Assembly: GCA_020725335.1 (NCBI GenBank)
Contig: DYFF01000009.1
Location: forward strand, 1 to 56,327
DNA: 56,327 nt
Direction of reading: 5' to 3'
Source of the DNA: Thermodesulfovibrio sp.
GTDB lineage: Bacteria; Nitrospirota; Thermodesulfovibrionia; Thermodesulfovibrionales; Thermodesulfovibrionaceae
In this document: positions 1-56,327 of the stretch, piece after piece
How the letters are laid out: each line of letters starts with the position of its first letter
Numbering within the stretch: the first letter of the stretch is position 1
Notes under the pieces: generated by a model
Databases searched by the model: none
What the model was told of the DNA's origin: nothing
The model's input: the letters and a program-made list of their open reading frames with translations, nothing else
Position numbers and translations under genes: made by a program

Positions 1-1
1 A

Positions 2-163
2 GCAGCAGTTGCCTGCCGTATAGATGGATTGTTTTTTGAGGTCCATCCAGAGCCTGAAAAAGCACTCTGCGATGGACCTAATATGTTGGCTTTAGAGGAA
101 TTAAAGCCTCTTTTAGAAATCCTCTTAAAAATTCATTCATTGGTTAACGCTGCTCACAGATAA
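2..163 (+). CDS. kdsA: 3-deoxy-8-phosphooctulonate synthase, C-terminal fragment
   Basis: Only the last 53 codons are in the window; the 5' part lies upstream of base 1. The frame reads ACRIDGLFFEVHPEP, then KALCDGPNMLAL, and ends VNAAHR before TAA at 161-163. The FFEVHPEPEKALCDGPNML segment is characteristic of the C-terminal end of KdsA, where metal- and substrate-binding residues sit. KdsA condenses phosphoenolpyruvate with arabinose-5-phosphate to make Kdo-8-phosphate for the inner core of lipopolysaccharide, so its presence points to a Gram-negative envelope. The gene ends just before a strong hairpin shared with convergent hsp20. Identification is confident for the visible part. Confidence 0.9.
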   Translation, partial: AAVACRIDGLFFEVHPEPEKALCDGPNMLALEELKPLLEILLKIHSLVNAAHR

Positions 164-205
164 CTCTATTATAGCTTGAATTTTTTAGTCATTATTGAAT
201 AATAC

Positions 206-230
206 AGAGGAGGGCTATTTGCCCTCCTCT
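206..230. terminator. Bidirectional intrinsic terminator between kdsA and hsp20
   Basis: A perfect 10-bp inverted repeat, AGAGGAGGGC at 206-215 and GCCCTCCTCT at 221-230, encloses the 5-base loop TATTT. It lies between two convergent genes. The flanks are A/T-rich on both sides, so it can act in both directions, though the U-tract is not uniform. It overlaps no coding sequence. Confidence 0.85.
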
Positions 231-234
231 AATA

Positions 235-714
235 TTATTCTATTTGTAGTTTTCTCTCCTTTGATTTGGCTTCTTCAGTTTTAGGAATTCTTACTTCAAG
301 AACACCATTTTCAAATTTAGCCTTTGCTTTATCTGTCTGAACATCAATTGGAAGTCTAAAAGTTCTTGAGAAAGAACCATAGGATCTCTCATATCTGTAA
401 TAATTCTTCTCTTCTACCTTTTCTTCCTTTTTCTTTTCCCCAGAAATAGTTATCAGATCATCTGTTACTTTTACTTCGATATCCTCTTTGTTTAAGCCTG
501 GCAATTCAGCCTTGAGCACCAAATCATCACCTTCTTCGTATATATCAACCGCTGGCGCAACAACATCTGCTTCACTTTTCAGTCTTGGCATGAGAGAACC
601 GAAAAGAGAAAAAGGTCTCTTCCAAACCTCGTCAAAAACCTTTTCAATCTCCTCGAAAGGAGATAAAATTCTGGGTTCAACCCTTGCGATATCCTTTGAC
701 TCTTTTCTTGTCAT
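235..714 (-). CDS. Hsp20 / alpha-crystallin family small heat shock protein
   Basis: This 159-residue protein is an ATP-independent cytoplasmic holdase chaperone. The alpha-crystallin domain spans about residues 50-145. It begins near PAVDIYEEGDDLVLKAELPG and includes the conserved strand FENGVLEVRIPK near the C-terminus. The N-terminal arm contains FEEIEKVFDEVW, typical of class A bacterial Hsp20. The start is supported by a strong Shine-Dalgarno, AAGGAGGTG, 5 bases before ATG. A sigma70-type promoter lies directly upstream. No CIRCE or ROSE-type element was recognised in the short 5' leader. Length is normal for the family. It lies downstream of selD on the same strand but has its own promoter. 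Confidence 0.95.
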   Translation of the reverse strand: MTRKESKDIARVEPRILSPFEEIEKVFDEVWKRPFSLFGSLMPRLKSEADVVAPAVDIYEEGDDLVLKAELPGLNKEDIEVKVTDDLITISGEKKKEEKVEEKNYYRYERSYGSFSRTFRLPIDVQTDKAKAKFENGVLEVRIPKTEEAKSKERKLQIE

Positions 715-753
715 GGTTGCACCTCCTTATTTTTTATTTATATAATCTAATTA

Positions 754-783
754 AGAATAACATTAAATATTTTTGTTTGTCAA
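754..783 (-). promoter_or_regulatory. Promoter of hsp20
   Basis: On the minus strand a consensus -35 TTGACA (778-783) is followed after 18 bases by TATTCT (754-759, 4 of 6 to consensus). The predicted transcript has a leader of about 30 bases carrying the AAGGAGGTG ribosome binding site. Confidence 0.6.
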
Positions 784-810
784 GACGTTATGTCGGAAAT
801 TTTATATAGT

Positions 811-1839
811 CTATATCAAGATAATTTTACCAGAACTTTCTTCTATAACTTCTCCAATTATTACTACATCCTCGGTTTTTTCTGTATGTTTTAATTTCTT
901 AATTAAAATATCTGCTTTTTGTTCTGGTAAAGAAATCAAAAGACCTCCAGAGGTTTGAGGGTCAGAGAGTATATCAAGCATTACAGGATCTGCATTACCC
1001 TTTTCTACTAATTTTTCACAGTAATTAATATTTCTCCTACTACCTGCAGGTACAATACCTATCTGAGCAAATTCATGAACTTTTGGTAATACAGGAATAT
1101 TATCTGTAAATATTTTTATAGTTACTTTGCTTGCTCTCGCCATTTCAAGAGCATGACCTAAAAGTCCAAAACCTGTTATATCCGTACATCCATTTACACC
1201 TATTTCCATCATCAACTCAGAAGCATTTTTATTAAGTTTTTTCATAATATCAATAAGAAACTTAGTTGTTTTAGCATCAAGAAGTTTTCCCTTTAAAGCT
1301 GTAGAAAGAATTCCTGTTCCAATTGGTTTAGTAAGCACTAAGACATCACCCTTTTTAGCTCCTCGGTTAGTTACAAATTTTTCAGGGTGAACTATACCAG
1401 TTACTGCAATTCCATATTTTATTTCAGAATCTTCAATACTATGTCCTCCTAAAATTAAAACATTTGCTTCCTTTAATTTATCTAACCCACCTCTTAATAT
1501 TTCTCTCAAAATTGTTTTATCCATATCTTTAATAGGGAAACATACAATATTAAGAGCCAAAAGCGGTTTTCCACCAACAGCATATATATCACTTAAAGAA
1601 TTAGCAACTGCTATCTGTCCAAAGTCATAAGGGTCATCAACAATAGGAGTAAAAAAATCTATGCTTTGCACAAGGGCTGTGGTTTCATTTAAACGATAAA
1701 TACCCGCGTCTGACCAATCCTCAGAACCAAGCAAAAGATTCGTATCAGTTGGAAAAGATAAATCCTTTAATATTTCTTCTAAGTCCCCCGGACCTATCTT
1801 TGATGCTCAACCAGCTGCTTTTACTTTCTCAGTAAGCAT
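811..1839 (-). CDS. selD: Selenophosphate synthetase with in-frame UGA (selenocysteine)
   Basis: SelD makes selenophosphate from selenide and ATP for Sec-tRNA and selenouridine synthesis. The frame is open from ATG 1839 (AGGAG at 7 bases) to 811 except for one TGA at codon 11 (1807-1809). It reads MLTEKVKAAG-U-ASKIGPGDL. In SelD the glycine-rich N-terminal loop carries the catalytic Cys or Sec, three residues before the catalytic Lys. Here the UGA is at that position and Lys14 follows, so the stop is read as Sec. Full length is 342 residues, normal for the family. C-terminal landmarks are LGGHSIEDSEIKYG, TDITGFGLLGH and LSDPQTSGGLL. A gene model starting at TTG 1734 would lose the active site. 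The organism must therefore have SelA, SelB and tRNA-Sec, none of which is in this window. Confidence 0.93.
1780..1796 (-). promoter_or_regulatory. Putative bacterial SECIS hairpin of selD
   Basis: Directly downstream of the UGA codon the mRNA can fold into a 7-bp stem. Bases 1796-1790 pair with 1786-1780 (one G-U pair), and the apical loop is GGG. The loop begins 17 bases after the UGA, within the spacing known for bacterial SECIS elements bound by SelB, and has a G in its first positions. Pairing was read by eye; no folding energy was computed. Confidence 0.6.
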
Positions 1840-2021
1840 TTAAATCTCCTATTTTTATTTATATATTATCATAAATCAATGAAAATGCCTAAAATTCCTT
1901 ATTGGATTTTCTGACATTGAATGCTCTAAAAAGTACAATCCTTTTTTCTATAGAATAATTTATATGGTAAATATTTAATAATTGTTTTATAATCTTAAGA
2001 TTCCTTATCTTAGGAGGATGA

Positions 2022-3734
2022 ATGAAACTACCTATCTCTATTCCTGCTGAAACCTTTAGAATTAGAGCCATTGACATAGTAATATTTTTTATTATCACTG
2101 GAATTTTATCTTTAATTATATATATAGCTTCTCAATGGAGCGGAACTTACGAAAGAACAATTGAAATTGACCTTAATCCTGCAAAAATTCCTGAATATGC
2201 TGCTCAGTCTCTTGTAAGACTCTTTCTTGCCTATCTTCTATCCTTTGCCTTTTCAATCTGGTATGGATATACAGCTTCAAGAAGCAAGATTCATGAAAAA
2301 ATAATGATTCCAATACTTGATATTCTTCAATCAATTCCTGTTTTATCTTTTCTGCCAGGTGTTGTTTTAGCTATGATTTCTCTTTTTCCAGGTCAAAGAA
2401 TCGGAATTGAAATCGCTTGTATAATATTAATTTTTACTGGGCAAGTCTGGAATATGACATATAGTTTCTATCACTCAGTAAACACTATACCAAAGGAAAT
2501 GCATGAGGTTGTTAGATTATATAAATTCAATAAATTTTCAAAATTTCTAAGACTTGATCTTCCCTTTAGTGCAATAGGCCTTATATGGAATAGCATTATG
2601 TCCGTTGCAGGAGGATGGTTTTTCCTTATGGCTTGTGAGATGTTTATTCTTGAAGGTAAAGATTTTCGTCTACCTGGCCTTGGGTCTTATATTCAAACTG
2701 CTGCTAATTCTGGTAGCATTGAACATATTTTTTATGGGCTTGGGACAATGATTCTTTTAATAACCGTTATCGATATCGTCATATGGAGACCTCTTGTTGT
2801 CTGGTCTCAAAAATTTAGAATGGATGCAGTGCAACCAGAAGATGAAAGAGAGTCCTTAGTGCTTAATATCTTAACTACATCTGTTTTGTTTAAAAAATTT
2901 GGGAAACTATTAATTAATTTTTTAACTACTGTGGAAAAATTTAGTTATAAAAAAATAATCAAAGGTGAAAGCAAACTTATAAAATCAACAAGCAAAGTAT
3001 TAGGAATTTTCTTATTTATAGGCTTCTTAATATTATTAATATGGCTTCTTATCAAAGCCATGTCCATAGTCTCTCAAGTAACCTTAGAAAATATATGGGA
3101 AATAATATCCTCTGCCTTTTTTTCTCTACTTAGAACTTCTGCTGCTGTTTTGATTGCTCTTGCATGGACTCTTCCCGTAGGAGTTTATATTGGAATGAAT
3201 GCAAAAGCTGCAAAATTTCTTCAAGGTATAATACAAATAATAGCAAGCATCCCTGCTACTGCTGTATTCCCTGTCATTGTGTTATTCCTGATTAAAATGG
3301 GTGGAGGATTAGATATTGGTGCAATATTTTTAATGCTGCTTGGAGTTCAGTGGTATTTACTCTTTAATATAATAGCTGGTGCCTCAGCAATTCCTAAAGA
3401 TTTAATAGAAATTTCAAAAGCCTATGGTATAAAAGGGTTCAAAAAGTGGAAAACTCTTATTTTCCCCTGTATCTTTCCATATCTGATTACTGGACTCATT
3501 ACTGCTTATGGAGGTGCCTGGAATTCAACAATAGTTTGCGAGTATGTTTCTTTTGGCGGTGATATAATTTCTACAAAAGGTTTAGGAGCACTTATAAGCT
3601 CATCAAGTGCTGAGGGTAAGTTTGGTATACTATTACTATCAACCTTAACTATGTCTTTTATGGTTGTAGCCATAAATCGTATTTTATGGAAAAGACTTTT
3701 TATAATAGCAAAAAATAAATTTATTCTGGATTGA
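2022..3734 (+). CDS. ABC transporter permease, fused double-domain (nitrate/sulfonate/taurine-like)
   Basis: A 570-residue inner-membrane protein made of two tandem permease modules, each with about five or six hydrophobic helices. Module 1 spans about residues 15-270 and module 2 about 325-565. Each half carries the EAA-type coupling loop region: first [23 protein letters not shown], second [23 protein letters not shown]. This is the BPD_transp_1 fold of the SsuC/TauC group. Start ATG 2022 follows GGAGG by 6 bases. The ATPase gene starts 4 bases after its stop. No periplasmic substrate-binding protein gene is adjacent, so the substrate cannot be inferred. Fusion of both permease halves into one chain is notable. 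Confidence 0.85.
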
Positions 3735-3738
3735 AATT

Positions 3739-5031
3739 ATGGAAAGAGAAATTATTCATGAAGTCATCGGAGTTAACAAAACCTTTCAGGTAGGTAAAAA
3801 TAAGGAATTACCTGTTCTTGAAAATATAAATCTGAAAATATTCAGCGGAGACTTTTTAGCTATATTAGGTCAGTCTGGAGCTGGTAAATCTACTCTTCTG
3901 AGAATAATGGCTGGCTTGATTAAACCCTCTCAGGGTAAAGTCCTTTTCAAAGGCAAACCTCTCGATATGGCGAATCCCAAAATTGCAGTTGTATTCCAAA
4001 GTTTTGCTCTCTTCCCCTGGTATACAGTTCTTGAAAATGTAAAAATAGGACTTGTAGGGTCAGAGTTAAGTGAAGAAGAAATTAATGAAAAAGCTCTTAA
4101 AGTAATAGACTTAGTAGGCCTTGATGGTTTTGAAGATGCCTACCCGAGAGAGTTAAGCGGTGGTATGCGTCAAAGAGTGGGTATTGCAAGAGCGCTCGTT
4201 GTAGAGCCTGAACTTCTTCTTATGGATGAACCCTTCTCTACCCTTGATGTGCTAACAGCAGACAACCTCAGAGGCGATATTTTGGATCTATGGCATTCGG
4301 GTAAAATGCCTGCTAAAGCTATTGTTCTTGTAAGTCATAACATAGAAGAAGCAGTGAGTATGGCATCTCGTGCAGTAATTATGAGTTATAATCCCGGAAA
4401 AATAAAAGCAGAGATCAAAATAGACCTTCCTCATCCACGAGACAAAAATTCTCGGGATTTCAAATTCATGTTGGATAAAATCTATACAATTCTTGTAAAA
4501 CCAGCGGAAGAAGTTCCTCGATATCTAACCTCTGAAAAATTTCAGTTCCTTCCTCATGCAAAAGTTGGCGCTATTGCAGGACTTATTGAGCTTGTTCATG
4601 ACAGAGAAGGTAGAGTTGATATATATGCTTTAAGCTCCGAATTAAGTATGGAAGTTGACGACATATTCCCTCTTATTGAAGCATCTGTTATTCTTGGTTT
4701 CGGTGAAATAAAAGAGGGTGATTTCATTCTTACAGAAAAAGGTAAAAAATGGGCAGAAGCAGATACTCTCGAAAAGAAAGAAATATTCAAAGAAGCTGCC
4801 CTACAAAATGTTCAACTTATCAGACAAATCATGCAGGTTTTATCTACAATACAAAAACACAGAGTATCTGAAGAGTTTTTTATTGATATACTTAAAAATC
4901 ATTTTACACCAGATGAGACATGGAATCAGCTTGAGACAGCCATAGATTGGGGCAGATACGCAGAACTTTTCGTTTATGATTATGATGCAGGTGAACTGTA
5001 TCTTGAAGAACCTGAGCCAGCTGATAAATAA
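3739..5031 (+). CDS. ABC transporter ATP-binding protein with C-terminal AAA-associated domain
   Basis: 430 residues. The N-terminal 250 form a NitT/TauT-type ABC ATPase: Walker [10 protein letters not shown] (44-52), Q-loop FQSFALFPW, signature LSGGMRQRV, Walker B LLLMDEP and switch His in SHNIEEA. About 160 extra residues follow ([24 protein letters not shown] onward). These resemble the AAA-associated C-terminal domain (winged-helix-like) of a subset of these transporters, probably a regulatory or substrate-sensing module. It is translationally coupled to the fused permease upstream. The pair probably forms a complete importer or exporter core with two ATPase chains per fused permease. The substrate is unknown; claims of nitrate or taurine specificity would be unsupported. 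Confidence 0.88.
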
Positions 5032-7039
5032 GCTTTCTGACTTAGTTCAAATACTTCCCTTCTACTATAATTACAAAGGAGACAAAATTGAAATCACGCC
5101 GGAAATCAAAGCAGAAATCCTTTGTTCCATGGGAATTGAAATCACGGAAGAGTCATTAAATTACTGGATTGAATTTTTTGAACAGAAGGTTTGGGAAAAT
5201 TTAACTGAACCTGTTTATGTAACAGGTGAGTATCCTCAAATATTTATATATGGTGAAGAAACTTTACAAAATTCTTTAGAAATTCAAATTAAACCCTTTG
5301 AAGAACTTGGATACAAAGGTAAAAAATTTGTCTTTAACATTGATATAAATCAATCAAACATTATGCAAAATAAAATTTTTAATGACAAAGCCTACTATAA
5401 GTATGTAATTTCAATACCTCAATTGCCAATAGGATATTACAAGCTCAAGGTCATCTCAAATCAAAAGGAATCTCATAGTTTCCTGATTGTTACCCCTACT
5501 GAAAGTTTTACTCTCTTTTCAAATAAAACATGGGGATTCCATCTCAATCTTTGGAGTCTAAGAGGTAGAAAGATTGAGGGAGATTTTTCTCATCTGAAAG
5601 AATTTGCCCAGTATGTTTATAATCTGGGAGGATTTATAAGTATAAATCCTCTGCATTTCAATGACCCTGAAGACCCTTATGGAATAAGTCCTTATTCAGC
5701 CCTTTCAAGGCAGTTCAAAACACCTCTATATGTTTCAGATATTGCAATTGATGAAAAAAATAAAGACTTTTTTGAATACAGGGGAATATGGACTGAAAAA
5801 TTGCAAAAATTGATTGAAAAATATCGTAGCCTTAATTTGGAATCAAAAGAAATCAATGAGTTACAAACTTTTAAGAACAATCTACCTAAGCTACTTAAGG
5901 ATGATTTGAAATATTTTGCTGTCTTTTGCTTTCTTAGAGAAAAATTAGGCAAAGACTGGCTAAGTTGGGAGGAGAAATTTAAAAATCCTGACAAAAATAC
6001 TATAGATAACATATATAGAGAAAATTATAATGAAGTTTCCTTTTATGAATATCTTCAATGGCTTGTTGAAAAAGAATTAGAAAGCCTAAAAAAATATAAT
6101 CTTTGCCTTGATCTTGGTTTTGGTTCAATTAAAAATAGCTTTGACGTTTGGATGAATAGAGAACTCTATGCCCTAAGTGCTGAAAATGGAGCTCCGCCTG
6201 ATGATTTTAATCCAAAGGGGCAGAAATGGGGTTTCCCTCCTGTAATTCCCTTTAGATTAAAAGAGCAAGGCTATATACCATTCATTAAAGTATTGAGAGC
6301 CAATATGAAGGGCAATCTACTAAGAATTGATCATGCTCTTGGGCTATTCAGAGCCTTCTGGATTCCTCAAGGCAAATCTCCCTCCGAAGGTGCTTATTTG
6401 AGATATCCATGGAATGACCTTCTTCAAATAATCTGCCTTGAAAGTCAACTCAATAAAACTGCTTTAATAGGAGAAGATTTAGGTACAGCTGAAGAATGGA
6501 TGAGACATGAACTAATAAAGAGAAAAATCAGCTCATGGAGAGTTTTTTACTTTGAAAGAAACCTTTCAGGTTTTAGAGACTCCTCGGAGTATCCTGAAGA
6601 AGCTCTATGTAGCATTACAACACATGACTTGCCAACCTTTAAAGGATTCTGGCTTGGAAGAGATATAGAGTTAAGAAGAGAATTCTCCATATTTGATGAT
6701 TCTTTGTTCAATCAAGCTCGTGAAGAAAGAATAAAAGACAAAGAGAGAATCCTGCAACTTCTTGCAAAATATAAAAAAAAGGAAGATAGAGAGAATCTTG
6801 AGAGTCTTCTTCTTTTAATAATTAAGTTTCTTTCAGAGACAAAATCAAAATATCTTCTTCTATATCCTGAGGATATTCTTCTTATGGAAGAACAGACAAA
6901 CTTACCCGGCACTACCACTGAATATCCAAACTGGCAGAGGAAGATTCCAGTTGAGGTAAATGAATTTTTTAAATTACAAACTCTTAAAAAAATAGAGGCT
7001 ATTTTGAAAGATTCTGGACGGATTCAGATGAATCCTTAG
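5003..7039 (+). CDS. malQ: 4-alpha-glucanotransferase (amylomaltase, GH77)
   Basis: Transfers alpha-1,4-glucan segments between maltooligosaccharides or glycogen chains in the cytoplasm. About 678 residues, the long MalQ type with an N-terminal domain of about 130 residues before the TIM barrel. GH77 landmarks are [40 protein letters not shown], the nucleophile region [12 protein letters not shown], the acid/base region [12 protein letters not shown], and [12 protein letters not shown]. The start is uncertain. TTG 5003 has an AGGTGA Shine-Dalgarno at 8 bases and overlaps the ATPase by 29 bases; ATG 4976 is the longer alternative. The 3' end overlaps convergent mtgA by 41 bases. No other glycogen genes are adjacent. 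Confidence 0.92.
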
Positions 7040-7808
7040 GAATCATATGTTCTTCTTCCTTTTTCTCCTGTAAAGCTGGCTGTGAATCATTTTTTTCGGG
7101 TTCTGTGAATTCCTCTTTTATAATTCCTCTTTTTTGCATAATGAAATAGATTAAATTAGTTCTTCTTTCAATAAATTTAGAGTTCCCTGACGGGCTATAT
7201 TTTATTGGATTTGGAAGTGCTGCAGCAAGCCTTGCTGCTTCTATAGGAGACAACTCTATAGCAGATTTACCAAAATGATATCTTGAAGCTGCCTCTGCAC
7301 CAAAAACTCCTTCTCCCCATTCTGCGACGTTCAAATAAAGTTCAAGAATTCGCTTTTTTGAAAGAGTTCTCTCAAGTCTCCAAGTAATTATTGCCTCTTG
7401 AATCTTCCTTACAGGATTTTTAGAGGGGGATAGATAAAGATTTTTTGCTAACTGTTGTGTAATAGTGCTACCTCCGTATTTCAATTTCTTTTCCTTTATA
7501 TCCTTTTCGATTGCCTTCTTTATTGCTTCAATATCAAAGCCTGAATGTCTATAAAACTTATCATCCTCTCCAATTAGTACAGCTTTAACCAGATAGGGAG
7601 ATATTCTATCAAGGTAGACCCATTGTTTCTGAATTTTGATCTTTTTGCCTTCTTCTTGCCACTGCTTCATTCTATACTTCATCATAGCTGTAAGTTCGGG
7701 AGCTTTTTTCTTAAGAGAAGAAACATCTACTGTAAAAGGGTATACAAAAATATAGATAATATAAACTAAAAGAATAATGAAAAGTAATTTAAAAAATAAT
7801 TTAATCAT
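6999..7808 (-). CDS. mtgA: Monofunctional biosynthetic peptidoglycan transglycosylase
   Basis: A 269-residue GT51 enzyme that polymerises lipid II into glycan strands at the inner membrane. Residues about 3-22 are a single N-terminal membrane anchor. GT51 motifs are present: GEDDKFYRHSGFD with the catalytic Glu, GGSTITQQLAKNLY, and RKIQEAI. A charged C-terminal tail of about 45 residues (rich in E and K) follows the catalytic domain and has no recognised fold. No transpeptidase domain is present, separating it from the PBP1A at 23677-25452. A TAAAAT box lies only 5 bases upstream of ATG with no Shine-Dalgarno, suggesting a leaderless transcript. It is divergent from mlaD. Confidence 0.92.
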   Translation of the reverse strand: MIKLFFKLLFIILLVYIIYIFVYPFTVDVSSLKKKAPELTAMMKYRMKQWQEEGKKIKIQKQWVYLDRISPYLVKAVLIGEDDKFYRHSGFDIEAIKKAIEKDIKEKKLKYGGSTITQQLAKNLYLSPSKNPVRKIQEAIITWRLERTLSKKRILELYLNVAEWGEGVFGAEAASRYHFGKSAIELSPIEAARLAAALPNPIKYSPSGNSKFIERRTNLIYFIMQKRGIIKEEFTEPEKNDSQPALQEKKEEEHMIPKDSSESVQNLSK

Positions 7809-7813
7809 TTTTT

Positions 7814-7819
7814 ATTTTA
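7814..7819 (-). promoter_or_regulatory. Putative -10 box of mtgA (leaderless type)
   Basis: TAAAAT on the minus strand is separated from the mtgA ATG by 5 A residues and there is no ribosome binding site. Transcription would start at or next to the start codon. The same TAAAAT-A5-ATG string precedes parA at 23658. Confidence 0.45.
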
Positions 7820-7872
7820 GCATCTAAGAGAAAAATTATTTTTAACTCTATCATTTTAAATAATAATTTTAT

Positions 7873-7878
7873 TAAAAT
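7873..7878 (+). promoter_or_regulatory. Putative -10 box of the mlaD-like gene
   Basis: TAAAAT ends 8 bases before ATG 7887, and the gap AAAACACC lacks any Shine-Dalgarno. This fits a leaderless or near-leaderless transcript divergent from mtgA. Confidence 0.4.
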
Positions 7879-7886
7879 AAAACACC

Positions 7887-8837
7887 ATGTTTGACCGAAA
7901 AAAACAGCTAAGGTGGGCAAGTTTAAAAGTTGGTATTGTTATTACTGTTACATTATTAATTATTTTTATAGTTATAATTTTTTTAGGTGGCATTAAATCC
8001 CTTTTTAAACAGCAAGAAATCATAAAAGTAGCCGTATCTGATGTTAAAGGATTGAGACCTGGTGCACCAGTTAGGGTTGCAGGAATAGATGTAGGTGCAG
8101 TCAATGAGATAAAGCTTGATAAAGAATTTGGCACCATTGTCACTATTGCCATTGATAAAGACATCCTTAATTTTCTAAAAAAAGATGCTAAAGCATCAGT
8201 GCAAACAATAGGATTATTAGGGGATAAATATTTAGAAATATCTACAGGTACTTCTCAGGAATCATTTAATAAGTTTCAAATAATGGAGGGATACTCACAG
8301 ACTGAAATCAGAGATATTATTGGCATAGCCTCCTCTGCATTAGTTCGAATTGATAAATTAATAAACGATGTTGACACTCTGATATCAGAAATGAGAGAGG
8401 CTAAAGGGACTGTCTATAAGCTTCTAAAAGACCCTACTCTTTATAACAATTTAGATAGCATAACAGCTGAACTAAAAATAACTATAGAAGAGATAAGAAC
8501 AGGTACTTTAGGCATGATTTCTAAAGATAAAGAACTTTATAAAAAACTTGCAAATACAATAAAAAATTTTGAAGAAATTTCTAATAAAATCAATACTTCA
8601 AGTGGTAGTTTTGGTAAGTTTATCAATGAACCAGAATTATATGAAAACTTACTAAATTCCTCGAAAAAACTTGATAGACTTCTAAAGGAAATAGAGAATT
8701 CCGAAGGGACTATTTCTCTACTTTTAAAGGATAAACAGACAGCAACGGATTTAAAACAAAGCATCCGAGAATTAAGAGAATTAATTGAAGAAATCAAGAA
8801 AGATCCCAAAAAATTTTTTAAATTTAGCGTATTTTAA
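7887..8837 (+). CDS. MlaD / MCE-domain phospholipid-transport protein
   Basis: 316 residues. Helix VGIVITVTLLIIFIVIIFLGG (about 14-34) anchors the protein in the inner membrane. The MCE domain spans about 40-118 (VSDVKGLRPGAPVRVAGIDVG, TIGLLGDKYLEI). About 190 predicted helical residues follow, with repeated YKLLKDPTLYNNL, FGKFINEPELYENL and ISLLLKDKQTATDL units. MCE proteins form hexameric rings that shuttle phospholipids between inner and outer membranes. No mlaE permease or mlaF ATPase is adjacent, so its partners lie elsewhere. The repeated D/E-P-x-LY-x-N-L units resemble those of other MlaD-like proteins with long helical C-termini, which form needle-like tubes. Confidence 0.85.
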   Translation: MFDRKKQLRWASLKVGIVITVTLLIIFIVIIFLGGIKSLFKQQEIIKVAVSDVKGLRPGAPVRVAGIDVGAVNEIKLDKEFGTIVTIAIDKDILNFLKKDAKASVQTIGLLGDKYLEISTGTSQESFNKFQIMEGYSQTEIRDIIGIASSALVRIDKLINDVDTLISEMREAKGTVYKLLKDPTLYNNLDSITAELKITIEEIRTGTLGMISKDKELYKKLANTIKNFEEISNKINTSSGSFGKFINEPELYENLLNSSKKLDRLLKEIENSEGTISLLLKDKQTATDLKQSIRELRELIEEIKKDPKKFFKFSVF

Positions 8838-8839
8838 GT

Positions 8840-8845
8840 TATAAT
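8840..8845 (+). promoter_or_regulatory. Putative -10 box of def (leaderless type)
   Basis: A perfect TATAAT ends 5 bases before the def ATG, with only T residues between. TTTAAA at 8817-8822 is a possible -35 with 17-base spacing, inside the end of the mlaD-like gene. Confidence 0.5.
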
Positions 8846-8850
8846 TTTTT

Positions 8851-9351
8851 ATGGCAGTATTAGAAATCAAAAAATATCCTGACGATATTCTCAAAAAGAA
8901 AGCATCTGAAATTACAGATATTAACGGTAACATTCAGAAACTCATTGATGATATGATTGAAACCATGTATAAATCAAATGGAATAGGGCTTGCAGCTCCA
9001 CAAGTAGGAGTTTCTAAAAGATTAATCATTGTTGACATAAGCCCGCGTGAGGAAAATAATTCTCTTATTGTTATTATAAATCCTCAAATTGTATCAACTG
9101 AAGGAGAAGTTCTTTCTGAAGAAGGCTGTTTAAGTCTTCCTGGGTTTATTACGAGATTGAAAAGAAATGAAAAAGTCTTTGTAAAAGGTTTTGACAGAAA
9201 AGGTAAAGAGATACAAATAGAAACAGATGGATTGCTTAGCAGAGCCATTCAACATGAAATTGATCATCTGGAAGGGATACTTCTCATCGATAGGATAAGT
9301 CCTCTGAAGAGAGAGCTTTTCAGAAAAAAATATCAAAAAATAAAAAAATAA
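8851..9351 (+). CDS. def: Peptide deformylase
   Basis: 166 residues, normal length. Removes the N-formyl group from nascent proteins at the ribosome. All three metal-site motifs are present: GIGLAAPQVG (motif 1), EEGCLSLPG with the metal-ligand Cys (motif 2), and QHEIDHLEG with the two His ligands and catalytic Glu (motif 3). It is followed 8 bases later by fmt, the enzyme adding the formyl group to initiator tRNA, the usual def-fmt pair. Expression may come both from read-through of the mlaD-like gene and from the TATAAT box just upstream of ATG. There is no Shine-Dalgarno. Confidence 0.97.
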   Translation: MAVLEIKKYPDDILKKKASEITDINGNIQKLIDDMIETMYKSNGIGLAAPQVGVSKRLIIVDISPREENNSLIVIINPQIVSTEGEVLSEEGCLSLPGFITRLKRNEKVFVKGFDRKGKEIQIETDGLLSRAIQHEIDHLEGILLIDRISPLKRELFRKKYQKIKK

Positions 9352-9359
9352 ATTTCTAA

Positions 9360-10295
9360 ATGCTCACTAACTCTCAAGGAATAATCTTTTTTGGAACTCC
9401 AGATTTTGCAGTTCCTACTCTAAAAGCTCTTATATCAAGAGGTGAGAAAATTTCTTTGGTCGTTACACAACCAGACAAACCAAAAGGCAGGGGAAGAGAA
9501 ATACAACCTCCTCCTGTTAAAAAGGTGTCATTGGAACATGGTCTACAAATTGTCCAGCCTGAAAGGATAAAAGATGAAACATTTATAGAAAGTTTAAGAA
9601 ATCTCCAACCTGAATTTGCTATTGTAGTAGCTTATGGCAAAATCCTTCCTAAAGAAATTATAAGCATCCCCTTTTATGGCTGTGTAAATCTCCATGCTTC
9701 CTTACTGCCAAAATACAGAGGTGCAGCTCCTATTCAATGGGCGCTAATAAAAGGTGAAAAAGTTTCAGGTGTTACTACTATGCTTATTGATGAAGGACTT
9801 GATACAGGTCCTATACTGCTTCAAAAAGAAGTTTTAATTGAAGAAGATGACAATGGAGAAACCCTTTCTCAGAAGCTTTCTTTTATAGGCGCTGAATTGA
9901 TATTAGAAACTATTGATAAAATGCGTAAGGGTTTAATAGTTCCTATCCCTCAGAGGGGAGAAGCTACTTATGCACCTTTACTTAGAAAGGAAGAAGGGAA
10001 AATAAATTGGAATTTATCTGCAAAGGAGATTTTTAATCTAATTAGAGGGACTTATCCTTGGCCTTGCGCCTACTGTTTCTTCAAACAAGAAAGAATAAAA
10101 ATTATCAAAGCTCAAACCTTAGAGGGCAATTATAAACCTGGCTATATATTTAAAGCAAAGGAAGAATTAATTGTAGGTACAGCTTCAGGATTACTTAAAA
10201 TTTTACTCATTCAACCTCACGGAAAGAGAATAATGACAGCAAAGGAATTTATTTGTGGAAGAAAGATAAATGAAGGCGTGGATTACTTTTCTTAG
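9360..10295 (+). CDS. fmt: Methionyl-tRNA formyltransferase
   Basis: 311 residues, standard length. Uses 10-formyltetrahydrofolate to formylate Met-tRNA(fMet). The N-terminal Rossmann-type domain has IIFFGTPDFAVPTL and the folate-binding site NLHASLLPKYRGAAPIQWA with catalytic Asn and His. The C-terminal OB-like domain starts near YAPLLRKEEGKINW. It follows def by 8 bases and overlaps the DUF116 gene by 26 bases. Confidence 0.97.
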   Translation: MLTNSQGIIFFGTPDFAVPTLKALISRGEKISLVVTQPDKPKGRGREIQPPPVKKVSLEHGLQIVQPERIKDETFIESLRNLQPEFAIVVAYGKILPKEIISIPFYGCVNLHASLLPKYRGAAPIQWALIKGEKVSGVTTMLIDEGLDTGPILLQKEVLIEEDDNGETLSQKLSFIGAELILETIDKMRKGLIVPIPQRGEATYAPLLRKEEGKINWNLSAKEIFNLIRGTYPWPCAYCFFKQERIKIIKAQTLEGNYKPGYIFKAKEELIVGTASGLLKILLIQPHGKRIMTAKEFICGRKINEGVDYFS

Positions 10296-10821
10296 AGGGT
10301 TCGTCTTAAAGGTCTACTATCCCTTTCTAATGTTTTTAGGAGCTTTTTTAAAAAGCAAAAAAACATATTTTCAGGCTTACATTATACAACTGAATAACTC
10401 TCTTGTAATGAAGAGTAACTATCATATAAATAAGATACTTCTATTGCTTCCTCATTGTATACAGAATTCGAAGTGTGATGTAAGATTAACTTTCGATGTA
10501 TTTAAGTGTAAAAGATGTGGAATGTGTAAGATAAAAGATCTTATTGAATTAGCAGAGAAAAGCAAAATTGCCATATCAATAGCAACAGGTGGAACAATTG
10601 CAAGGAAAGTGGTAAAAGAAGAAAAACCCGATGCAATAATAGCAGTTGCTTGTGAAAGAGACCTTTCAAGTGGTATTGTAGATACCTATCCCCTCCCTGT
10701 CTTGGGAATCCTAAATGAAAGACCCCATGGCCCATGCATAGATACCACTGTAAATTTAGAGAAAGTAAAGGATGCAGTACAATGGTTTATGAAAAACTCT
10801 CAGCAAGGCAAAAATCAGTAA
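10270..10821 (+). CDS. DUF116 family cysteine-rich protein
   Basis: 183 residues. A hydrophobic N-terminal stretch (about 5-24) precedes a conserved domain of about 110 residues. The hallmark is LPHCIQNSKC followed by FKCKRCGMCKI, a cysteine array that could bind an Fe-S cluster or zinc. It continues with VACERDLSSGI and LGILNERPHGPC, the end of the DUF116 family signature. Function is not established. It sits inside a translation and rRNA-modification run (def, fmt, then rsmB), with overlaps of 26 bases upstream and 40 downstream, implying coexpression. The assigned start at ATG 10270 gives a weak GGAAG ribosome site. Confidence 0.8.
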   Translation: MKAWITFLRGFVLKVYYPFLMFLGAFLKSKKTYFQAYIIQLNNSLVMKSNYHINKILLLLPHCIQNSKCDVRLTFDVFKCKRCGMCKIKDLIELAEKSKIAISIATGGTIARKVVKEEKPDAIIAVACERDLSSGIVDTYPLPVLGILNERPHGPCIDTTVNLEKVKDAVQWFMKNSQQGKNQ

Positions 10822-12134
10822 AGATTCTTACAAAAATTTTTGAAAAAAATATCCCCTTAAAAACACTTCTTGCTGATGAAGGTCTTGATGAATTTTCTGT
10901 TTCAGATAGAGGACTTTTAAAGGAATTAGTCTACGGAGTACTAAGAAATTTATACTTTATAGATTGGCTACTTGAAAGTTTTTATAAAAATAAAAAACTT
11001 CTCTCACCTTACACAATTAATAATCTTAGGTGTGGTGTTTATCAATTGATTTTTATGGGACTACCTCCCTATGCAGTCACAAATGAATCTGTCAATATTG
11101 AAAAAGTTTTCAATGGTAAGCCATCGGTAGTAAATGCTATATTAAGAAATTTTTTGAGAAAATATATGACAAAACCTATCGATTTATCAGCTATAGTGTC
11201 AGAAATTAATAAAGATAATAAATTAGAACTTTTATCTATAAAATATTCACATCCTCAATGGATGATTAAGAGATGGCTTGAAAGATTCACAGAAAAGGAA
11301 ACAGAGGAAATATTAAAGGCAAATAATCAGAAGCCAACATTCACAATAGCCGTTAAACCTGAAGAGCGAGCTTACATAGCTGAGCATTTGAATAAAAGAG
11401 GGATTCTAAGTAAGTTTACCAAGTATGCTCCTTCAGGATTGATTATAGAGGGACAAGGTCATGAAATAAGAGAAGTCTTAAGGGACGCTAATTTTTTCTG
11501 GCTTGTGCAAGATGAAGCTTCACAACTTGCCTGTTTTTTCTTAGAACCTTTTGAAGAAATTGTAGTTTTAGATGTCTGTTCCTCACCTGGTGGCAAAGCC
11601 CTTTTAACATCTGCTTTAATGAGAAGGGGAAAAGTCATTTGTATTGAAAAAAATAGAAGAAGATACAAAATTTTAAATGAAAATATCGAAAGATTAAAAA
11701 AATTTTTACCTAAAGTGCAAATAGAAAGCCTTCTTACTGATGCCTTTGAATTCAATAAAAAAAATTGTTTTGAAAGAATAATATTAGATGCTCCATGTAC
11801 TTCTCTTGGTGTAGTAAGAAGAAATCCTGATGTGAGATATCGATGTAATGAATCAGAAATAGAGAGACTCTCAGGAAATCAAACTCGGCTTCTTGAGCAT
11901 ATTTCAAAATTTTTACATAAGGAAGGAATTCTTCTATACACTGTCTGTTCTACAGAACCTGAGGAAGGAGAAAGAGTAATTGATAATTTTTTACACAAAT
12001 TTAAGGAATTTTGTACTATAGATAGTGTACTGCCTTTTTTTAAAGATTTTTATATTGGAGAAGGTATGGTAAGAACCTTTCCCCACAAACATGAAATGGA
12101 CGGTTTTTTTATGGCAAGGATTAGGTTTAAATGA
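10782..12134 (+). CDS. rsmB: 16S rRNA (cytosine967-C5)-methyltransferase
   Basis: 450 residues from ATG 10782. An earlier in-frame ATG at 10734 would add 16 residues overlapping DUF116 and is less likely. The N-terminal NusB-like RNA-binding domain (about 5-140) is followed by the SAM-dependent methyltransferase domain. SAM motif I is VLDVCSSPGGKALL. The two catalytic cysteines are in LDAPCTSLGVVRRNPDVRYR and YTVCSTEPEEGE, typical of RsmB/RsmF m5C enzymes. The RNPDVR string is a good RsmB marker. It ends ATGA-overlapped with the PASTA gene. Confidence 0.94.
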   Translation: MVYEKLSARQKSVKILTKIFEKNIPLKTLLADEGLDEFSVSDRGLLKELVYGVLRNLYFIDWLLESFYKNKKLLSPYTINNLRCGVYQLIFMGLPPYAVTNESVNIEKVFNGKPSVVNAILRNFLRKYMTKPIDLSAIVSEINKDNKLELLSIKYSHPQWMIKRWLERFTEKETEEILKANNQKPTFTIAVKPEERAYIAEHLNKRGILSKFTKYAPSGLIIEGQGHEIREVLRDANFFWLVQDEASQLACFFLEPFEEIVVLDVCSSPGGKALLTSALMRRGKVICIEKNRRRYKILNENIERLKKFLPKVQIESLLTDAFEFNKKNCFERIILDAPCTSLGVVRRNPDVRYRCNESEIERLSGNQTRLLEHISKFLHKEGILLYTVCSTEPEEGERVIDNFLHKFKEFCTIDSVLPFFKDFYIGEGMVRTFPHKHEMDGFFMARIRFK

Positions 12135-12628
12135 AAAAGTTTTTCTATATATTAGGAGCAATATTCGCTGGATTTATAAGTGGTTATTTGTTGTTATCCT
12201 TTGTAATACTGTCTGGTAAAGTAGAAGTTCCTGATCTTAAGGGAAAAGATATTGTCCAAGCAAATCAAATATTGAAAGAGAAAGGTCTTTACATAAGAAT
12301 AGATGGACAAGAATATTCTGATAATCCCTCAGGGACTATTTTTAAACAAGAACCGCCAGCAGGTACTAAAATAAAGGCTGGCAGAGAAATAGGAGTAATT
12401 ATAAGTAAAGGATTAAGATTTAACGTATTACCAGATGTAACAGGAATTTCCTATGAAGAAGCTGAAAAAAGACTACAAGAAAGTGGAATACCAATTGAAA
12501 AAGTTATATATATTAATTCAGATAGCCACCCTCCATTAACAGTGATAGCTCAAAGACCAGAGCCAAATGAAGGGGGGCAGGCTATTAAATTGCTTGTATC
12601 AAAAAAACAAAAGGAGGAAGAAAATTGA
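12131..12628 (+). CDS. Membrane-anchored PASTA-domain protein
   Basis: 165 residues. One N-terminal membrane helix (about 4-28) is followed by two PASTA domains. The first starts near VEVPDLKGKDIVQANQILKE and the second near VLPDVTGISYEEAEKRLQ. PASTA repeats bind muropeptides or peptidoglycan when attached to kinases and PBPs, but there is no kinase or PBP domain here, so this is a stand-alone PASTA protein with the repeats in the periplasm. It overlaps rsmB by 4 bases (ATGA) and rpe by 4 bases. Small PASTA proteins between rsmB and rpe occur in other Gram-negative anaerobes. The role is unknown; a cell-wall sensing or scaffold role is inference. Confidence 0.85.
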   Translation: MKKFFYILGAIFAGFISGYLLLSFVILSGKVEVPDLKGKDIVQANQILKEKGLYIRIDGQEYSDNPSGTIFKQEPPAGTKIKAGREIGVIISKGLRFNVLPDVTGISYEEAEKRLQESGIPIEKVIYINSDSHPPLTVIAQRPEPNEGGQAIKLLVSKKQKEEEN

Positions 12629-13284
12629 CTTTAATAGCACCCTCTTTGCTTTCTGCTGATTTTGGAAAGCTTTCTGAAGAAGTAAAACTTGCTGAAGAAG
12701 CTGGAGCAGATATTATTCATATTGACGTAATGGATGGTTTATTTGTTCCCAATATCACTATAGGACCTTTAGTGGTAGAAGCTGTAAAAAAATCAACTAA
12801 TCTCCCTTTAGACGTCCATTTAATGATTGTCAATCCCGATAAATTTATTGAACAATTTATAGAAGCTGGGGCAGATATTTTAACTGTGCATGTAGAAGTA
12901 TCCTTGCATCTTCACAGAACCATTTGGAGTATAAAAGAAAAGGGGATTAAAGCAGGAGTATCTCTTAATCCTGCAACTCCTATATATTCTTTAGAAGAAA
13001 TAATAAAAGATTTAGATTTAATTCTTATTATGTCTGTTAATCCAGGATTTGGAGGGCAATCATTTATTCCCGCTTCAATAGATAAAATTAAAAGAACAAA
13101 ACGTTTGATAAATAAAAACAAATCAAATACGCTTATTGAGGTAGATGGTGGAGTAAAAATATCTAATGCTAAAGAAATTGCTAAAGCAGGTGCTGACATT
13201 CTTGTTATGGGTTCAGAATTTTTTGGGCAAAAGGACTATAAAAAATTTATGAAAAAATTGAGGGAAAAGTTAAATGAAAATTGA
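12625..13284 (+). CDS. rpe: Ribulose-phosphate 3-epimerase
   Basis: 219 residues, complete (beta/alpha)8 barrel. Interconverts ribulose-5-phosphate and xylulose-5-phosphate in the non-oxidative pentose phosphate pathway. Motifs: APSLLSADFGKL, HIDVMDGLFVPN with metal His and Asp, DVHLMI, MSVNPGFGGQSF, EVDGGV. The start is TTG 12625, supported by AAGGAGGAAGAAAA immediately upstream. It shares the pathway with the split transketolase genes at 16224-18015. Confidence 0.97.
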   Translation: MTLIAPSLLSADFGKLSEEVKLAEEAGADIIHIDVMDGLFVPNITIGPLVVEAVKKSTNLPLDVHLMIVNPDKFIEQFIEAGADILTVHVEVSLHLHRTIWSIKEKGIKAGVSLNPATPIYSLEEIIKDLDLILIMSVNPGFGGQSFIPASIDKIKRTKRLINKNKSNTLIEVDGGVKISNAKEIAKAGADILVMGSEFFGQKDYKKFMKKLREKLNEN

Positions 13285-14320
13285 AGAATATATAAAAAAA
13301 GCAGAAGACTTAAGAAGCAAAGGTTTTTTTAAAGAATCTCTAAAAATATGGCTTAAAATTTATAAACAAGGAATAGAGAATAACAATCCAGAACTCACCT
13401 TGGACTCACTTCTTGCATTAGGAGATTTACATAGAATAATGGGTAATTTTAATAAATCTCTTGAATTTTACAATGAAGCTTTTGAAATTGCTGAAATATT
13501 AAGGCATGAAAGAGCTATTGCAGATAGCCTAAGTGGGGCAGCTTTGAGCCATAAGGCTATAGGCAATTGGAAAGAAGGGTTAAAACTTATCAGAAAAGCA
13601 AGGAAAATATATGAAAAAAATAAAGATAAAAAAGGTATAGCTTTTACTTTATGGGCTGAAGGTGCTATTTGGAGATTTGGAGGAAGGATAAAAAAATCCT
13701 TAGATAACTTTAAAAAAGCCTTAGAAGTATTTAAAATTTTAAAAGACAAGATTGCTTTAGGATATACCTATTGTGGTTTAGGAGGGAGTTCGAGAGTGAA
13801 TGGTGATTTTTTAGCTTCTATGAAATATTACGAGAAAGCTAACAAAATATTTAGAGAAAAAAAAGATAAATTTGGCATTGCTTACTCCTACTGCGGAATC
13901 GGTAATGCTTTTAGAATGCGTAATGAACTTAAAGAAGCAGAACAAAATTTTAAAAAAGCCTTAAAAATATACAGAGAAATTGGGGATATAGTTAGTTCCT
14001 CCTATACTTTATGGAGTCTTGCTATTACTAAGCTAATAGATGAATACAAAAAAAATAAAAAAACTAAGGATTATAAGGAAGCCTATAATTTAATTATTCT
14101 TGCAGAAAATAATTTTATAAAATGTAATGACCCAAGAGGATTAATTTACTGTAAAATAACAAAAGCAATGATATACTATCTAAATAACAAAAGAACAATA
14201 GGCAAAAAAATATTAATGGAAGCATTTGAAAATGCCAAAGATTATAATTTTATTTTAGAGAAAAAATATGCTCAAGGCATATTAAGTGGAAAATATACGG
14301 TTCCATTTAATATCCCTTAA
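13274..14320 (+). CDS. Tetratricopeptide-repeat protein, function unknown
   Basis: 348 residues made almost entirely of TPR-type helical pairs from about residue 35 to 330, for example ALGDLHRIMGNFNKSLEFYNEAFEIA, GAALSHKAIGNWKEGLKLIRKA and GIGNAFRMRNELKEAEQNFKKALKIYREIGD. Repeats are about 40 residues, as in the Rapsyn/LGN type. No signal peptide or membrane segment is seen, so it is probably cytoplasmic and binds a protein partner. It overlaps rpe by 11 bases. Very lysine-rich, but similar in composition to its neighbours. Confidence 0.8.
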   Translation: MKIEEYIKKAEDLRSKGFFKESLKIWLKIYKQGIENNNPELTLDSLLALGDLHRIMGNFNKSLEFYNEAFEIAEILRHERAIADSLSGAALSHKAIGNWKEGLKLIRKARKIYEKNKDKKGIAFTLWAEGAIWRFGGRIKKSLDNFKKALEVFKILKDKIALGYTYCGLGGSSRVNGDFLASMKYYEKANKIFREKKDKFGIAYSYCGIGNAFRMRNELKEAEQNFKKALKIYREIGDIVSSSYTLWSLAITKLIDEYKKNKKTKDYKEAYNLIILAENNFIKCNDPRGLIYCKITKAMIYYLNNKRTIGKKILMEAFENAKDYNFILEKKYAQGILSGKYTVPFNIP

Positions 14321-14332
14321 TAATTATAATTC

Positions 14333-14881
14333 ATGATGATAACTGAGAAAATAATAACAATTCCGAATATTTTATCAGCTTTAAGGATATTCCTCGTTCC
14401 TTTATTTATCTTTTCTATGAATATTAGAGATTATTCTCTAGCATTAAAAATTTTAATTTTAGCTGGCATAACAGACAGTATTGATGGAATAATTGCAAGA
14501 AAATTTAATCAAATTTCTAAATTAGGCATTTTCCTTGACCCTTTAGCAGATAAATTTCTGTTAATTAGTATAATGATAACCTTTTATATGCATCAGTTAG
14601 TTCCAAGATGGTTTATATTGTTACTTTTTACAAGAGATATATTAGTTGCACTTGGATGGTTAGAAATCTATCTAAGAAAAAAGAAATTAATGAATCCCCT
14701 CCTCTTAGGTAAAATATGTAATGCTTCTGTAGTGATTATCTTCAGCTATGTTCTTTTTGCTTTAAATTTTAACCTTTCAAAGCCTTCTCCTTTTCTATAT
14801 TTATTAATTTCATTTATCGCTGTAGCTTCATTTATTCAATACTTAATACAGAGATTAAGCAGTGACAACAAGAGGAGTTAG
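14333..14881 (+). CDS. pgsA: CDP-diacylglycerol-glycerol-3-phosphate 3-phosphatidyltransferase
   Basis: 182 residues, a polytopic inner-membrane enzyme with about five or six helices that makes phosphatidylglycerophosphate. The CDP-alcohol phosphatidyltransferase signature is complete: DSIDGIIAR, nine residues, then GIFLDPLAD (D-x2-DG-x2-AR-x9-G-x3-D-x3-D). Two adjacent ATG codons (14333 and 14336) are possible starts. A TATAAT at 14325-14330 lies 2 or 5 bases before them, so a leaderless mRNA starting at the second is possible. The 3' end overlaps the DUF512 gene by 20 bases. Confidence 0.93.
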   Translation: MMITEKIITIPNILSALRIFLVPLFIFSMNIRDYSLALKILILAGITDSIDGIIARKFNQISKLGIFLDPLADKFLLISIMITFYMHQLVPRWFILLLFTRDILVALGWLEIYLRKKKLMNPLLLGKICNASVVIIFSYVLFALNFNLSKPSPFLYLLISFIAVASFIQYLIQRLSSDNKRS

Positions 14882-16148
14882 AATTGAATATATAGAGCCT
14901 CTTAGTCCTGCAGAAAAAAGTGGCCTCAAAAAAGGGGATATCGTAATATCAATAAATAAACACCGAATAAAAGACGCTTTAGATTTAATGTTTTATTCTG
15001 CAGAGGAAAATCTAAATATAGTAATTCTTAGAGACGGACAAACAATAAATCTAAAAATAAAAAAAGGATATGAATCTTTAGGAATAGAGGTAGAAACATT
15101 CAGAATAAAAAGATGCCGAAATAAATGTCTTTTTTGTTTTGTAGAACAGCTTCCAAAAGGACTTAGAAAATCATTATACATTAAGGACGAAGATTATAGA
15201 GCAAGTTTTCTATATGGTAATTATATAACCCTAACAAATCTAAAGAAAGAGGATTATGAGAGAATAAAAAGATTGCATCTGAGCCCTCTGTATGTCTCTG
15301 TTCATGCTACAGCTCCTGAAATAAGGAATATGTTATTAGGAAATTATGATGCTCTACCTGTACTTGAAGAATTAAAAAAGCTTGTTCAAAGCAAAATTAA
15401 GCTACATACGCAAATTGTTTTATGCCCAGGATTTAATGATGGAGAAGTTCTTGAAAAAACTATAATGGATTTATATAAATTCTATCCTTATGTAAGTTCC
15501 ATAGCGATTGTCCCTGTGGGATTAACTAAATACCATAAAAATAATCTTCAACCAGTTACTAAACAAAAGGCTGAAGATGTAATATCTATCGTTGAGGTTT
15601 ATCAAAAGAGATTTTTTAAAAAACATGGTATGACAATCGTATATCTTGCAGATGAATTTTATATTAAAGCTGAGCAAAACTTCCCTAGAATCAGTATATA
15701 CGATGATTTCCCTCAAATAGAAAACGGTGTTGGTATGGTGCCTTTGTTTCTTCATAAAGTTAAAAAATTAAATATTCCTAAACTAAAATTAAAAAATAGA
15801 ATTGTTACTTTTACAGGGGGTTCTTTCTATCCTTTTCTTTTAGAATTTATTAAAAAATTAAAAGAGAAAAATATTGCTATTGACTTAATACCCGTAAAAA
15901 ATAATCTTTTTGGAGAAAGTGTCACTGTAACAGGCTTATTAGCTGGAGAGGATATAATTAAGACATTAGCACCATATGTGGAAAAAAATAACATTGTATT
16001 GGTACCTGAAGTTACTATGAAGGATAGCGAGAATAAATTTTTAGATGATATGACTCTTGAGGATATTGAAAAAATATTAGAGGTAAAAGCCCTAAAAGTA
16101 GGGAGTGAGCCATTGGATTTAATATCTTTAATAAAAACTCTAAGTTAA
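14862..16148 (+). CDS. DUF512 family protein (PDZ plus radical-SAM-like Fe-S oxidoreductase)
   Basis: 428 residues from GTG 14862. The N-terminal segment (about 5-65) is PDZ-like: IEYIEPLSPAEKSGLKKGD. Next comes RCRNKCLFCFVEQLPKG, a C-x3-C-x2-C cluster motif of the radical SAM type, then LYIKDEDYRASFLYGNYITLTNL, diagnostic of this family. The C-terminal DUF512 domain includes FTGGSFYPFLLEFIKKL. Members are annotated as putative Fe-S oxidoreductases of unknown substrate. Overlap with pgsA suggests translational coupling, but that is not enough to assign a lipid role. A weak terminator follows. Confidence 0.88.
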   Translation: MTTRGVRIEYIEPLSPAEKSGLKKGDIVISINKHRIKDALDLMFYSAEENLNIVILRDGQTINLKIKKGYESLGIEVETFRIKRCRNKCLFCFVEQLPKGLRKSLYIKDEDYRASFLYGNYITLTNLKKEDYERIKRLHLSPLYVSVHATAPEIRNMLLGNYDALPVLEELKKLVQSKIKLHTQIVLCPGFNDGEVLEKTIMDLYKFYPYVSSIAIVPVGLTKYHKNNLQPVTKQKAEDVISIVEVYQKRFFKKHGMTIVYLADEFYIKAEQNFPRISIYDDFPQIENGVGMVPLFLHKVKKLNIPKLKLKNRIVTFTGGSFYPFLLEFIKKLKEKNIAIDLIPVKNNLFGESVTVTGLLAGEDIIKTLAPYVEKNNIVLVPEVTMKDSENKFLDDMTLEDIEKILEVKALKVGSEPLDLISLIKTLS

Positions 16149-16176
16149 ATCTTCTTAAAACTAAGATGTTTTTTTT
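16149..16176 (+). terminator. Weak intrinsic terminator after the DUF512 gene
   Basis: ATCTT (16149-16153) can pair with AAGAT (16163-16167) over a 9-base loop, followed by eight T residues (16169-16176). The stem is short, but the U-tract and its place just after a stop codon fit termination. Confidence 0.5.
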
Positions 16177-16189
16177 AGAATTTTTGATT

Positions 16190-16195
16190 TATAAT
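16190..16195 (+). promoter_or_regulatory. Putative -10 box for the transketolase/ftsEX operon
   Basis: TATAAT lies 28 bases before the GTG start at 16224, leaving a leader of about 22 bases containing the GGGAGG ribosome site. No good -35 box is visible. Confidence 0.45.
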
Positions 16196-16223
16196 TAAAA
16201 AATTACTCAAACAGGGAGGCAAA

Positions 16224-17048
16224 GTGGCTGATATAGCTTTTCTTAATGAAATGGCAAAAACTCTAAGAATAGAAATTTTAAAGATGCTTACAAAAGCTGG
16301 TTCAGGTCATACAGGAGGAAGTCTTTCTGCTGCTGATATTGTTGCTGCACTTTATTTTTACAAAATGAAACATGATCCAAAAAATCCCAAATGGGAAGAA
16401 AGAGATAGATTCATCCTCTCTAAAGGACATGCAGCACCAGTTCTTTATACAGTGCTCTCTCTTACAGGATACTTCGATAAATCTCTATTGAACACTCTTA
16501 GACAACTAAATTCGCCCCTTCAAGGACATCCTTGTTGTAAAAGTCTTCCTGGAATTGAGGTTTCAACAGGTTCTTTAGGACAAGGTCTTTCAGTAGCAAA
16601 CGGGATGGCATTAGGATTGAAATTAGATGGAATTCCTTCAAGAGTTTACTGCTTGCTTGGTGATGGTGAAATTCAGGAAGGACAAGTATGGGAAGCTGCG
16701 ATGACAGCCTCCCATTACAAATTAGATAATTTATGCGCCATAATTGATAATAATGACCTACAAATTGATGGATACTGCTCGGAAGTGATGAATATATATC
16801 CAATTGATGAAAAATTTAGAGCATTTGGATGGAATGTATTTAAAATAGACGGACATAAAATGGAAGAAATCATATACGCCCTTGATGAAGCAGAAAAAAT
16901 AAAGGGTAAACCTACTTTAATTTTAGCTAAAACAATAAAAGGAAAAGGTGTTTCTATATTTGAAGGTAAAGCTAAATATCATGGCATAGCTCCTACTGAA
17001 GAGGAGCTTGAAATTGCTATTAAGGAGCTTAAAAATGGGAAAAACTGA
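16224..17048 (+). CDS. Transketolase, N-terminal (thiamine-pyrophosphate binding) subunit
   Basis: 274 residues. Start GTG 16224 with GGGAGG at 4 bases. Covers the pyrophosphate/metal-binding half of transketolase: SGHTGGSLSAADIVAALYF, SKGHAAPVLYT, GSLGQGLSVANGMALG, GDGEIQEGQVWEA and DNNDLQIDG. The GDGE...N element is the TPP-metal motif. It needs the downstream subunit for activity, as in split transketolases of archaea and many anaerobes. It overlaps the second subunit by 14 bases. Confidence 0.95.
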   Translation: MADIAFLNEMAKTLRIEILKMLTKAGSGHTGGSLSAADIVAALYFYKMKHDPKNPKWEERDRFILSKGHAAPVLYTVLSLTGYFDKSLLNTLRQLNSPLQGHPCCKSLPGIEVSTGSLGQGLSVANGMALGLKLDGIPSRVYCLLGDGEIQEGQVWEAAMTASHYKLDNLCAIIDNNDLQIDGYCSEVMNIYPIDEKFRAFGWNVFKIDGHKMEEIIYALDEAEKIKGKPTLILAKTIKGKGVSIFEGKAKYHGIAPTEEELEIAIKELKNGKN

Positions 17049-18015
17049 GTGTGGCTGCGCACCAAATAGCCTATCAGAATTCGTTGGTAAAGACATAGCA
17101 ACAAGAGATGCGTATGGAATGGCTCTTGTAGAATTAGGCAAAAAATACCCTAATATAGTAGTTTTAGATGCTGATTTAAGTTGTTCCACAAAAACAGCGC
17201 TTTTTGCAAAAAACTTTCCAGAAAGATTTTTCAATATGGGAATTTCAGAACAAGATATGATGGGCACTGCTGCTGGATTAGCATTAACAGGGAAAATACC
17301 TTTTGCATCAACCTTTGCAATTTTTGCCACAGGCAGAGCCTGGGAACAAGTTCGACAAACCATCTGTTACTCTAATGCTAATGTAAAAATAGTAGCAACG
17401 CACGGAGGAATTACTGTTGGTGAAGATGGTGCTACTCATCAGGCTTTAGAAGATGTTGCCCTTATGCGAGTCATCCCCACAATGACTGTAATTGTTCCAG
17501 CTGACGCTTACGAAACTGTCCAATGTATTAATACAGCAGTAGATTATTATGGTCCTATGTATATAAGGCTTGGAAGATCAAAAGTGCCTTCAGTCTTACC
17601 TGCAGAGTACAAATTTCACATAGGAAAGGCATATATATTTAATCTTGGTAAAGACGTAAACATAATTGCCAATGGAATAATGGTTGCAGAGGCTTTGAAA
17701 GCTGCAGAAGTTCTTAATAAAGAGGGAATCAGCACTGGTGTAGCAAATTTTTCCTCTGTAAAACCGCTTGATGAAGAAGCTTTACTTCATATTGCAAAAA
17801 ACTCAAAACTTATTGTTACAACAGAAGAACATTCGGTAATTGGAGGGCTTGGCTCTGCAGTAGCAGAATTTGTATCTGAGAATCATCCCGTTAAAGTAAA
17901 AAGAATCGGAGTTAATGATACCTTCGGTTGCTCAGGGACTTGGAAGGAACTTATAAAATTCTATGGACTTACAGCAGAAAATATAATTAACACTGTAAAA
18001 AATTCACTAAAATGA
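17035..18015 (+). CDS. Transketolase, C-terminal (pyrimidine-binding) subunit
   Basis: 326 residues from ATG 17035, preceded by AGGAG at 7 bases. A longer frame from TTG 17008 has no advantage. Contains the pyrimidine-binding half, with the catalytic-type Glu in [19 protein letters not shown], then SGT-like [21 protein letters not shown] and the C-terminal domain [15 protein letters not shown]. Pairs with the preceding gene to convert pentose phosphates, working with rpe upstream. A short N-terminal extension ([11 protein letters not shown]) is cysteine-containing and not typical. It overlaps ftsE by 4 bases (ATGA). Confidence 0.95.
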
Positions 18016-18662
18016 TAACCTTTCTCGGAGTATATAAATATTATGATTCTGTACCTGTGCTTCAAAGTCTTTCTTTCAAAATAGAGAAAGGAGAACTTAT
18101 ATTTATAACAGGTCCATCAGGTGCTGGAAAAACAACACTTTTAAAATTAATTTTCGGGAGTGAAAGACCTGATGAAGGAGAAATTAAAGTAGGAGATTTT
18201 GAACTTTCCAGAATTAGACAGTCAGAAATTCCCCATTTAAGAAGAATCGTTACCTTTGTTTTTCAAGATTTTAAACTGAGACAGGACCTCACCGTATACG
18301 ATAATGTAGCCCTACCTCTTTTAGTAATGGGACAGAAGGAAAGAGACATAAAACAAAAAGTATATGATACTCTTAAAAATGTAAATCTTAGACACAAAGC
18401 AGATACACTCGTTAGAACTCTATCTGGTGGTGAACAGCAGCGAATAGCTATTGCAAGGGCAGTAATTACTAACCCGCGAGTTATTCTTGCTGACGAACCA
18501 ACAGGCAACCTTGACCCTGATACCTCAAGGGATGTTATGAATCTTTTCAAAAGCGTTAATGCATTAGGTTGTACTGTGGTAATCGCCACTCACAACCCTG
18601 AACTCTTTAAAAATACTGCTTATAGAGTCTTACATCTAAAGGAAGGAAAATTTTTAAAATGA
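18012..18662 (+). CDS. ftsE: Cell division ABC ATPase FtsE
   Basis: 216 residues. Walker [11 protein letters not shown]-loop VFQDFKL, signature [15 protein letters not shown], Walker [13 protein letters not shown] and H-loop ATHNPEL are intact. With FtsX it forms the divisome ABC complex that controls septal peptidoglycan amidases through an EnvC-type activator. It is coupled by 4-base overlaps to both the transketolase gene and ftsX. Confidence 0.94.
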
Positions 18663-19522
18663 ACAGCGCTCTTGTATATGCAATAAAAAGTTTATGGTCT
18701 AATAAATGGTCAACGCTAATCGCTATGCTTAGTATAGGAGTTTGCTTTTTTATAATTACATTGATTGGCATAGGTCTCTATAACTTAAATATTTTTACTA
18801 AAAAAATTTCAAATAAAGCTGCTTTAGTAATCTATCTAAAAAATGGTATATCTCAAGCTGAAATTGAGCAATTTAAAGAGTCATTAGAAAAAAAAGAGGT
18901 TTTTTCTAAAATTAGATTTATATCTAAAGAAGATGCTCTCAAAGAAATGAAAGAATTAATAGAGCCTTCATTAATTGAGCTCATAGGATTTAATCCTCTA
19001 TCTGATACAGTGGAAGCATTTATAAAAGATGACAAATTCAATAAATTAGAAGAAATTAGCAAAGAGCTAAAAAATCATAAATATGTTGAAGATATTTACT
19101 ATCCTTCAAATATAATCTATGCTTTAAAAATCTTAAAAATAACTATATGGAATTTAGGAATATTAATACTCTCCCTTTTAGGACTCTCTATTCTTTTCAT
19201 TATCTATGCTACAGTGAAAAATCATTACTGGAAAAAGGGAGAAGAAATTGAAATTCTTAAACTACTCGGAGCTACACCTTCTTATATAAGATATCCCTTT
19301 TTAACAGAAGGTGGATTATTAGGGTTAGCGGGGTCTATATTAGCTACCGCATCAATTTTTTTAATCTATTTTGTTTTATATTCAAAAGAAACAGTGAGTT
19401 ATATTCCAGCAATTAGTAATCTTGTTTTACCAGTAGAGGTATTCTATCTTTTACCCTCTGCAGGTTTATTACTCGGTGTTATATCGGCATTTTTAGCTTT
19501 AGGTAAAATAAGGTATCAATAG
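18659..19522 (+). CDS. ftsX: Cell division protein FtsX
   Basis: 287 residues. One N-terminal helix (about 20-45), a periplasmic loop of about 110 residues ([20 protein letters not shown] is typical of FtsX), then three C-terminal helices. This is the four-helix FtsX layout. The extracellular loop normally docks the coiled coil of EnvC or a hydrolase, and an EnvC-like gene follows 6 bases later, so the whole FtsE-FtsX-EnvC relay is encoded together. Confidence 0.92.
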
Positions 19523-19528
19523 TTTATT

Positions 19529-20689
19529 ATGTTTTTAATTAGAAACATACTGCTAATTTTAATACCCTTATTGATAATATTCAATTTTAATGCCTACTGT
19601 GCTCAACCTAAAGAGGAATTAAAGGAAATAAAGAGAGAAATAGATATCCATAAAAAGAAACTCCAAGAGACAAAAAAAGTCGAAAAAGACTTATTAGAGG
19701 AACTTCAAAGAGTCAACAGAGAACTTAATGAAATCGAAAGGAAAATAGCAAACAAAAGAGAAAAAATAAAATCACTCCAATCAAAAATTTCTGCAACAGA
19801 AAGGGAAATAAAAGTCTATAGCTATCAATTGGAAAATCGAAAAAAATATCTTGCTTCCCGCATAAAGGGAATTCATAAACTATATTATCAACCTGACCCT
19901 ATTTTTATAATACTCACTGAAGAAGACATGACAAAAGCATTCAGAATCATAAGAAATGGTCAAAAAATCGTTAATTTAGATAAAAAACTTATCGTTCAGT
20001 ATAGGTCAGAATTGAATAAATTAGCAATTCAACAAACAGAATTAAAAAATCTTTTCTCTTCCCTAAAAAAAGAAGAGGAAGAATTAAAGGAAACAGAAAA
20101 AGCTCAATTACAAAAGAAAAAGGAAAGGGAAGTTCTTCTTGCAAAAGTACAAAAAGATAAAACTGCCTATGAGAAAAAAATTAAAGAACTCGAAGAAAAT
20201 GCAAAAAGGCTGACAAGACTACTGCAAGAAACCCAAAAAAAGGAGAAAAGAACCGGCAAATCTGAAATAACGATATTAGAAGGTGAATTTACTAAAAGAA
20301 AGGGACATCTTCTATGGCCTGTATCAGGTAGAGTTGTAGCTCATTACGGAAGCCAGAAAGATCCTGTATTCAATGTTCCTGTATTCAGAAGTGGAATTTA
20401 TATAAATGCAGCTCCGGGTACCCCTGTAAAAGCTTCTGCAGAGGGAAAAGTTGTTTATGCAAACTATTTCAAGGGGTATGAAAACCTTGTTATAATAAGT
20501 CATGGTGAAGGATATTACACTGTTTATGGAAATCTTGCTAATATGAACGTAAAGGAGGGAAATTACGTAAAAACCGGACAAACAATAGGAAGTGTGAGTG
20601 ATAAATCTAACATAGAAACTACAGCGCTTTATTTTGAAATAAGGTATAGAGGCAAACCTCTTAATCCTGAACAATGGCTTAAAAGATAA
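19529..20689 (+). CDS. envC: EnvC-type murein hydrolase activator (degenerate LytM domain)
   Basis: 386 residues. Signal peptide at about 1-25 ending ...NFNAYCA. Long coiled coils at about 27-120 and 150-245. C-terminal LytM/M23 domain at about 265-385. The zinc ligands of active M23 peptidases are missing: the usual H-x-G-x-D is RSGIYIN here, and the usual LHFEIR is LYFEIR. It should therefore lack peptidase activity and act as an activator of an N-acetylmuramoyl-L-alanine amidase. Position directly after ftsEX supports this. The orthologous name is inferred from architecture and context. Confidence 0.87.
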   Translation: MFLIRNILLILIPLLIIFNFNAYCAQPKEELKEIKREIDIHKKKLQETKKVEKDLLEELQRVNRELNEIERKIANKREKIKSLQSKISATEREIKVYSYQLENRKKYLASRIKGIHKLYYQPDPIFIILTEEDMTKAFRIIRNGQKIVNLDKKLIVQYRSELNKLAIQQTELKNLFSSLKKEEEELKETEKAQLQKKKEREVLLAKVQKDKTAYEKKIKELEENAKRLTRLLQETQKKEKRTGKSEITILEGEFTKRKGHLLWPVSGRVVAHYGSQKDPVFNVPVFRSGIYINAAPGTPVKASAEGKVVYANYFKGYENLVIISHGEGYYTVYGNLANMNVKEGNYVKTGQTIGSVSDKSNIETTALYFEIRYRGKPLNPEQWLKR

Positions 20690-20711
20690 TAAATAGGAGG
20701 AATTAAAGAAA

Positions 20712-21983
20712 ATGAAAAAAATATTTTATATTGCTATATTAATTACTTTCATCGCTTTTGGAGGCATTGCAGTAGGACGATGGTCAGCTGCCCAAAATAC
20801 TGACTCTGTTTACGAAGATTTAAGAACATTTACAGAAGTTTTCTCAACAATCAAAAAAAATTATGTAGACGAAGTAAACTCTAAGGACCTAATACGGTCT
20901 GCATTAAAGGGAATGGTTAACTCTCTTGACCCTCACTCTGCCTATCTAACTCCAGAGGCTTATAAGGAATTTCAAACAGAAACTAAAGGAGAATTTGGAG
21001 GCATAGGAATACAAATTGGCATTAAGGATGGAGCTTTAACAGTAATTGCACCAATTGAAGACACTCCGGCATTCAAAGCAGGAATAAAGGCAGGAGACAA
21101 AATAATTAAAATAGATGGGCAATCAACCAAAGATATGAATATAAATGATGCTGTTTCAAAAATGAGAGGCTCGAAGGGAAAACCGGTAACATTAACAATT
21201 CAAAGAGAAGGATGGAAAGAGTCAAAGGATATTACAATAGTAAGAGACATTATAAAAATCAAAAGTATCAAGTATAAAATGATAGATAATGAGATTGGTT
21301 ATATAAAACTTGTTCAATTTCAGGAAACTACAGCTCAGGATTTATCTGTAGCCTTAAAAAATCTTAAGGAAAAGGGAATGGAATCTTTAATACTTGATTT
21401 AAGGAATAATCCAGGAGGGCTTTTAAATATTGCTGTTGATGTAGCTGAACAATTTCTACCACCAAAGCATCTTGTTGTATCAATAAAGGGACGCAAGGGT
21501 GAAAAAATTGATTATTTTACAGAAGGATTAAAGCCTGTATACGATAAAATTCCAATGATTGTTCTTGTTAATCAGGGCTCAGCTTCTGCTTCTGAAATAG
21601 TAGCTGGAGCACTTCAAGATTGGGGAAGAGCTCCGATACTTGGAGTTCAAACCTTTGGAAAAGGTTCTGTTCAAAGCCTTATTCCATTAAGTGATGGTTC
21701 TGCCTTAAAACTTACTACTGCTAAATACTACACACCTAAGGGGAAAAGCATTCATACAGTGGGAATCATGCCAGATATTGTAGTAAAACTGGATGCCAAA
21801 AATGGTAAAGAAGTACCAGTAATCAGAGAAAAAGAACTTGAACAGCATCTAAAAGGGGAAAAAGTAGAACCACAAGAAAAAGTCCCTCAAGAAGTAGATG
21901 AAAAAGACGACAACCAACTACAAAGAGCAATTGACATACTTAAAAGCTGGAAGATAATGGAAAAACTTAAAAAAGCTGCTTAA
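20712..21983 (+). CDS. ctpA: C-terminal processing peptidase (S41 family, CtpA/Prc-like)
   Basis: 423 residues. N-terminal signal or anchor (about 4-20), PDZ domain (about 85-175: GIGIQIGIKDGALTVIAPIEDTPAFKAGIKAGD, where the binding loop is GIGI), then the S41 core. Catalytic Ser lies in NQGSASASEIVAGALQD and the general-base Lys in GVQTFGKGSVQSL. A charged C-terminal tail (QEKVPQEVDEKDDNQ) follows. Acts in the periplasm on C-termini of envelope proteins, often amidase or hydrolase regulators, consistent with the adjacent envC. Start ATG 20712 follows AGGAGG. Confidence 0.94.
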   Translation: MKKIFYIAILITFIAFGGIAVGRWSAAQNTDSVYEDLRTFTEVFSTIKKNYVDEVNSKDLIRSALKGMVNSLDPHSAYLTPEAYKEFQTETKGEFGGIGIQIGIKDGALTVIAPIEDTPAFKAGIKAGDKIIKIDGQSTKDMNINDAVSKMRGSKGKPVTLTIQREGWKESKDITIVRDIIKIKSIKYKMIDNEIGYIKLVQFQETTAQDLSVALKNLKEKGMESLILDLRNNPGGLLNIAVDVAEQFLPPKHLVVSIKGRKGEKIDYFTEGLKPVYDKIPMIVLVNQGSASASEIVAGALQDWGRAPILGVQTFGKGSVQSLIPLSDGSALKLTTAKYYTPKGKSIHTVGIMPDIVVKLDAKNGKEVPVIREKELEQHLKGEKVEPQEKVPQEVDEKDDNQLQRAIDILKSWKIMEKLKKAA

Positions 21984-21999
21984 AATAAGCCGAATTAAA

Positions 22000-22048
22000 G
22001 GAACTGTTTGACGTAGCAGCTGAAACACGGTGAGGGTTCACAAATTCC
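22000..22048. other. Structured, GC-richer intergenic segment between ctpA and parB
   Basis: Between convergent ctpA and parB. GGAA (22000-22003) plus TTTG (22007-22010) can pair with CAAA plus TTCC (22041-22048), leaving a 3-base bulge, and an inner GTGA-GGGT-TCAC hairpin (22030-22041) is an alternative. The segment is visibly richer in G+C than its surroundings. It could be a convergent terminator, a small repeat or a protein-binding site. No T-run follows directly on either strand. Confidence 0.35.
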
Positions 22049-22064
22049 GTTGTCATCTAAATTT

Positions 22065-22907
22065 TTATTTACGCTTTAATATTCGTTCAAGGATTCCGTC
22101 AAGTTCGTCAAGAGAATTATAAAATATTTCAAGTTTACCCTTTTTGCCTTTATGAGATATCTTTACTTTCACGCCAAGTTCACTGGTTATTCTATCCTCG
22201 AGTTCCGTTATCTCAGGTATTTTCTCTGTCTGTTTTTTATTTTGAGTTTTTGCTAATTTTTTTACTAATTCCTCAGTCTGTCTTACAGAAAGGGACTTTT
22301 TAATTACTATATTAGATAACTCTTTTTGTTTTTGTACATCATCAACTGAAAGTATTGCCTTTGCATGCCCTACCGTTAAAAAACCTTGTTTAAGATAATT
22401 TTGAATATCCGCAGGAAGCTTTAGAATTCTGAGATAATTTGCGATTGTAGCCCTATCTTTTCCCACTCTTTGAGAGAGTTCTTCTTGAGTCAGATTAAAT
22501 TCTTTAATAAGTCTATCAAATGCATTAGCTGTCTCAATAGGATCAAGATCTTCTCTTTGAATATTTTCAATAAGAGCAATCTCTACTGCTTCTGAAGGAG
22601 AGACATCCTTTATTATCGCAGGAATTTTATCAAGTCCTGCTATTTTTGCCGCTCTCCATCTTCTTTCTCCAGCTATTATTCTAAAAGTACCATCACCTAC
22701 TCTTGAAAGTACTATAGGTTGAATAATTCCTTTTTCTTTAATTGATTGAGCGAGTTCTTTCAACGCATTTTCATCAAAACCTGTTCTTGGCTGAGCTATA
22801 CCAGGTAGAATTCTCTCTATATCTACCTCCAATATATAGATTCCTTTATCTTGAGATTCTGCTTTTGGTATTAATGCCTCTAATCCCTTACCAAGTGCCT
22901 TTTTCAT
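22065..22907 (-). CDS. parB: Chromosome-partitioning protein ParB
   Basis: 280 residues from ATG 22907, which has GGAG at 10 bases; an ATG at 22928 is further inside parA. Starts [13 protein letters not shown], typical of chromosomal ParB. The CTPase/ParB-N domain includes IQPIVLSR and the [12 protein letters not shown] motif. The HTH domain holds [29 protein letters not shown]-terminal dimerisation region follows. ParB loads on parS sites near the origin and slides as a CTP-dependent clamp. No canonical parS was found in this window. It overlaps parA by 20 bases. Confidence 0.96.
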
Positions 22908-23658
22908 TTGCCATAAACTCCATTGCAAAACTTAAATAACTTTGTGAACCTTTTGACCTTATATCATAAAAAACAGCTGGCTTCCCATGACTTGGAGCCT
23001 CAGCCAATGTAACATTTCTTGGAATAACTGTATTATAAACTTTTTTACCAAAAAATTTTCTAACTTCCTCTGCAACTTGCCGTGAAAGAGTATTTCTTAT
23101 GTCAAACATGGTAAGCAAAATGCCTTCTATTTGAAGGTTAGGGTTTAAATTTCTTACAAGTTCTACTGTCCTCATGAGTAATCCCAATCCCTCTAAAGCA
23201 TAATATTCACACTGAACAGGAATTATTATTGAATGAGCTGATACAAGACAGTTTAAAGTAAGCAATCCCAATGAAGGGGGAGCATCTATTAAAACATAAT
23301 CGAATTCCTTTGCTATTGGTAATATTATATTTCTAAGTAGAAACTCCCTTTTTTCCCTCTGAATTAGCTCTACCTCTACTCCTACAAGGTCTATTGTTGA
23401 GGGAATTAACCAAAGATTTTCAATATCCGTTTTAATCCATACTGACGTAGGACTGGAAGAATTAATATAAAGATCATACAAACTCTTTTTGAGTGCCCCT
23501 CTGTCTATTCCTAATCCGGTAGTAAGATTACCTTGAGGATCTGAGTCAACAAGAAGAATTTTTTTCTTCTCTATTGTAAGAGATGCACCAAGATTAAGAG
23601 TAGTTGTTGTTTTGCCTACTCCACCTTTTTGATTTACTATGGTAATAATTTTACCCAT
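22888..23658 (-). CDS. parA: Chromosome-partitioning ATPase ParA (Soj)
   Basis: 256 residues. Deviant Walker [15 protein letters not shown] at the N-terminus, Walker A' [16 protein letters not shown], and [15 protein letters not shown]. This is the short chromosomal ParA without an N-terminal HTH. Works with ParB at 22065-22907 in origin segregation. A TAAAAT box ends 5 bases upstream of ATG with no ribosome site, so parAB probably also has its own leaderless promoter within the 18-base gap after the PBP gene. Confidence 0.96.
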
Positions 23659-23663
23659 TTTTT

Positions 23664-23669
23664 ATTTTA
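23664..23669 (-). promoter_or_regulatory. Putative -10 box of parAB (leaderless type)
   Basis: TAAAAT on the minus strand, then AAAAA, then the parA ATG. The string is identical to that before mtgA. No Shine-Dalgarno fits in the gap. Confidence 0.45.
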
Positions 23670-23676
23670 ACATTCA

Positions 23677-25452
23677 TTAGAATGGCTTTGCCCCTTTCAT
23701 AAACTCTATCCATATAGGCAAAGCAGCTCTTGCCCCAGCTTCCTTTGGTCCAATTGGTTTATGATTATCTCTTCCAACCCATACACCTACAAGAAGATTG
23801 TCATCAAATCCAACAAACCATGCATCTGAAAAATCATTTGTAGTGCCTGTTTTCCCATATACATCTCTTCCAAGTTCTTTTGCCTTCTGAGCAGTTCCTG
23901 AAAGAACAACCTCTCTTAAAAGCTCTCGCATTGGTTCAACAATTTCCTCTGGTAAAATGGTTTCCATCTCAGGCTTTTTTTCATCAATAACTATTCCCTT
24001 GTGATCTGTAATCTTTTCATAAAAAATTGGCTTTATTCTCTTACCTGTTGCAAATACTGAATAGGCTGTTGTCAGTTCTATGGGTTTTACATCTGATGCT
24101 CCGAGCGCAGTTGATAAATATGGATGAATTTTTGTGTTGAGCCCACATTGCTCTGCGAATTCAACAACATTTTTAATACCTACCTGAGAAGCAAGCCTTA
24201 CTGTAGCTGCATTTAAGGATAAAGCTATTGCTTTACGTAGAGACACAACGCCATAATATTCGTTATTGTAATTTCTTGGACTCCAACTTTTTCCCTTTAT
24301 TGCCCCTGGAAAGCTAACAGGGGAATCCAAAATTGTATCATCAGGACTAAATCCTTCTATTAATGCAACAGCATAAACAAAAGGTTTGAAAGCACTGCCT
24401 GGTTGACGCATTGAATATACCCTATTGTACTGAGTCTCCCAGAAATCATTTCCTCCAACAAAAGCTTTTACAAATCCTGTTTTAAGCTCTATTGCAATCA
24501 ATGCAGCTTGAACCTGAGGCTTAACTCTTTTATGAATCTCTTCAAGCCCTCTTCGTACAGCTTCTTCTGCTTTCTTTTGAAGAGAGTAATCAATGGTTGA
24601 ATAAATCCTTAAACCATCTTTATAAAGTCTCTCTCCAAACTTCACCTCAAGCTCCTGTCTTAATGTCTCAACAAAATAGGGAGCCTCAAACTTTCTCCAA
24701 TGAGGATGTTCTGGAAGAGGAATTTTTGATGAATCATTGTATTGCTCTTTTGTAATAAAGCCTTCTTCAAGCATTTTCTGAAGCACTAAGTTTCTACGCT
24801 TCAATGCAATATCTGGTTTCTTAAAAGGATTATAGGCTGAAGGTGCCTTTGGCATAGCGGCAAGAAGAGCAACTTCCGCGATGTTAAGTTCTTGATAAGA
24901 TTTACCAAAGTAAGATTCTGCTGCTGCAGCAATTCCATAAGCTCTGTTTCCGAAATAAGCTTGATTCAGATATAACCCTAAAATTTCATCTTTTGTATAC
25001 TTTTTTTCAATCTGAATTGAAAGAATAGCCTCTTTTATCTTTCTTGCTATACTTTTTTCTGGCTTGAGGAATAACATCTTTGCAAGTTGTTGAGTTATTG
25101 TGCTTCCTCCTTCTACAATACCTCCTGCTTTAATATCTTTATAAAGAGCTCTCATTATTCCGACAATATCAACTCCAGGATGTTTATAAAATCTTATATC
25201 CTCTGCAGCAATAAAAGCTTTTTTGACGATATCAGGAATTTCATAGTGAGGCACAAATTTCCTTCTTTCATAGAAAAATTCTGTTAGCACTTGTCTATCG
25301 GAAGAATATACTATAGAGGATTCAAGTGGTCTATATCCTTCAAGGGATTTAATATCTGGTAGGTCTGAAAAAAGCCAGTAAACATAAGCACCAAAAACTC
25401 CTAATAAAAATAGAAAAAGGAAAAATAAAATATATTTTATTTTAGTAATCAT
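23677..25452 (-). CDS. Bifunctional penicillin-binding protein 1A family (transglycosylase/transpeptidase)
   Basis: 591 residues. Membrane anchor at about 7-28. GT51 domain at about 50-230 with AAEDIRFYKHPGVD and GGSTITQQLAKMLFL. Transpeptidase domain at about 300-580 with the active Ser in RQPGSAFKPF, SLN in IALSLNAATVRLA, and KTGTTND. All three PBP motifs are intact. It is shorter than classical PBP1A (about 750-850), lacking a large insert or C-terminal extension. It polymerises and crosslinks peptidoglycan from the inner membrane. The start overlaps the JAMM gene by 11 bases, tying wall synthesis to this long operon. Confidence 0.94.
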   Translation of the reverse strand: MITKIKYILFFLFLFLLGVFGAYVYWLFSDLPDIKSLEGYRPLESSIVYSSDRQVLTEFFYERRKFVPHYEIPDIVKKAFIAAEDIRFYKHPGVDIVGIMRALYKDIKAGGIVEGGSTITQQLAKMLFLKPEKSIARKIKEAILSIQIEKKYTKDEILGLYLNQAYFGNRAYGIAAAAESYFGKSYQELNIAEVALLAAMPKAPSAYNPFKKPDIALKRRNLVLQKMLEEGFITKEQYNDSSKIPLPEHPHWRKFEAPYFVETLRQELEVKFGERLYKDGLRIYSTIDYSLQKKAEEAVRRGLEEIHKRVKPQVQAALIAIELKTGFVKAFVGGNDFWETQYNRVYSMRQPGSAFKPFVYAVALIEGFSPDDTILDSPVSFPGAIKGKSWSPRNYNNEYYGVVSLRKAIALSLNAATVRLASQVGIKNVVEFAEQCGLNTKIHPYLSTALGASDVKPIELTTAYSVFATGKRIKPIFYEKITDHKGIVIDEKKPEMETILPEEIVEPMRELLREVVLSGTAQKAKELGRDVYGKTGTTNDFSDAWFVGFDDNLLVGVWVGRDNHKPIGPKEAGARAALPIWIEFMKGAKPF

Positions 25453-25840
25453 CTTGTTCTATCTTTAGGTCTATCTCCTGTACTTTATTATCTTTTATGA
25501 CAAAAGCTTTAACCTCTATTTTAGGCTCTATTGCTATAATCAAATAATAAACCTCATAAGTAGCAAGCTCTCTATCCTTTTGAGACGGATAAGCATTTCC
25601 CCAGGGATGACTATGATATATAGCAATCATATCTATATTTTTCTCCCTTATCTCCTTCATTGCCCTTAATTGTTCAAGAGGATCCATAAAATAGCTTACT
25701 GAGGAAGGTTCAATATTCCTTATCTTATATATATAGCTAACCTTTTCCCTTCCAGCAAGAATACCGCAGGCTTCATAGGGTAAAGAATTTATACAGTGAT
25801 TTATCATTTCTTCATATATTTCTTTTCTAATCTTCAACAT
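25442..25840 (-). CDS. JAMM/MPN+ metalloprotease (Mec/HcyD/QbsD-like)
   Basis: 132 residues. The complete zinc JAMM motif is present: Glu23 in YEACGILAG, then H-S-H-P (76-79), Ser86 and Asp89, the exact H-x-H-x7-S-x2-D spacing. Stand-alone bacterial JAMM proteins trim residues after the Gly-Gly of ubiquitin-like sulfur carriers (QbsD, HcyD) or release a cysteine adduct (Mec). It overlaps the E1-like gene by one base (TAATG) and lies two genes from homoserine dehydrogenase, favouring a role in sulfur incorporation into an amino acid. A candidate substrate ending GG-RLF is encoded at 52200-52451. Specific substrate is inferred. Confidence 0.87.
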   Translation of the reverse strand: MLKIRKEIYEEMINHCINSLPYEACGILAGREKVSYIYKIRNIEPSSVSYFMDPLEQLRAMKEIREKNIDMIAIYHSHPWGNAYPSQKDRELATYEVYYLIIAIEPKIEVKAFVIKDNKVQEIDLKIEQDDY

Positions 25841-26571
25841 TATTTACAAATTTTACAGGAAGTATTTCTCAGAAATTTTACTTCCCTAAACTTCTCTTTT
25901 AAAGCATCATATAAAAGCATTTTTCCATGCAATAAGTCTCCCAAATTTAGCAAAATCTTGATTGTTTCTATTGCCATAATTGACCCTATAACCCCTGCTA
26001 CAGGAGCTAAAATGCCCTTCGCAATGTCATCATCCTGGGCTTCATCAAAAAGACAATTATAACAAGGACCCTTTGGAGGAATTATATCAAAAACTTGTCC
26101 CTCAAACTCGGAAATAGCTCCTATTACCAGAGGTTTTAAAAACTTAAAAGATGCCTCGTTTAGAAGAACTCTCGTCTTAAAATTATCAGGGCAAGCCACA
26201 ACAAGGTCATAGTGAGTAAAGTATTGGGAAACATTTTTTTTGCTTATTTCATCGGGATAGGGCAGAACCTTAATATCACTATTAAGTTTTCTTAAATTTA
26301 TAAATGCCGAGATTGCCTTAGGCATTCCAATATGTTCTTCGTTATGAAGAATCTGCCTATGTAGATTGCTTAACTCAACAATATCAGGATCAATTATTCC
26401 TATATATCCTATTCCTGAAGACGCAAGATAAAAAGCTACAATACTACCAAGACCACCAGCACCTACAATTAATACCTTTGATCCTAAGAGTTTATCTTGA
26501 CCCCTTTTACCAATCTCTGGAATTATTATTTGTCTGTGATATCTCAAAAATTCAGGTTTCCTGTCCTTCAA
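25840..26571 (-). CDS. E1-like adenylyltransferase (ThiF/MoeB/HesA family, HcyF-like)
   Basis: 243 residues. ATP-binding Rossmann fold: VLIVGAGGLGSIVAFYLASSGIG, acidic residue and Arg in IIDPDIVELSNLHRQ, then the DLVVACPDN strand. Two cysteine pairs, PCYNC and TSCKIC, form the structural zinc site typical of ThiF/MoeB. It activates the C-terminal glycine of a ubiquitin-like carrier by adenylation before thiocarboxylate formation. Overlaps hom by 20 bases and the JAMM gene by one. No thi or moa genes are adjacent, so ThiF or MoeB names would be misleading. Context suggests an amino-acid sulfur-transfer function resembling HcyF of Wolinella. Confidence 0.87.
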   Translation of the reverse strand: MKDRKPEFLRYHRQIIIPEIGKRGQDKLLGSKVLIVGAGGLGSIVAFYLASSGIGYIGIIDPDIVELSNLHRQILHNEEHIGMPKAISAFINLRKLNSDIKVLPYPDEISKKNVSQYFTHYDLVVACPDNFKTRVLLNEASFKFLKPLVIGAISEFEGQVFDIIPPKGPCYNCLFDEAQDDDIAKGILAPVAGVIGSIMAIETIKILLNLGDLLHGKMLLYDALKEKFREVKFLRNTSCKICK

Positions 26572-27832
26572 CTCTTATAAAGACACTTTTTGCAGCAACT
26601 ACAGGAAGTTTGTCTATTTTTTCAAGAGCTTGTAGTACATCCTTTTCTTTAGCTTTATGAGTAAGAATAACTAAGGGAACTGCTCCCGCCTTAGATCTTC
26701 CTTTTTGAATAACAGAGGCGATGCTAATGTTATGTTCTCCAAAAACACCTGAAATTTTAGATAGCACTCCTGGTCTGTCAAGGGCAGTAAATCGGAAATA
26801 ATACATACTTTCTATTTCTTCAATTGGTTTTACACTTAATTTTTGTGAGAAATCAAGAGGAAAAGGATTTGCTCCCTTCGCAATATCAACAATATCTGCT
26901 ACCACCGCGCTTCCTGTAGGCATACTTCCTGCACCTCTACCATAATAAAGAGTTGCTCCCACACTGTCTCCCTCAACATATATGGCATTAAATACTCCAT
27001 CAACTTTTGCAATGAGATAATTCTCTGGAACCATTGTTGGATGAACTCTTATTTCAATCTCTCCATTGAGAATTTTTGTTATGGCAAGAAGTTTTATTTT
27101 ATAACCAAATTCTTTTGCAAAAGCTATATCTTGAGCAGTTATTTTTGTTATTCCTTCACAGTAAACTTTTGGAAAACTAAGAGGAATGCCATAGGCTAAG
27201 GAGGCAAGTATGGTAATTTTATGAGCAGAATCAATACCTTCTATGTCAAGTGTAGGGTCTGCCTCAGCGTAACCAAGATTCTGCGCTTCTCTTAAAGCAT
27301 CCTGAAAGTCAATCCCTTCATCTGTCATCTTTGTGAGAATATAATTTGTTGTACCATTGATTATTCCATAAATAGCAAGCATTTTGTTAGCAACAAGTCC
27401 TTCTCTCATAACTTTTATTATAGGAATGCCTCCGCCAACACTTGCTTCAAAGCCGAGCTGAAGTCCCTTTTCTTTTGCAAGATAAAAAATATCATTACCC
27501 TCTTCTGCAAGCAGAGCCTTATTTGCTGTAACTACATGTTTACCGTTTTTTAAAGCTTCTATGATGAAATCCTTTGCTGGGTGAATACCACCTACAAGCT
27601 CAACAACTACATCAATCTCTGAATCTTTTATAACTTCCCATGCATCTGGTATAAGAACTCCCTCTGGAAGACTAATCTCACGTTTTCTCTCTATGTCCCT
27701 ATCAGCAACTTTCTTAAGAATAATATCTATACCTGTTCTCTTTTTTATTAATTCTCTCTGAGATAGAAGAATTTTTGCTGTGCCTGTACCAACAGTACCA
27801 AAACCTATAATCCCGACCTTCAGCTCTTTCAT
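26552..27832 (-). CDS. hom: Homoserine dehydrogenase
   Basis: 426 residues. NAD(P)-binding GFGTVGTGTAKIL at the N-terminus, TANKALLA, catalytic-domain motif GIINGTTNYILTKM, and DPTLDIEGIDSAHKI. A C-terminal ACT domain starts near YFRFTALDRPGVLSKISGVFGEHNISI, normally giving threonine feedback control. Reduces aspartate semialdehyde to homoserine for threonine and methionine. Starts 8 bases after alaC with AGGAGG, and its end overlaps the E1-like gene. Linking homoserine production to an E1/JAMM pair is the key contextual clue of this operon. Confidence 0.96.
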   Translation of the reverse strand: MKELKVGIIGFGTVGTGTAKILLSQRELIKKRTGIDIILKKVADRDIERKREISLPEGVLIPDAWEVIKDSEIDVVVELVGGIHPAKDFIIEALKNGKHVVTANKALLAEEGNDIFYLAKEKGLQLGFEASVGGGIPIIKVMREGLVANKMLAIYGIINGTTNYILTKMTDEGIDFQDALREAQNLGYAEADPTLDIEGIDSAHKITILASLAYGIPLSFPKVYCEGITKITAQDIAFAKEFGYKIKLLAITKILNGEIEIRVHPTMVPENYLIAKVDGVFNAIYVEGDSVGATLYYGRGAGSMPTGSAVVADIVDIAKGANPFPLDFSQKLSVKPIEEIESMYYFRFTALDRPGVLSKISGVFGEHNISIASVIQKGRSKAGAVPLVILTHKAKEKDVLQALEKIDKLPVVAAKSVFIRVEGQET

Positions 27833-27840
27833 TCGCCCTC

Positions 27841-29049
27841 CTAAACTGCTTTCTTTGATTTCTTAACAAAAGGTACAAGGTTTAAGGCTTTTTTAATTCC
27901 TTTTGTTGCCTGCCTTATTCTATGTTCATTCTCTACAAGAGCAAATCTTACAAAACCTTCTCCTCCTTCACCAAAGCCAATTCCCGGAGAAACTGCAACC
28001 TTTGCCTCATTAATTAAAAATTTAGAAAACTCAAGAGAACCCATTTTTTTAAAGGGTTCTGGAATCTCTGCCCATACGAACATTGTTGCCTTTGGGGGGT
28101 CTACTTTCCAGCCAGCCTGATGCAATCCTTTGATGAGAACATCCCTTCTACGTTCATAGGTTTTTCTTATCTCTTCAACGCAATCCTGAGGACCACGTAA
28201 TGCCACTATTGAGGCAATCTGAATAGGTTGAAACATTCCGTAGTCAAGATAACTTTTAATCTTTGTCAATGCACCTACTATCTCTTTATTTCCAACGCAG
28301 AAACCAACTCGCCATCCTGCCATTGAATAACTTTTTGTCATTGAGAAAAACTCTACCCCCACATCCTTAGCACCTGGGACTTGCAGAAAACTTGGAGCTT
28401 TATAATCATCAAAAACTAAGTCTGCGTAAGCAAAATCATGGATGACCATAATATTATTTTCCTTCGCAAAATCAACAACTTTTCTAAAAAAGTCAAGATT
28501 TTCAACAACAGCAGTAGTTGGATTATGAGGAAAATTTATTATCAATATTTTTGGTCGAGGCCAAGAATTTTTATAGGCTCTCTCAAGTTCTTGGAAGAAA
28601 TCCATGCAGGGACATATATCAAAAGTCCTTACATCTCCACCAGCAATTATTGCTCCATAGGGATGAATTGGATAGGCAGGTGAAGGAGTCAAAACCACAT
28701 CACCAGGTTGAACTGCAGCCAATAAAAGATGACTTAATCCCTCCTTTGAGCCGATTGTAACCACAGCCTCTGTCTCAGGGTCAATATCAACATCAAATCT
28801 TCTTTTATACCACTCTGAAATTGCGCATCTAAGCTGCGTTATTCCCCTACTTGCAGAGTATCTGTGATTTTTAGGAAGTTTTGCAGCTTCACAAAGTTTA
28901 TCAACGATATGTTTTGGAGTAGGAAGGTCAGGATTTCCCATCCCAAGATCTATTACATCTTCGCCTTTTCTCCTAAGTTCTGTTTTTAGCTGATTTACAA
29001 CAGCAAATACATAGGGTGGCAGTCTTTTAATTCTCGGAAAATCAAACAT
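27841..29049 (-). CDS. alaC: AlaC-type class I/II aminotransferase
   Basis: 402 residues, fold-type I PLP enzyme. The N-terminus [19 protein letters not shown] and [24 protein letters not shown] are characteristic of the AlaC glutamate-pyruvate aminotransferase group. The PLP lysine is in [17 protein letters not shown], and the substrate-carboxylate Arg is in GFVRFALV. Alternative substrates such as LL-diaminopimelate or methionine-related keto acids cannot be excluded from sequence. Preceded by TGGAGGAAATA and followed 8 bases later by hom, a pairing also seen in other anaerobes. Confidence 0.88.
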
Positions 29050-29069
29050 TTATTTCCTCCATTTTTTAT

Positions 29070-30221
29070 TTAATCATTTGCATTTTTTAGTATTTCTGTC
29101 AATACCTCTTTTGAATATTTTTGTGCCATATCCCAAACAACCGCTATATTATAGGCATTTTCAACAATTCTGCTAATTTCACTTTCAACAATTCCTGCGT
29201 CTCTGAGACTCACGGGTGCACCTATTTTTTTAAACCATACTTTGAGGTTATTTATTCCTTCCTCAGCGCTATTAACATTAAAAATTTCTTTGGCAAATCT
29301 CTCAAATTGTTTGTGATTTTTATCCTTATACCACCTCATCCACGCAGGAATCACTATGCTTAGGCAAGCACCATGAGGCAAGTCATAAAGAGCCCCTAAA
29401 GAATGAGCTATCATATGATTAGGAAACTCCCCTCCTTTTATCCCCAATCTTGTCAATCCATTAAGGGCAAGCGTTGCAGACCACATGAACTCTGCACGAG
29501 CATTATAGTCTTGAGGCTCATCAAGAATAATTTCTGTAGTTTCCATAACAGTTTTTATAATAGTCTCAATTAATCTATTTTGAAGATTAGGACAATACTG
29601 TCCACTAAAATAATATTCAATTACATGTGCTATTGTATCTACTGCTGCATAAGCTTGATATTGAGGAGATACAGTAAAAGTTAATTCAGGATTGAGGATT
29701 GATAATTTTGGAAAAATGTGCTCAGATGTAATTGATAGTTTTTCCTTTGTTTCTTCATTCGTAATAACAGCAAAGCCATTCATCTCACTTCCTGTGGCTG
29801 CAAGAGTTAGAATCACATATACAGGCAAAGCTTTTTTAATCACTTTATCTCTTTTAAAATACTCCCATATATCTTTATCTGTTTTAGCACCAACAGCAAT
29901 TGTCTTTCCTTCATCAATAACAGAACCACCACCCACTGCTAAAATAGCATCTACCTTATTTTCCTTTGCTTTTGTAATTCCTTCTTTTGTATGAGAAAGC
30001 ACAGGATTTGGTTTTACTCCTCCATGCTCTATGAACTCAATTCCTTCTTTTTTTAGAGAGCTAACAACTCTATCATAAAGTCCTATGTCTTTTATAGAAG
30101 ATTTACCATATACAAAAAGCACTTTTTCTATATCATCTTTCTTCAGAAGTTTACCAATTTTTTGCTCTGCTTGTTTTCCAAATAGGATTCTTGTAGGATT
30201 AAAAAATTCAAAATTTTCCAT
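29070..30221 (-). CDS. Iron-dependent alcohol dehydrogenase (butanol-dehydrogenase-like)
   Basis: 383 residues, group III Fe-ADH. NAD(P)-binding GGGSVIDEGKTIA, metal-ligand region DTIAHVIEYYF and HSLGALYDLPHGACLSIVIPA with the conserved His residues. Similar to YqhD/BdhA enzymes acting on aldehydes. It could handle aldehyde/alcohol couples together with the AOR at 52492. The start has a GGGGGA ribosome site and overlaps lipA by 14 bases, so it is co-translated with lipoyl synthase. Substrate is not predictable. Confidence 0.9.
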   Translation of the reverse strand: MENFEFFNPTRILFGKQAEQKIGKLLKKDDIEKVLFVYGKSSIKDIGLYDRVVSSLKKEGIEFIEHGGVKPNPVLSHTKEGITKAKENKVDAILAVGGGSVIDEGKTIAVGAKTDKDIWEYFKRDKVIKKALPVYVILTLAATGSEMNGFAVITNEETKEKLSITSEHIFPKLSILNPELTFTVSPQYQAYAAVDTIAHVIEYYFSGQYCPNLQNRLIETIIKTVMETTEIILDEPQDYNARAEFMWSATLALNGLTRLGIKGGEFPNHMIAHSLGALYDLPHGACLSIVIPAWMRWYKDKNHKQFERFAKEIFNVNSAEEGINNLKVWFKKIGAPVSLRDAGIVESEISRIVENAYNIAVVWDMAQKYSKEVLTEILKNAND

Positions 30222-31068
30222 ATCTTTTCCCCCTTACTGCTGAATATATTTCATAAGCCCTTGTTGAACTCCTCACAAGTGGTCCGCTAAGCACCGCCTT
30301 AAAACCCATATCCATAGCAGCCGCTGCAATCTCATCAAAGACTTCCGGTTTTATATATTCTACTACAGGTAAAGCTTTTTTTGAAGGCTGAAGATATTGA
30401 CCTATTGTAACAATATCACATTTTACCGATTTTAAATCTTTCAAGGTTTCATAGACTTCTTTTAAGCTCTCCCCGAGTCCTAACATAAACCCTGACTTTA
30501 CGATTATCTCTGGATTAATCTCTTTTGCTAAACGAAGAATGTCTATGGAACGATCATAATCGGCTTTTCTTATAGTTCCGTAAAATTTCTTAACAGTTTC
30601 AATGTTATGGGCAAAAACACTGATTTCTGAATTTATCACAGCCTCAACAGAACTTCTTTTCCCTTTAAAATCCGGCACTAAAACTTCTACAAGAGTGTGA
30701 GGATTATATTTTGTTATCTCTCTAACTGTTTCAGAAAAATGTTCTGCTCCGCCATCAGAAAGGTCATCTCTTGTAGGGGAAGTTATAACAACATACTTTA
30801 AAGACATCTCTTGCACTGCTTTAGCAACTCTTTCTGGCTCTGAAGTGTCTAATGGCTCGGGCTTGCCTTTTTCAGCATTGCAGAATTTGCAGTCTCTTGT
30901 GCATATATTACCCATAATCATAAAGGTTGCTGTTGGTTCCTGGTAACAACCACTTCTATTTGGACATCTCAATGTTTCACAAACAGTATTTAGTTTGCGA
31001 TTTTTAAAATAATTTTGTGTTTTGTTTATTTCTTTTAATTGGGTTTTGACCCAGCTCGGAAGAAACAT
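30208..31068 (-). CDS. lipA: Lipoyl synthase
   Basis: 286 residues. Both [4Fe-4S] clusters of LipA are evident: auxiliary cluster motif CETLRCPNRSGC (C-x4-C-x5-C) and radical SAM motif CTRDCKFC (C-x3-C-x2-C). The C-terminal RSSTRAYE supplies the serine ligand of the auxiliary cluster (R-S-S-x-x-A/R-x-E). Inserts two sulfurs into protein-bound octanoate for 2-oxoacid dehydrogenase and glycine cleavage complexes. Hairpin 31085-31106 separates it from csp. No lipB or lplA is adjacent. ATG 31068 lacks a visible Shine-Dalgarno. Confidence 0.96.
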   Translation of the reverse strand: MFLPSWVKTQLKEINKTQNYFKNRKLNTVCETLRCPNRSGCYQEPTATFMIMGNICTRDCKFCNAEKGKPEPLDTSEPERVAKAVQEMSLKYVVITSPTRDDLSDGGAEHFSETVREITKYNPHTLVEVLVPDFKGKRSSVEAVINSEISVFAHNIETVKKFYGTIRKADYDRSIDILRLAKEINPEIIVKSGFMLGLGESLKEVYETLKDLKSVKCDIVTIGQYLQPSKKALPVVEYIKPEVFDEIAAAAMDMGFKAVLSGPLVRSSTRAYEIYSAVRGKRYGKF

Positions 31069-31084
31069 TTTGAAAGTGTTATGT

Positions 31085-31106
31085 AAGGGGGACAGTAGTC
31101 CCCCTT
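31085..31106 (-). terminator. Hairpin between csp and lipA
   Basis: Perfect 9-bp stem AAGGGGGAC / GTCCCCCTT with a 4-base loop. It lies 8 bases after the csp stop. A strong U-tract is absent on the minus strand, so it may terminate incompletely or stabilise the abundant csp mRNA. Confidence 0.7.
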
Positions 31107-31113
31107 GGGGTTT

Positions 31114-31317
31114 TCAGACTTTTTCTACGTTAACTGCTTTTGGTCCTCTGTCTCCTTCAACAACGTCAAATTTAACTTTGTCACCCTGTTTAAGGGTCTT
31201 AAATCCATCACCTTTAATTGATGTGTAATGGACGAAGACATCTCCTCCACCATCCTGCTGAATGAATCCGAATCCCTTTGACTCATTAAACCACTTAACA
31301 CGTCCTTCAAAAGCCAT
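31114..31317 (-). CDS. Cold shock protein, CspA family
   Basis: 67 residues, one OB-fold cold-shock domain. RNP1 KGFGFIQQ and RNP2 VFVHY are intact, with the initial [11 protein letters not shown]. Binds single-stranded RNA as a chaperone. Ribosome site AGGAGG precedes ATG by about 10 bases. The mRNA leader, about 80 bases from the promoter at 31402, includes a short ACCT-GCCGT-AGGT hairpin. Such leaders often mediate cold-regulated translation, though that is inference here. Confidence 0.96.
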
Positions 31318-31401
31318 ACTTCTTACAACCTCCTTTTAATCTCCCCACCTACGGCAGGTACTAAAAACTTCGCTACATGCAAAGCTAATCTTTTATAACA
31401 T

Positions 31402-31410
31402 GCTCCCTCT
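31402..31410 (-). promoter_or_regulatory. Promoter (extended -10) of csp
   Basis: On the minus strand TGT-TATAAA gives an extended -10 element, with TTTACT about 18 bases upstream as a possible -35. The transcript would carry a leader of about 80 bases before csp. Confidence 0.45.
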
Positions 31411-31431
31411 GAAAAAGTAAAGGAAAATTTT

Positions 31432-32202
31432 TTACTCTTCCTTTTTTATCTGTTCCCAAAGTGTATCCATTTCTGAAAGAGGCATCTCTTTTAGAGACTT
31501 TCCTCTTTCACTTGCAAGCTTTTCAAGTTTTTTAAATCTTTCTTCAAATTTTCGGTTTGTCTTTCTAAGAGCTGTTTCAGGGTCAATTTTTAAAAAACGG
31601 GCAATATTTACAATGCTAAACAAAACATCTCCAACTTCTTCCTCTATTTTATCCTTCTGTCCAGACTTAACAACTTCTTTTAACTCATTAACCTCTTCCG
31701 TAAGTTTATCAAAAATTCCTTCTATGTTATCCCAGTCGAATCCAACCTTTGCAACTCTTGACTGTATCTTATATGCTCTTGGTAAAGCTGGTAATGCAAT
31801 AGGAATCCCTTCAAGAATAGAATCTATAAGTTTTCCCTCTTCTTTTTTTCTGTCATCCCATTGGGAAAGAACTTCTTCTGGGGTTTCAAAAGAGGCCGCA
31901 CCAAATACATGAGGGTGTCTGTTGATCATCTTTGTTGAAATTGTGTCAATTACATCATTTATATCAAATTTGCCTTCATCTTTTGCAATCTTACTATGAA
32001 AGACTATCTGAAGAAGTAAATCACCCAGCTCCTCCTTTATCCCTCTGAAATCTTTTTTTTCAATTGCTTCAATAAGTTCATAAGTCTCTTCAAGTAAATA
32101 TCTCTTGAGGGTATCATGAGTTTGAACTTTATCCCATGGGCAACCTTCTTCTGAGCGAAGTTTTTCCATTATTTCAACAAGTTTTTGAAATTTATCGTTC
32201 AA
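31432..32202 (-). CDS. mazG: Nucleoside triphosphate pyrophosphohydrolase MazG
   Basis: 256 residues from TTG 32202, which has GGAGGAAGAGA directly upstream; ATG 32223 is an alternative with no such site. Two MazG domains. The first has GCPWDKVQTHDTLKRYLLEETYELIEAI with the EExxE metal motif (ELGDLLLQIVFH). The second has EEVNELKEVV and EEVGDVLFSIVNIAR. Hydrolyses NTPs and aberrant nucleotides to monophosphates. Overlaps the CooC-like gene by 11 bases. Confidence 0.93.
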   Translation of the reverse strand: MNDKFQKLVEIMEKLRSEEGCPWDKVQTHDTLKRYLLEETYELIEAIEKKDFRGIKEELGDLLLQIVFHSKIAKDEGKFDINDVIDTISTKMINRHPHVFGAASFETPEEVLSQWDDRKKEEGKLIDSILEGIPIALPALPRAYKIQSRVAKVGFDWDNIEGIFDKLTEEVNELKEVVKSGQKDKIEEEVGDVLFSIVNIARFLKIDPETALRKTNRKFEERFKKLEKLASERGKSLKEMPLSEMDTLWEQIKKEE

Positions 32203-32932
32203 TCTCTTCCTCCAGTAAATCATATAAATTTTTTATTATCAAGGAGTCATCTTGCAGAGAAAAAATGCTTTTTCCTTCCTCGCTTATTCTTTTTACGTTT
32301 TCATCAAAATTAACATAAATCACTTTCTTAAAATCTTTTAATAGGACTTGTTCATCTTCCACTCTTTTATTTGATTGATTGATTATAAAAATCTTTTTAT
32401 TAGGTTCAATCCCCAATTCTTTGGTAAGTTGATTTATCCTTAAAGCTGCTTGTATACTGCTTTTTGCCGGAGTTCCGACAATGAAAAGAAGGTCAATTTT
32501 ATTTACAATTCCCCTGCTTATATGTTCCATTCCTGCTTCGTTGTCAACTACTATATATCTATATTGTTCAGCAATCTCAAGAAGAATCCTTTTTAATACA
32601 TTATTGACAGCACAATAACAACCACTTCCCTCTGGCCTTCCCATTACAAGAAGGTCAAATCCTTCTGATTCTTCAACAATTCTGTTTATTTCAATCTCAA
32701 GCCAATCATCAAGTGACATTCCCTCAGGTTTTCTTTGTAAAACATTATCCCTAACTTCAGCCAAAGTTTCAAAATGATCTATTCCTAAAAGTTCAGGAAG
32801 ACAAAAATTTGGGTCTGCATCGACAGCAAGAATAGGCTTTAAATGTTTTTCCATTAGATATCTTACTGTTAAAGCAGCAAGAGTGCTTTTTCCTGTGCCA
32901 CCCTTACCAGCAAAAACCATGAAATAACTCAT
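32192..32932 (-). CDS. CooC-like MinD/ParA-family ATPase
   Basis: 246 residues. Deviant Walker A GKGGTGKSTLAAL, Walker A' LAVDADPNFCLPELLG, then VMGRPEGSGCYCAVNNVLKRIL, whose C-Y-C pair is the metal/dimer-interface motif of CooC. YIVVDNEAGMEHISRG follows. CooC matures nickel CO dehydrogenase; paralogues serve ACS/CODH or related metalloenzymes. No CODH gene is in the window, but an ASKHA corrinoid-activator-like gene lies at 38570. It is next to a phosphatase and mazG without functional logic. Confidence 0.85.
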   Translation of the reverse strand: MSYFMVFAGKGGTGKSTLAALTVRYLMEKHLKPILAVDADPNFCLPELLGIDHFETLAEVRDNVLQRKPEGMSLDDWLEIEINRIVEESEGFDLLVMGRPEGSGCYCAVNNVLKRILLEIAEQYRYIVVDNEAGMEHISRGIVNKIDLLFIVGTPAKSSIQAALRINQLTKELGIEPNKKIFIINQSNKRVEDEQVLLKDFKKVIYVNFDENVKRISEEGKSIFSLQDDSLIIKNLYDLLEEEIER

Positions 32933-32933
32933 T

Positions 32934-33581
32934 TTAGAGCTCTTTTATTATTTTTAATAAGTCTTCAAATTTATCTATTTTAAAATCTGCATCCTTCAAT
33001 AGATAACTCTCTCTGTACCCATAAGTAACTGCAACAGTTTTGATTCCTGCTGATTTCCCGGCTTCAATATCTATGTTACTATCACCAACTATAAGAGTAT
33101 TTTCCTTTTTAATTCTAAACTTCTCAATAGTTTCTAACAGAGGTAGGGGAGAAGGTTTTTGTTCAGGGAAAAAATCATTCCCTGCAACAAAATCAAAATA
33201 ATTGATTAAACCCGTACTAATTAATGTCTTAACGCTCAGAGTTGTTAACTTGTTTGATATTATCGCTTTTTTTATACCCTGAAGCTTTTCCAGAGTTTCT
33301 ATGACTCCTGGGTAAGGTTTAGTATAATCTGCAATATGTTCGGTATAGTAACTAACAAAACAATCAAGAATATTCTCCAATAAGCTTTTAGATAAACCTC
33401 TTTGTTCAAGGGCTTTTTCTATAAATTTTTTTACACCTTCACCAATCATATTTTTTACTTCATTTTTAGTAAATTCTGAAATGCCGTATTTCCTCAGACA
33501 AAAATTAAGAGCCCTTGTTATATCTTCACAAGTATCAACAATTGTACCATCTAAATCAAATATTATGAGGTCTACAGGCAT
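32934..33581 (-). CDS. HAD-family phosphatase (phosphoglycolate phosphatase-like)
   Basis: 215 residues, haloacid-dehalogenase fold with C1 cap. Motif I IFDLDGTIVDT, motif II AIISNKL, motif III Lys in EQKPSPLPLL, motif IV VGDSNIDIEAGKSAG. Closest to Gph/PpaX-type phosphatases; the substrate might be phosphoglycolate or another small phosphoester. AGGAGA precedes ATG 33581. It is divergent from pilT, and a TATAAT (minus strand, near 33606-33611) could be its promoter. Confidence 0.85.
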   Translation of the reverse strand: MPVDLIIFDLDGTIVDTCEDITRALNFCLRKYGISEFTKNEVKNMIGEGVKKFIEKALEQRGLSKSLLENILDCFVSYYTEHIADYTKPYPGVIETLEKLQGIKKAIISNKLTTLSVKTLISTGLINYFDFVAGNDFFPEQKPSPLPLLETIEKFRIKKENTLIVGDSNIDIEAGKSAGIKTVAVTYGYRESYLLKDADFKIDKFEDLLKIIKEL

Positions 33582-33656
33582 TGATTCTCCTAATTGCTAT
33601 AATTTTGTATTATAACTTATATAAAAAAAATTAAAAACTTTTCATGATTTTTGTGG

Positions 33657-33662
33657 TATAAT
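33657..33662 (+). promoter_or_regulatory. Putative extended -10 box of the pilT operon
   Basis: TGTGG-TATAAT ends 9 bases before the pilT ATG at 33672. Predicted start of transcription is within a few bases of the start codon, and no ribosome site is seen between. Confidence 0.5.
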
Positions 33663-33671
33663 TCCTTAAGA

Positions 33672-34751
33672 ATGGCAAAGATAGATGCATTCTTCAAATT
33701 AATGTTAGAAAACAAAGCCAGTGACCTTCATCTAATAGCTGGTAGTCAACCTGTATTGAGAATTCATGGAGACCTATTACGAGTTCAATATAAAGTGCTT
33801 GACAATAATGAGCTAAGAAAGCTTCTTTATGAAATAACTCCTGAAGAAAAAATAAAAATCTTTGAGGAAACCGGAGATCTTGACTTTGCGCACGAAATTC
33901 CAGGAGTAGCACGTTTTCGTGTTAATTATTTTATGCACAAAGAAGGTATCGGAGCTGCATTCAGACATATTCCAAATGAGATAAAAACAATTGATGAACT
34001 GGGACTGCCTCAAGTGCTTAAAAAATTTGCAATGCTTAAAAAAGGCATTGTTCTTTTGACAGGACCAACAGGTTCAGGTAAATCTACTACCTTAGCAGCT
34101 ATAATTGACTATGCTAATACACTTAGAAAAGAAAGGATAATAACTATTGAAGACCCTATAGAGTTTGTTCATCCAAATAAAGGATGTGTAATATCCTACA
34201 GAGAAATCGGAACTCATACGGAATCATTTGCAAAAGCTTTGAGGGCAGCTTTAAGAGAAGACCCTGATATTATATTAGTAGGTGAAATGCGAGATATTGA
34301 GACAATACAGCTTGCCTTAGAAGCTGCTGCTACAGGACATCTTGTGTTAAGTACACTTCATACTTCTTCAGCAATTAAAACTGTAGACAGAGTAATAGAT
34401 GTTTTCCCACCAGAACAGCAAGCCCAAATAAGAACTTCATTAAGTGAATCATTACAAGCAGTTGTAGCACAAACCTTACTTAAAAAAGCCGATGGAAAAG
34501 GCAGAGTTGCCGTATGTGAAGTATTAATTAATACCTATGCTGTAGCGAATCTTATAAGAGAAAATAAAACTCATCAAATTCTATCCATTATGCAAACAAA
34601 TAAAAAAATAGGAATGCAAACAATGGATGATGCACTTCTTGAATTAGTCCAGCAAGGGAAAATTACTCCAGAAGATGCTTATGAACGGGCAACAGATAAG
34701 CAAAAATTCGTAAAATTTTTAACAGAAACCCCTGAAACGGTATTTGTATGA
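33672..34751 (+). CDS. pilT: Type IV pilus retraction ATPase PilT
   Basis: 359 residues from ATG 33672; an upstream GTG at 33651 would place the -10 box inside the gene. The N-terminal PAS-like domain starts MAKIDAFFKLMLENKASDLHL. Walker A GPTGSGKST, Asp box ITIEDPIEFVH, Walker B-like DPDIILVGEMRD, His box TGHLVLSTLHT. The AIRNLIRE-type retraction motif appears as VANLIRENK. Disassembles type IV pili for twitching. Coupled by a 4-base overlap to the second pilT. Confidence 0.95.
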   Translation: MAKIDAFFKLMLENKASDLHLIAGSQPVLRIHGDLLRVQYKVLDNNELRKLLYEITPEEKIKIFEETGDLDFAHEIPGVARFRVNYFMHKEGIGAAFRHIPNEIKTIDELGLPQVLKKFAMLKKGIVLLTGPTGSGKSTTLAAIIDYANTLRKERIITIEDPIEFVHPNKGCVISYREIGTHTESFAKALRAALREDPDIILVGEMRDIETIQLALEAAATGHLVLSTLHTSSAIKTVDRVIDVFPPEQQAQIRTSLSESLQAVVAQTLLKKADGKGRVAVCEVLINTYAVANLIRENKTHQILSIMQTNKKIGMQTMDDALLELVQQGKITPEDAYERATDKQKFVKFLTETPETVFV

Positions 34752-35926
34752 GAAAGCAAGAAATAGACTTTATCTTAGAAAAACTTTGCGATTATCATCA
34801 AGAAATATCGGATATTGTTTTTACTGTAGGAAGACCCATGCAAGTAATGCTATGGGGAGAGCTCAAACCTGTATATCTTAAAGAAGCTCCAATAGAAGCT
34901 CTTACACCATTTCATACTGAAAATTTAGCTTTAACCTTAGTAGGAAATCAAAAAAGATTGGTTGATAATTTAATTCACATGGGATATTGTGACCTTGCCT
35001 ATTCTATATCTAAGGCAAGATTTAGGGTAAATATTTTCTCTCAAAGAGGTAACTACTCAATTGTAATGCGTAAATTACCTATAAAGATACCAACAGTAGA
35101 GGAACTGAGACTTCCTGAAATAGTGAAAGAAATTGCAAATGAAAGAATGGGGCTTGTTCTTGTAACTGGTGCAACTGGTTCTGGAAAATCATCAACCTTA
35201 GCTGCTATTCTTAATATAATCAATGAAACAAGACCATGTCATATAATTACCTTAGAAGATCCTGTAGAATTTTTACATCCTCATAAAAAAGCCACCTTTA
35301 ATCAAAGAGAAATGGGAATAGATTTCTCTCAATACGCAGATGGCTTAAGAGCCGCACTCAGACAAGCACCTCATGTAATACTTGTTGGTGAAATAAGAGA
35401 TAGAGAAACTCTTGAAATAGCTATGCAGGCATCAGAAACAGGTCATTTAGTATTGAGCACCATGCATACTACAGATGCAGGGCAAACCATAGGAAGAGCA
35501 ATCGGAATGTTTCCAACAGAGGATGAAAATTATATTAGATTGAGATTTTCTGAGACTTTAAAATGGGTTGTAAGCCAGAGGCTATTACCTAAAATAGGTG
35601 GTGGTAGAATCGTTGCCACAGAAGTAATGAGAAAAAATCTACGTATTAGAGACCTTATAATAAATGGTGAAACAGCAGAAAAAACCTTCTATGATATAAT
35701 TGAAACATCAGGGGCAGTAGGGATGCATACCTTTGACCAATCAATTGTTGATTTATACAAAAAAGGATTAGTTACAGAGGAAACTGCAGTGGCTTTTGCC
35801 TCGAGAAGATCAACAGTCACGAGAGAGATAGATAAAATCAAGGCGCAAAGAGGCGAAAAAACAACTGACATAGAGGGATTAAAAATTGATACAGAATACG
35901 ATAAAAAAATGAGAAGAGGTTTATAA
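34748..35926 (+). CDS. Second PilT/PilU-like ATPase
   Basis: 392 residues. Homologous to the preceding gene: Walker A GATGSGKSS, ITLEDPVEFLHP, HVILVGEIRDRETLEIAMQASETGHLVLSTMHT. The N-terminal ASDLHL motif is changed to ISDIVFTVGRPMQVML. A charged C-terminal extension (REIDKIKAQRGEKTTDIEGL) is present. It probably forms a PilU-type accessory retraction ATPase dependent on PilT. Overlaps the receiver-like gene by one base (TAATG). Confidence 0.9.
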   Translation: MRKQEIDFILEKLCDYHQEISDIVFTVGRPMQVMLWGELKPVYLKEAPIEALTPFHTENLALTLVGNQKRLVDNLIHMGYCDLAYSISKARFRVNIFSQRGNYSIVMRKLPIKIPTVEELRLPEIVKEIANERMGLVLVTGATGSGKSSTLAAILNIINETRPCHIITLEDPVEFLHPHKKATFNQREMGIDFSQYADGLRAALRQAPHVILVGEIRDRETLEIAMQASETGHLVLSTMHTTDAGQTIGRAIGMFPTEDENYIRLRFSETLKWVVSQRLLPKIGGGRIVATEVMRKNLRIRDLIINGETAEKTFYDIIETSGAVGMHTFDQSIVDLYKKGLVTEETAVAFASRRSTVTREIDKIKAQRGEKTTDIEGLKIDTEYDKKMRRGL

Positions 35927-36342
35927 TGCCTAAAGCTTTAATCTGTGAAAACAACCCTGAAATACAAAAAAATTTAGCCTTAACTTTAAAGACTATAAAT
36001 GTTGAACCTCTTATCCCTTTAAGTTTAGAAGAAGCAATAAACACTCTTGAAACTGAAGATATTGGGATTGTTATATTAAATGAGACTTTTGCTGATGAAC
36101 CCCCCCAAAAAAATAGATTAATTCAATGGATTACTAATTTGCCTATGTATCGCAGAAGAGAAATAATGCTTATTATCATAGGAGACAATTTAAAAACATT
36201 AGACAGACTCTCTGCCTTTGCTAAAGGCGCTGATTTAGTTATTAATAGTAAAGAACTCGATAATTTCTATCCAGTTTTTAAAAGAGGATACTTAGAGTAT
36301 CAGTCAATCTATAAACAATATAAAGAATTACTCGGAAAATAA
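35926..36342 (+). CDS. Degenerate receiver-like (pseudo-REC) protein
   Basis: 138 residues. The pattern ALICENNPEIQKNLALTLKT and GIVILNETF resembles a CheY-like receiver fold of alternating strands and helices. The phospho-acceptor Asp at the end of beta-3 is Asn52, and the acidic pair near the N-terminus is E8-N9. It therefore should not be phosphorylated in the usual way. TAATG coupling to the second PilT ATPase suggests a structural regulator of pilus retraction. The 3' end overlaps convergent rlmB by 15 bases. The fold assignment is from pattern only. Confidence 0.65.
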   Translation: MPKALICENNPEIQKNLALTLKTINVEPLIPLSLEEAINTLETEDIGIVILNETFADEPPQKNRLIQWITNLPMYRRREIMLIIIGDNLKTLDRLSAFAKGADLVINSKELDNFYPVFKRGYLEYQSIYKQYKELLGK

Positions 36343-37077
36343 ACTTCTTTGTCTTAAAACTTCAAATAATAAAATAGAAGTTGCTGCTGATACATTTAGA
36401 GAATTTATTTTACCTTTCATTGGTATCTTAACTTTTTCATCACAATGAGACAAAACAGTTTGTCTTATTCCCTTCCCTTCAGAACCTACAACTAAAGCAA
36501 TGGGTTGCTTGAAATCACTCTCCCAAAGAACATTGACACCTGATGCTTCAGCTCCAATAACTCTAATTCCCTCCTCTTTAAGCTGTTTTATCGCGTATTT
36601 TATATTATTTATCTCAACAAGCTTTACGTGCCATGCAGCACCAGCAGATGATTTCCAGACAGATGGAACAATTCCTGCTGAACGCCTTTCTTGATAAATT
36701 ACTGCATGAACACCAGCTGCATCAGCAACTCTTAAGATTGCGCCAAAGTTCTGAGGGTCTTCAATAAGGTCAAGAATGAGGAAAAAAGCAGGTTCTTTTT
36801 TCTCTTTAGGAATTTCTAAGGCTTCATCAAGAGATATGGTCTTCTTTATTTTAACTTTAGCAAAAACTCCTTGATGTACACCTTTTACTGTTCTGTCAAT
36901 AAATGAAGCATCTACGATTTTTATTGGTATTGAGTAATGCTCAGCTAACGCAACAATTTTTGAAAGTTTTTTCACTCTATCTTTTGATATGTAAACTTCT
37001 TTGATTGCATCTTTTATCTTAAAGGCTTCCTCTACAGGATTAACTCCATAAATATATATTAAATTTTTACTTTCCAT
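36328..37077 (-). CDS. rlmB: 23S rRNA (guanosine2251-2'-O)-methyltransferase, TrmH/SpoU family
   Basis: 249 residues. N-terminal L30e-like substrate-binding domain (IYIYGVNPVEEAFK) and C-terminal SPOUT knot. The three motifs are LDLIEDPQNFGAILRVADAAG, VVGSEGKGI and NSLNVSAATSILLFE. It fits RlmB-type enzymes modifying 23S rRNA. It overlaps cysS by 19 bases; cysS-rlmB is a frequent pair. Confidence 0.9.
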   Translation of the reverse strand: MESKNLIYIYGVNPVEEAFKIKDAIKEVYISKDRVKKLSKIVALAEHYSIPIKIVDASFIDRTVKGVHQGVFAKVKIKKTISLDEALEIPKEKKEPAFFLILDLIEDPQNFGAILRVADAAGVHAVIYQERRSAGIVPSVWKSSAGAAWHVKLVEINNIKYAIKQLKEEGIRVIGAEASGVNVLWESDFKQPIALVVGSEGKGIRQTVLSHCDEKVKIPMKGKINSLNVSAATSILLFEVLRQRSLFSE

Positions 37078-38513
37078 ACTGTCTTGTCAGGTTTATCCTC
37101 GAGAATAATTCCCTTTTTAAAAAGTTCATTTCTAATCTCATCAGCTCTCTGCCAGTTCTTCTCTCTTCTTGCCTGTGCTCGTTCAAAAATGAGTTTTTCT
37201 ATTTCATCCTCTGTTATGTCTATTTCCCTCAATTTAAGTAAATCTCTATACCAATCAATTGCTTTTCTTTGAAAAAGATTTAAAACTCCTCCAAGCTCTC
37301 TAAGAGCTCTTTCAGATTCTTTGATAAGGCAAATCTCTTCTTCTCCCGAAGGCTTTTTATCCATAAACCGATTTAATTCTTTGATAAATTCAAAGAGAAT
37401 ACCTATGGCTTTTGCTGTATTAAAGTCATCATCCAGTGCTTCCTCAAATTTCCCTTTCAAAGTATCAAAAAGAGGCTTTAATTCAAATACTATTCCTGAT
37501 GAACCTTTCTGAGAAACCTTAAGTTCCTCTATCCTAATTGAAGTGCTGTAAAATCTATCAAGCATAGCCTCTGCTTCTTTTATGTATTCATGGTCAAACT
37601 CTATAGGGCTACGATAATGACTTGAAAGAAGAAACAATCTTAAAGCCTCAGCATCATATCTTTCAAGAAGGTCTCTTATATTAAGCACATTTCCAAGAGA
37701 TTTTGACATCTTTTCCTTATTTATTGTCACAAAGCCATTATGAATCCAATATTTCGCAAAGGGCTTTCCAGTAAAAGCCTCTGACTGAGCAATTTCGTTT
37801 TCATGATGAGGGAATATAAGGTCAGCACCACCGCCATGAATATCAAGAGTTTGTCCAATATGCTTTATAGACATGGCAGTGCATTCAATATGCCAACCTG
37901 GTCTGCCTTTACCCCAAGGAGATTCCCACCAGGGTTCTCCAGGCTTTGATGCCTTCCATAGGGCAAAATCAAGAGGGCTTAGTTTTCTTTCATCTACCTC
38001 CACTCTCGCGCCATGCATGAGGTCTTCGATTTTCTTTTTGGACAGTTTCCCATAATCAGAGAACTTCTCAACAGCAAAATAAACACTTTTTGCCTCTCCT
38101 TCGTCAACAGCATAGGCATAACCTTTTTCAATAAGAGTATTTACGATTTCAATCATCTCAGTTATGTGTTCTGTTGCTTTTGGCTCAACATCAGCTCTTG
38201 TTATGCCTAATCTATCCATATCTTTATAATATTCTTCTGTATATTTTTCAGCTACTTCTTTCCATGATATACCTTCTTTATTTGCTCTATTTATGATTTT
38301 GTCATCAATGTCTGTAAAATTTCTTACAAATTTAACTTCATAGCCTTTGTATCTCAAATATCTTACAATTACATCAAAAACTACAGCACTTCTTGCATGT
38401 CCAATATGGCAAAGGTCATAAACTGTAACTCCGCAAGCATAAATTCCGACCTTTTTATCCTCTATAGGCTCAAAATCCTCAAGCCTTCCTGTAAGAGTAT
38501 TATAAACTTTCAT
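37059..38513 (-). CDS. cysS: Cysteinyl-tRNA synthetase
   Basis: 484 residues, class I synthetase. Zinc and HIGH region YACGVTVYDLCHIGHARSAVVFDV, the zinc ligand pattern GWHIECTAMS and HHENEIAQSEA, and the KMSKS loop NKEKMSKSLGN. C-terminal anticodon-binding domain ends in ARREKNWQRADEIRNEL. Start ATG 38513 follows AGGAGG. It may share a transcript with the ASKHA gene 56 bases upstream. Confidence 0.97.
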   Translation of the reverse strand: MKVYNTLTGRLEDFEPIEDKKVGIYACGVTVYDLCHIGHARSAVVFDVIVRYLRYKGYEVKFVRNFTDIDDKIINRANKEGISWKEVAEKYTEEYYKDMDRLGITRADVEPKATEHITEMIEIVNTLIEKGYAYAVDEGEAKSVYFAVEKFSDYGKLSKKKIEDLMHGARVEVDERKLSPLDFALWKASKPGEPWWESPWGKGRPGWHIECTAMSIKHIGQTLDIHGGGADLIFPHHENEIAQSEAFTGKPFAKYWIHNGFVTINKEKMSKSLGNVLNIRDLLERYDAEALRLFLLSSHYRSPIEFDHEYIKEAEAMLDRFYSTSIRIEELKVSQKGSSGIVFELKPLFDTLKGKFEEALDDDFNTAKAIGILFEFIKELNRFMDKKPSGEEEICLIKESERALRELGGVLNLFQRKAIDWYRDLLKLREIDITEDEIEKLIFERAQARREKNWQRADEIRNELFKKGIILEDKPDKTVWKVKI

Positions 38514-38569
38514 CTTCCCTCCTAAATTATTTTACGATAACTAAGGATAAAACAAGTTTTATTTTAAAA

Positions 38570-40384
38570 TTAATCGCTATGAATTTTAAATCTCTCTATA
38601 TCTGTATGAGGTAAAAAAAGGGCTGACACATATTCATCCATGAAAAGCTTTGACCGAGAAAGGTCTAAATAGGTCATTTTATGAGCAATCTCTTCTGCCT
38701 TATTTTTAAGGTCTCTACTTAAAAGACAGAGAATTGCACCAGTAAGTGAAGTGTTCCCAAGAAAAACAAATCTTTCATAACTAATATTTGGAAGCATTCC
38801 TATCTGAATCGCCTTTTTTACATCTAAGAACTCACCAAATCCTCCAGCAAGATAAACCTTTGATATATCATTTTCGTTAATTCCCACTTCTTGCAAAACA
38901 GTTAAAATCCCTGCATAAATTGCCGCCTTTGCTCGAATAATATTGTCAATATCTGCTTGAGAAATGTAGCAGTTTTCACTTATTAAAAATCTCAACTCTC
39001 CCTCTACTAAATCGACATATCTTGAAGAGTCTTGTAGCAATCTACCTTTTTGGTCAATTATTCCACTTTTAAAAAGTTCTGAAACTATATCAATCATTCC
39101 AGAACCGCAAATACCTATAGGGTCTACTTCCCCTATTACTTTAATTTCAAAGGTGTCTCTTTCCCTATCAAAGCTAAAGGCTTCTATAGCTCCTTCTGTA
39201 GCTCTCATTCCACAACTAATTCCGCTTCCTTCAAAACAGGGACCAGCAGATGTAGATGCTGTTACGAGCCAGTCTTTATTACCTACAACGATCTCTCCAT
39301 TTGTTCCTATGTCAATAAAAAGCCCAATTTCTTCATCCTTATAAATTTCTGTGGCTAACACTCCAGATACAATATCCCCTCCTACATAACCTGCCACAGA
39401 AGGCACTGTAAATAAGGGCACATTATTTTTAAGATTAACTCTGCCATCAGAAGCTCTCCATAGGGGATAATGATTGAAAACTGGAACATAAGGCTCTTCT
39501 CTTATGTATTTGGGATTTAATCCCCAGAAAAGATGACACATGGTAGTATTACCCGATATAACAACATATAAAATTTCACCATCTTTGTGTCTAATTAGTA
39601 ATGTATTTATTAGAGCATTTATGTCATTCACAATGGATTTTCTCAAATTTTCCAATCCTTTAGGATTTTCTATTGCATAGACAATTCTTGTTATAACATC
39701 ATCTCCATAGGCAATCTGGGAGTTATAGCAACTGGCAACATCAATTATTTCTCCCTTTTCCATATCAATCAATGCAAGAGCAACCGTTGTAGTTCCAATG
39801 TCTAAGGCTAAAGCATAAATTTTCTCTTCTGTCTCAAGAAAGCTAATAATTTCATCATCTTGTGTTGCCACATTGATACTCCATCTCTTCTGTCTTAAAT
39901 AATCTGCAAGTTGCTCCCCATCTTTTCTTGTTATTTTAAGCTTCCTTCCGATTGCTTCCAGCAATCTATCAAAATCTGCCCGAGAATCCTCTATTGTAGG
40001 AGGAGTAACTGAAAGATTTAATCTCTTAACCAAAGGTTGAAATAACTGAACATTTTTAGAAAAAATTTTTCTTACTATGTCTGCCTTTACCTTTGATATT
40101 CTCTCACTTACTGTTATAAGCTTCTGAGGGATTTCAACTAAAATATCCCCCTCTGGATAACTCTGACAGGCAAGGATATATCCATCCTTTTTTTCAATCT
40201 CTGTCACACCAAAATATGACCTTGAAGTTACTTTTCCCTCTAAAATTCTTACCTTACACCTTCCACAACTTCCTTTGCCTCCGCAGGAAACAGGAAGATA
40301 AACATTATTATGCTGCAAAGCCTCAAGAATACTTTGTCCATAAGTGTCAAAAACTTCACCACGATTTGTTCTTATCTTAAACAT
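38570..40384 (-). CDS. ASKHA-domain [2Fe-2S] ferredoxin protein (RACo-like corrinoid activator)
   Basis: 604 residues. The N-terminal plant-type ferredoxin domain has Cys34, 40, 43 and 73 (SCGGKGSCGRC then LAC). A linker is followed by an ASKHA ATPase domain with ALDIGTTTVALALID, IDIGTNGEIVVG and YLAGGFGEFLDVKKA. This is the layout of RACo, the reductive activator of corrinoid Fe-S protein or methyltransferases. Activators use ATP to push an electron onto Co(II). No corrinoid protein is adjacent. No Shine-Dalgarno; TATAAT lies 8 bases before ATG. It is divergent from the GT9 gene with only 16 bases between start codons. Confidence 0.87.
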   Translation of the reverse strand: MFKIRTNRGEVFDTYGQSILEALQHNNVYLPVSCGGKGSCGRCKVRILEGKVTSRSYFGVTEIEKKDGYILACQSYPEGDILVEIPQKLITVSERISKVKADIVRKIFSKNVQLFQPLVKRLNLSVTPPTIEDSRADFDRLLEAIGRKLKITRKDGEQLADYLRQKRWSINVATQDDEIISFLETEEKIYALALDIGTTTVALALIDMEKGEIIDVASCYNSQIAYGDDVITRIVYAIENPKGLENLRKSIVNDINALINTLLIRHKDGEILYVVISGNTTMCHLFWGLNPKYIREEPYVPVFNHYPLWRASDGRVNLKNNVPLFTVPSVAGYVGGDIVSGVLATEIYKDEEIGLFIDIGTNGEIVVGNKDWLVTASTSAGPCFEGSGISCGMRATEGAIEAFSFDRERDTFEIKVIGEVDPIGICGSGMIDIVSELFKSGIIDQKGRLLQDSSRYVDLVEGELRFLISENCYISQADIDNIIRAKAAIYAGILTVLQEVGINENDISKVYLAGGFGEFLDVKKAIQIGMLPNISYERFVFLGNTSLTGAILCLLSRDLKNKAEEIAHKMTYLDLSRSKLFMDEYVSALFLPHTDIERFKIHSD

Positions 40385-40388
40385 GATT

Positions 40389-40398
40389 TAAAATTATA
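40389..40398. promoter_or_regulatory. Overlapping divergent -10 boxes in a 16-base intergenic region
   Basis: On the plus strand TAAAAT (40389-40394) lies 6 bases before ATG 40401. On the minus strand TATAAT (40398-40393) lies 8 bases before ATG 40384. The two boxes overlap. Any -35 element must lie inside the opposite gene. Confidence 0.45.
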
Positions 40399-40400
40399 TC

Positions 40401-41216
40401 ATGAAAGTTCTTATTTATCGCATGGGTGGCTTAGGTGACAGTCTTTTAATCTATCCAGTTCTTGAAGTGCTTACAAAAAAGGGATATGAGATAACTGTAT
40501 GGGGAAATTCTGAATACTTTTTACTTGCTAAAACTGCTAACTTATGTAAAACTGTCACATTTTATGAACCAAAAGGAAACTTTGATTTAAAAATAATATT
40601 TTCAGGAAACAAGGAGATTTTTAAATTTAAGGATAAATCAATCTATATAAAACCCATACCAGATGAAAAAATATGGATAGTTGATTATTATCTTAAAAAG
40701 CTTAATTTAAAAGGAGAATCCTTTTCAAAAACTTTGAATATTGCTTTTAATGTAAAAAAGACTCCTAATCTTTGTATAATTCATCCTGGAAGTGGCTCAA
40801 AAAAGAAAAATCCAGAAATAGTTTTTTTCTTAGAATTAGAAAATCTTCTTAAAACAAGAGGGTTCAATATTCTTTACATTCTCGGACCGGCTGAAAAGGA
40901 ACTGTCAAAATTTTATAAAAATTACCTTTACCTTGAAAATCCTCTTGATATGGCAAATACCCTTCTCAAAGCCTCTCTCTACATTGGACTTGACAGTGGA
41001 GTAAGTCATTTAAGTAGCTATCTTGGTATCCCTTCAATCATAATTTTTGGTCCTACAGACCCTCATATATGGCATCCAATAGGTGAAAATTTTTGGATGA
41101 TAAGATACGAAAACTGTCCTCCCTGTTATCCTAATATATGTGAAGAAAAAAAATGTTTAGAAAAGAATTTTTTAATTTTCAAATTAAAACCTATTTTAGA
41201 AAGATTTAGACAATAA
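40401..41216 (+). CDS. Glycosyltransferase family 9 (heptosyltransferase-like)
   Basis: 271 residues, shorter than typical GT9 enzymes (about 330-360). N-terminal VLIYRMGGLGDSLLIYPVL is the classic GT9 start. The C-terminal nucleotide-sugar site includes IIHPGSGSKKKN, YIGLDSGVSHLSSYLGIPSIIIFGPTDPHIWHPIG and NCPPCYPNICEEKKC. It likely adds a heptose-like sugar to LPS or a related glycan at the cytoplasmic face. Loss of length is in the N-terminal domain. Its stop is 88 bases before the glycan operon. Confidence 0.85.
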   Translation: MKVLIYRMGGLGDSLLIYPVLEVLTKKGYEITVWGNSEYFLLAKTANLCKTVTFYEPKGNFDLKIIFSGNKEIFKFKDKSIYIKPIPDEKIWIVDYYLKKLNLKGESFSKTLNIAFNVKKTPNLCIIHPGSGSKKKNPEIVFFLELENLLKTRGFNILYILGPAEKELSKFYKNYLYLENPLDMANTLLKASLYIGLDSGVSHLSSYLGIPSIIIFGPTDPHIWHPIGENFWMIRYENCPPCYPNICEEKKCLEKNFLIFKLKPILERFRQ

Positions 41217-41273
41217 TATTATAAAAGTAATCTTTTACTCAAAATTTTCACAAAATTGATTTTTAACTTCTAA

Positions 41274-41279
41274 TATAAT
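41274..41279 (+). promoter_or_regulatory. Putative -10 box of the exopolysaccharide operon
   Basis: TATAAT lies 25 bases before the TTG start at 41305 and is followed by AAAGGAG as the ribosome site. No convincing -35 is visible. It is the only clear promoter candidate for the five-gene set down to 48574. Confidence 0.45.
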
Positions 41280-41304
41280 AAAATGAAAATTAAAGGAGTA
41301 TTTT

Positions 41305-42504
41305 TTGACTATTACACTAATTTTAGTTATTTTTTTAATATTTTTTGTAACAATTTTGCTTATTATCTATGATATTGGTCGCAGATTAATAAAAAATTTT
41401 AAATACAAAAAACTTGATTTTTATAGATCAATTTATTTAAAAGAATTAGCTGAAAAATTTAATTCTTCAAGCGATATAGATCAATTTGTTAATTTTTATA
41501 AATTTCATCCAACTTCTCTTAGAGGACAAGCTTTGCAGGAGGTTCTAATAAAATTATCTCACAATTTTGAGGAAGAGGTTAAATTATTTTTTAAAAAATT
41601 AGGTTATCAAGAATATCATGAAAAAGCTATTTTTTCAAAAAATTCTATTAAGAGAGGGATAGCATTTAAAATTTTAGGAGATTTGAAAATACAAGACAGT
41701 AGTATAAAAATTATAAATACTATTAAAAATGAAAAAAATGAAAATATCTTATTAACAGCCTGTATGTCTCTTGTAAAGATTATTTCAGAATATCAAATAG
41801 AGGAGTTTTTAAAAATTTTAATTAATAAATCAGAAAATAATTTTTTATCATATAAAAGTGTTTCGTTAATTATGCTATCCCTTTTAGAGAGATTTAATAA
41901 ATCAGCAATTAATGTTTTAAAGAGAGAATTAAGCTCTGATAAAATTAATGATACTACTAAATCTATTTTTTTAGAAAGTCTATATTATATTGATTACGAA
42001 GATGATACATTAAAAGATATAGCCATTAAAAATCTATCGTCCGATAATCCTGAATTGATTGCAAAATCTTTAAAAATTATTAGTAAACTAAAAATTTCAG
42101 AAGATGACGTTGATTTTAGTAAAATCTTATATTTTCTTAATCATCCATTATGGTATATAAGATTAATGGCAATAAAAGCCCTAAAAAATGTCTTCAACGA
42201 AAAATTAATTGATAAAATGGTCCCGCTTTTGTCAGATAATGAATGGCCTGTAAGATTGGAAGCAGTTAATGTTCTATTTTCTCTTCCTATTAATATAGTT
42301 ATTAAAAAAATCCCTGAATGGTTAGATATAAAAGATAATTTTGCAAGAGATACTATAGTTGAATTTATTTTAAAACATAACTGGACGGATAAGTTCAATC
42401 ATATGATAGAAAAAGGAGATGCTAACTTGAAACAACAAATTACAGATATTTCCGTCATAATCAAAAATTATTATAATTTTAATTTTCCTATAGCTCAAAG
42501 TTAA
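41305..42504 (+). CDS. Membrane-anchored HEAT-repeat protein of the glycan operon
   Basis: 399 residues. Start TTG 41305 with AAAGGAG at 6 bases. One N-terminal membrane helix (about 2-25), then an alpha-alpha repeat solenoid. Repeats are visible as NHPLWYIRLMAIKALKNV, SDNEWPVRLEAVNVLFSL and earlier, more divergent units. It is anchored in the inner membrane with the solenoid probably cytoplasmic. First gene of the cluster; a processive GT2 follows after 14 bases. It is a plausible scaffold or regulator of the synthase. No enzyme motif was found. Confidence 0.75.
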   Translation: MTITLILVIFLIFFVTILLIIYDIGRRLIKNFKYKKLDFYRSIYLKELAEKFNSSSDIDQFVNFYKFHPTSLRGQALQEVLIKLSHNFEEEVKLFFKKLGYQEYHEKAIFSKNSIKRGIAFKILGDLKIQDSSIKIINTIKNEKNENILLTACMSLVKIISEYQIEEFLKILINKSENNFLSYKSVSLIMLSLLERFNKSAINVLKRELSSDKINDTTKSIFLESLYYIDYEDDTLKDIAIKNLSSDNPELIAKSLKIISKLKISEDDVDFSKILYFLNHPLWYIRLMAIKALKNVFNEKLIDKMVPLLSDNEWPVRLEAVNVLFSLPINIVIKKIPEWLDIKDNFARDTIVEFILKHNWTDKFNHMIEKGDANLKQQITDISVIIKNYYNFNFPIAQS

Positions 42505-42518
42505 TTCTGATAGAAATA

Positions 42519-43913
42519 TTGACAACTTTTATCATATTTTTTAATTATACTGTTGGATTTTACTATGTAATTTTAAATACCTGTTATACGATACTCCTAA
42601 CGTTGTCTCTAATAATGATATTAAAATATTTAAACCGACTTAAATATGCTCCTTTATATGAAATTATAAGATACTCATCAAGCCCTCCCATATCTATTAT
42701 TATTTCAGCTTATAATGAAGAAAATACAATAATAAATACAGTAAATTCAGCCAAAAAAGTTAACTATCCTTTTTTAGAAATAATAGTTGTTAATGATGGT
42801 TCCACTGATAAAACATTAGATTTACTCATAAAGAATTATAAACTTAAAAAATCAATATTTTTCATATATAGACAAAAAATTAAAACTACCAAAGTAAAAG
42901 GCCTATATTACTCTGAACTATATCCTAATCTGATAGTTATTGATAAGGAACAAACAGGTAAAGCCGATTCCTTAAATTGCGGAATTAATGTATCAAAAAG
43001 CCCTTATTTCTGTTCTGTAGACGCAGACAGTACTTTAGAAAAAGATGCTCTTCTAAGACTTACAAGAAAAATAGTAGAAAGTAGAACTCCTGTAATCGCT
43101 TTAGGTGGTGTTATTAGAATAGTGAATGGAATTAAAGTTGAAGATGAAGAAATAAAGAATATAGAACTTCCCCGAAAGTGCTTACCAGTGTTTCAAATCG
43201 TTGAATACATAAGAGGCTTTTTATTTGGAAGGTTAGGATGGGAGACATTAAAAGGAAGCTTTATTTTATCAGGAGCATTTACACTATTAAAAAAAGATGC
43301 TGTTATTGAAGTAGGAGGCTTCTTGCCTAATACTGTAACTGAAGACTTAGAAATAATAGCAAGACTTCACCAACATTATAGATTAAAAAAAGAACCTTAC
43401 TATATAGGTTTTATTCCAGATCCAGTATGTTGGACAGAAGTCCCAGAAAAAATTTCAATCTTAGGCAAACAAAGAAGAAGATGGCATCTTGGTCTTCTTC
43501 AAACTTTATGGATATATAGAAAAATGCTTTTTAATCCTAAGTTCGGGAAAATTGGCATGCTTGTAATGCCTTTTTATCTATTAGAAGCTTTAGGTGCAAT
43601 AATAGAAACTTTAGGATATCCAATAGTAATTTTATCCTATTTATTTGGACTCTTAAATATTCAATTTCTTATTTTATTTATTACATTGGCTATAGTCTAT
43701 GGAGTATTTCTCTCTGTGGGGGGAATTTTCCTGGAAGAAATGAGCTTTAAAAGATATCCAAAATGGTCGCATCTTTTTAGATTACTTATTTATGGGGTAT
43801 TAGAAAACTTCGGTTATAGACAATTAATAAGTCTTTTTAAATTTATGGCTACCTTCCAATTTTTATTTGGCTATAAAAAATGGGAATATGTACATAAAAA
43901 AGGAAAAAAATAA
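42519..43913 (+). CDS. Processive family-2 glycosyltransferase (BcsA/PgaC-like polysaccharide synthase)
   Basis: 464 residues, starting at TTG 42519 (start weakly supported). An N-terminal membrane segment (about 5-37) precedes the GT-A domain with DGSTD (93-97), D-x-D as DAD (168-170), TED (274-276) and QRRRW (318-322), the full D,D,D,QxxRW set of processive beta-glycan synthases. Three or four C-terminal helices (about 335-460) complete a transmembrane channel. It should polymerise an activated sugar while moving the chain across the inner membrane. Neighbouring deacetylase suggests an N-acetylhexosamine product such as a PNAG-like polymer. No PilZ domain or PgaD partner was recognised. Confidence 0.9.
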   Translation: MTTFIIFFNYTVGFYYVILNTCYTILLTLSLIMILKYLNRLKYAPLYEIIRYSSSPPISIIISAYNEENTIINTVNSAKKVNYPFLEIIVVNDGSTDKTLDLLIKNYKLKKSIFFIYRQKIKTTKVKGLYYSELYPNLIVIDKEQTGKADSLNCGINVSKSPYFCSVDADSTLEKDALLRLTRKIVESRTPVIALGGVIRIVNGIKVEDEEIKNIELPRKCLPVFQIVEYIRGFLFGRLGWETLKGSFILSGAFTLLKKDAVIEVGGFLPNTVTEDLEIIARLHQHYRLKKEPYYIGFIPDPVCWTEVPEKISILGKQRRRWHLGLLQTLWIYRKMLFNPKFGKIGMLVMPFYLLEALGAIIETLGYPIVILSYLFGLLNIQFLILFITLAIVYGVFLSVGGIFLEEMSFKRYPKWSHLFRLLIYGVLENFGYRQLISLFKFMATFQFLFGYKKWEYVHKKGKK

Positions 43914-46327
43914 TGAAAAATGATGATTTTATAAAATTAGGATACTTAGCTATACAAAAAGGAGATTTTCAGGAAGCAATTAATATTTTCAAAAAAGCTC
44001 TAATGATAAAAAAAAATGAACAAGCATTTACTGGCATAGGTCTTGCGAATTTTTATTTAGAAAATTATAGTACTGCCTATTGGGCACTTAATAAAGCGTT
44101 AGAATATAATCCAAAATTAGAAGAAGCCTTAAACATATTAAATCAGATTGAATATAAATTAAAGAATGTTTCAAAAAAAATATTAAATCATAGAGTTAAT
44201 TTCAGAACAAACGGAGATTTCATCGAAATTCTGAAAAATGACAAATGGTTTAAATTTTTAATAAAAGGTATTAATTTAGGGCTTGCCTTACCAGGCTTTT
44301 ATCCTGGAGAATATCCAATAAAGAAGAAAACTTATCTAAAATGGTTTGAACTCATATTTAAAATGGGATTGAATACAGTAAGAGTTTATACAATCCAATC
44401 CCCTAATTTTTATGAGGCTTTCTATGAATTCAATAAAGATGAACCTAAAATATTTCTTATTCAAGGAATTTGGTATGAACCCCCAGATGATAGTGATTTT
44501 AATAATAATAAATTCATTAATTATATCAAGGAAAATATAAGAGAAGCAGTCGATGCTATTCATGGAAATATTGAACTATACGAAAAACCTGGGAAACCTT
44601 TTGGCAAATATCTATGTGATGTTTCACCATGCCTCTTAGGATATCTTTTTGGCAGAGAACCAGAAGCTTGTTTGGTAAAAAATTTCAATGAAAAAAATAG
44701 AAGGAAAATTGAAGATTATCAAGGTAAATTTCTATCTATAAAAGAGGGTTCTCCTTTCGAAACGTGGAATGCTAAGATTCTTGATTATTTAGTAGATTAC
44801 GAATTTTCTAAATACAATAAAATTTCTCTTGTCTCTATTGTTAATTGGCCAACATTAGACCCTCTAATTCATCCATCAGAATCAGATACTGAAAAGGAAG
44901 AAGCTTACTTTTTTGGAACTACTATTCACCAATCCAAAGTTTGTAATGAAAATGAAGATATGGAAGTATTTGATACCTTCAAAATTAAAAGTAGATATGA
45001 TTGTTTCTTTTCATCCTATCACATATATCCCTATTATCCAGATTTCATGATTAATGATTATATTAATGAATCTGAACCATATCTATCATATTTAAAAAAT
45101 TTAAAAAATCATTACAATAACCATCCTATTGTAGTTGCAGAATTTGGAATTCCAACGAGTAGAATATCCGCTCATTGGCATCATAAAGGATGGACACACG
45201 GAGGTATAAATGATAAAGAACAGGGGCAAATTATAATAAAGATGTTTGATAATATAATAAATTCAAAATGTGCTGGGGGTATTATTTTTAGTTTGTTCGA
45301 TGAGTGGTTCAAATTTAATTGGATTTTCTCAGAATTTTATATTTCTTCAGAGAGAAGACATTACTGGTTTAATCTGCAAGATCCTGAAAAAAATTATGGC
45401 TTATTAGAAATATATCCAGGTTATCCAGGCAAAAAAATTACTTTACAAGGAAAATATGAAGAATGGAATAAAGCTACCTTAATGTATGAAAAAAATAATG
45501 GTCCATTATATCATATTGAAGATGGAAGCGATGGTAGTAGAGATATAAAAAAGTTATCTATTACCCATGATGAAGGTTTTATATATATTTCTCTAATTAC
45601 TTCAGGTAAAATAAACTTCGACTTGAGCAATTATCTTATTGGATTAGATACTGGAGAGTCAACAATAGGAGAGTATTCACTTCCTTTCGGAATAAATATT
45701 GAATCTCCCGTGGGGCTTAAATTTCTAATACATCTTTGCGGAATAAATGAAAGTAGAATTTTAGTCCAATCTAATTACATGAAATTCATAGATAATTCAT
45801 CTATATATATATCAACTAAAAAGAATATTCACCCTATAAAATCTCTTTTAGGATGTTGGATTCCAATAATATTGAAAAATAATAGGAGAAGAATTAGTAA
45901 AAATTTAAAGGAATTTTATCCCCCTCATCATTATGTCGTAAGTAAATTAAGATTTGGAAGTCTCAATTCAAATCATCCAGACTATGATAATCTGTCTGAT
46001 TTTTATGTAAAAGATAATATTATCGAAATAAGACTTCCCTGGGAATTAATTAATTTTACAGATCCCAGTTCAAAACAAATATTATGGAAAGATGGTAAAA
46101 CAAAAACAAAGGAATCTGACGGGATAAGAGTTATAGCTTTGTCTTACAAACCCCATCCTTTGTATAAACCTTTAGCTTTAAAATTAGCTGACGTAATTCC
46201 TCAACCATTAAAAAAGGATTATATAAAAACTTATTCATGGGAAAAATGGGATTACCCTCTTTATCATGTTGCTCCTAAAAAAAGTTATTATATTCTTAAA
46301 GAGTATTTTAAAAATGAAAAAAATTAG
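43913..46327 (+). CDS. TPR-glycoside-hydrolase fusion of the glycan operon
   Basis: 804 residues. Residues 1-85 contain about two TPR units (YLAIQKGDFQEAINIFKKAL). A clan-A-like (GH2/GH5) TIM barrel follows at about 115-500: MGLNTVRVYT, acid/base-type GREPE (247-251), SSYHIYPYYPDF, and nucleophile-type VVAEFG with Glu410. About 280 further residues look beta-rich and may be a carbohydrate-binding or sandwich domain. There is no signal peptide or membrane segment, so it would be cytoplasmic, which is odd for a hydrolase of an exported polymer. It overlaps the GT2 gene by one base and the deacetylase gene by 14. Substrate unknown; the family is inferred from motifs. Confidence 0.72.
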   Translation: MKNDDFIKLGYLAIQKGDFQEAINIFKKALMIKKNEQAFTGIGLANFYLENYSTAYWALNKALEYNPKLEEALNILNQIEYKLKNVSKKILNHRVNFRTNGDFIEILKNDKWFKFLIKGINLGLALPGFYPGEYPIKKKTYLKWFELIFKMGLNTVRVYTIQSPNFYEAFYEFNKDEPKIFLIQGIWYEPPDDSDFNNNKFINYIKENIREAVDAIHGNIELYEKPGKPFGKYLCDVSPCLLGYLFGREPEACLVKNFNEKNRRKIEDYQGKFLSIKEGSPFETWNAKILDYLVDYEFSKYNKISLVSIVNWPTLDPLIHPSESDTEKEEAYFFGTTIHQSKVCNENEDMEVFDTFKIKSRYDCFFSSYHIYPYYPDFMINDYINESEPYLSYLKNLKNHYNNHPIVVAEFGIPTSRISAHWHHKGWTHGGINDKEQGQIIIKMFDNIINSKCAGGIIFSLFDEWFKFNWIFSEFYISSERRHYWFNLQDPEKNYGLLEIYPGYPGKKITLQGKYEEWNKATLMYEKNNGPLYHIEDGSDGSRDIKKLSITHDEGFIYISLITSGKINFDLSNYLIGLDTGESTIGEYSLPFGINIESPVGLKFLIHLCGINESRILVQSNYMKFIDNSSIYISTKKNIHPIKSLLGCWIPIILKNNRRRISKNLKEFYPPHHYVVSKLRFGSLNSNHPDYDNLSDFYVKDNIIEIRLPWELINFTDPSSKQILWKDGKTKTKESDGIRVIALSYKPHPLYKPLALKLADVIPQPLKKDYIKTYSWEKWDYPLYHVAPKKSYYILKEYFKNEKN

Positions 46328-47084
46328 TAGAAGAGATTTAATAAAATTTGCTTTATCTTTACCAATCATAAAACTAATAAGTTTTGAAAATATATTAGCA
46401 TCAGATAAAACTCCAGATATTAGTATACCCGTATTACTTTATCATGAAATTACTTATGAGCCTCTAACTGATTACACAGTAACGCCAGAAAACTTTTGGT
46501 GCCAAATGGAATATCTATATTCTACAGGCTTTAAGTCTATTTTACCTAAAGAATTCATGAAACACTATGTTTCTGGAGATAAATTTTTTATCATAACATT
46601 TGATGATGGTAGCTATACTTTCCTCGAATATGCTTTACCTGTATTAGAACTTTATAAATTCAAAGCGATAATGAATATAATAGGAAATAGAGTAGGCAAG
46701 GGATTTGATCTAAGTTGGGACGAGTATAAATATATGCTCTCAAAAGATTTAATAGAGATAGGTTGTCACGGTTATGATTCTCACATCTTTGGTTGGAGCA
46801 AAAAATTATCTATTAAAGAATTTGAAAGAGATTTGCGGAAGTTTCAAGAAATTTGTTTTGAAAAAACAGGGATAAAAACTGAACTATTTGCATCACCTTA
46901 TGGCGAGCAACTTACCAAAGAACACTTATCTATCCTTAAAAAACTTGATTTTAAATATATTCAAACTTCTGAAAGGAAACCCTATAAGCCTTATATTGAA
47001 AAAGAAATTATTCCAAGATTTAATATAAATCATGAGCTTTCCTTGAACGATTTCAAAAATTTGATTAAAAGGAGTACATCATGA
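46314..47084 (+). CDS. Tat-exported polysaccharide deacetylase (NodB domain)
   Basis: 256 residues from ATG 46314; an upstream in-frame ATG at 46266 would disrupt the signal sequence. N-terminus KKISRRDLIKFALSLPIIKL has a twin-arginine motif (S-R-R-D-L-I-K), so export of a folded enzyme through Tat is likely. NodB motifs: TFDDG (95-99), H152/H157 as HGYDSH, and SPYGE. Resembles the N-terminal part of PgaB, which partly de-N-acetylates PNAG in the periplasm, but without PgaB's hydrolase domain. Coupled to genes on both sides. Confidence 0.88.
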   Translation: MKKISRRDLIKFALSLPIIKLISFENILASDKTPDISIPVLLYHEITYEPLTDYTVTPENFWCQMEYLYSTGFKSILPKEFMKHYVSGDKFFIITFDDGSYTFLEYALPVLELYKFKAIMNIIGNRVGKGFDLSWDEYKYMLSKDLIEIGCHGYDSHIFGWSKKLSIKEFERDLRKFQEICFEKTGIKTELFASPYGEQLTKEHLSILKKLDFKYIQTSERKPYKPYIEKEIIPRFNINHELSLNDFKNLIKRSTS

Positions 47085-48574
47085 AAATTTTAATAGTTAC
47101 TTTTATATTGATTTGCTTGGCTAATTTAGGTCATGCCGAATCAATTGAAAACAATATAACTCTGGCACAAATGCATAAAAAAATGGGTGATGATTTTTTT
47201 ACTAAAAATGAATTATCTATGGCTGCTGAAGAATATATAAAAGCACTTAATTATTCAAAACACTTTAATGAAGAAGAACTCCTTACAATTGCTAAAAGAA
47301 TATCATGGGGTGGTAAGATGCGTGAAGCAGAAAATGTTTTACTTTATATTCTGCAAACAAATCCTCAAAATAATGATGCAAAGCTTCATTTAGCAAGAGT
47401 TATTTCATGGCAAGGAAGACAGCTTGAAGCTATAGAAATTATAGAAACCTTTTTAAAAACAGACCCTAATAATCTTGATGCTCTTCTTATCAAAGCAAAT
47501 GCCTTAAGATTCATGGGCAATACAGACGATGCTATTGAATTGTATGAAAAAATATTATCTCAAAGAGAAGATTTTGATGCACGCATTGGAATGGTTTACT
47601 CCTATATAAAATTAGAGATACCCTCTGAGATTGAAAAATTGGAAAAATTATTAAAACCGATATATCCTTATCAAGAAAATGATATTAGAGAATTGCAAAA
47701 CTTTAAAAAATCTGTTTTAAATCCTAATATAATAACAGGATATACATTTTATTATGATTCAGATAAAAATAAAGTGCATACTTTAAAATTAGGATTTCAA
47801 AGTTTTATTGATGATTACAAAATTAAAGCAACATATTTATTTAAGAAAGCAACTGATGAAACGAGAAGTATTGAAGCTAATGAAATTACCTTCGGTGTAA
47901 GCAAACGAATTGGAATATCTACAAAATTTTATGCAAATGCAGGAGTTTCCCAGAACAAAAATTCATCTACCTTTATTGGAAATATTGGAGGTAATTATTT
48001 AATCGGCAACGGGGAAATAGATTTATCTTTAAGCAAAACAGTAATGGCAGATACGGCTGAACTCTTAGAAAATACAATTAAAATGAATTCTTTTAATTTT
48101 TTTGTCCAACAAATTATTACCGATAGACTATCTTTCTCAGGTAACTGGAACTACCGCTGGTATTCAGATAGTAATAAAGCACAATTCATACAAATTATAC
48201 CAAGATATAAAATATATTTCGTCAACCCTACGTTAAGTATAGGATATAGAGGCATTTATTTGAATTTCAACGAGCATAAAAGAAACGGATATTTTGACCC
48301 TAAAGACTATTTCTCTCATCAGATACTTTTTACCATTTATCATGAAACTTCAAACGCAACCTTTTATTTTGAACCTTATATTGGATATCAGTCATATAAA
48401 AGATACGGTATTAAACATAATGATTTAATTGGTGGCGCGGCAGGAACATTAGGAATTAAAATATCAAATAATTTAAATATTGAAATTTCTGCAGAAGGCG
48501 GAAATTATGCTGTAGGTACTGCAGCGGGTTGGAAATATTATCAGATAGGGTTTATGCTTAAATATATCTTTTAG
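47081..48574 (+). CDS. TPR plus outer-membrane beta-barrel protein (YaiO/PgaA-like)
   Basis: 497 residues. Signal peptide about 1-19 (ends LGHA-ES). TPR repeats at about 25-200, with KMGDDFFTKNELSMAAEEYIKAL, ISWQGRQLEAIEII and ANALRFMGNTDDAIELYEKIL. The C-terminal half, from about 215, has alternating aromatic strands and ends in Phe (QIGFMLKYIF), the outer-membrane beta-barrel signature. It matches the YaiO family and mirrors PgaA, whose TPR domain binds the polymer and whose barrel exports it. It overlaps the deacetylase by 4 bases. A barrel role as exporter is inference. Confidence 0.85.
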   Translation: MKILIVTFILICLANLGHAESIENNITLAQMHKKMGDDFFTKNELSMAAEEYIKALNYSKHFNEEELLTIAKRISWGGKMREAENVLLYILQTNPQNNDAKLHLARVISWQGRQLEAIEIIETFLKTDPNNLDALLIKANALRFMGNTDDAIELYEKILSQREDFDARIGMVYSYIKLEIPSEIEKLEKLLKPIYPYQENDIRELQNFKKSVLNPNIITGYTFYYDSDKNKVHTLKLGFQSFIDDYKIKATYLFKKATDETRSIEANEITFGVSKRIGISTKFYANAGVSQNKNSSTFIGNIGGNYLIGNGEIDLSLSKTVMADTAELLENTIKMNSFNFFVQQIITDRLSFSGNWNYRWYSDSNKAQFIQIIPRYKIYFVNPTLSIGYRGIYLNFNEHKRNGYFDPKDYFSHQILFTIYHETSNATFYFEPYIGYQSYKRYGIKHNDLIGGAAGTLGIKISNNLNIEISAEGGNYAVGTAAGWKYYQIGFMLKYIF

Positions 48575-48683
48575 AAGTTTTAACAATGTTCATTTTTTCA
48601 TTTAATCTTTATTCCAGATAAATTTTTTTAAATTATTGCATATAAATTGACATACACAACTTACAAAAGCAAAAATAAAGCAA

Positions 48684-51059
48684 ATGTCAAAAACTATTGA
48701 GATACCAATCAAAGGTATGACCTGTTCTGCCTGCGCTCAGGCAATTCAAAGGGCTTTAAACAGAGTTGAAGGGGTAAGAAATGCCTCAGTAAATTTACTT
48801 ACCGAAAAAGCTACTATTGAAGCAGAGGACAATGTTGAAATAAATCGTTTAATCAGTATCATAAGGGCAACAGGATATGATATTGGTAAAACAAATCTCT
48901 ATCTGCAATTAAGTGAAATGGATGTTGAAATTGAAAGGCTTCTTGAGAATAGAGTTTCTAAACTTGAGGGAGTTATTGAGCTTAAGGGGGATACTGTCAC
49001 CAAAAGCTTACTAATTGAATATATTATTACATTAATAGATGAAGAGAAAATCTTATCTACCATTAAGGCTCTTGGAATAAAGGCAAAAAAATATACCGAT
49101 ACCCTATCTGCTCAAGAGGAAAAAAGGAAAGAATTCAAAAAACTAAAAAGAGACCTCATAATAAGCTTTATTTTTAGCCTGCCTGTTTTTCTCGGGAGCA
49201 TGTTTCATCTACCATTTTTACAAGAAGGTTATGTTCAGCTAATTTTTGCCACACCAGTCCAGTTTATCACAGGAATGAGATTTCACAAGCTTGCTTTTAT
49301 TGCACTCAGACACGGTACTGCAAATATGAACAGTCTTGTAAGTCTTGGAACAAATGCAGCATATTTTTATAGTCTATTCATCCTTTTTTTAAATCATGGA
49401 GAAGCACATTTTTATTTTGAAACCTCAGCAGTTATAATTACCCTCATACTTTTTGGAAGAACTCTTGAAGAAAGAGCAAAGGCTAAAACATCTGAGGCTA
49501 TCCAAAAACTTATTCAACTTCAACCTAAAAAAGCAGTTGTAATAAGAAATGGAAAAGAGCAAGAAATAAGCATTGAAGAGGTTATAGTTGGAGACATTGT
49601 ATTGGTAAAGCAGTCTGAAAAAATCCCAGTAGATGGAGTTATCTTAGAGGGTGAAGCAACTGTTGATGAATCTATGATTACAGGAGAGCCACTCCCCGTA
49701 GACAAATCGGTTGGAGATAAAGTCATAGGAGGTACAATTTTAATCACCGGTGTTGTCAAAATTGAAGCAAAAGCAGTAGGAAAAGAAGCACTTTTAAGTC
49801 AGATAATCAAACTAATACAAGAAGCACAAACAGGGAAACCACCTGTGCAGAGACTCGCAGATAAAATTTCTGCTATTTTTGTTCCTTCTGTTTTAGCAAT
49901 AGCCACATTAACCTTTGCACTCTGGATTTTGTTTGATGGAGAGATTTCAATGGCTTTAAGCAACAGTATTGCTGTTCTAATAATTGCCTGTCCATGTGCT
50001 CTTGGTCTTGCAACACCAACAGCAATTATGGTTGCTACTGGAAGGGCTGCACGTGAAGGCATTCTAATAAGAAATGTGGAAAAGCTTGAGGAGATTGGTA
50101 AAATTGAAATTCTTTTTTCAGACAAAACAGGTACTCTTACACAGGGAAAACCCGAGGTGAAGGAAGCTAAATATTTTCAGACGGATAAAGAGGAAATCTT
50201 AAAAATTTCTGCTTCTGCTGAAAAATATTCAGAACATCCCCTTGCAAAGGCAATACTTAGGCACTGTATAAGAGAAGGTTTTGTTCCCACTGACCCTGAA
50301 GCCTTTGAAGTAGTAGCTGGTGGGGGAATTTTGGCTACAGTTTATGACTCAAGAGGCAATAAAAGAAAAGTTCTAATAGGAAGTAGAAAACTAATGGAGG
50401 CAAAAAGTATTCTTTTACCAGAAATCTCCTACTTAGAACCTGCAACAACAGTTTATGTGGCTATTGATAACGAAATAAAGGCTATATTTTTTATTTCAGA
50501 CCCATTAAGAGAAGAAAGCGTTGAAACTATTAAGGAATTACAAAGAATGGGTATCGAAGTAATTCTGATTACAGGAGACAACGAAATTACTGCAAAAAAT
50601 GTAGGGGATAAACTTGGAATTGAAAAATATTTTGCAGGAGTATTGCCCAATGAAAAGGCAAAAATTGTAAGAAAATTAAGAGTGGTTGAGAGAAAAATTG
50701 TTGCTATGATAGGTGATGGCATCAATGATGCACCAGCTCTTGCAGAGGCAAATGTGGGAATTGCAATGGGAAGCGGAACAGATATAGCAATCCATACAGC
50801 AGATGTAACACTTATGAAAGGCGGCCTTAAGGGAGTTCCAGTGCTTATTAAATTAAGCAAACTCACACTTCAAACCATAAGGGAAAACCTATTTTGGGCT
50901 TTTCTTTACAATTTAATCGGTATTCCAGTTGCAGCAGGATTACTTTATGTTTTCGGTGGACCACTTCTAAATCCTATGATTGCATCCCTGGCAATGTCCC
51001 TTAGCTCTGTCTCAGTAGTGAGCAATTCATTAAGATTAAGAATAAGAAAAATTACTTAG
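48684..51059 (+). CDS. copA: Copper-translocating P-type ATPase (P1B-1)
   Basis: 791 residues. First heavy-metal domain [11 protein letters not shown] with Cys14 and Cys17. A second HMA-like fold (about 75-150) lacks the CxxC pair. Catalytic core: TGEPLP, CPC in [34 protein letters not shown] and [13 protein letters not shown]. The last helix contains [16 protein letters not shown], in keeping with Cu+ exporters. Pumps Cu+ (or Ag+) out of the cytoplasm. No regulator is adjacent. TTGACA at 48648-48653 may belong to its promoter. No clear Shine-Dalgarno precedes ATG 48684. Confidence 0.93.
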
Positions 51060-51063
51060 AGAA

Positions 51064-52200
51064 TTAATAAAAAATTAACGACAATAAAACTCCCGCAATT
51101 ACTATATAAAAGATATTAACTTTTTTTAACAAAGCTACAAAGGAGGCGAGCACCATTAAAATTTTTATTATACTCCAGTCAATATTACCAATAAATTTTA
51201 CTGTTACAAAAAGAAGAAGCCCTGTAAAGGAGGCAAGAAGCCCTCTTTTACCTCTGATAAACATTCTTGAATTCTTTATTTTAATGCTTATTTCTGAAAC
51301 AAAAGCCATAATCAAAAAAGAGGGGGTAAAAATAGCCACTGTGCCAACTATAGCTCCCACAAAACCCTTTAGTAAATAACCTACAAAGGTAGCAGTAATG
51401 ACAATCGGGCCTGGAGTTACCTGACCAAGAGCTATTCCATCCATAAAAGTCTTTTGATCAATCCATCCAAGTCTATAGACAAATTCATGCAACATTAACG
51501 GTAAGGATGCATAAGCACCACCAAAGGCAAAAAGGTCTATCTTAATCATTGTGAAAGCCAAAGAAAAAAGCATTTTATCAATAAAAAGAAGAGAAAATAT
51601 TAGAAGAAAAAATATCATTAACAGAATAAACAATCCTGTAAAATTTAAATTTTTTGAGTCAACCTGTTCAAAACAAGCTCTATCTCTAAAAACAATCTGC
51701 GAGACAAAGAAACAAATTATGATTATTAAAAAGGGATTTAATTTTAAAAGGAAAAGGATGAAAGAAAACACTGCAATAGAAATTTCACCAATTGATCTTA
51801 TAATAGGCTTTGCAAAGCTTAATGTAGCATTTGCAACAATTGCTACAACTATTAACTGAAGCCCTTCAAATATTGACGTAGCTGTTTGAGTTGAATATGT
51901 CTTATCGTAAAAAACAGAGAGAATCAGCATAAGAATGAAAGCAGGCAATCCAAATCCTAAATAGCTTGCTATACCTCCTAAGATACCTCTTGTTTTAAAT
52001 CCCACATAAGCTGCCACCTGCATTGCTGTTGCTCCTGGGACTGCTTGAGCAAGAGCAGCTCCTTCTTGAAAAGTTTTTCCGTCAAGCCATTGTTTTTTCT
52101 CAACAGTAAGTTCTTTAATATATGCAACCATAGCAGGACCACCAAAGGCAGTAAAACCCAGCCTTAGGAAGGATAAAAAAAGTTCTCTTAATTTGACCAT
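51064..52200 (-). CDS. Chromate transporter, ChrA family (fused two-domain)
   Basis: 378 residues with two homologous halves. Half 1: FLRLGFTAFGGPAMVAYIKE and EGAALAQAVPGATAMQVAAYVG. Half 2: MIKIDLFAFGGAYASLPLM and GIALGQVTPGPIVITATFVGYLL. About ten to twelve membrane helices. ChrA-type proteins export chromate but many anaerobe homologues have unknown oxyanion substrates. Its ATG overlaps the stop of the ubiquitin-like gene by one base in the AOR locus, so a link to tungstate, molybdate or sulfate movement is conceivable but unproven. Confidence 0.88.
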   Translation of the reverse strand: MVKLRELFLSFLRLGFTAFGGPAMVAYIKELTVEKKQWLDGKTFQEGAALAQAVPGATAMQVAAYVGFKTRGILGGIASYLGFGLPAFILMLILSVFYDKTYSTQTATSIFEGLQLIVVAIVANATLSFAKPIIRSIGEISIAVFSFILFLLKLNPFLIIIICFFVSQIVFRDRACFEQVDSKNLNFTGLFILLMIFFLLIFSLLFIDKMLFSLAFTMIKIDLFAFGGAYASLPLMLHEFVYRLGWIDQKTFMDGIALGQVTPGPIVITATFVGYLLKGFVGAIVGTVAIFTPSFLIMAFVSEISIKIKNSRMFIRGKRGLLASFTGLLLFVTVKFIGNIDWSIIKILMVLASFVALLKKVNIFYIVIAGVLLSLIFY

Positions 52201-52451
52201 TAAAAAAGTCTACCCCCTGCAATTGGGGGGAAAAGACTTATTTCATCGGATTCTTTTATTTTAGTAGAGAGGTCATTAATTATGATTCCATTTAAAATAA
52301 CTATAAAAGGTTTTTTATTTAATTTTAAAAATTCAATTAACTGACTCAATGTAATAGGCTCTGAAAACTCAAAAATGATATTTCCTTCTTCGTTTTTTTG
52401 AAATTCTTTATCTGATTTTATTCCTCCAAATAATTTTACAGTGACTTTCAT
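52200..52451 (-). CDS. MoaD/ThiS-like ubiquitin-fold sulfur carrier with GG-RLF tail
   Basis: 83 residues. Beta-grasp pattern: VTVKLFGGIKSDKEF, ITLSQLIEFLKLNK, FIVILNGIIINDL and KESDEISLFPPIAGG. Normally such carriers end in Gly-Gly, where E1 adenylates the C-terminal glycine. Here three residues (R-L-F) follow the Gly-Gly before the stop, so a protease must expose the diglycine. It lies in the AOR locus, where MoaD-like proteins are common. The E1-like and JAMM genes at 25442-26571 are possible partners. No Shine-Dalgarno is free upstream; the only AGGAG is inside the hairpin at 52461-52485. Confidence 0.88.
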   Translation of the reverse strand: MKVTVKLFGGIKSDKEFQKNEEGNIIFEFSEPITLSQLIEFLKLNKKPFIVILNGIIINDLSTKIKESDEISLFPPIAGGRLF

Positions 52452-52460
52452 AATTGATTT

Positions 52461-52485
52461 AGGAGCCTGCTTTATGCAGGCTCCT
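52461..52485 (-). terminator. Hairpin between AOR and the ubiquitin-like gene
   Basis: Perfect 10-bp inverted repeat AGGAGCCTGC / GCAGGCTCCT around a 5-base loop, 6 bases after the AOR stop. On the minus strand no U-tract follows, so it may only attenuate or stabilise. It also buries an AGGAG sequence upstream of the ubiquitin-like gene. Confidence 0.55.
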
Positions 52486-52491
52486 TAGTTT

Positions 52492-54222
52492 TTACCAGTT
52501 AAAAAGCTGGTCAAGTTCTTCATCTTTTACCATGAATACTGTATTATGAGGTGGAATAGGCTCTTTATAGAAAAATCGGGGGAGTCTATCATGCTGTTTT
52601 GTAAAGCCAGCCCGGATATTAAAATCTCTTTCAAATTTTAGGACCTTTTTACCATACTCAACAACATCAGTATCTTTCATATTCCAGCCATAGAAGGCAT
52701 TTATCATATCAACCAAAGCTTGATTTGTGTCTGGTTGGTCAAGCAACGCAAAGGCAATAAATAGACACATACCTGTTGAATCTATAAAAGCAGTTGCAAT
52801 CTGAAGATTACGGGAAAGGTCTACCTGGCCTTCAGGCTTAAGGGGATCAACAAATCCGCCAGTTTTTAATACATTGAGAGCAATTGAATACCCTGCTGTA
52901 TGGTCAGCTCCCATAGGGCTTGTTGCATATGTAACTCCAATGCCTTGAATTGCCCTGGGATCATAAGCTGGAAGTGCCTGTCCTTTAACAACAGGTACTC
53001 TCTCTACTCCAAAGGCTTTTCCCGTAAAAGCTGCACCATTTCCAATAATTCTTCCTAAGTAACTGCCTTTACCAATCTCATGCAGTAAGTTAATTGCTCC
53101 ATCTGCATCTCCCCATTTTAGCAGTCCTGCTTCCATAGCAACTCCTATTGTAGCACCCATCTCAATAGTGTCAACACCATAGTTATCACATAAGAAATCC
53201 ATCATGGCAATCTTATCTATATCATCAATGCCGCAGTTTCCACCAAGTGCCCAAACTGTTTCGTATTCAGGTTGTTTTGTAAGATAATTACCATCTTTGT
53301 CATGATAAATTCCTGAACAGCGAATCACACATCCACGGTGACAACCATGAGTTGGATTTCCACCTCTTTGTTTTTCAAGCTCTGCTTCCACCTCTCCGCT
53401 TATCTTTCTTGCTCCTGCAAAACGTCCTTCTTTAAAGTTATAGGTAGGATAGGCTCCTACTTCATTTATAATGTTAGTCAGTACATTCGTTCCATAAGCA
53501 GGAAGTCCCTGACCTGTGACAGGATGTTTCTGCAGTCCTGCTACAAAACGTTTATTTGCATCCTTGAATGCTTCTGCATCCTTAGGTTGTCTTGGTGTGG
53601 TTCCTGCATCATCAAGCACAATTACTTTTATTCCCTTTGAACCCATTACAGCACCAACACCACCACGGCCTGCATGTCTTGTAGGCCTAAGCTCCATATC
53701 AGTAATTGCTACTGAAGCTCCTGATAGCTTCATCTCACCTGCAGGTCCGATACTAACACAAGCAATTTTTTCTCCAAATTCCTTTTTCATTTTTTCAACT
53801 AACTCATAATTAGGAAGCATCTTAATAGTGTTATCTTTTTCAATCTTTACCCCATCTTTGCTAATGTAGATTTTATAAGTATCCTCTCCTTTTGGCTTTC
53901 CCTCAAGAACAATTGCTGCAATGCCAAGCCTTCCCATAACCTGTCCTGCCTGTCCACCTGCATTTGCTTCTTTAATACCTCCTGTAAGAGGGCTTTTACA
54001 TCCCACAGAAACTCTTCCCGACATAGCAGCAGCTGTTCCACCAAGAAGTCCGCAAGCTATAACAAGTTTGTTGTCAGCACTTAATGGGTGGCAGAGTGGG
54101 TCTACTTCTTTTGAAATAATTGCTGAAGTAATAGCTCTTCCGCCAAGTCCCTGGTAATCTCCTAAATCTTCAAACTTTGCAACTGGTGCGTCCTCATTCA
54201 TGTTAATTCTTAAAATTTTCAT
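52492..54222 (-). CDS. aor: Aldehyde:ferredoxin oxidoreductase (tungsten/molybdenum bis-pterin)
   Basis: 576 residues from ATG 54222 (AAAGGAGGTGTAGC upstream); 24 further residues in the longer frame are not typical. Oxidises aldehydes to acids with ferredoxin as acceptor. Landmarks: GLGGRAITSAII, GTAAAMSGRVSVGCKSPLTGG, RPTRHAGRGGVGAVMGSKG, and the [4Fe-4S] ligands Cys294, Cys298, Cys302 in HGCHRGCVIRC plus a Cys in STGMCLF. The cytosolic enzyme carries W-bis-pyranopterin. The maturase-like radical SAM gene is upstream and the MoaD-like gene downstream. An own promoter (TGT-TATAAT) sits at the end of the radical SAM gene. Confidence 0.95.
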   Translation of the reverse strand: MKILRINMNEDAPVAKFEDLGDYQGLGGRAITSAIISKEVDPLCHPLSADNKLVIACGLLGGTAAAMSGRVSVGCKSPLTGGIKEANAGGQAGQVMGRLGIAAIVLEGKPKGEDTYKIYISKDGVKIEKDNTIKMLPNYELVEKMKKEFGEKIACVSIGPAGEMKLSGASVAITDMELRPTRHAGRGGVGAVMGSKGIKVIVLDDAGTTPRQPKDAEAFKDANKRFVAGLQKHPVTGQGLPAYGTNVLTNIINEVGAYPTYNFKEGRFAGARKISGEVEAELEKQRGGNPTHGCHRGCVIRCSGIYHDKDGNYLTKQPEYETVWALGGNCGIDDIDKIAMMDFLCDNYGVDTIEMGATIGVAMEAGLLKWGDADGAINLLHEIGKGSYLGRIIGNGAAFTGKAFGVERVPVVKGQALPAYDPRAIQGIGVTYATSPMGADHTAGYSIALNVLKTGGFVDPLKPEGQVDLSRNLQIATAFIDSTGMCLFIAFALLDQPDTNQALVDMINAFYGWNMKDTDVVEYGKKVLKFERDFNIRAGFTKQHDRLPRFFYKEPIPPHNTVFMVKDEELDQLFNW

Positions 54223-54253
54223 GCTACACCTCCTTTTGTTACAACTTTTCTCA

Positions 54254-54262
54254 ATTATAACA
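54254..54262 (-). promoter_or_regulatory. Extended -10 promoter of aor
   Basis: On the minus strand TGT-TATAAT ends 31 bases before the aor ATG, giving a leader of about 25 bases with AAAGGAGG. It overlaps the last codons of the radical SAM gene. Confidence 0.5.
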
Positions 54263-55529
54263 TACAGTAGAATAATCCACCACACCAAAGACATGCTCCG
54301 CAGGGAATATAGTTTGTATAGCAGTCATAAAGAAAATCTTCAAGTTCCATTAGGTCACAAAGAGCAAAATTACAGTCATAGCAATAGGGGAAGTCGTATC
54401 CTAGAACTGAGTCAACAAACCCTCTATAATCAGAAGAATTGAATATATCTAAGGGATTTTTTTCTTTAACATTACCAAAAGACCATCTTTTAACAGATTT
54501 TTTCAAGCCCGCAATGTAACAAGTAAAATCATGCCAGAGGAAGTAACATGGGGATATTTCACCATCAACCCCTAAAAATAAACATTTTTCTTCAAGAAAA
54601 TCACATTTACGATTAGGAGTAGGATTTGTTCTGGGAAGTTGAACCTGTAAATTAAATTTTCTACTTAATCTTGAAACTTCTTTTAAGACCTTTTTAACTT
54701 CCTTAATTAACGAATCATCTCTGCTAATTAGATTATTCATGTGAAGAGTTATGCCTTTGGTTAAAGCTTCCTCATACATAGCTTTAAAAAGTTTAAGAGG
54801 TTCATTTTCTTCAGGAAAAAATTCAGGCAGGGCTTTCTTTTTCATCTGCTCCATCCAGTCATCTATGGTATAGCCTCTTTCAATCAATTTATTCTGCCAT
54901 TTTTTGAATATTCTTATCGCCTCTTCATTGTTTGTTTCATAGGCAACAAGATTTGTTGATTCTGGTGAATAGGGAATTAGATGGCTGAGTATTACAAAAT
55001 CTATTTTATATTTCAAAGCCTCCAAAATGGTTGGCACAATCTGATGAAGATTGTCTTTAGTGATCACAATTTCTATCCCGCTTTCAAATCCTTGAACACC
55101 CTTTGTTTTAGCACGGTATACAGTCTCGAGCGCCCTTTTACCAAATTGAGGCTCATGAAGTCCTTTTACAGGTACAAGACTATCTATGGAAATGCATACT
55201 CTATTTAATCCAGCCTCTAAAAGGCCATCCAACTTTCCATCACTAAGCAAAACTCCATTCGTCTGAAAACCTATTTTTGAACCTTCAGTCATATTCTCTT
55301 TCGCAAAAGAGATAAACTTTTCAAGTTCCGGATGCAAAAGAGGCTCTCCTATTCCATTGAGCACAAGACTATTCATATAGGGGAATAGTGGGATAAGTTG
55401 AGCAAAAACTTCAAAATCCATATCCATTTCAGGCTGTTTATAGTTGGGACTTTGTTTAGGACAAATTTCACAGTGCAAATTACATCTTGTGGTTATTTCA
55501 ACAGAAAGCTTTTCCGGAAATGAATTCAT
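54255..55529 (-). CDS. AOR-associated radical SAM maturase-like protein
   Basis: 424 residues. Radical SAM cluster CNLHCEIC (C-x3-C-x2-C) near residue 16, then LVLNGIGEPLLHPELEKFI, the GEPLLHP SAM-binding element. The C-terminal 110 residues hold many Cys (KCDFLEEKC, SPCYFLWHD, YCYDCNFALC, DCYTNYIPCGACLWCGG), consistent with SPASM-like auxiliary clusters. Position next to aor and this architecture match the tungsten-cofactor oxidoreductase radical SAM maturase family. What it modifies is not established. TATAAT lies 8 bases before ATG with no ribosome site. Confidence 0.85.
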   Translation of the reverse strand: MNSFPEKLSVEITTRCNLHCEICPKQSPNYKQPEMDMDFEVFAQLIPLFPYMNSLVLNGIGEPLLHPELEKFISFAKENMTEGSKIGFQTNGVLLSDGKLDGLLEAGLNRVCISIDSLVPVKGLHEPQFGKRALETVYRAKTKGVQGFESGIEIVITKDNLHQIVPTILEALKYKIDFVILSHLIPYSPESTNLVAYETNNEEAIRIFKKWQNKLIERGYTIDDWMEQMKKKALPEFFPEENEPLKLFKAMYEEALTKGITLHMNNLISRDDSLIKEVKKVLKEVSRLSRKFNLQVQLPRTNPTPNRKCDFLEEKCLFLGVDGEISPCYFLWHDFTCYIAGLKKSVKRWSFGNVKEKNPLDIFNSSDYRGFVDSVLGYDFPYCYDCNFALCDLMELEDFLYDCYTNYIPCGACLWCGGLFYCML

Positions 55530-55537
55530 AATACTTA

Positions 55538-55543
55538 ATTATA
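55538..55543 (-). promoter_or_regulatory. Putative -10 box of the radical SAM gene (leaderless type)
   Basis: TATAAT on the minus strand is followed by TAAGTATT and then the ATG at 55529. There is no Shine-Dalgarno. Confidence 0.45.
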
Positions 55544-55596
55544 AATAAAAACCTATTTGAATTAATAATAAAAATTTGCAATAGTAGCTTATTTTC

Positions 55597-55626
55597 TTGA
55601 CAAACTATTCAATATTATATTAGTTT
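55597..55626 (+). promoter_or_regulatory. Promoter of the tRNA-Val/tRNA-Asp pair
   Basis: Consensus -35 TTGACA (55597-55602) with a TA-x3-T -10-like TAGTTT (55621-55626) after 18 bases; tRNA-Val begins 10 bases later. The -10 is weak, and TATATT nearby is an alternative. Confidence 0.45.
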
Positions 55627-55635
55627 AATAAATAC

Positions 55636-55708
55636 GGGCGGATAGCTCAGATGGGAGAGCGCAGCCCTTACAAGGCTGAGGTCACAGGTTCGAAACCTGT
55701 TCCGCCCA
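55636..55708 (+). tRNA. tRNA-Val (anticodon TAC)
   Basis: Full cloverleaf: acceptor GGGCGGA pairs with TCCGCCC (55701-55707), anticodon stem CAGCC/GGCTG encloses CTTACAA with anticodon TAC at 55669-55671, T-loop GGTTCGAAACC. Discriminator A; CCA is not encoded. Nine bases separate it from tRNA-Asp. Confidence 0.97.
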
Positions 55709-55717
55709 TGTGGCAAT

Positions 55718-55792
55718 GGGGTGGTAGTTCAGCACGGTTAGAACGCTTGCCTGTCACGCAAGAGGCCGCGGGTTCAAGTCCCGTCCACCCCG
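55718..55792 (+). tRNA. tRNA-Asp (anticodon GTC)
   Basis: Acceptor GGGGTGG pairs with CCACCCC (55785-55791), anticodon stem CTTGC/GCAAG encloses CTGTCAC with anticodon GTC at 55753-55755, T-loop GGTTCAAGTCC. Discriminator G; no CCA encoded. A decayed integrase reads towards its 3' end, so the gene is a likely attachment site. Confidence 0.97.
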
Positions 55793-56050
55793 TTAATATT
55801 TTCAAGGGTTTCTGAATAATCTCTCCTGTGACTGTGACTAAATTGTGACTAAGGTTGGCCTCTAAAGCTTTGAGAGCCTCCCTCTTATGAGCCTGTGATA
55901 GATGAGCATATCTAAGTGTCATTGTAAGGCTTTTGTGTCTTAAAAGTTCCTGTACAGTCTTAACTCCACTACTGACATTACTAACTGGCCTGCAAAGGTA
56001 TGTCTTAGGTCACTGGAATAATAGTATATCTCTTGACGTCTTTTTAAATA
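55793..56050 (-). pseudogene. Tyrosine recombinase (phage integrase) remnant at tRNA-Asp
   Basis: On the minus strand the catalytic C-terminus is recognisable in two frames. The first gives SSDLRHTFAGQLVMS (box with Arg and His, near 55968-56018). After an indel near 55967-55975 the second gives GVKTVQELLRHKSLTMTLRYAHLSQAHKREAL, with the catalytic Tyr codon at 55908-55910. The N-terminal half is missing. No stop occurs between the second frame and the tRNA genes, so the frame runs through the antisense of both tRNAs; its true end cannot be set. It is probably the relic of an element inserted at tRNA-Asp. This stretch (55793-56122) holds no other gene that I can see. Confidence 0.8.
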
Positions 56051-56122
56051 CTCAGCCGAAACACAAAAGATTAAAATATAAATTTTAATGTTCTCAAAAA
56101 GAACTGATATTTATAACTCAAG

Positions 56123-56327
56123 TCATTTACTTATTCCAAAAAGTTTCTGCTCTCTCATAGAGTAAAGTTTTGCCCTCTTATTTAACAGTTTGAATATCAG
56201 AATACTTTGCCCGCTATCTTTTCCAGGTTTACCTGTCTTTATTTCTACATAGCTTCTGGTAAAATTCAAAGCCACCTGAATAAACTCACCTTTTGAGTCA
56301 ATTGTGATGTTATTAATGCTATATCTA
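56123..56327 (-). CDS. Hypothetical protein, C-terminal fragment
   Basis: An open frame of 67 codons runs off the window edge and ends TGA at 56123-56125. It reads SINNITIDSKGEFIQVALNF, then VEIKTGKPGKDSGQSILIF and ends SMREQKLFGISK. No family was recognised. It lies beyond the integrase remnant and might belong to the same inserted element. It is shown because the frame is open to the edge and amino-acid composition looks coding. Confidence 0.4.
   Translation of the reverse strand, partial: RYSINNITIDSKGEFIQVALNFTRSYVEIKTGKPGKDSGQSILIFKLLNKRAKLYSMREQKLFGISK

What the first reader, a model, noticed from the sequence alone, without database searches (positions are those of the whole stretch)
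52200..52451. Ubiquitin-like sulfur carrier ending GG-RLF, apparently needing proteolytic maturation
The frame ends FPPIAGG then R-L-F and stop. MoaD and ThiS end at Gly-Gly. Carriers with residues after the diglycine (QbsE of Pseudomonas, HcyS of Wolinella) are trimmed by a JAMM protease before E1 activation. A JAMM protein with a perfect zinc motif and an E1-like enzyme are encoded in the same window (25442-26571). The three could form a sulfur-transfer system split over two loci, or the carrier may serve tungstopterin synthesis at the AOR locus with a regulated maturation step.
Basis: partly seen in the sequence, partly recalled or inferred. Interest (0 to 1): 0.75.

Follow-up and report, generated by a model that had tools for sequence, protein, structure and literature searches.

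The report
Capped sulfur carrier beside tungsten enzyme
A small ubiquitin-like sulfur-carrier protein encoded beside a tungsten enzyme carries a few extra, freely drifting amino acids after its active glycine end; they probably have to be cut off before it works, most likely by a protease whose main job is in a separate amino-acid (probably homocysteine) pathway.

Summary
In detail: 52200-52451 (-) encodes an 83-residue MoaD-family carrier ending FPPIAGG-RLF, directly after an AOR-like gene and a W-cofactor-type radical SAM gene. Capping is real, not a one-genome quirk: 9 of 12 genus orthologues and 16 of 24 named Nitrospirota loci have residues after an invariant FPPIAGG. The cap is not conserved (11% identity against 66% in the body; 0-7 residues in the genus, up to 59 in the order). 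ThiS in the same genomes ends in its glycine run. The window's JAMM/E1 pair belongs primarily to a different carrier: in four relatives E1-JAMM lies in one run with TS1, a CysO-like carrier that is itself capped, NIL and TS2. In this genome that carrier is on another contig and ends GG-SY. The JAMM is nevertheless the genome's only clear one. Outside Nitrospirota every capped-carrier genome sampled has a JAMM, and JAMM-less genomes end exactly at GG. Best reading: a capped tungstopterin carrier trimmed by a shared JAMM. Capped carriers and one JAMM serving two are known (Streptomyces PtmS); a capped AOR-linked carrier appears new. No cleavage was tested.

The parts
52200..52451 (-). MoaD-family (ThiS PF02597) sulfur carrier, 83 aa, ending FPPIAGG-RLF
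   Evidence: AF2 model pLDDT 89.5, closest fold H. pylori MoaD 3rpf_C
52212..52232 (-). FPPIAGG, invariant in 12 of 12 genus orthologues; adenylation/thiocarboxylation end
52203..52211 (-). cap Arg-Leu-Phe after the diglycine; not conserved; pLDDT below 50 (residues 80-83)
52492..54294 (-). AOR-type (tungstopterin) oxidoreductase, AFOR_N + AFOR_C; true start probably an internal Met about 25 codons in
54255..55529 (-). radical SAM/SPASM protein, TIGR04311 putative metalloenzyme maturase
51064..52200 (-). chromate-transporter family gene; its ATG overlaps the carrier's stop (TAATG)
25442..25840 (-). JAMM metalloprotease (Prok-JAB PF14464), the only clear one in the genome; candidate trimming enzyme, primarily of the CysO-like carrier system
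25840..26571 (-). E1-like adenylyltransferase (ThiF/MoeB family), paired with the JAMM
26552..27832 (-). homoserine dehydrogenase (named by inspection of the ORF; not scanned against a library), directly upstream of E1-JAMM here and upstream of the pair in most relatives examined

Best explanation
This is the sulfur carrier of a tungsten-cofactor (AOR) locus, a MoaD-type beta-grasp protein made as a capped precursor. The residues after FPPIAGG must be removed before an E1 can adenylate the terminal glycine and sulfur can be loaded as a thiocarboxylate for the pterin dithiolene. The most likely trimming enzyme is the genome's single clear JAMM, encoded about 26 kb away. That JAMM and its E1 belong mainly to a CysO/HcyS-like carrier system (capped carrier, threonine-synthase-like PLP enzyme, NIL protein, homoserine genes) and are borrowed. 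With such a protease in the cell, the stop codon of the AOR carrier is no longer held at the second Gly and drifts, giving non-conserved caps. Shown here: family, fold, neighbours, cap variation, JAMM/E1 context, co-occurrence of caps with JAMM. Inferred: that the cap blocks activation, that it is removed, that this JAMM removes it, and that sulfur goes to tungstopterin.
For: FPPIAGG invariant while cap identity is 9/80 aligned positions against 66% in the body, so selection holds the GG but not what follows. ThiS in the same genus always ends in its Gly run (10 of 10 inspected) and the CysO-like carrier is always capped (11 of 11). Outside Nitrospirota, genomes with a capped carrier have a strong JAMM in 7/7 cases, uncapped in 14/43 (Fisher p=0.0012). 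In Chloroflexota 8/8 capped and 6/6 carriers with long extensions after GG (five with a MoaE-like part) have a JAMM; the four genomes without a strong JAMM are uncapped. Stratified test p=5e-4, not corrected for phylogeny. JAMM present in 33 of 34 order genomes. Precedent: in Streptomyces deleting the JAMM ptmS1 abolished the product while deleting one capped carrier did not, so one JAMM appears to serve two capped carriers (PMC6006322). The MoaX fusion must be cut after Gly82 to work (PMC4326299).
Against: No cleavage, adenylation or sulfur loading was tested. The JAMM-cap association rests on few independent clades; within AOR-adjacent carriers alone in the set it is 2/2 vs 9/23 (p=0.18), and Chloroflexota caps alone give p=0.15. 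JAMM is near-universal in the order, so the link cannot be tested there. One capped orthologue sits in a genome with no JAMM found (G015, 66% complete) and another in one with only a weak hit (G069, 36.5 bits, 86% complete). No JAMM is next to the AOR carriers; published gene-neighbourhood analysis found no JAB gene in thiamine and Moco/Wco operons (PMC1779556). Genus caps are shorter than random read-through predicts (P about 1e-4), so drift is not wholly free. MoaE is undetected in the eleven AOR-carrier-positive order genomes outside the genus, so the downstream partner is unclear.
Confidence: 0.55

Rival explanations
1. One reading: carrier, JAMM and E1 of this window form one dedicated sulfur-transfer system split over two loci, with regulated maturation.
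For: All three are in one window; single clear JAMM in the genome.
Against: In relatives the same E1-JAMM pair is contiguous with another capped carrier and amino-acid genes; JAMM is kept where the AOR carrier is absent; a second E1 exists in this genome; cap not conserved.
Confidence: 0.1
2. The cap is removed by another peptidase (general carboxypeptidase or ATP-dependent protease), not by the JAMM.
For: Caps vary widely in sequence and length; the JAMM is not at the AOR locus; G069 and G015 lack a good JAMM hit.
Against: The one-directional cap-JAMM association; ThiS, exposed to the same general peptidases, keeps its exact end.
Confidence: 0.2
3. The RLF of this genome is an artefact or recoding: six G instead of five, or -1 slippage on GGGGG, gives AGG-stop exactly.
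For: GCA GGG GGT AGA...: one added G or a -1 shift yields AGG-TAG; 3 of 12 genus orthologues end exactly at GG.
Against: Caps occur in 8 other genus genomes with different DNA and no shared slippery run, and in 16 of 24 Nitrospirota loci.
Confidence: 0.08
4. The carrier no longer works through a thiocarboxylate (e.g. a structural or binding protein), so nothing constrains its C-terminus.
For: Cap drift; MoaE undetected in most order genomes.
Against: FPPIAGG invariant in 12 of 12 genus and nearly all order sequences; AOR-adjacent homologues outside Nitrospirota end exactly at GG with few exceptions, several loci also encoding an E1.
Confidence: 0.07

Closest known systems
AOR-adjacent MoaD set (Iyer et al. 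2006, PMC1779556; T. kodakarensis TK1065/UblC, PMC11323500)
   Same: MoaD-type carrier next to AOR, with a radical SAM gene next door
   Different: AOR-adjacent relatives found here outside Nitrospirota end exactly at GG, except two Chloroflexota in the first scan; this one is capped
Capped carriers with a JAMM: QbsE/QbsD, HcyS/HcyD (own knowledge), PtmS2/PtmS3/PtmS1 (PMC6006322)
   Same: GG followed by 1-3 residues, JAMM and E1 in the genome; one JAMM can apparently serve two carriers at different loci
   Different: Those carriers serve siderophore, methionine or thioacid pathways; this one sits at a tungsten-enzyme locus, its cap is unconserved and no JAMM is adjacent
MoaX, the MoaD-MoaE fusion of M. 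tuberculosis (PMC4326299)
   Same: MoaD-type protein whose GG must be freed by cleavage after the second Gly
   Different: A whole enzyme, not a short drifting cap, follows the GG; protease unidentified in that paper
CysO/CysM/Mec+ and HcyS/HcyF/HcyD systems (own knowledge)
   Same: The window's E1-JAMM belong to a system of this sort: CysO-like carrier (E 5e-19 to 3dwg_C), PLP enzyme, JAMM
   Different: Uses threonine-synthase-like enzymes, a NIL protein and homoserine genes instead of CysM or MetY; its carrier is not the one of this finding

Membership tests
MoaD/ThiS sulfur-carrier superfamily | ThiS-family domain and beta-grasp fold | tested here: met
   PF02597 E 5.8e-12; AF2 model, best match MoaD 3rpf_C E 3.8e-4, prob 1.00, then mycobacterial MoaD and SAMP1
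MoaD/ThiS sulfur-carrier superfamily | conserved diglycine at the end of the domain | tested here: met
   FPPIAGG invariant in 12 genus orthologues
Uncapped MoaD/ThiS (reactive glycine is the last translated residue) | translation product ends exactly at GG | tested here: not met
   RLF follows; 9 of 12 genus orthologues capped
Canonical MoaD (MPT synthase small subunit) | above the curated moaD equivalog cut-off | tested here: not met
   TIGR01682 19.9 bits vs 66.15; TIGR01687 30.8 vs 49.5
Canonical MoaD (MPT synthase small subunit) | MoaE partner in the genome | tested here: inconclusive
   MoaE present here and in 10 of 11 genus genomes, but undetected in the eleven AOR-carrier-positive order genomes outside the genus
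AOR-linked (tungsten cofactor) MoaD set | directly adjacent to an AOR gene | tested here: met
   AOR 52492-54294 directly upstream; the same in relatives
Capped carrier / JAMM systems (QbsE, HcyS, PtmS2) | residues after GG, with JAMM and E1 in the genome | tested here: met
Capped carrier / JAMM systems (QbsE, HcyS, PtmS2) | carrier gene clustered with JAMM/E1 | tested here: not met
   no JAMM at the AOR locus; in relatives E1-JAMM is next to a different carrier
Capped carrier / JAMM systems (QbsE, HcyS, PtmS2) | JAMM removes the cap | not testable with these tools
   needs a biochemical assay

The most novel reading that the evidence does not exclude
A tungstopterin sulfur carrier has lost its fixed diglycine terminus because a JAMM protease from an amino-acid pathway trims it in trans: one processing enzyme couples two sulfur-carrier pathways and frees the stop codon of the second carrier to drift. 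This would make tungsten-cofactor synthesis dependent on a JAMM, a link not seen in published Moco/Wco neighbourhoods.
Probability: 0.5. Interest if true: 0.6.

Novelty: new variant of a known kind. Interest (0 to 1): 0.45.

Why it matters
MoaD and ThiS are textbook examples of proteins whose last residue is the reactive glycine. Here, in most members of one lineage, the gene ends at an essentially arbitrary place after that glycine. If the JAMM trims it, tungsten/molybdenum cofactor synthesis in these bacteria depends on a ubiquitin-type processing protease, a simple case of a trans-acting protease relaxing selection on another protein's terminus. It also warns against trimming or re-calling such genes to end at GG. 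The side finding, a cluster joining E1-JAMM, a capped CysO-like carrier, NIL protein and two threonine-synthase-like genes with homoserine genes, is a testable candidate for a thiocarboxylate route to homocysteine.

Tried and rejected
Assembly artefact or -1 slippage as the general cause: rejected, since relatives have caps with unrelated DNA. Cap as a conserved regulatory signal: rejected. JAMM/E1 dedicated to this carrier: rejected on synteny. Second JAMM-like hit on C20: by inspection a RadC-type protein. Testing cap against JAMM within the order: impossible, JAMM near-universal. Using MoaE to decide whether this is the cell's MoaD: inconclusive. Rfam scan for a cofactor riboswitch: only two tRNAs.

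Full report
Observation. The ORF at 52451-52200 (-) encodes 83 residues ending FPPIAGG-RLF, and its TAA overlaps the ATG of a chromate-transporter gene. PF02597 matches residues 25-80, ending at the second Gly. An AlphaFold2 model from 16 homologues has mean pLDDT 89.5; residues 80-83 fall below 50. The best solved fold is H. pylori MoaD (3rpf_C), followed by mycobacterial MoaD and SAMP1. The gene follows an AOR-type gene and a radical SAM/SPASM maturase-like gene. The finding is therefore real, with one caution: the sequence GCA GGG GGT AGA would read AGG-stop with a sixth G, so this single genome cannot prove its own cap.

All carriers of the genome. A whole-genome search (1.80 Mb, 99.9% complete) finds three ThiS/MoaD proteins: ThiS beside thiazole/thiamine genes, ending VGGG; a CysO-like carrier on another contig, ending PAIAGG-SY; and the one of the finding. 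There are two E1 enzymes and one clear JAMM (the other hit looks like RadC). The cap is thus not unique to the AOR carrier.

Cap evolution. Twelve genus orthologues end FPPIAGG followed by RLF, DEV, LGKVAIR, nothing, nothing, YR, LINNGLS, QC, LLN, F, LLN, nothing. Body identity averages 66%; cap identity is 9 of 80 aligned positions once the LLN sister pair is set aside. In the order, caps run from 0 to 59 residues. Of 24 named Nitrospirota loci with an AOR and/or radical SAM neighbour, 16 are capped; some of these are the same genomes as. In the same genus ThiS ends in its Gly run in 10 of 10 inspected, while the CysO-like carrier is capped by 1-2 residues in 11 of 11. So the three carriers of one cell show three behaviours: fixed end, obligatory cap, drifting cap. 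Genus caps are shorter than random read-through would give (P about 1e-4, assuming independence), so drift is biased to short caps.

What the JAMM and E1 belong to. In this genome E1-JAMM follow homoserine dehydrogenase. In G026 the order is aminotransferase, homoserine dehydrogenase, E1, JAMM, TS1 (threonine-synthase-like), CysO-like carrier (GGK), NIL, TS2, apgM, then a gene that looks like aspartokinase; G037, G023 and G035 have much the same run, with GGK, GGVF and a 17-residue cap (the G035 fragment ends at E1). None of these four gave a convincing hit for the AOR carrier (only weak C-terminal matches or none). The carrier is CysO-family by sequence (4n6e_B 2.7e-22, CysO 3dwg_C 5.3e-19). 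In the window's genome TS1-carrier-NIL-TS2-apgM lie on another contig.

Does the JAMM also serve the AOR carrier? Indirect evidence only. Outside Nitrospirota, 7 of 7 genomes with a capped carrier have a strong JAMM (at least 50 bits), against 14 of 43 uncapped; the 43 include one Nitrospirota genome (L076), and five of the seven capped ones are not AOR-adjacent and come from Latescibacterota/Gemmatimonadetes. In Chloroflexota, 8 of 8 capped and 6 of 6 with long extensions after GG (five carrying a MoaE-like part) have one, against 11 of 15 uncapped. The stratified test gives p=5e-4, without phylogenetic correction; AOR-adjacent carriers alone give p=0.18. The direction is consistent (no capped genome in these two sets lacks a JAMM), but two incomplete order genomes (G015, G069) are capped without a good JAMM hit. 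In Streptomyces, deleting the JAMM ptmS1 abolished thioplatensimycin while deleting the capped carrier ptmS2 did not, read by the authors as redundancy with capped PtmS3. The MoaX fusion needs cleavage after its diglycine. Iyer et al. described the AOR-linked MoaD set and found no JAB gene in thiamine and Moco/Wco neighbourhoods, so a JAMM-dependent tungstopterin carrier would be a new crossing of the two classes.

Mechanism. Most likely: precursor, trimming by the shared JAMM at GG|RLF, adenylation by one of the two E1s, sulfur loading, donation to tungstopterin precursor for AOR. Only the anatomy and comparative pattern are shown. The downstream partner is unclear: MoaE is present here and in 10 of 11 genus genomes but undetected in the eleven AOR-carrier-positive order genomes outside the genus, possibly because of divergence.

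Verdict. New variant of a known kind.

Noticed in passing
L189 1761-10662 (G026); window 25442-27832 plus L047 6807-10878 in this genome: E1-JAMM, capped CysO-like carrier, NIL protein and two threonine-synthase-like genes cluster with homoserine dehydrogenase, apgM and apparent aspartokinase: a candidate thiocarboxylate-dependent homocysteine route using a threonine-synthase paralogue.
   Followed up: partly
order-level genomes: MoaE (PF02391) was found in 10 of 11 genus genomes but only 3 of 35 other order genomes, none of the eleven that carry the AOR carrier; MPT synthase may be divergent or replaced.
   Followed up: no
L269, L270, L273, L274, L275 (Chloroflexota): AOR-type loci carry extra MoaD-like paralogues that lack the GG end (..GDRLGVFP-LYKWYF.. 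or LYV) next to a GG-ending carrier; role unknown.
   Followed up: no
L276, L283, L284, L289, L294 (Chloroflexota): MoaX-like fusions in which a MoaE-like sequence (by inspection) follows the carrier's GG directly; all these genomes have a JAMM.
   Followed up: partly
L090, L092, L094, L098 (Latescibacterota/Gemmatimonadetes): Carriers ending GG-A or GG-V, not AOR-adjacent, in JAMM-bearing genomes; L090 and L098 also encode a CysO-like carrier next to a cysteine-synthase-like gene.
   Followed up: partly
window 55668-55922 (-): 84-aa ORF (..TGLEPAASCVTGKRSNRAELPPHC..) lies antisense over tRNA-Asp (55717-55793), so it is very probably spurious.
   Followed up: yes
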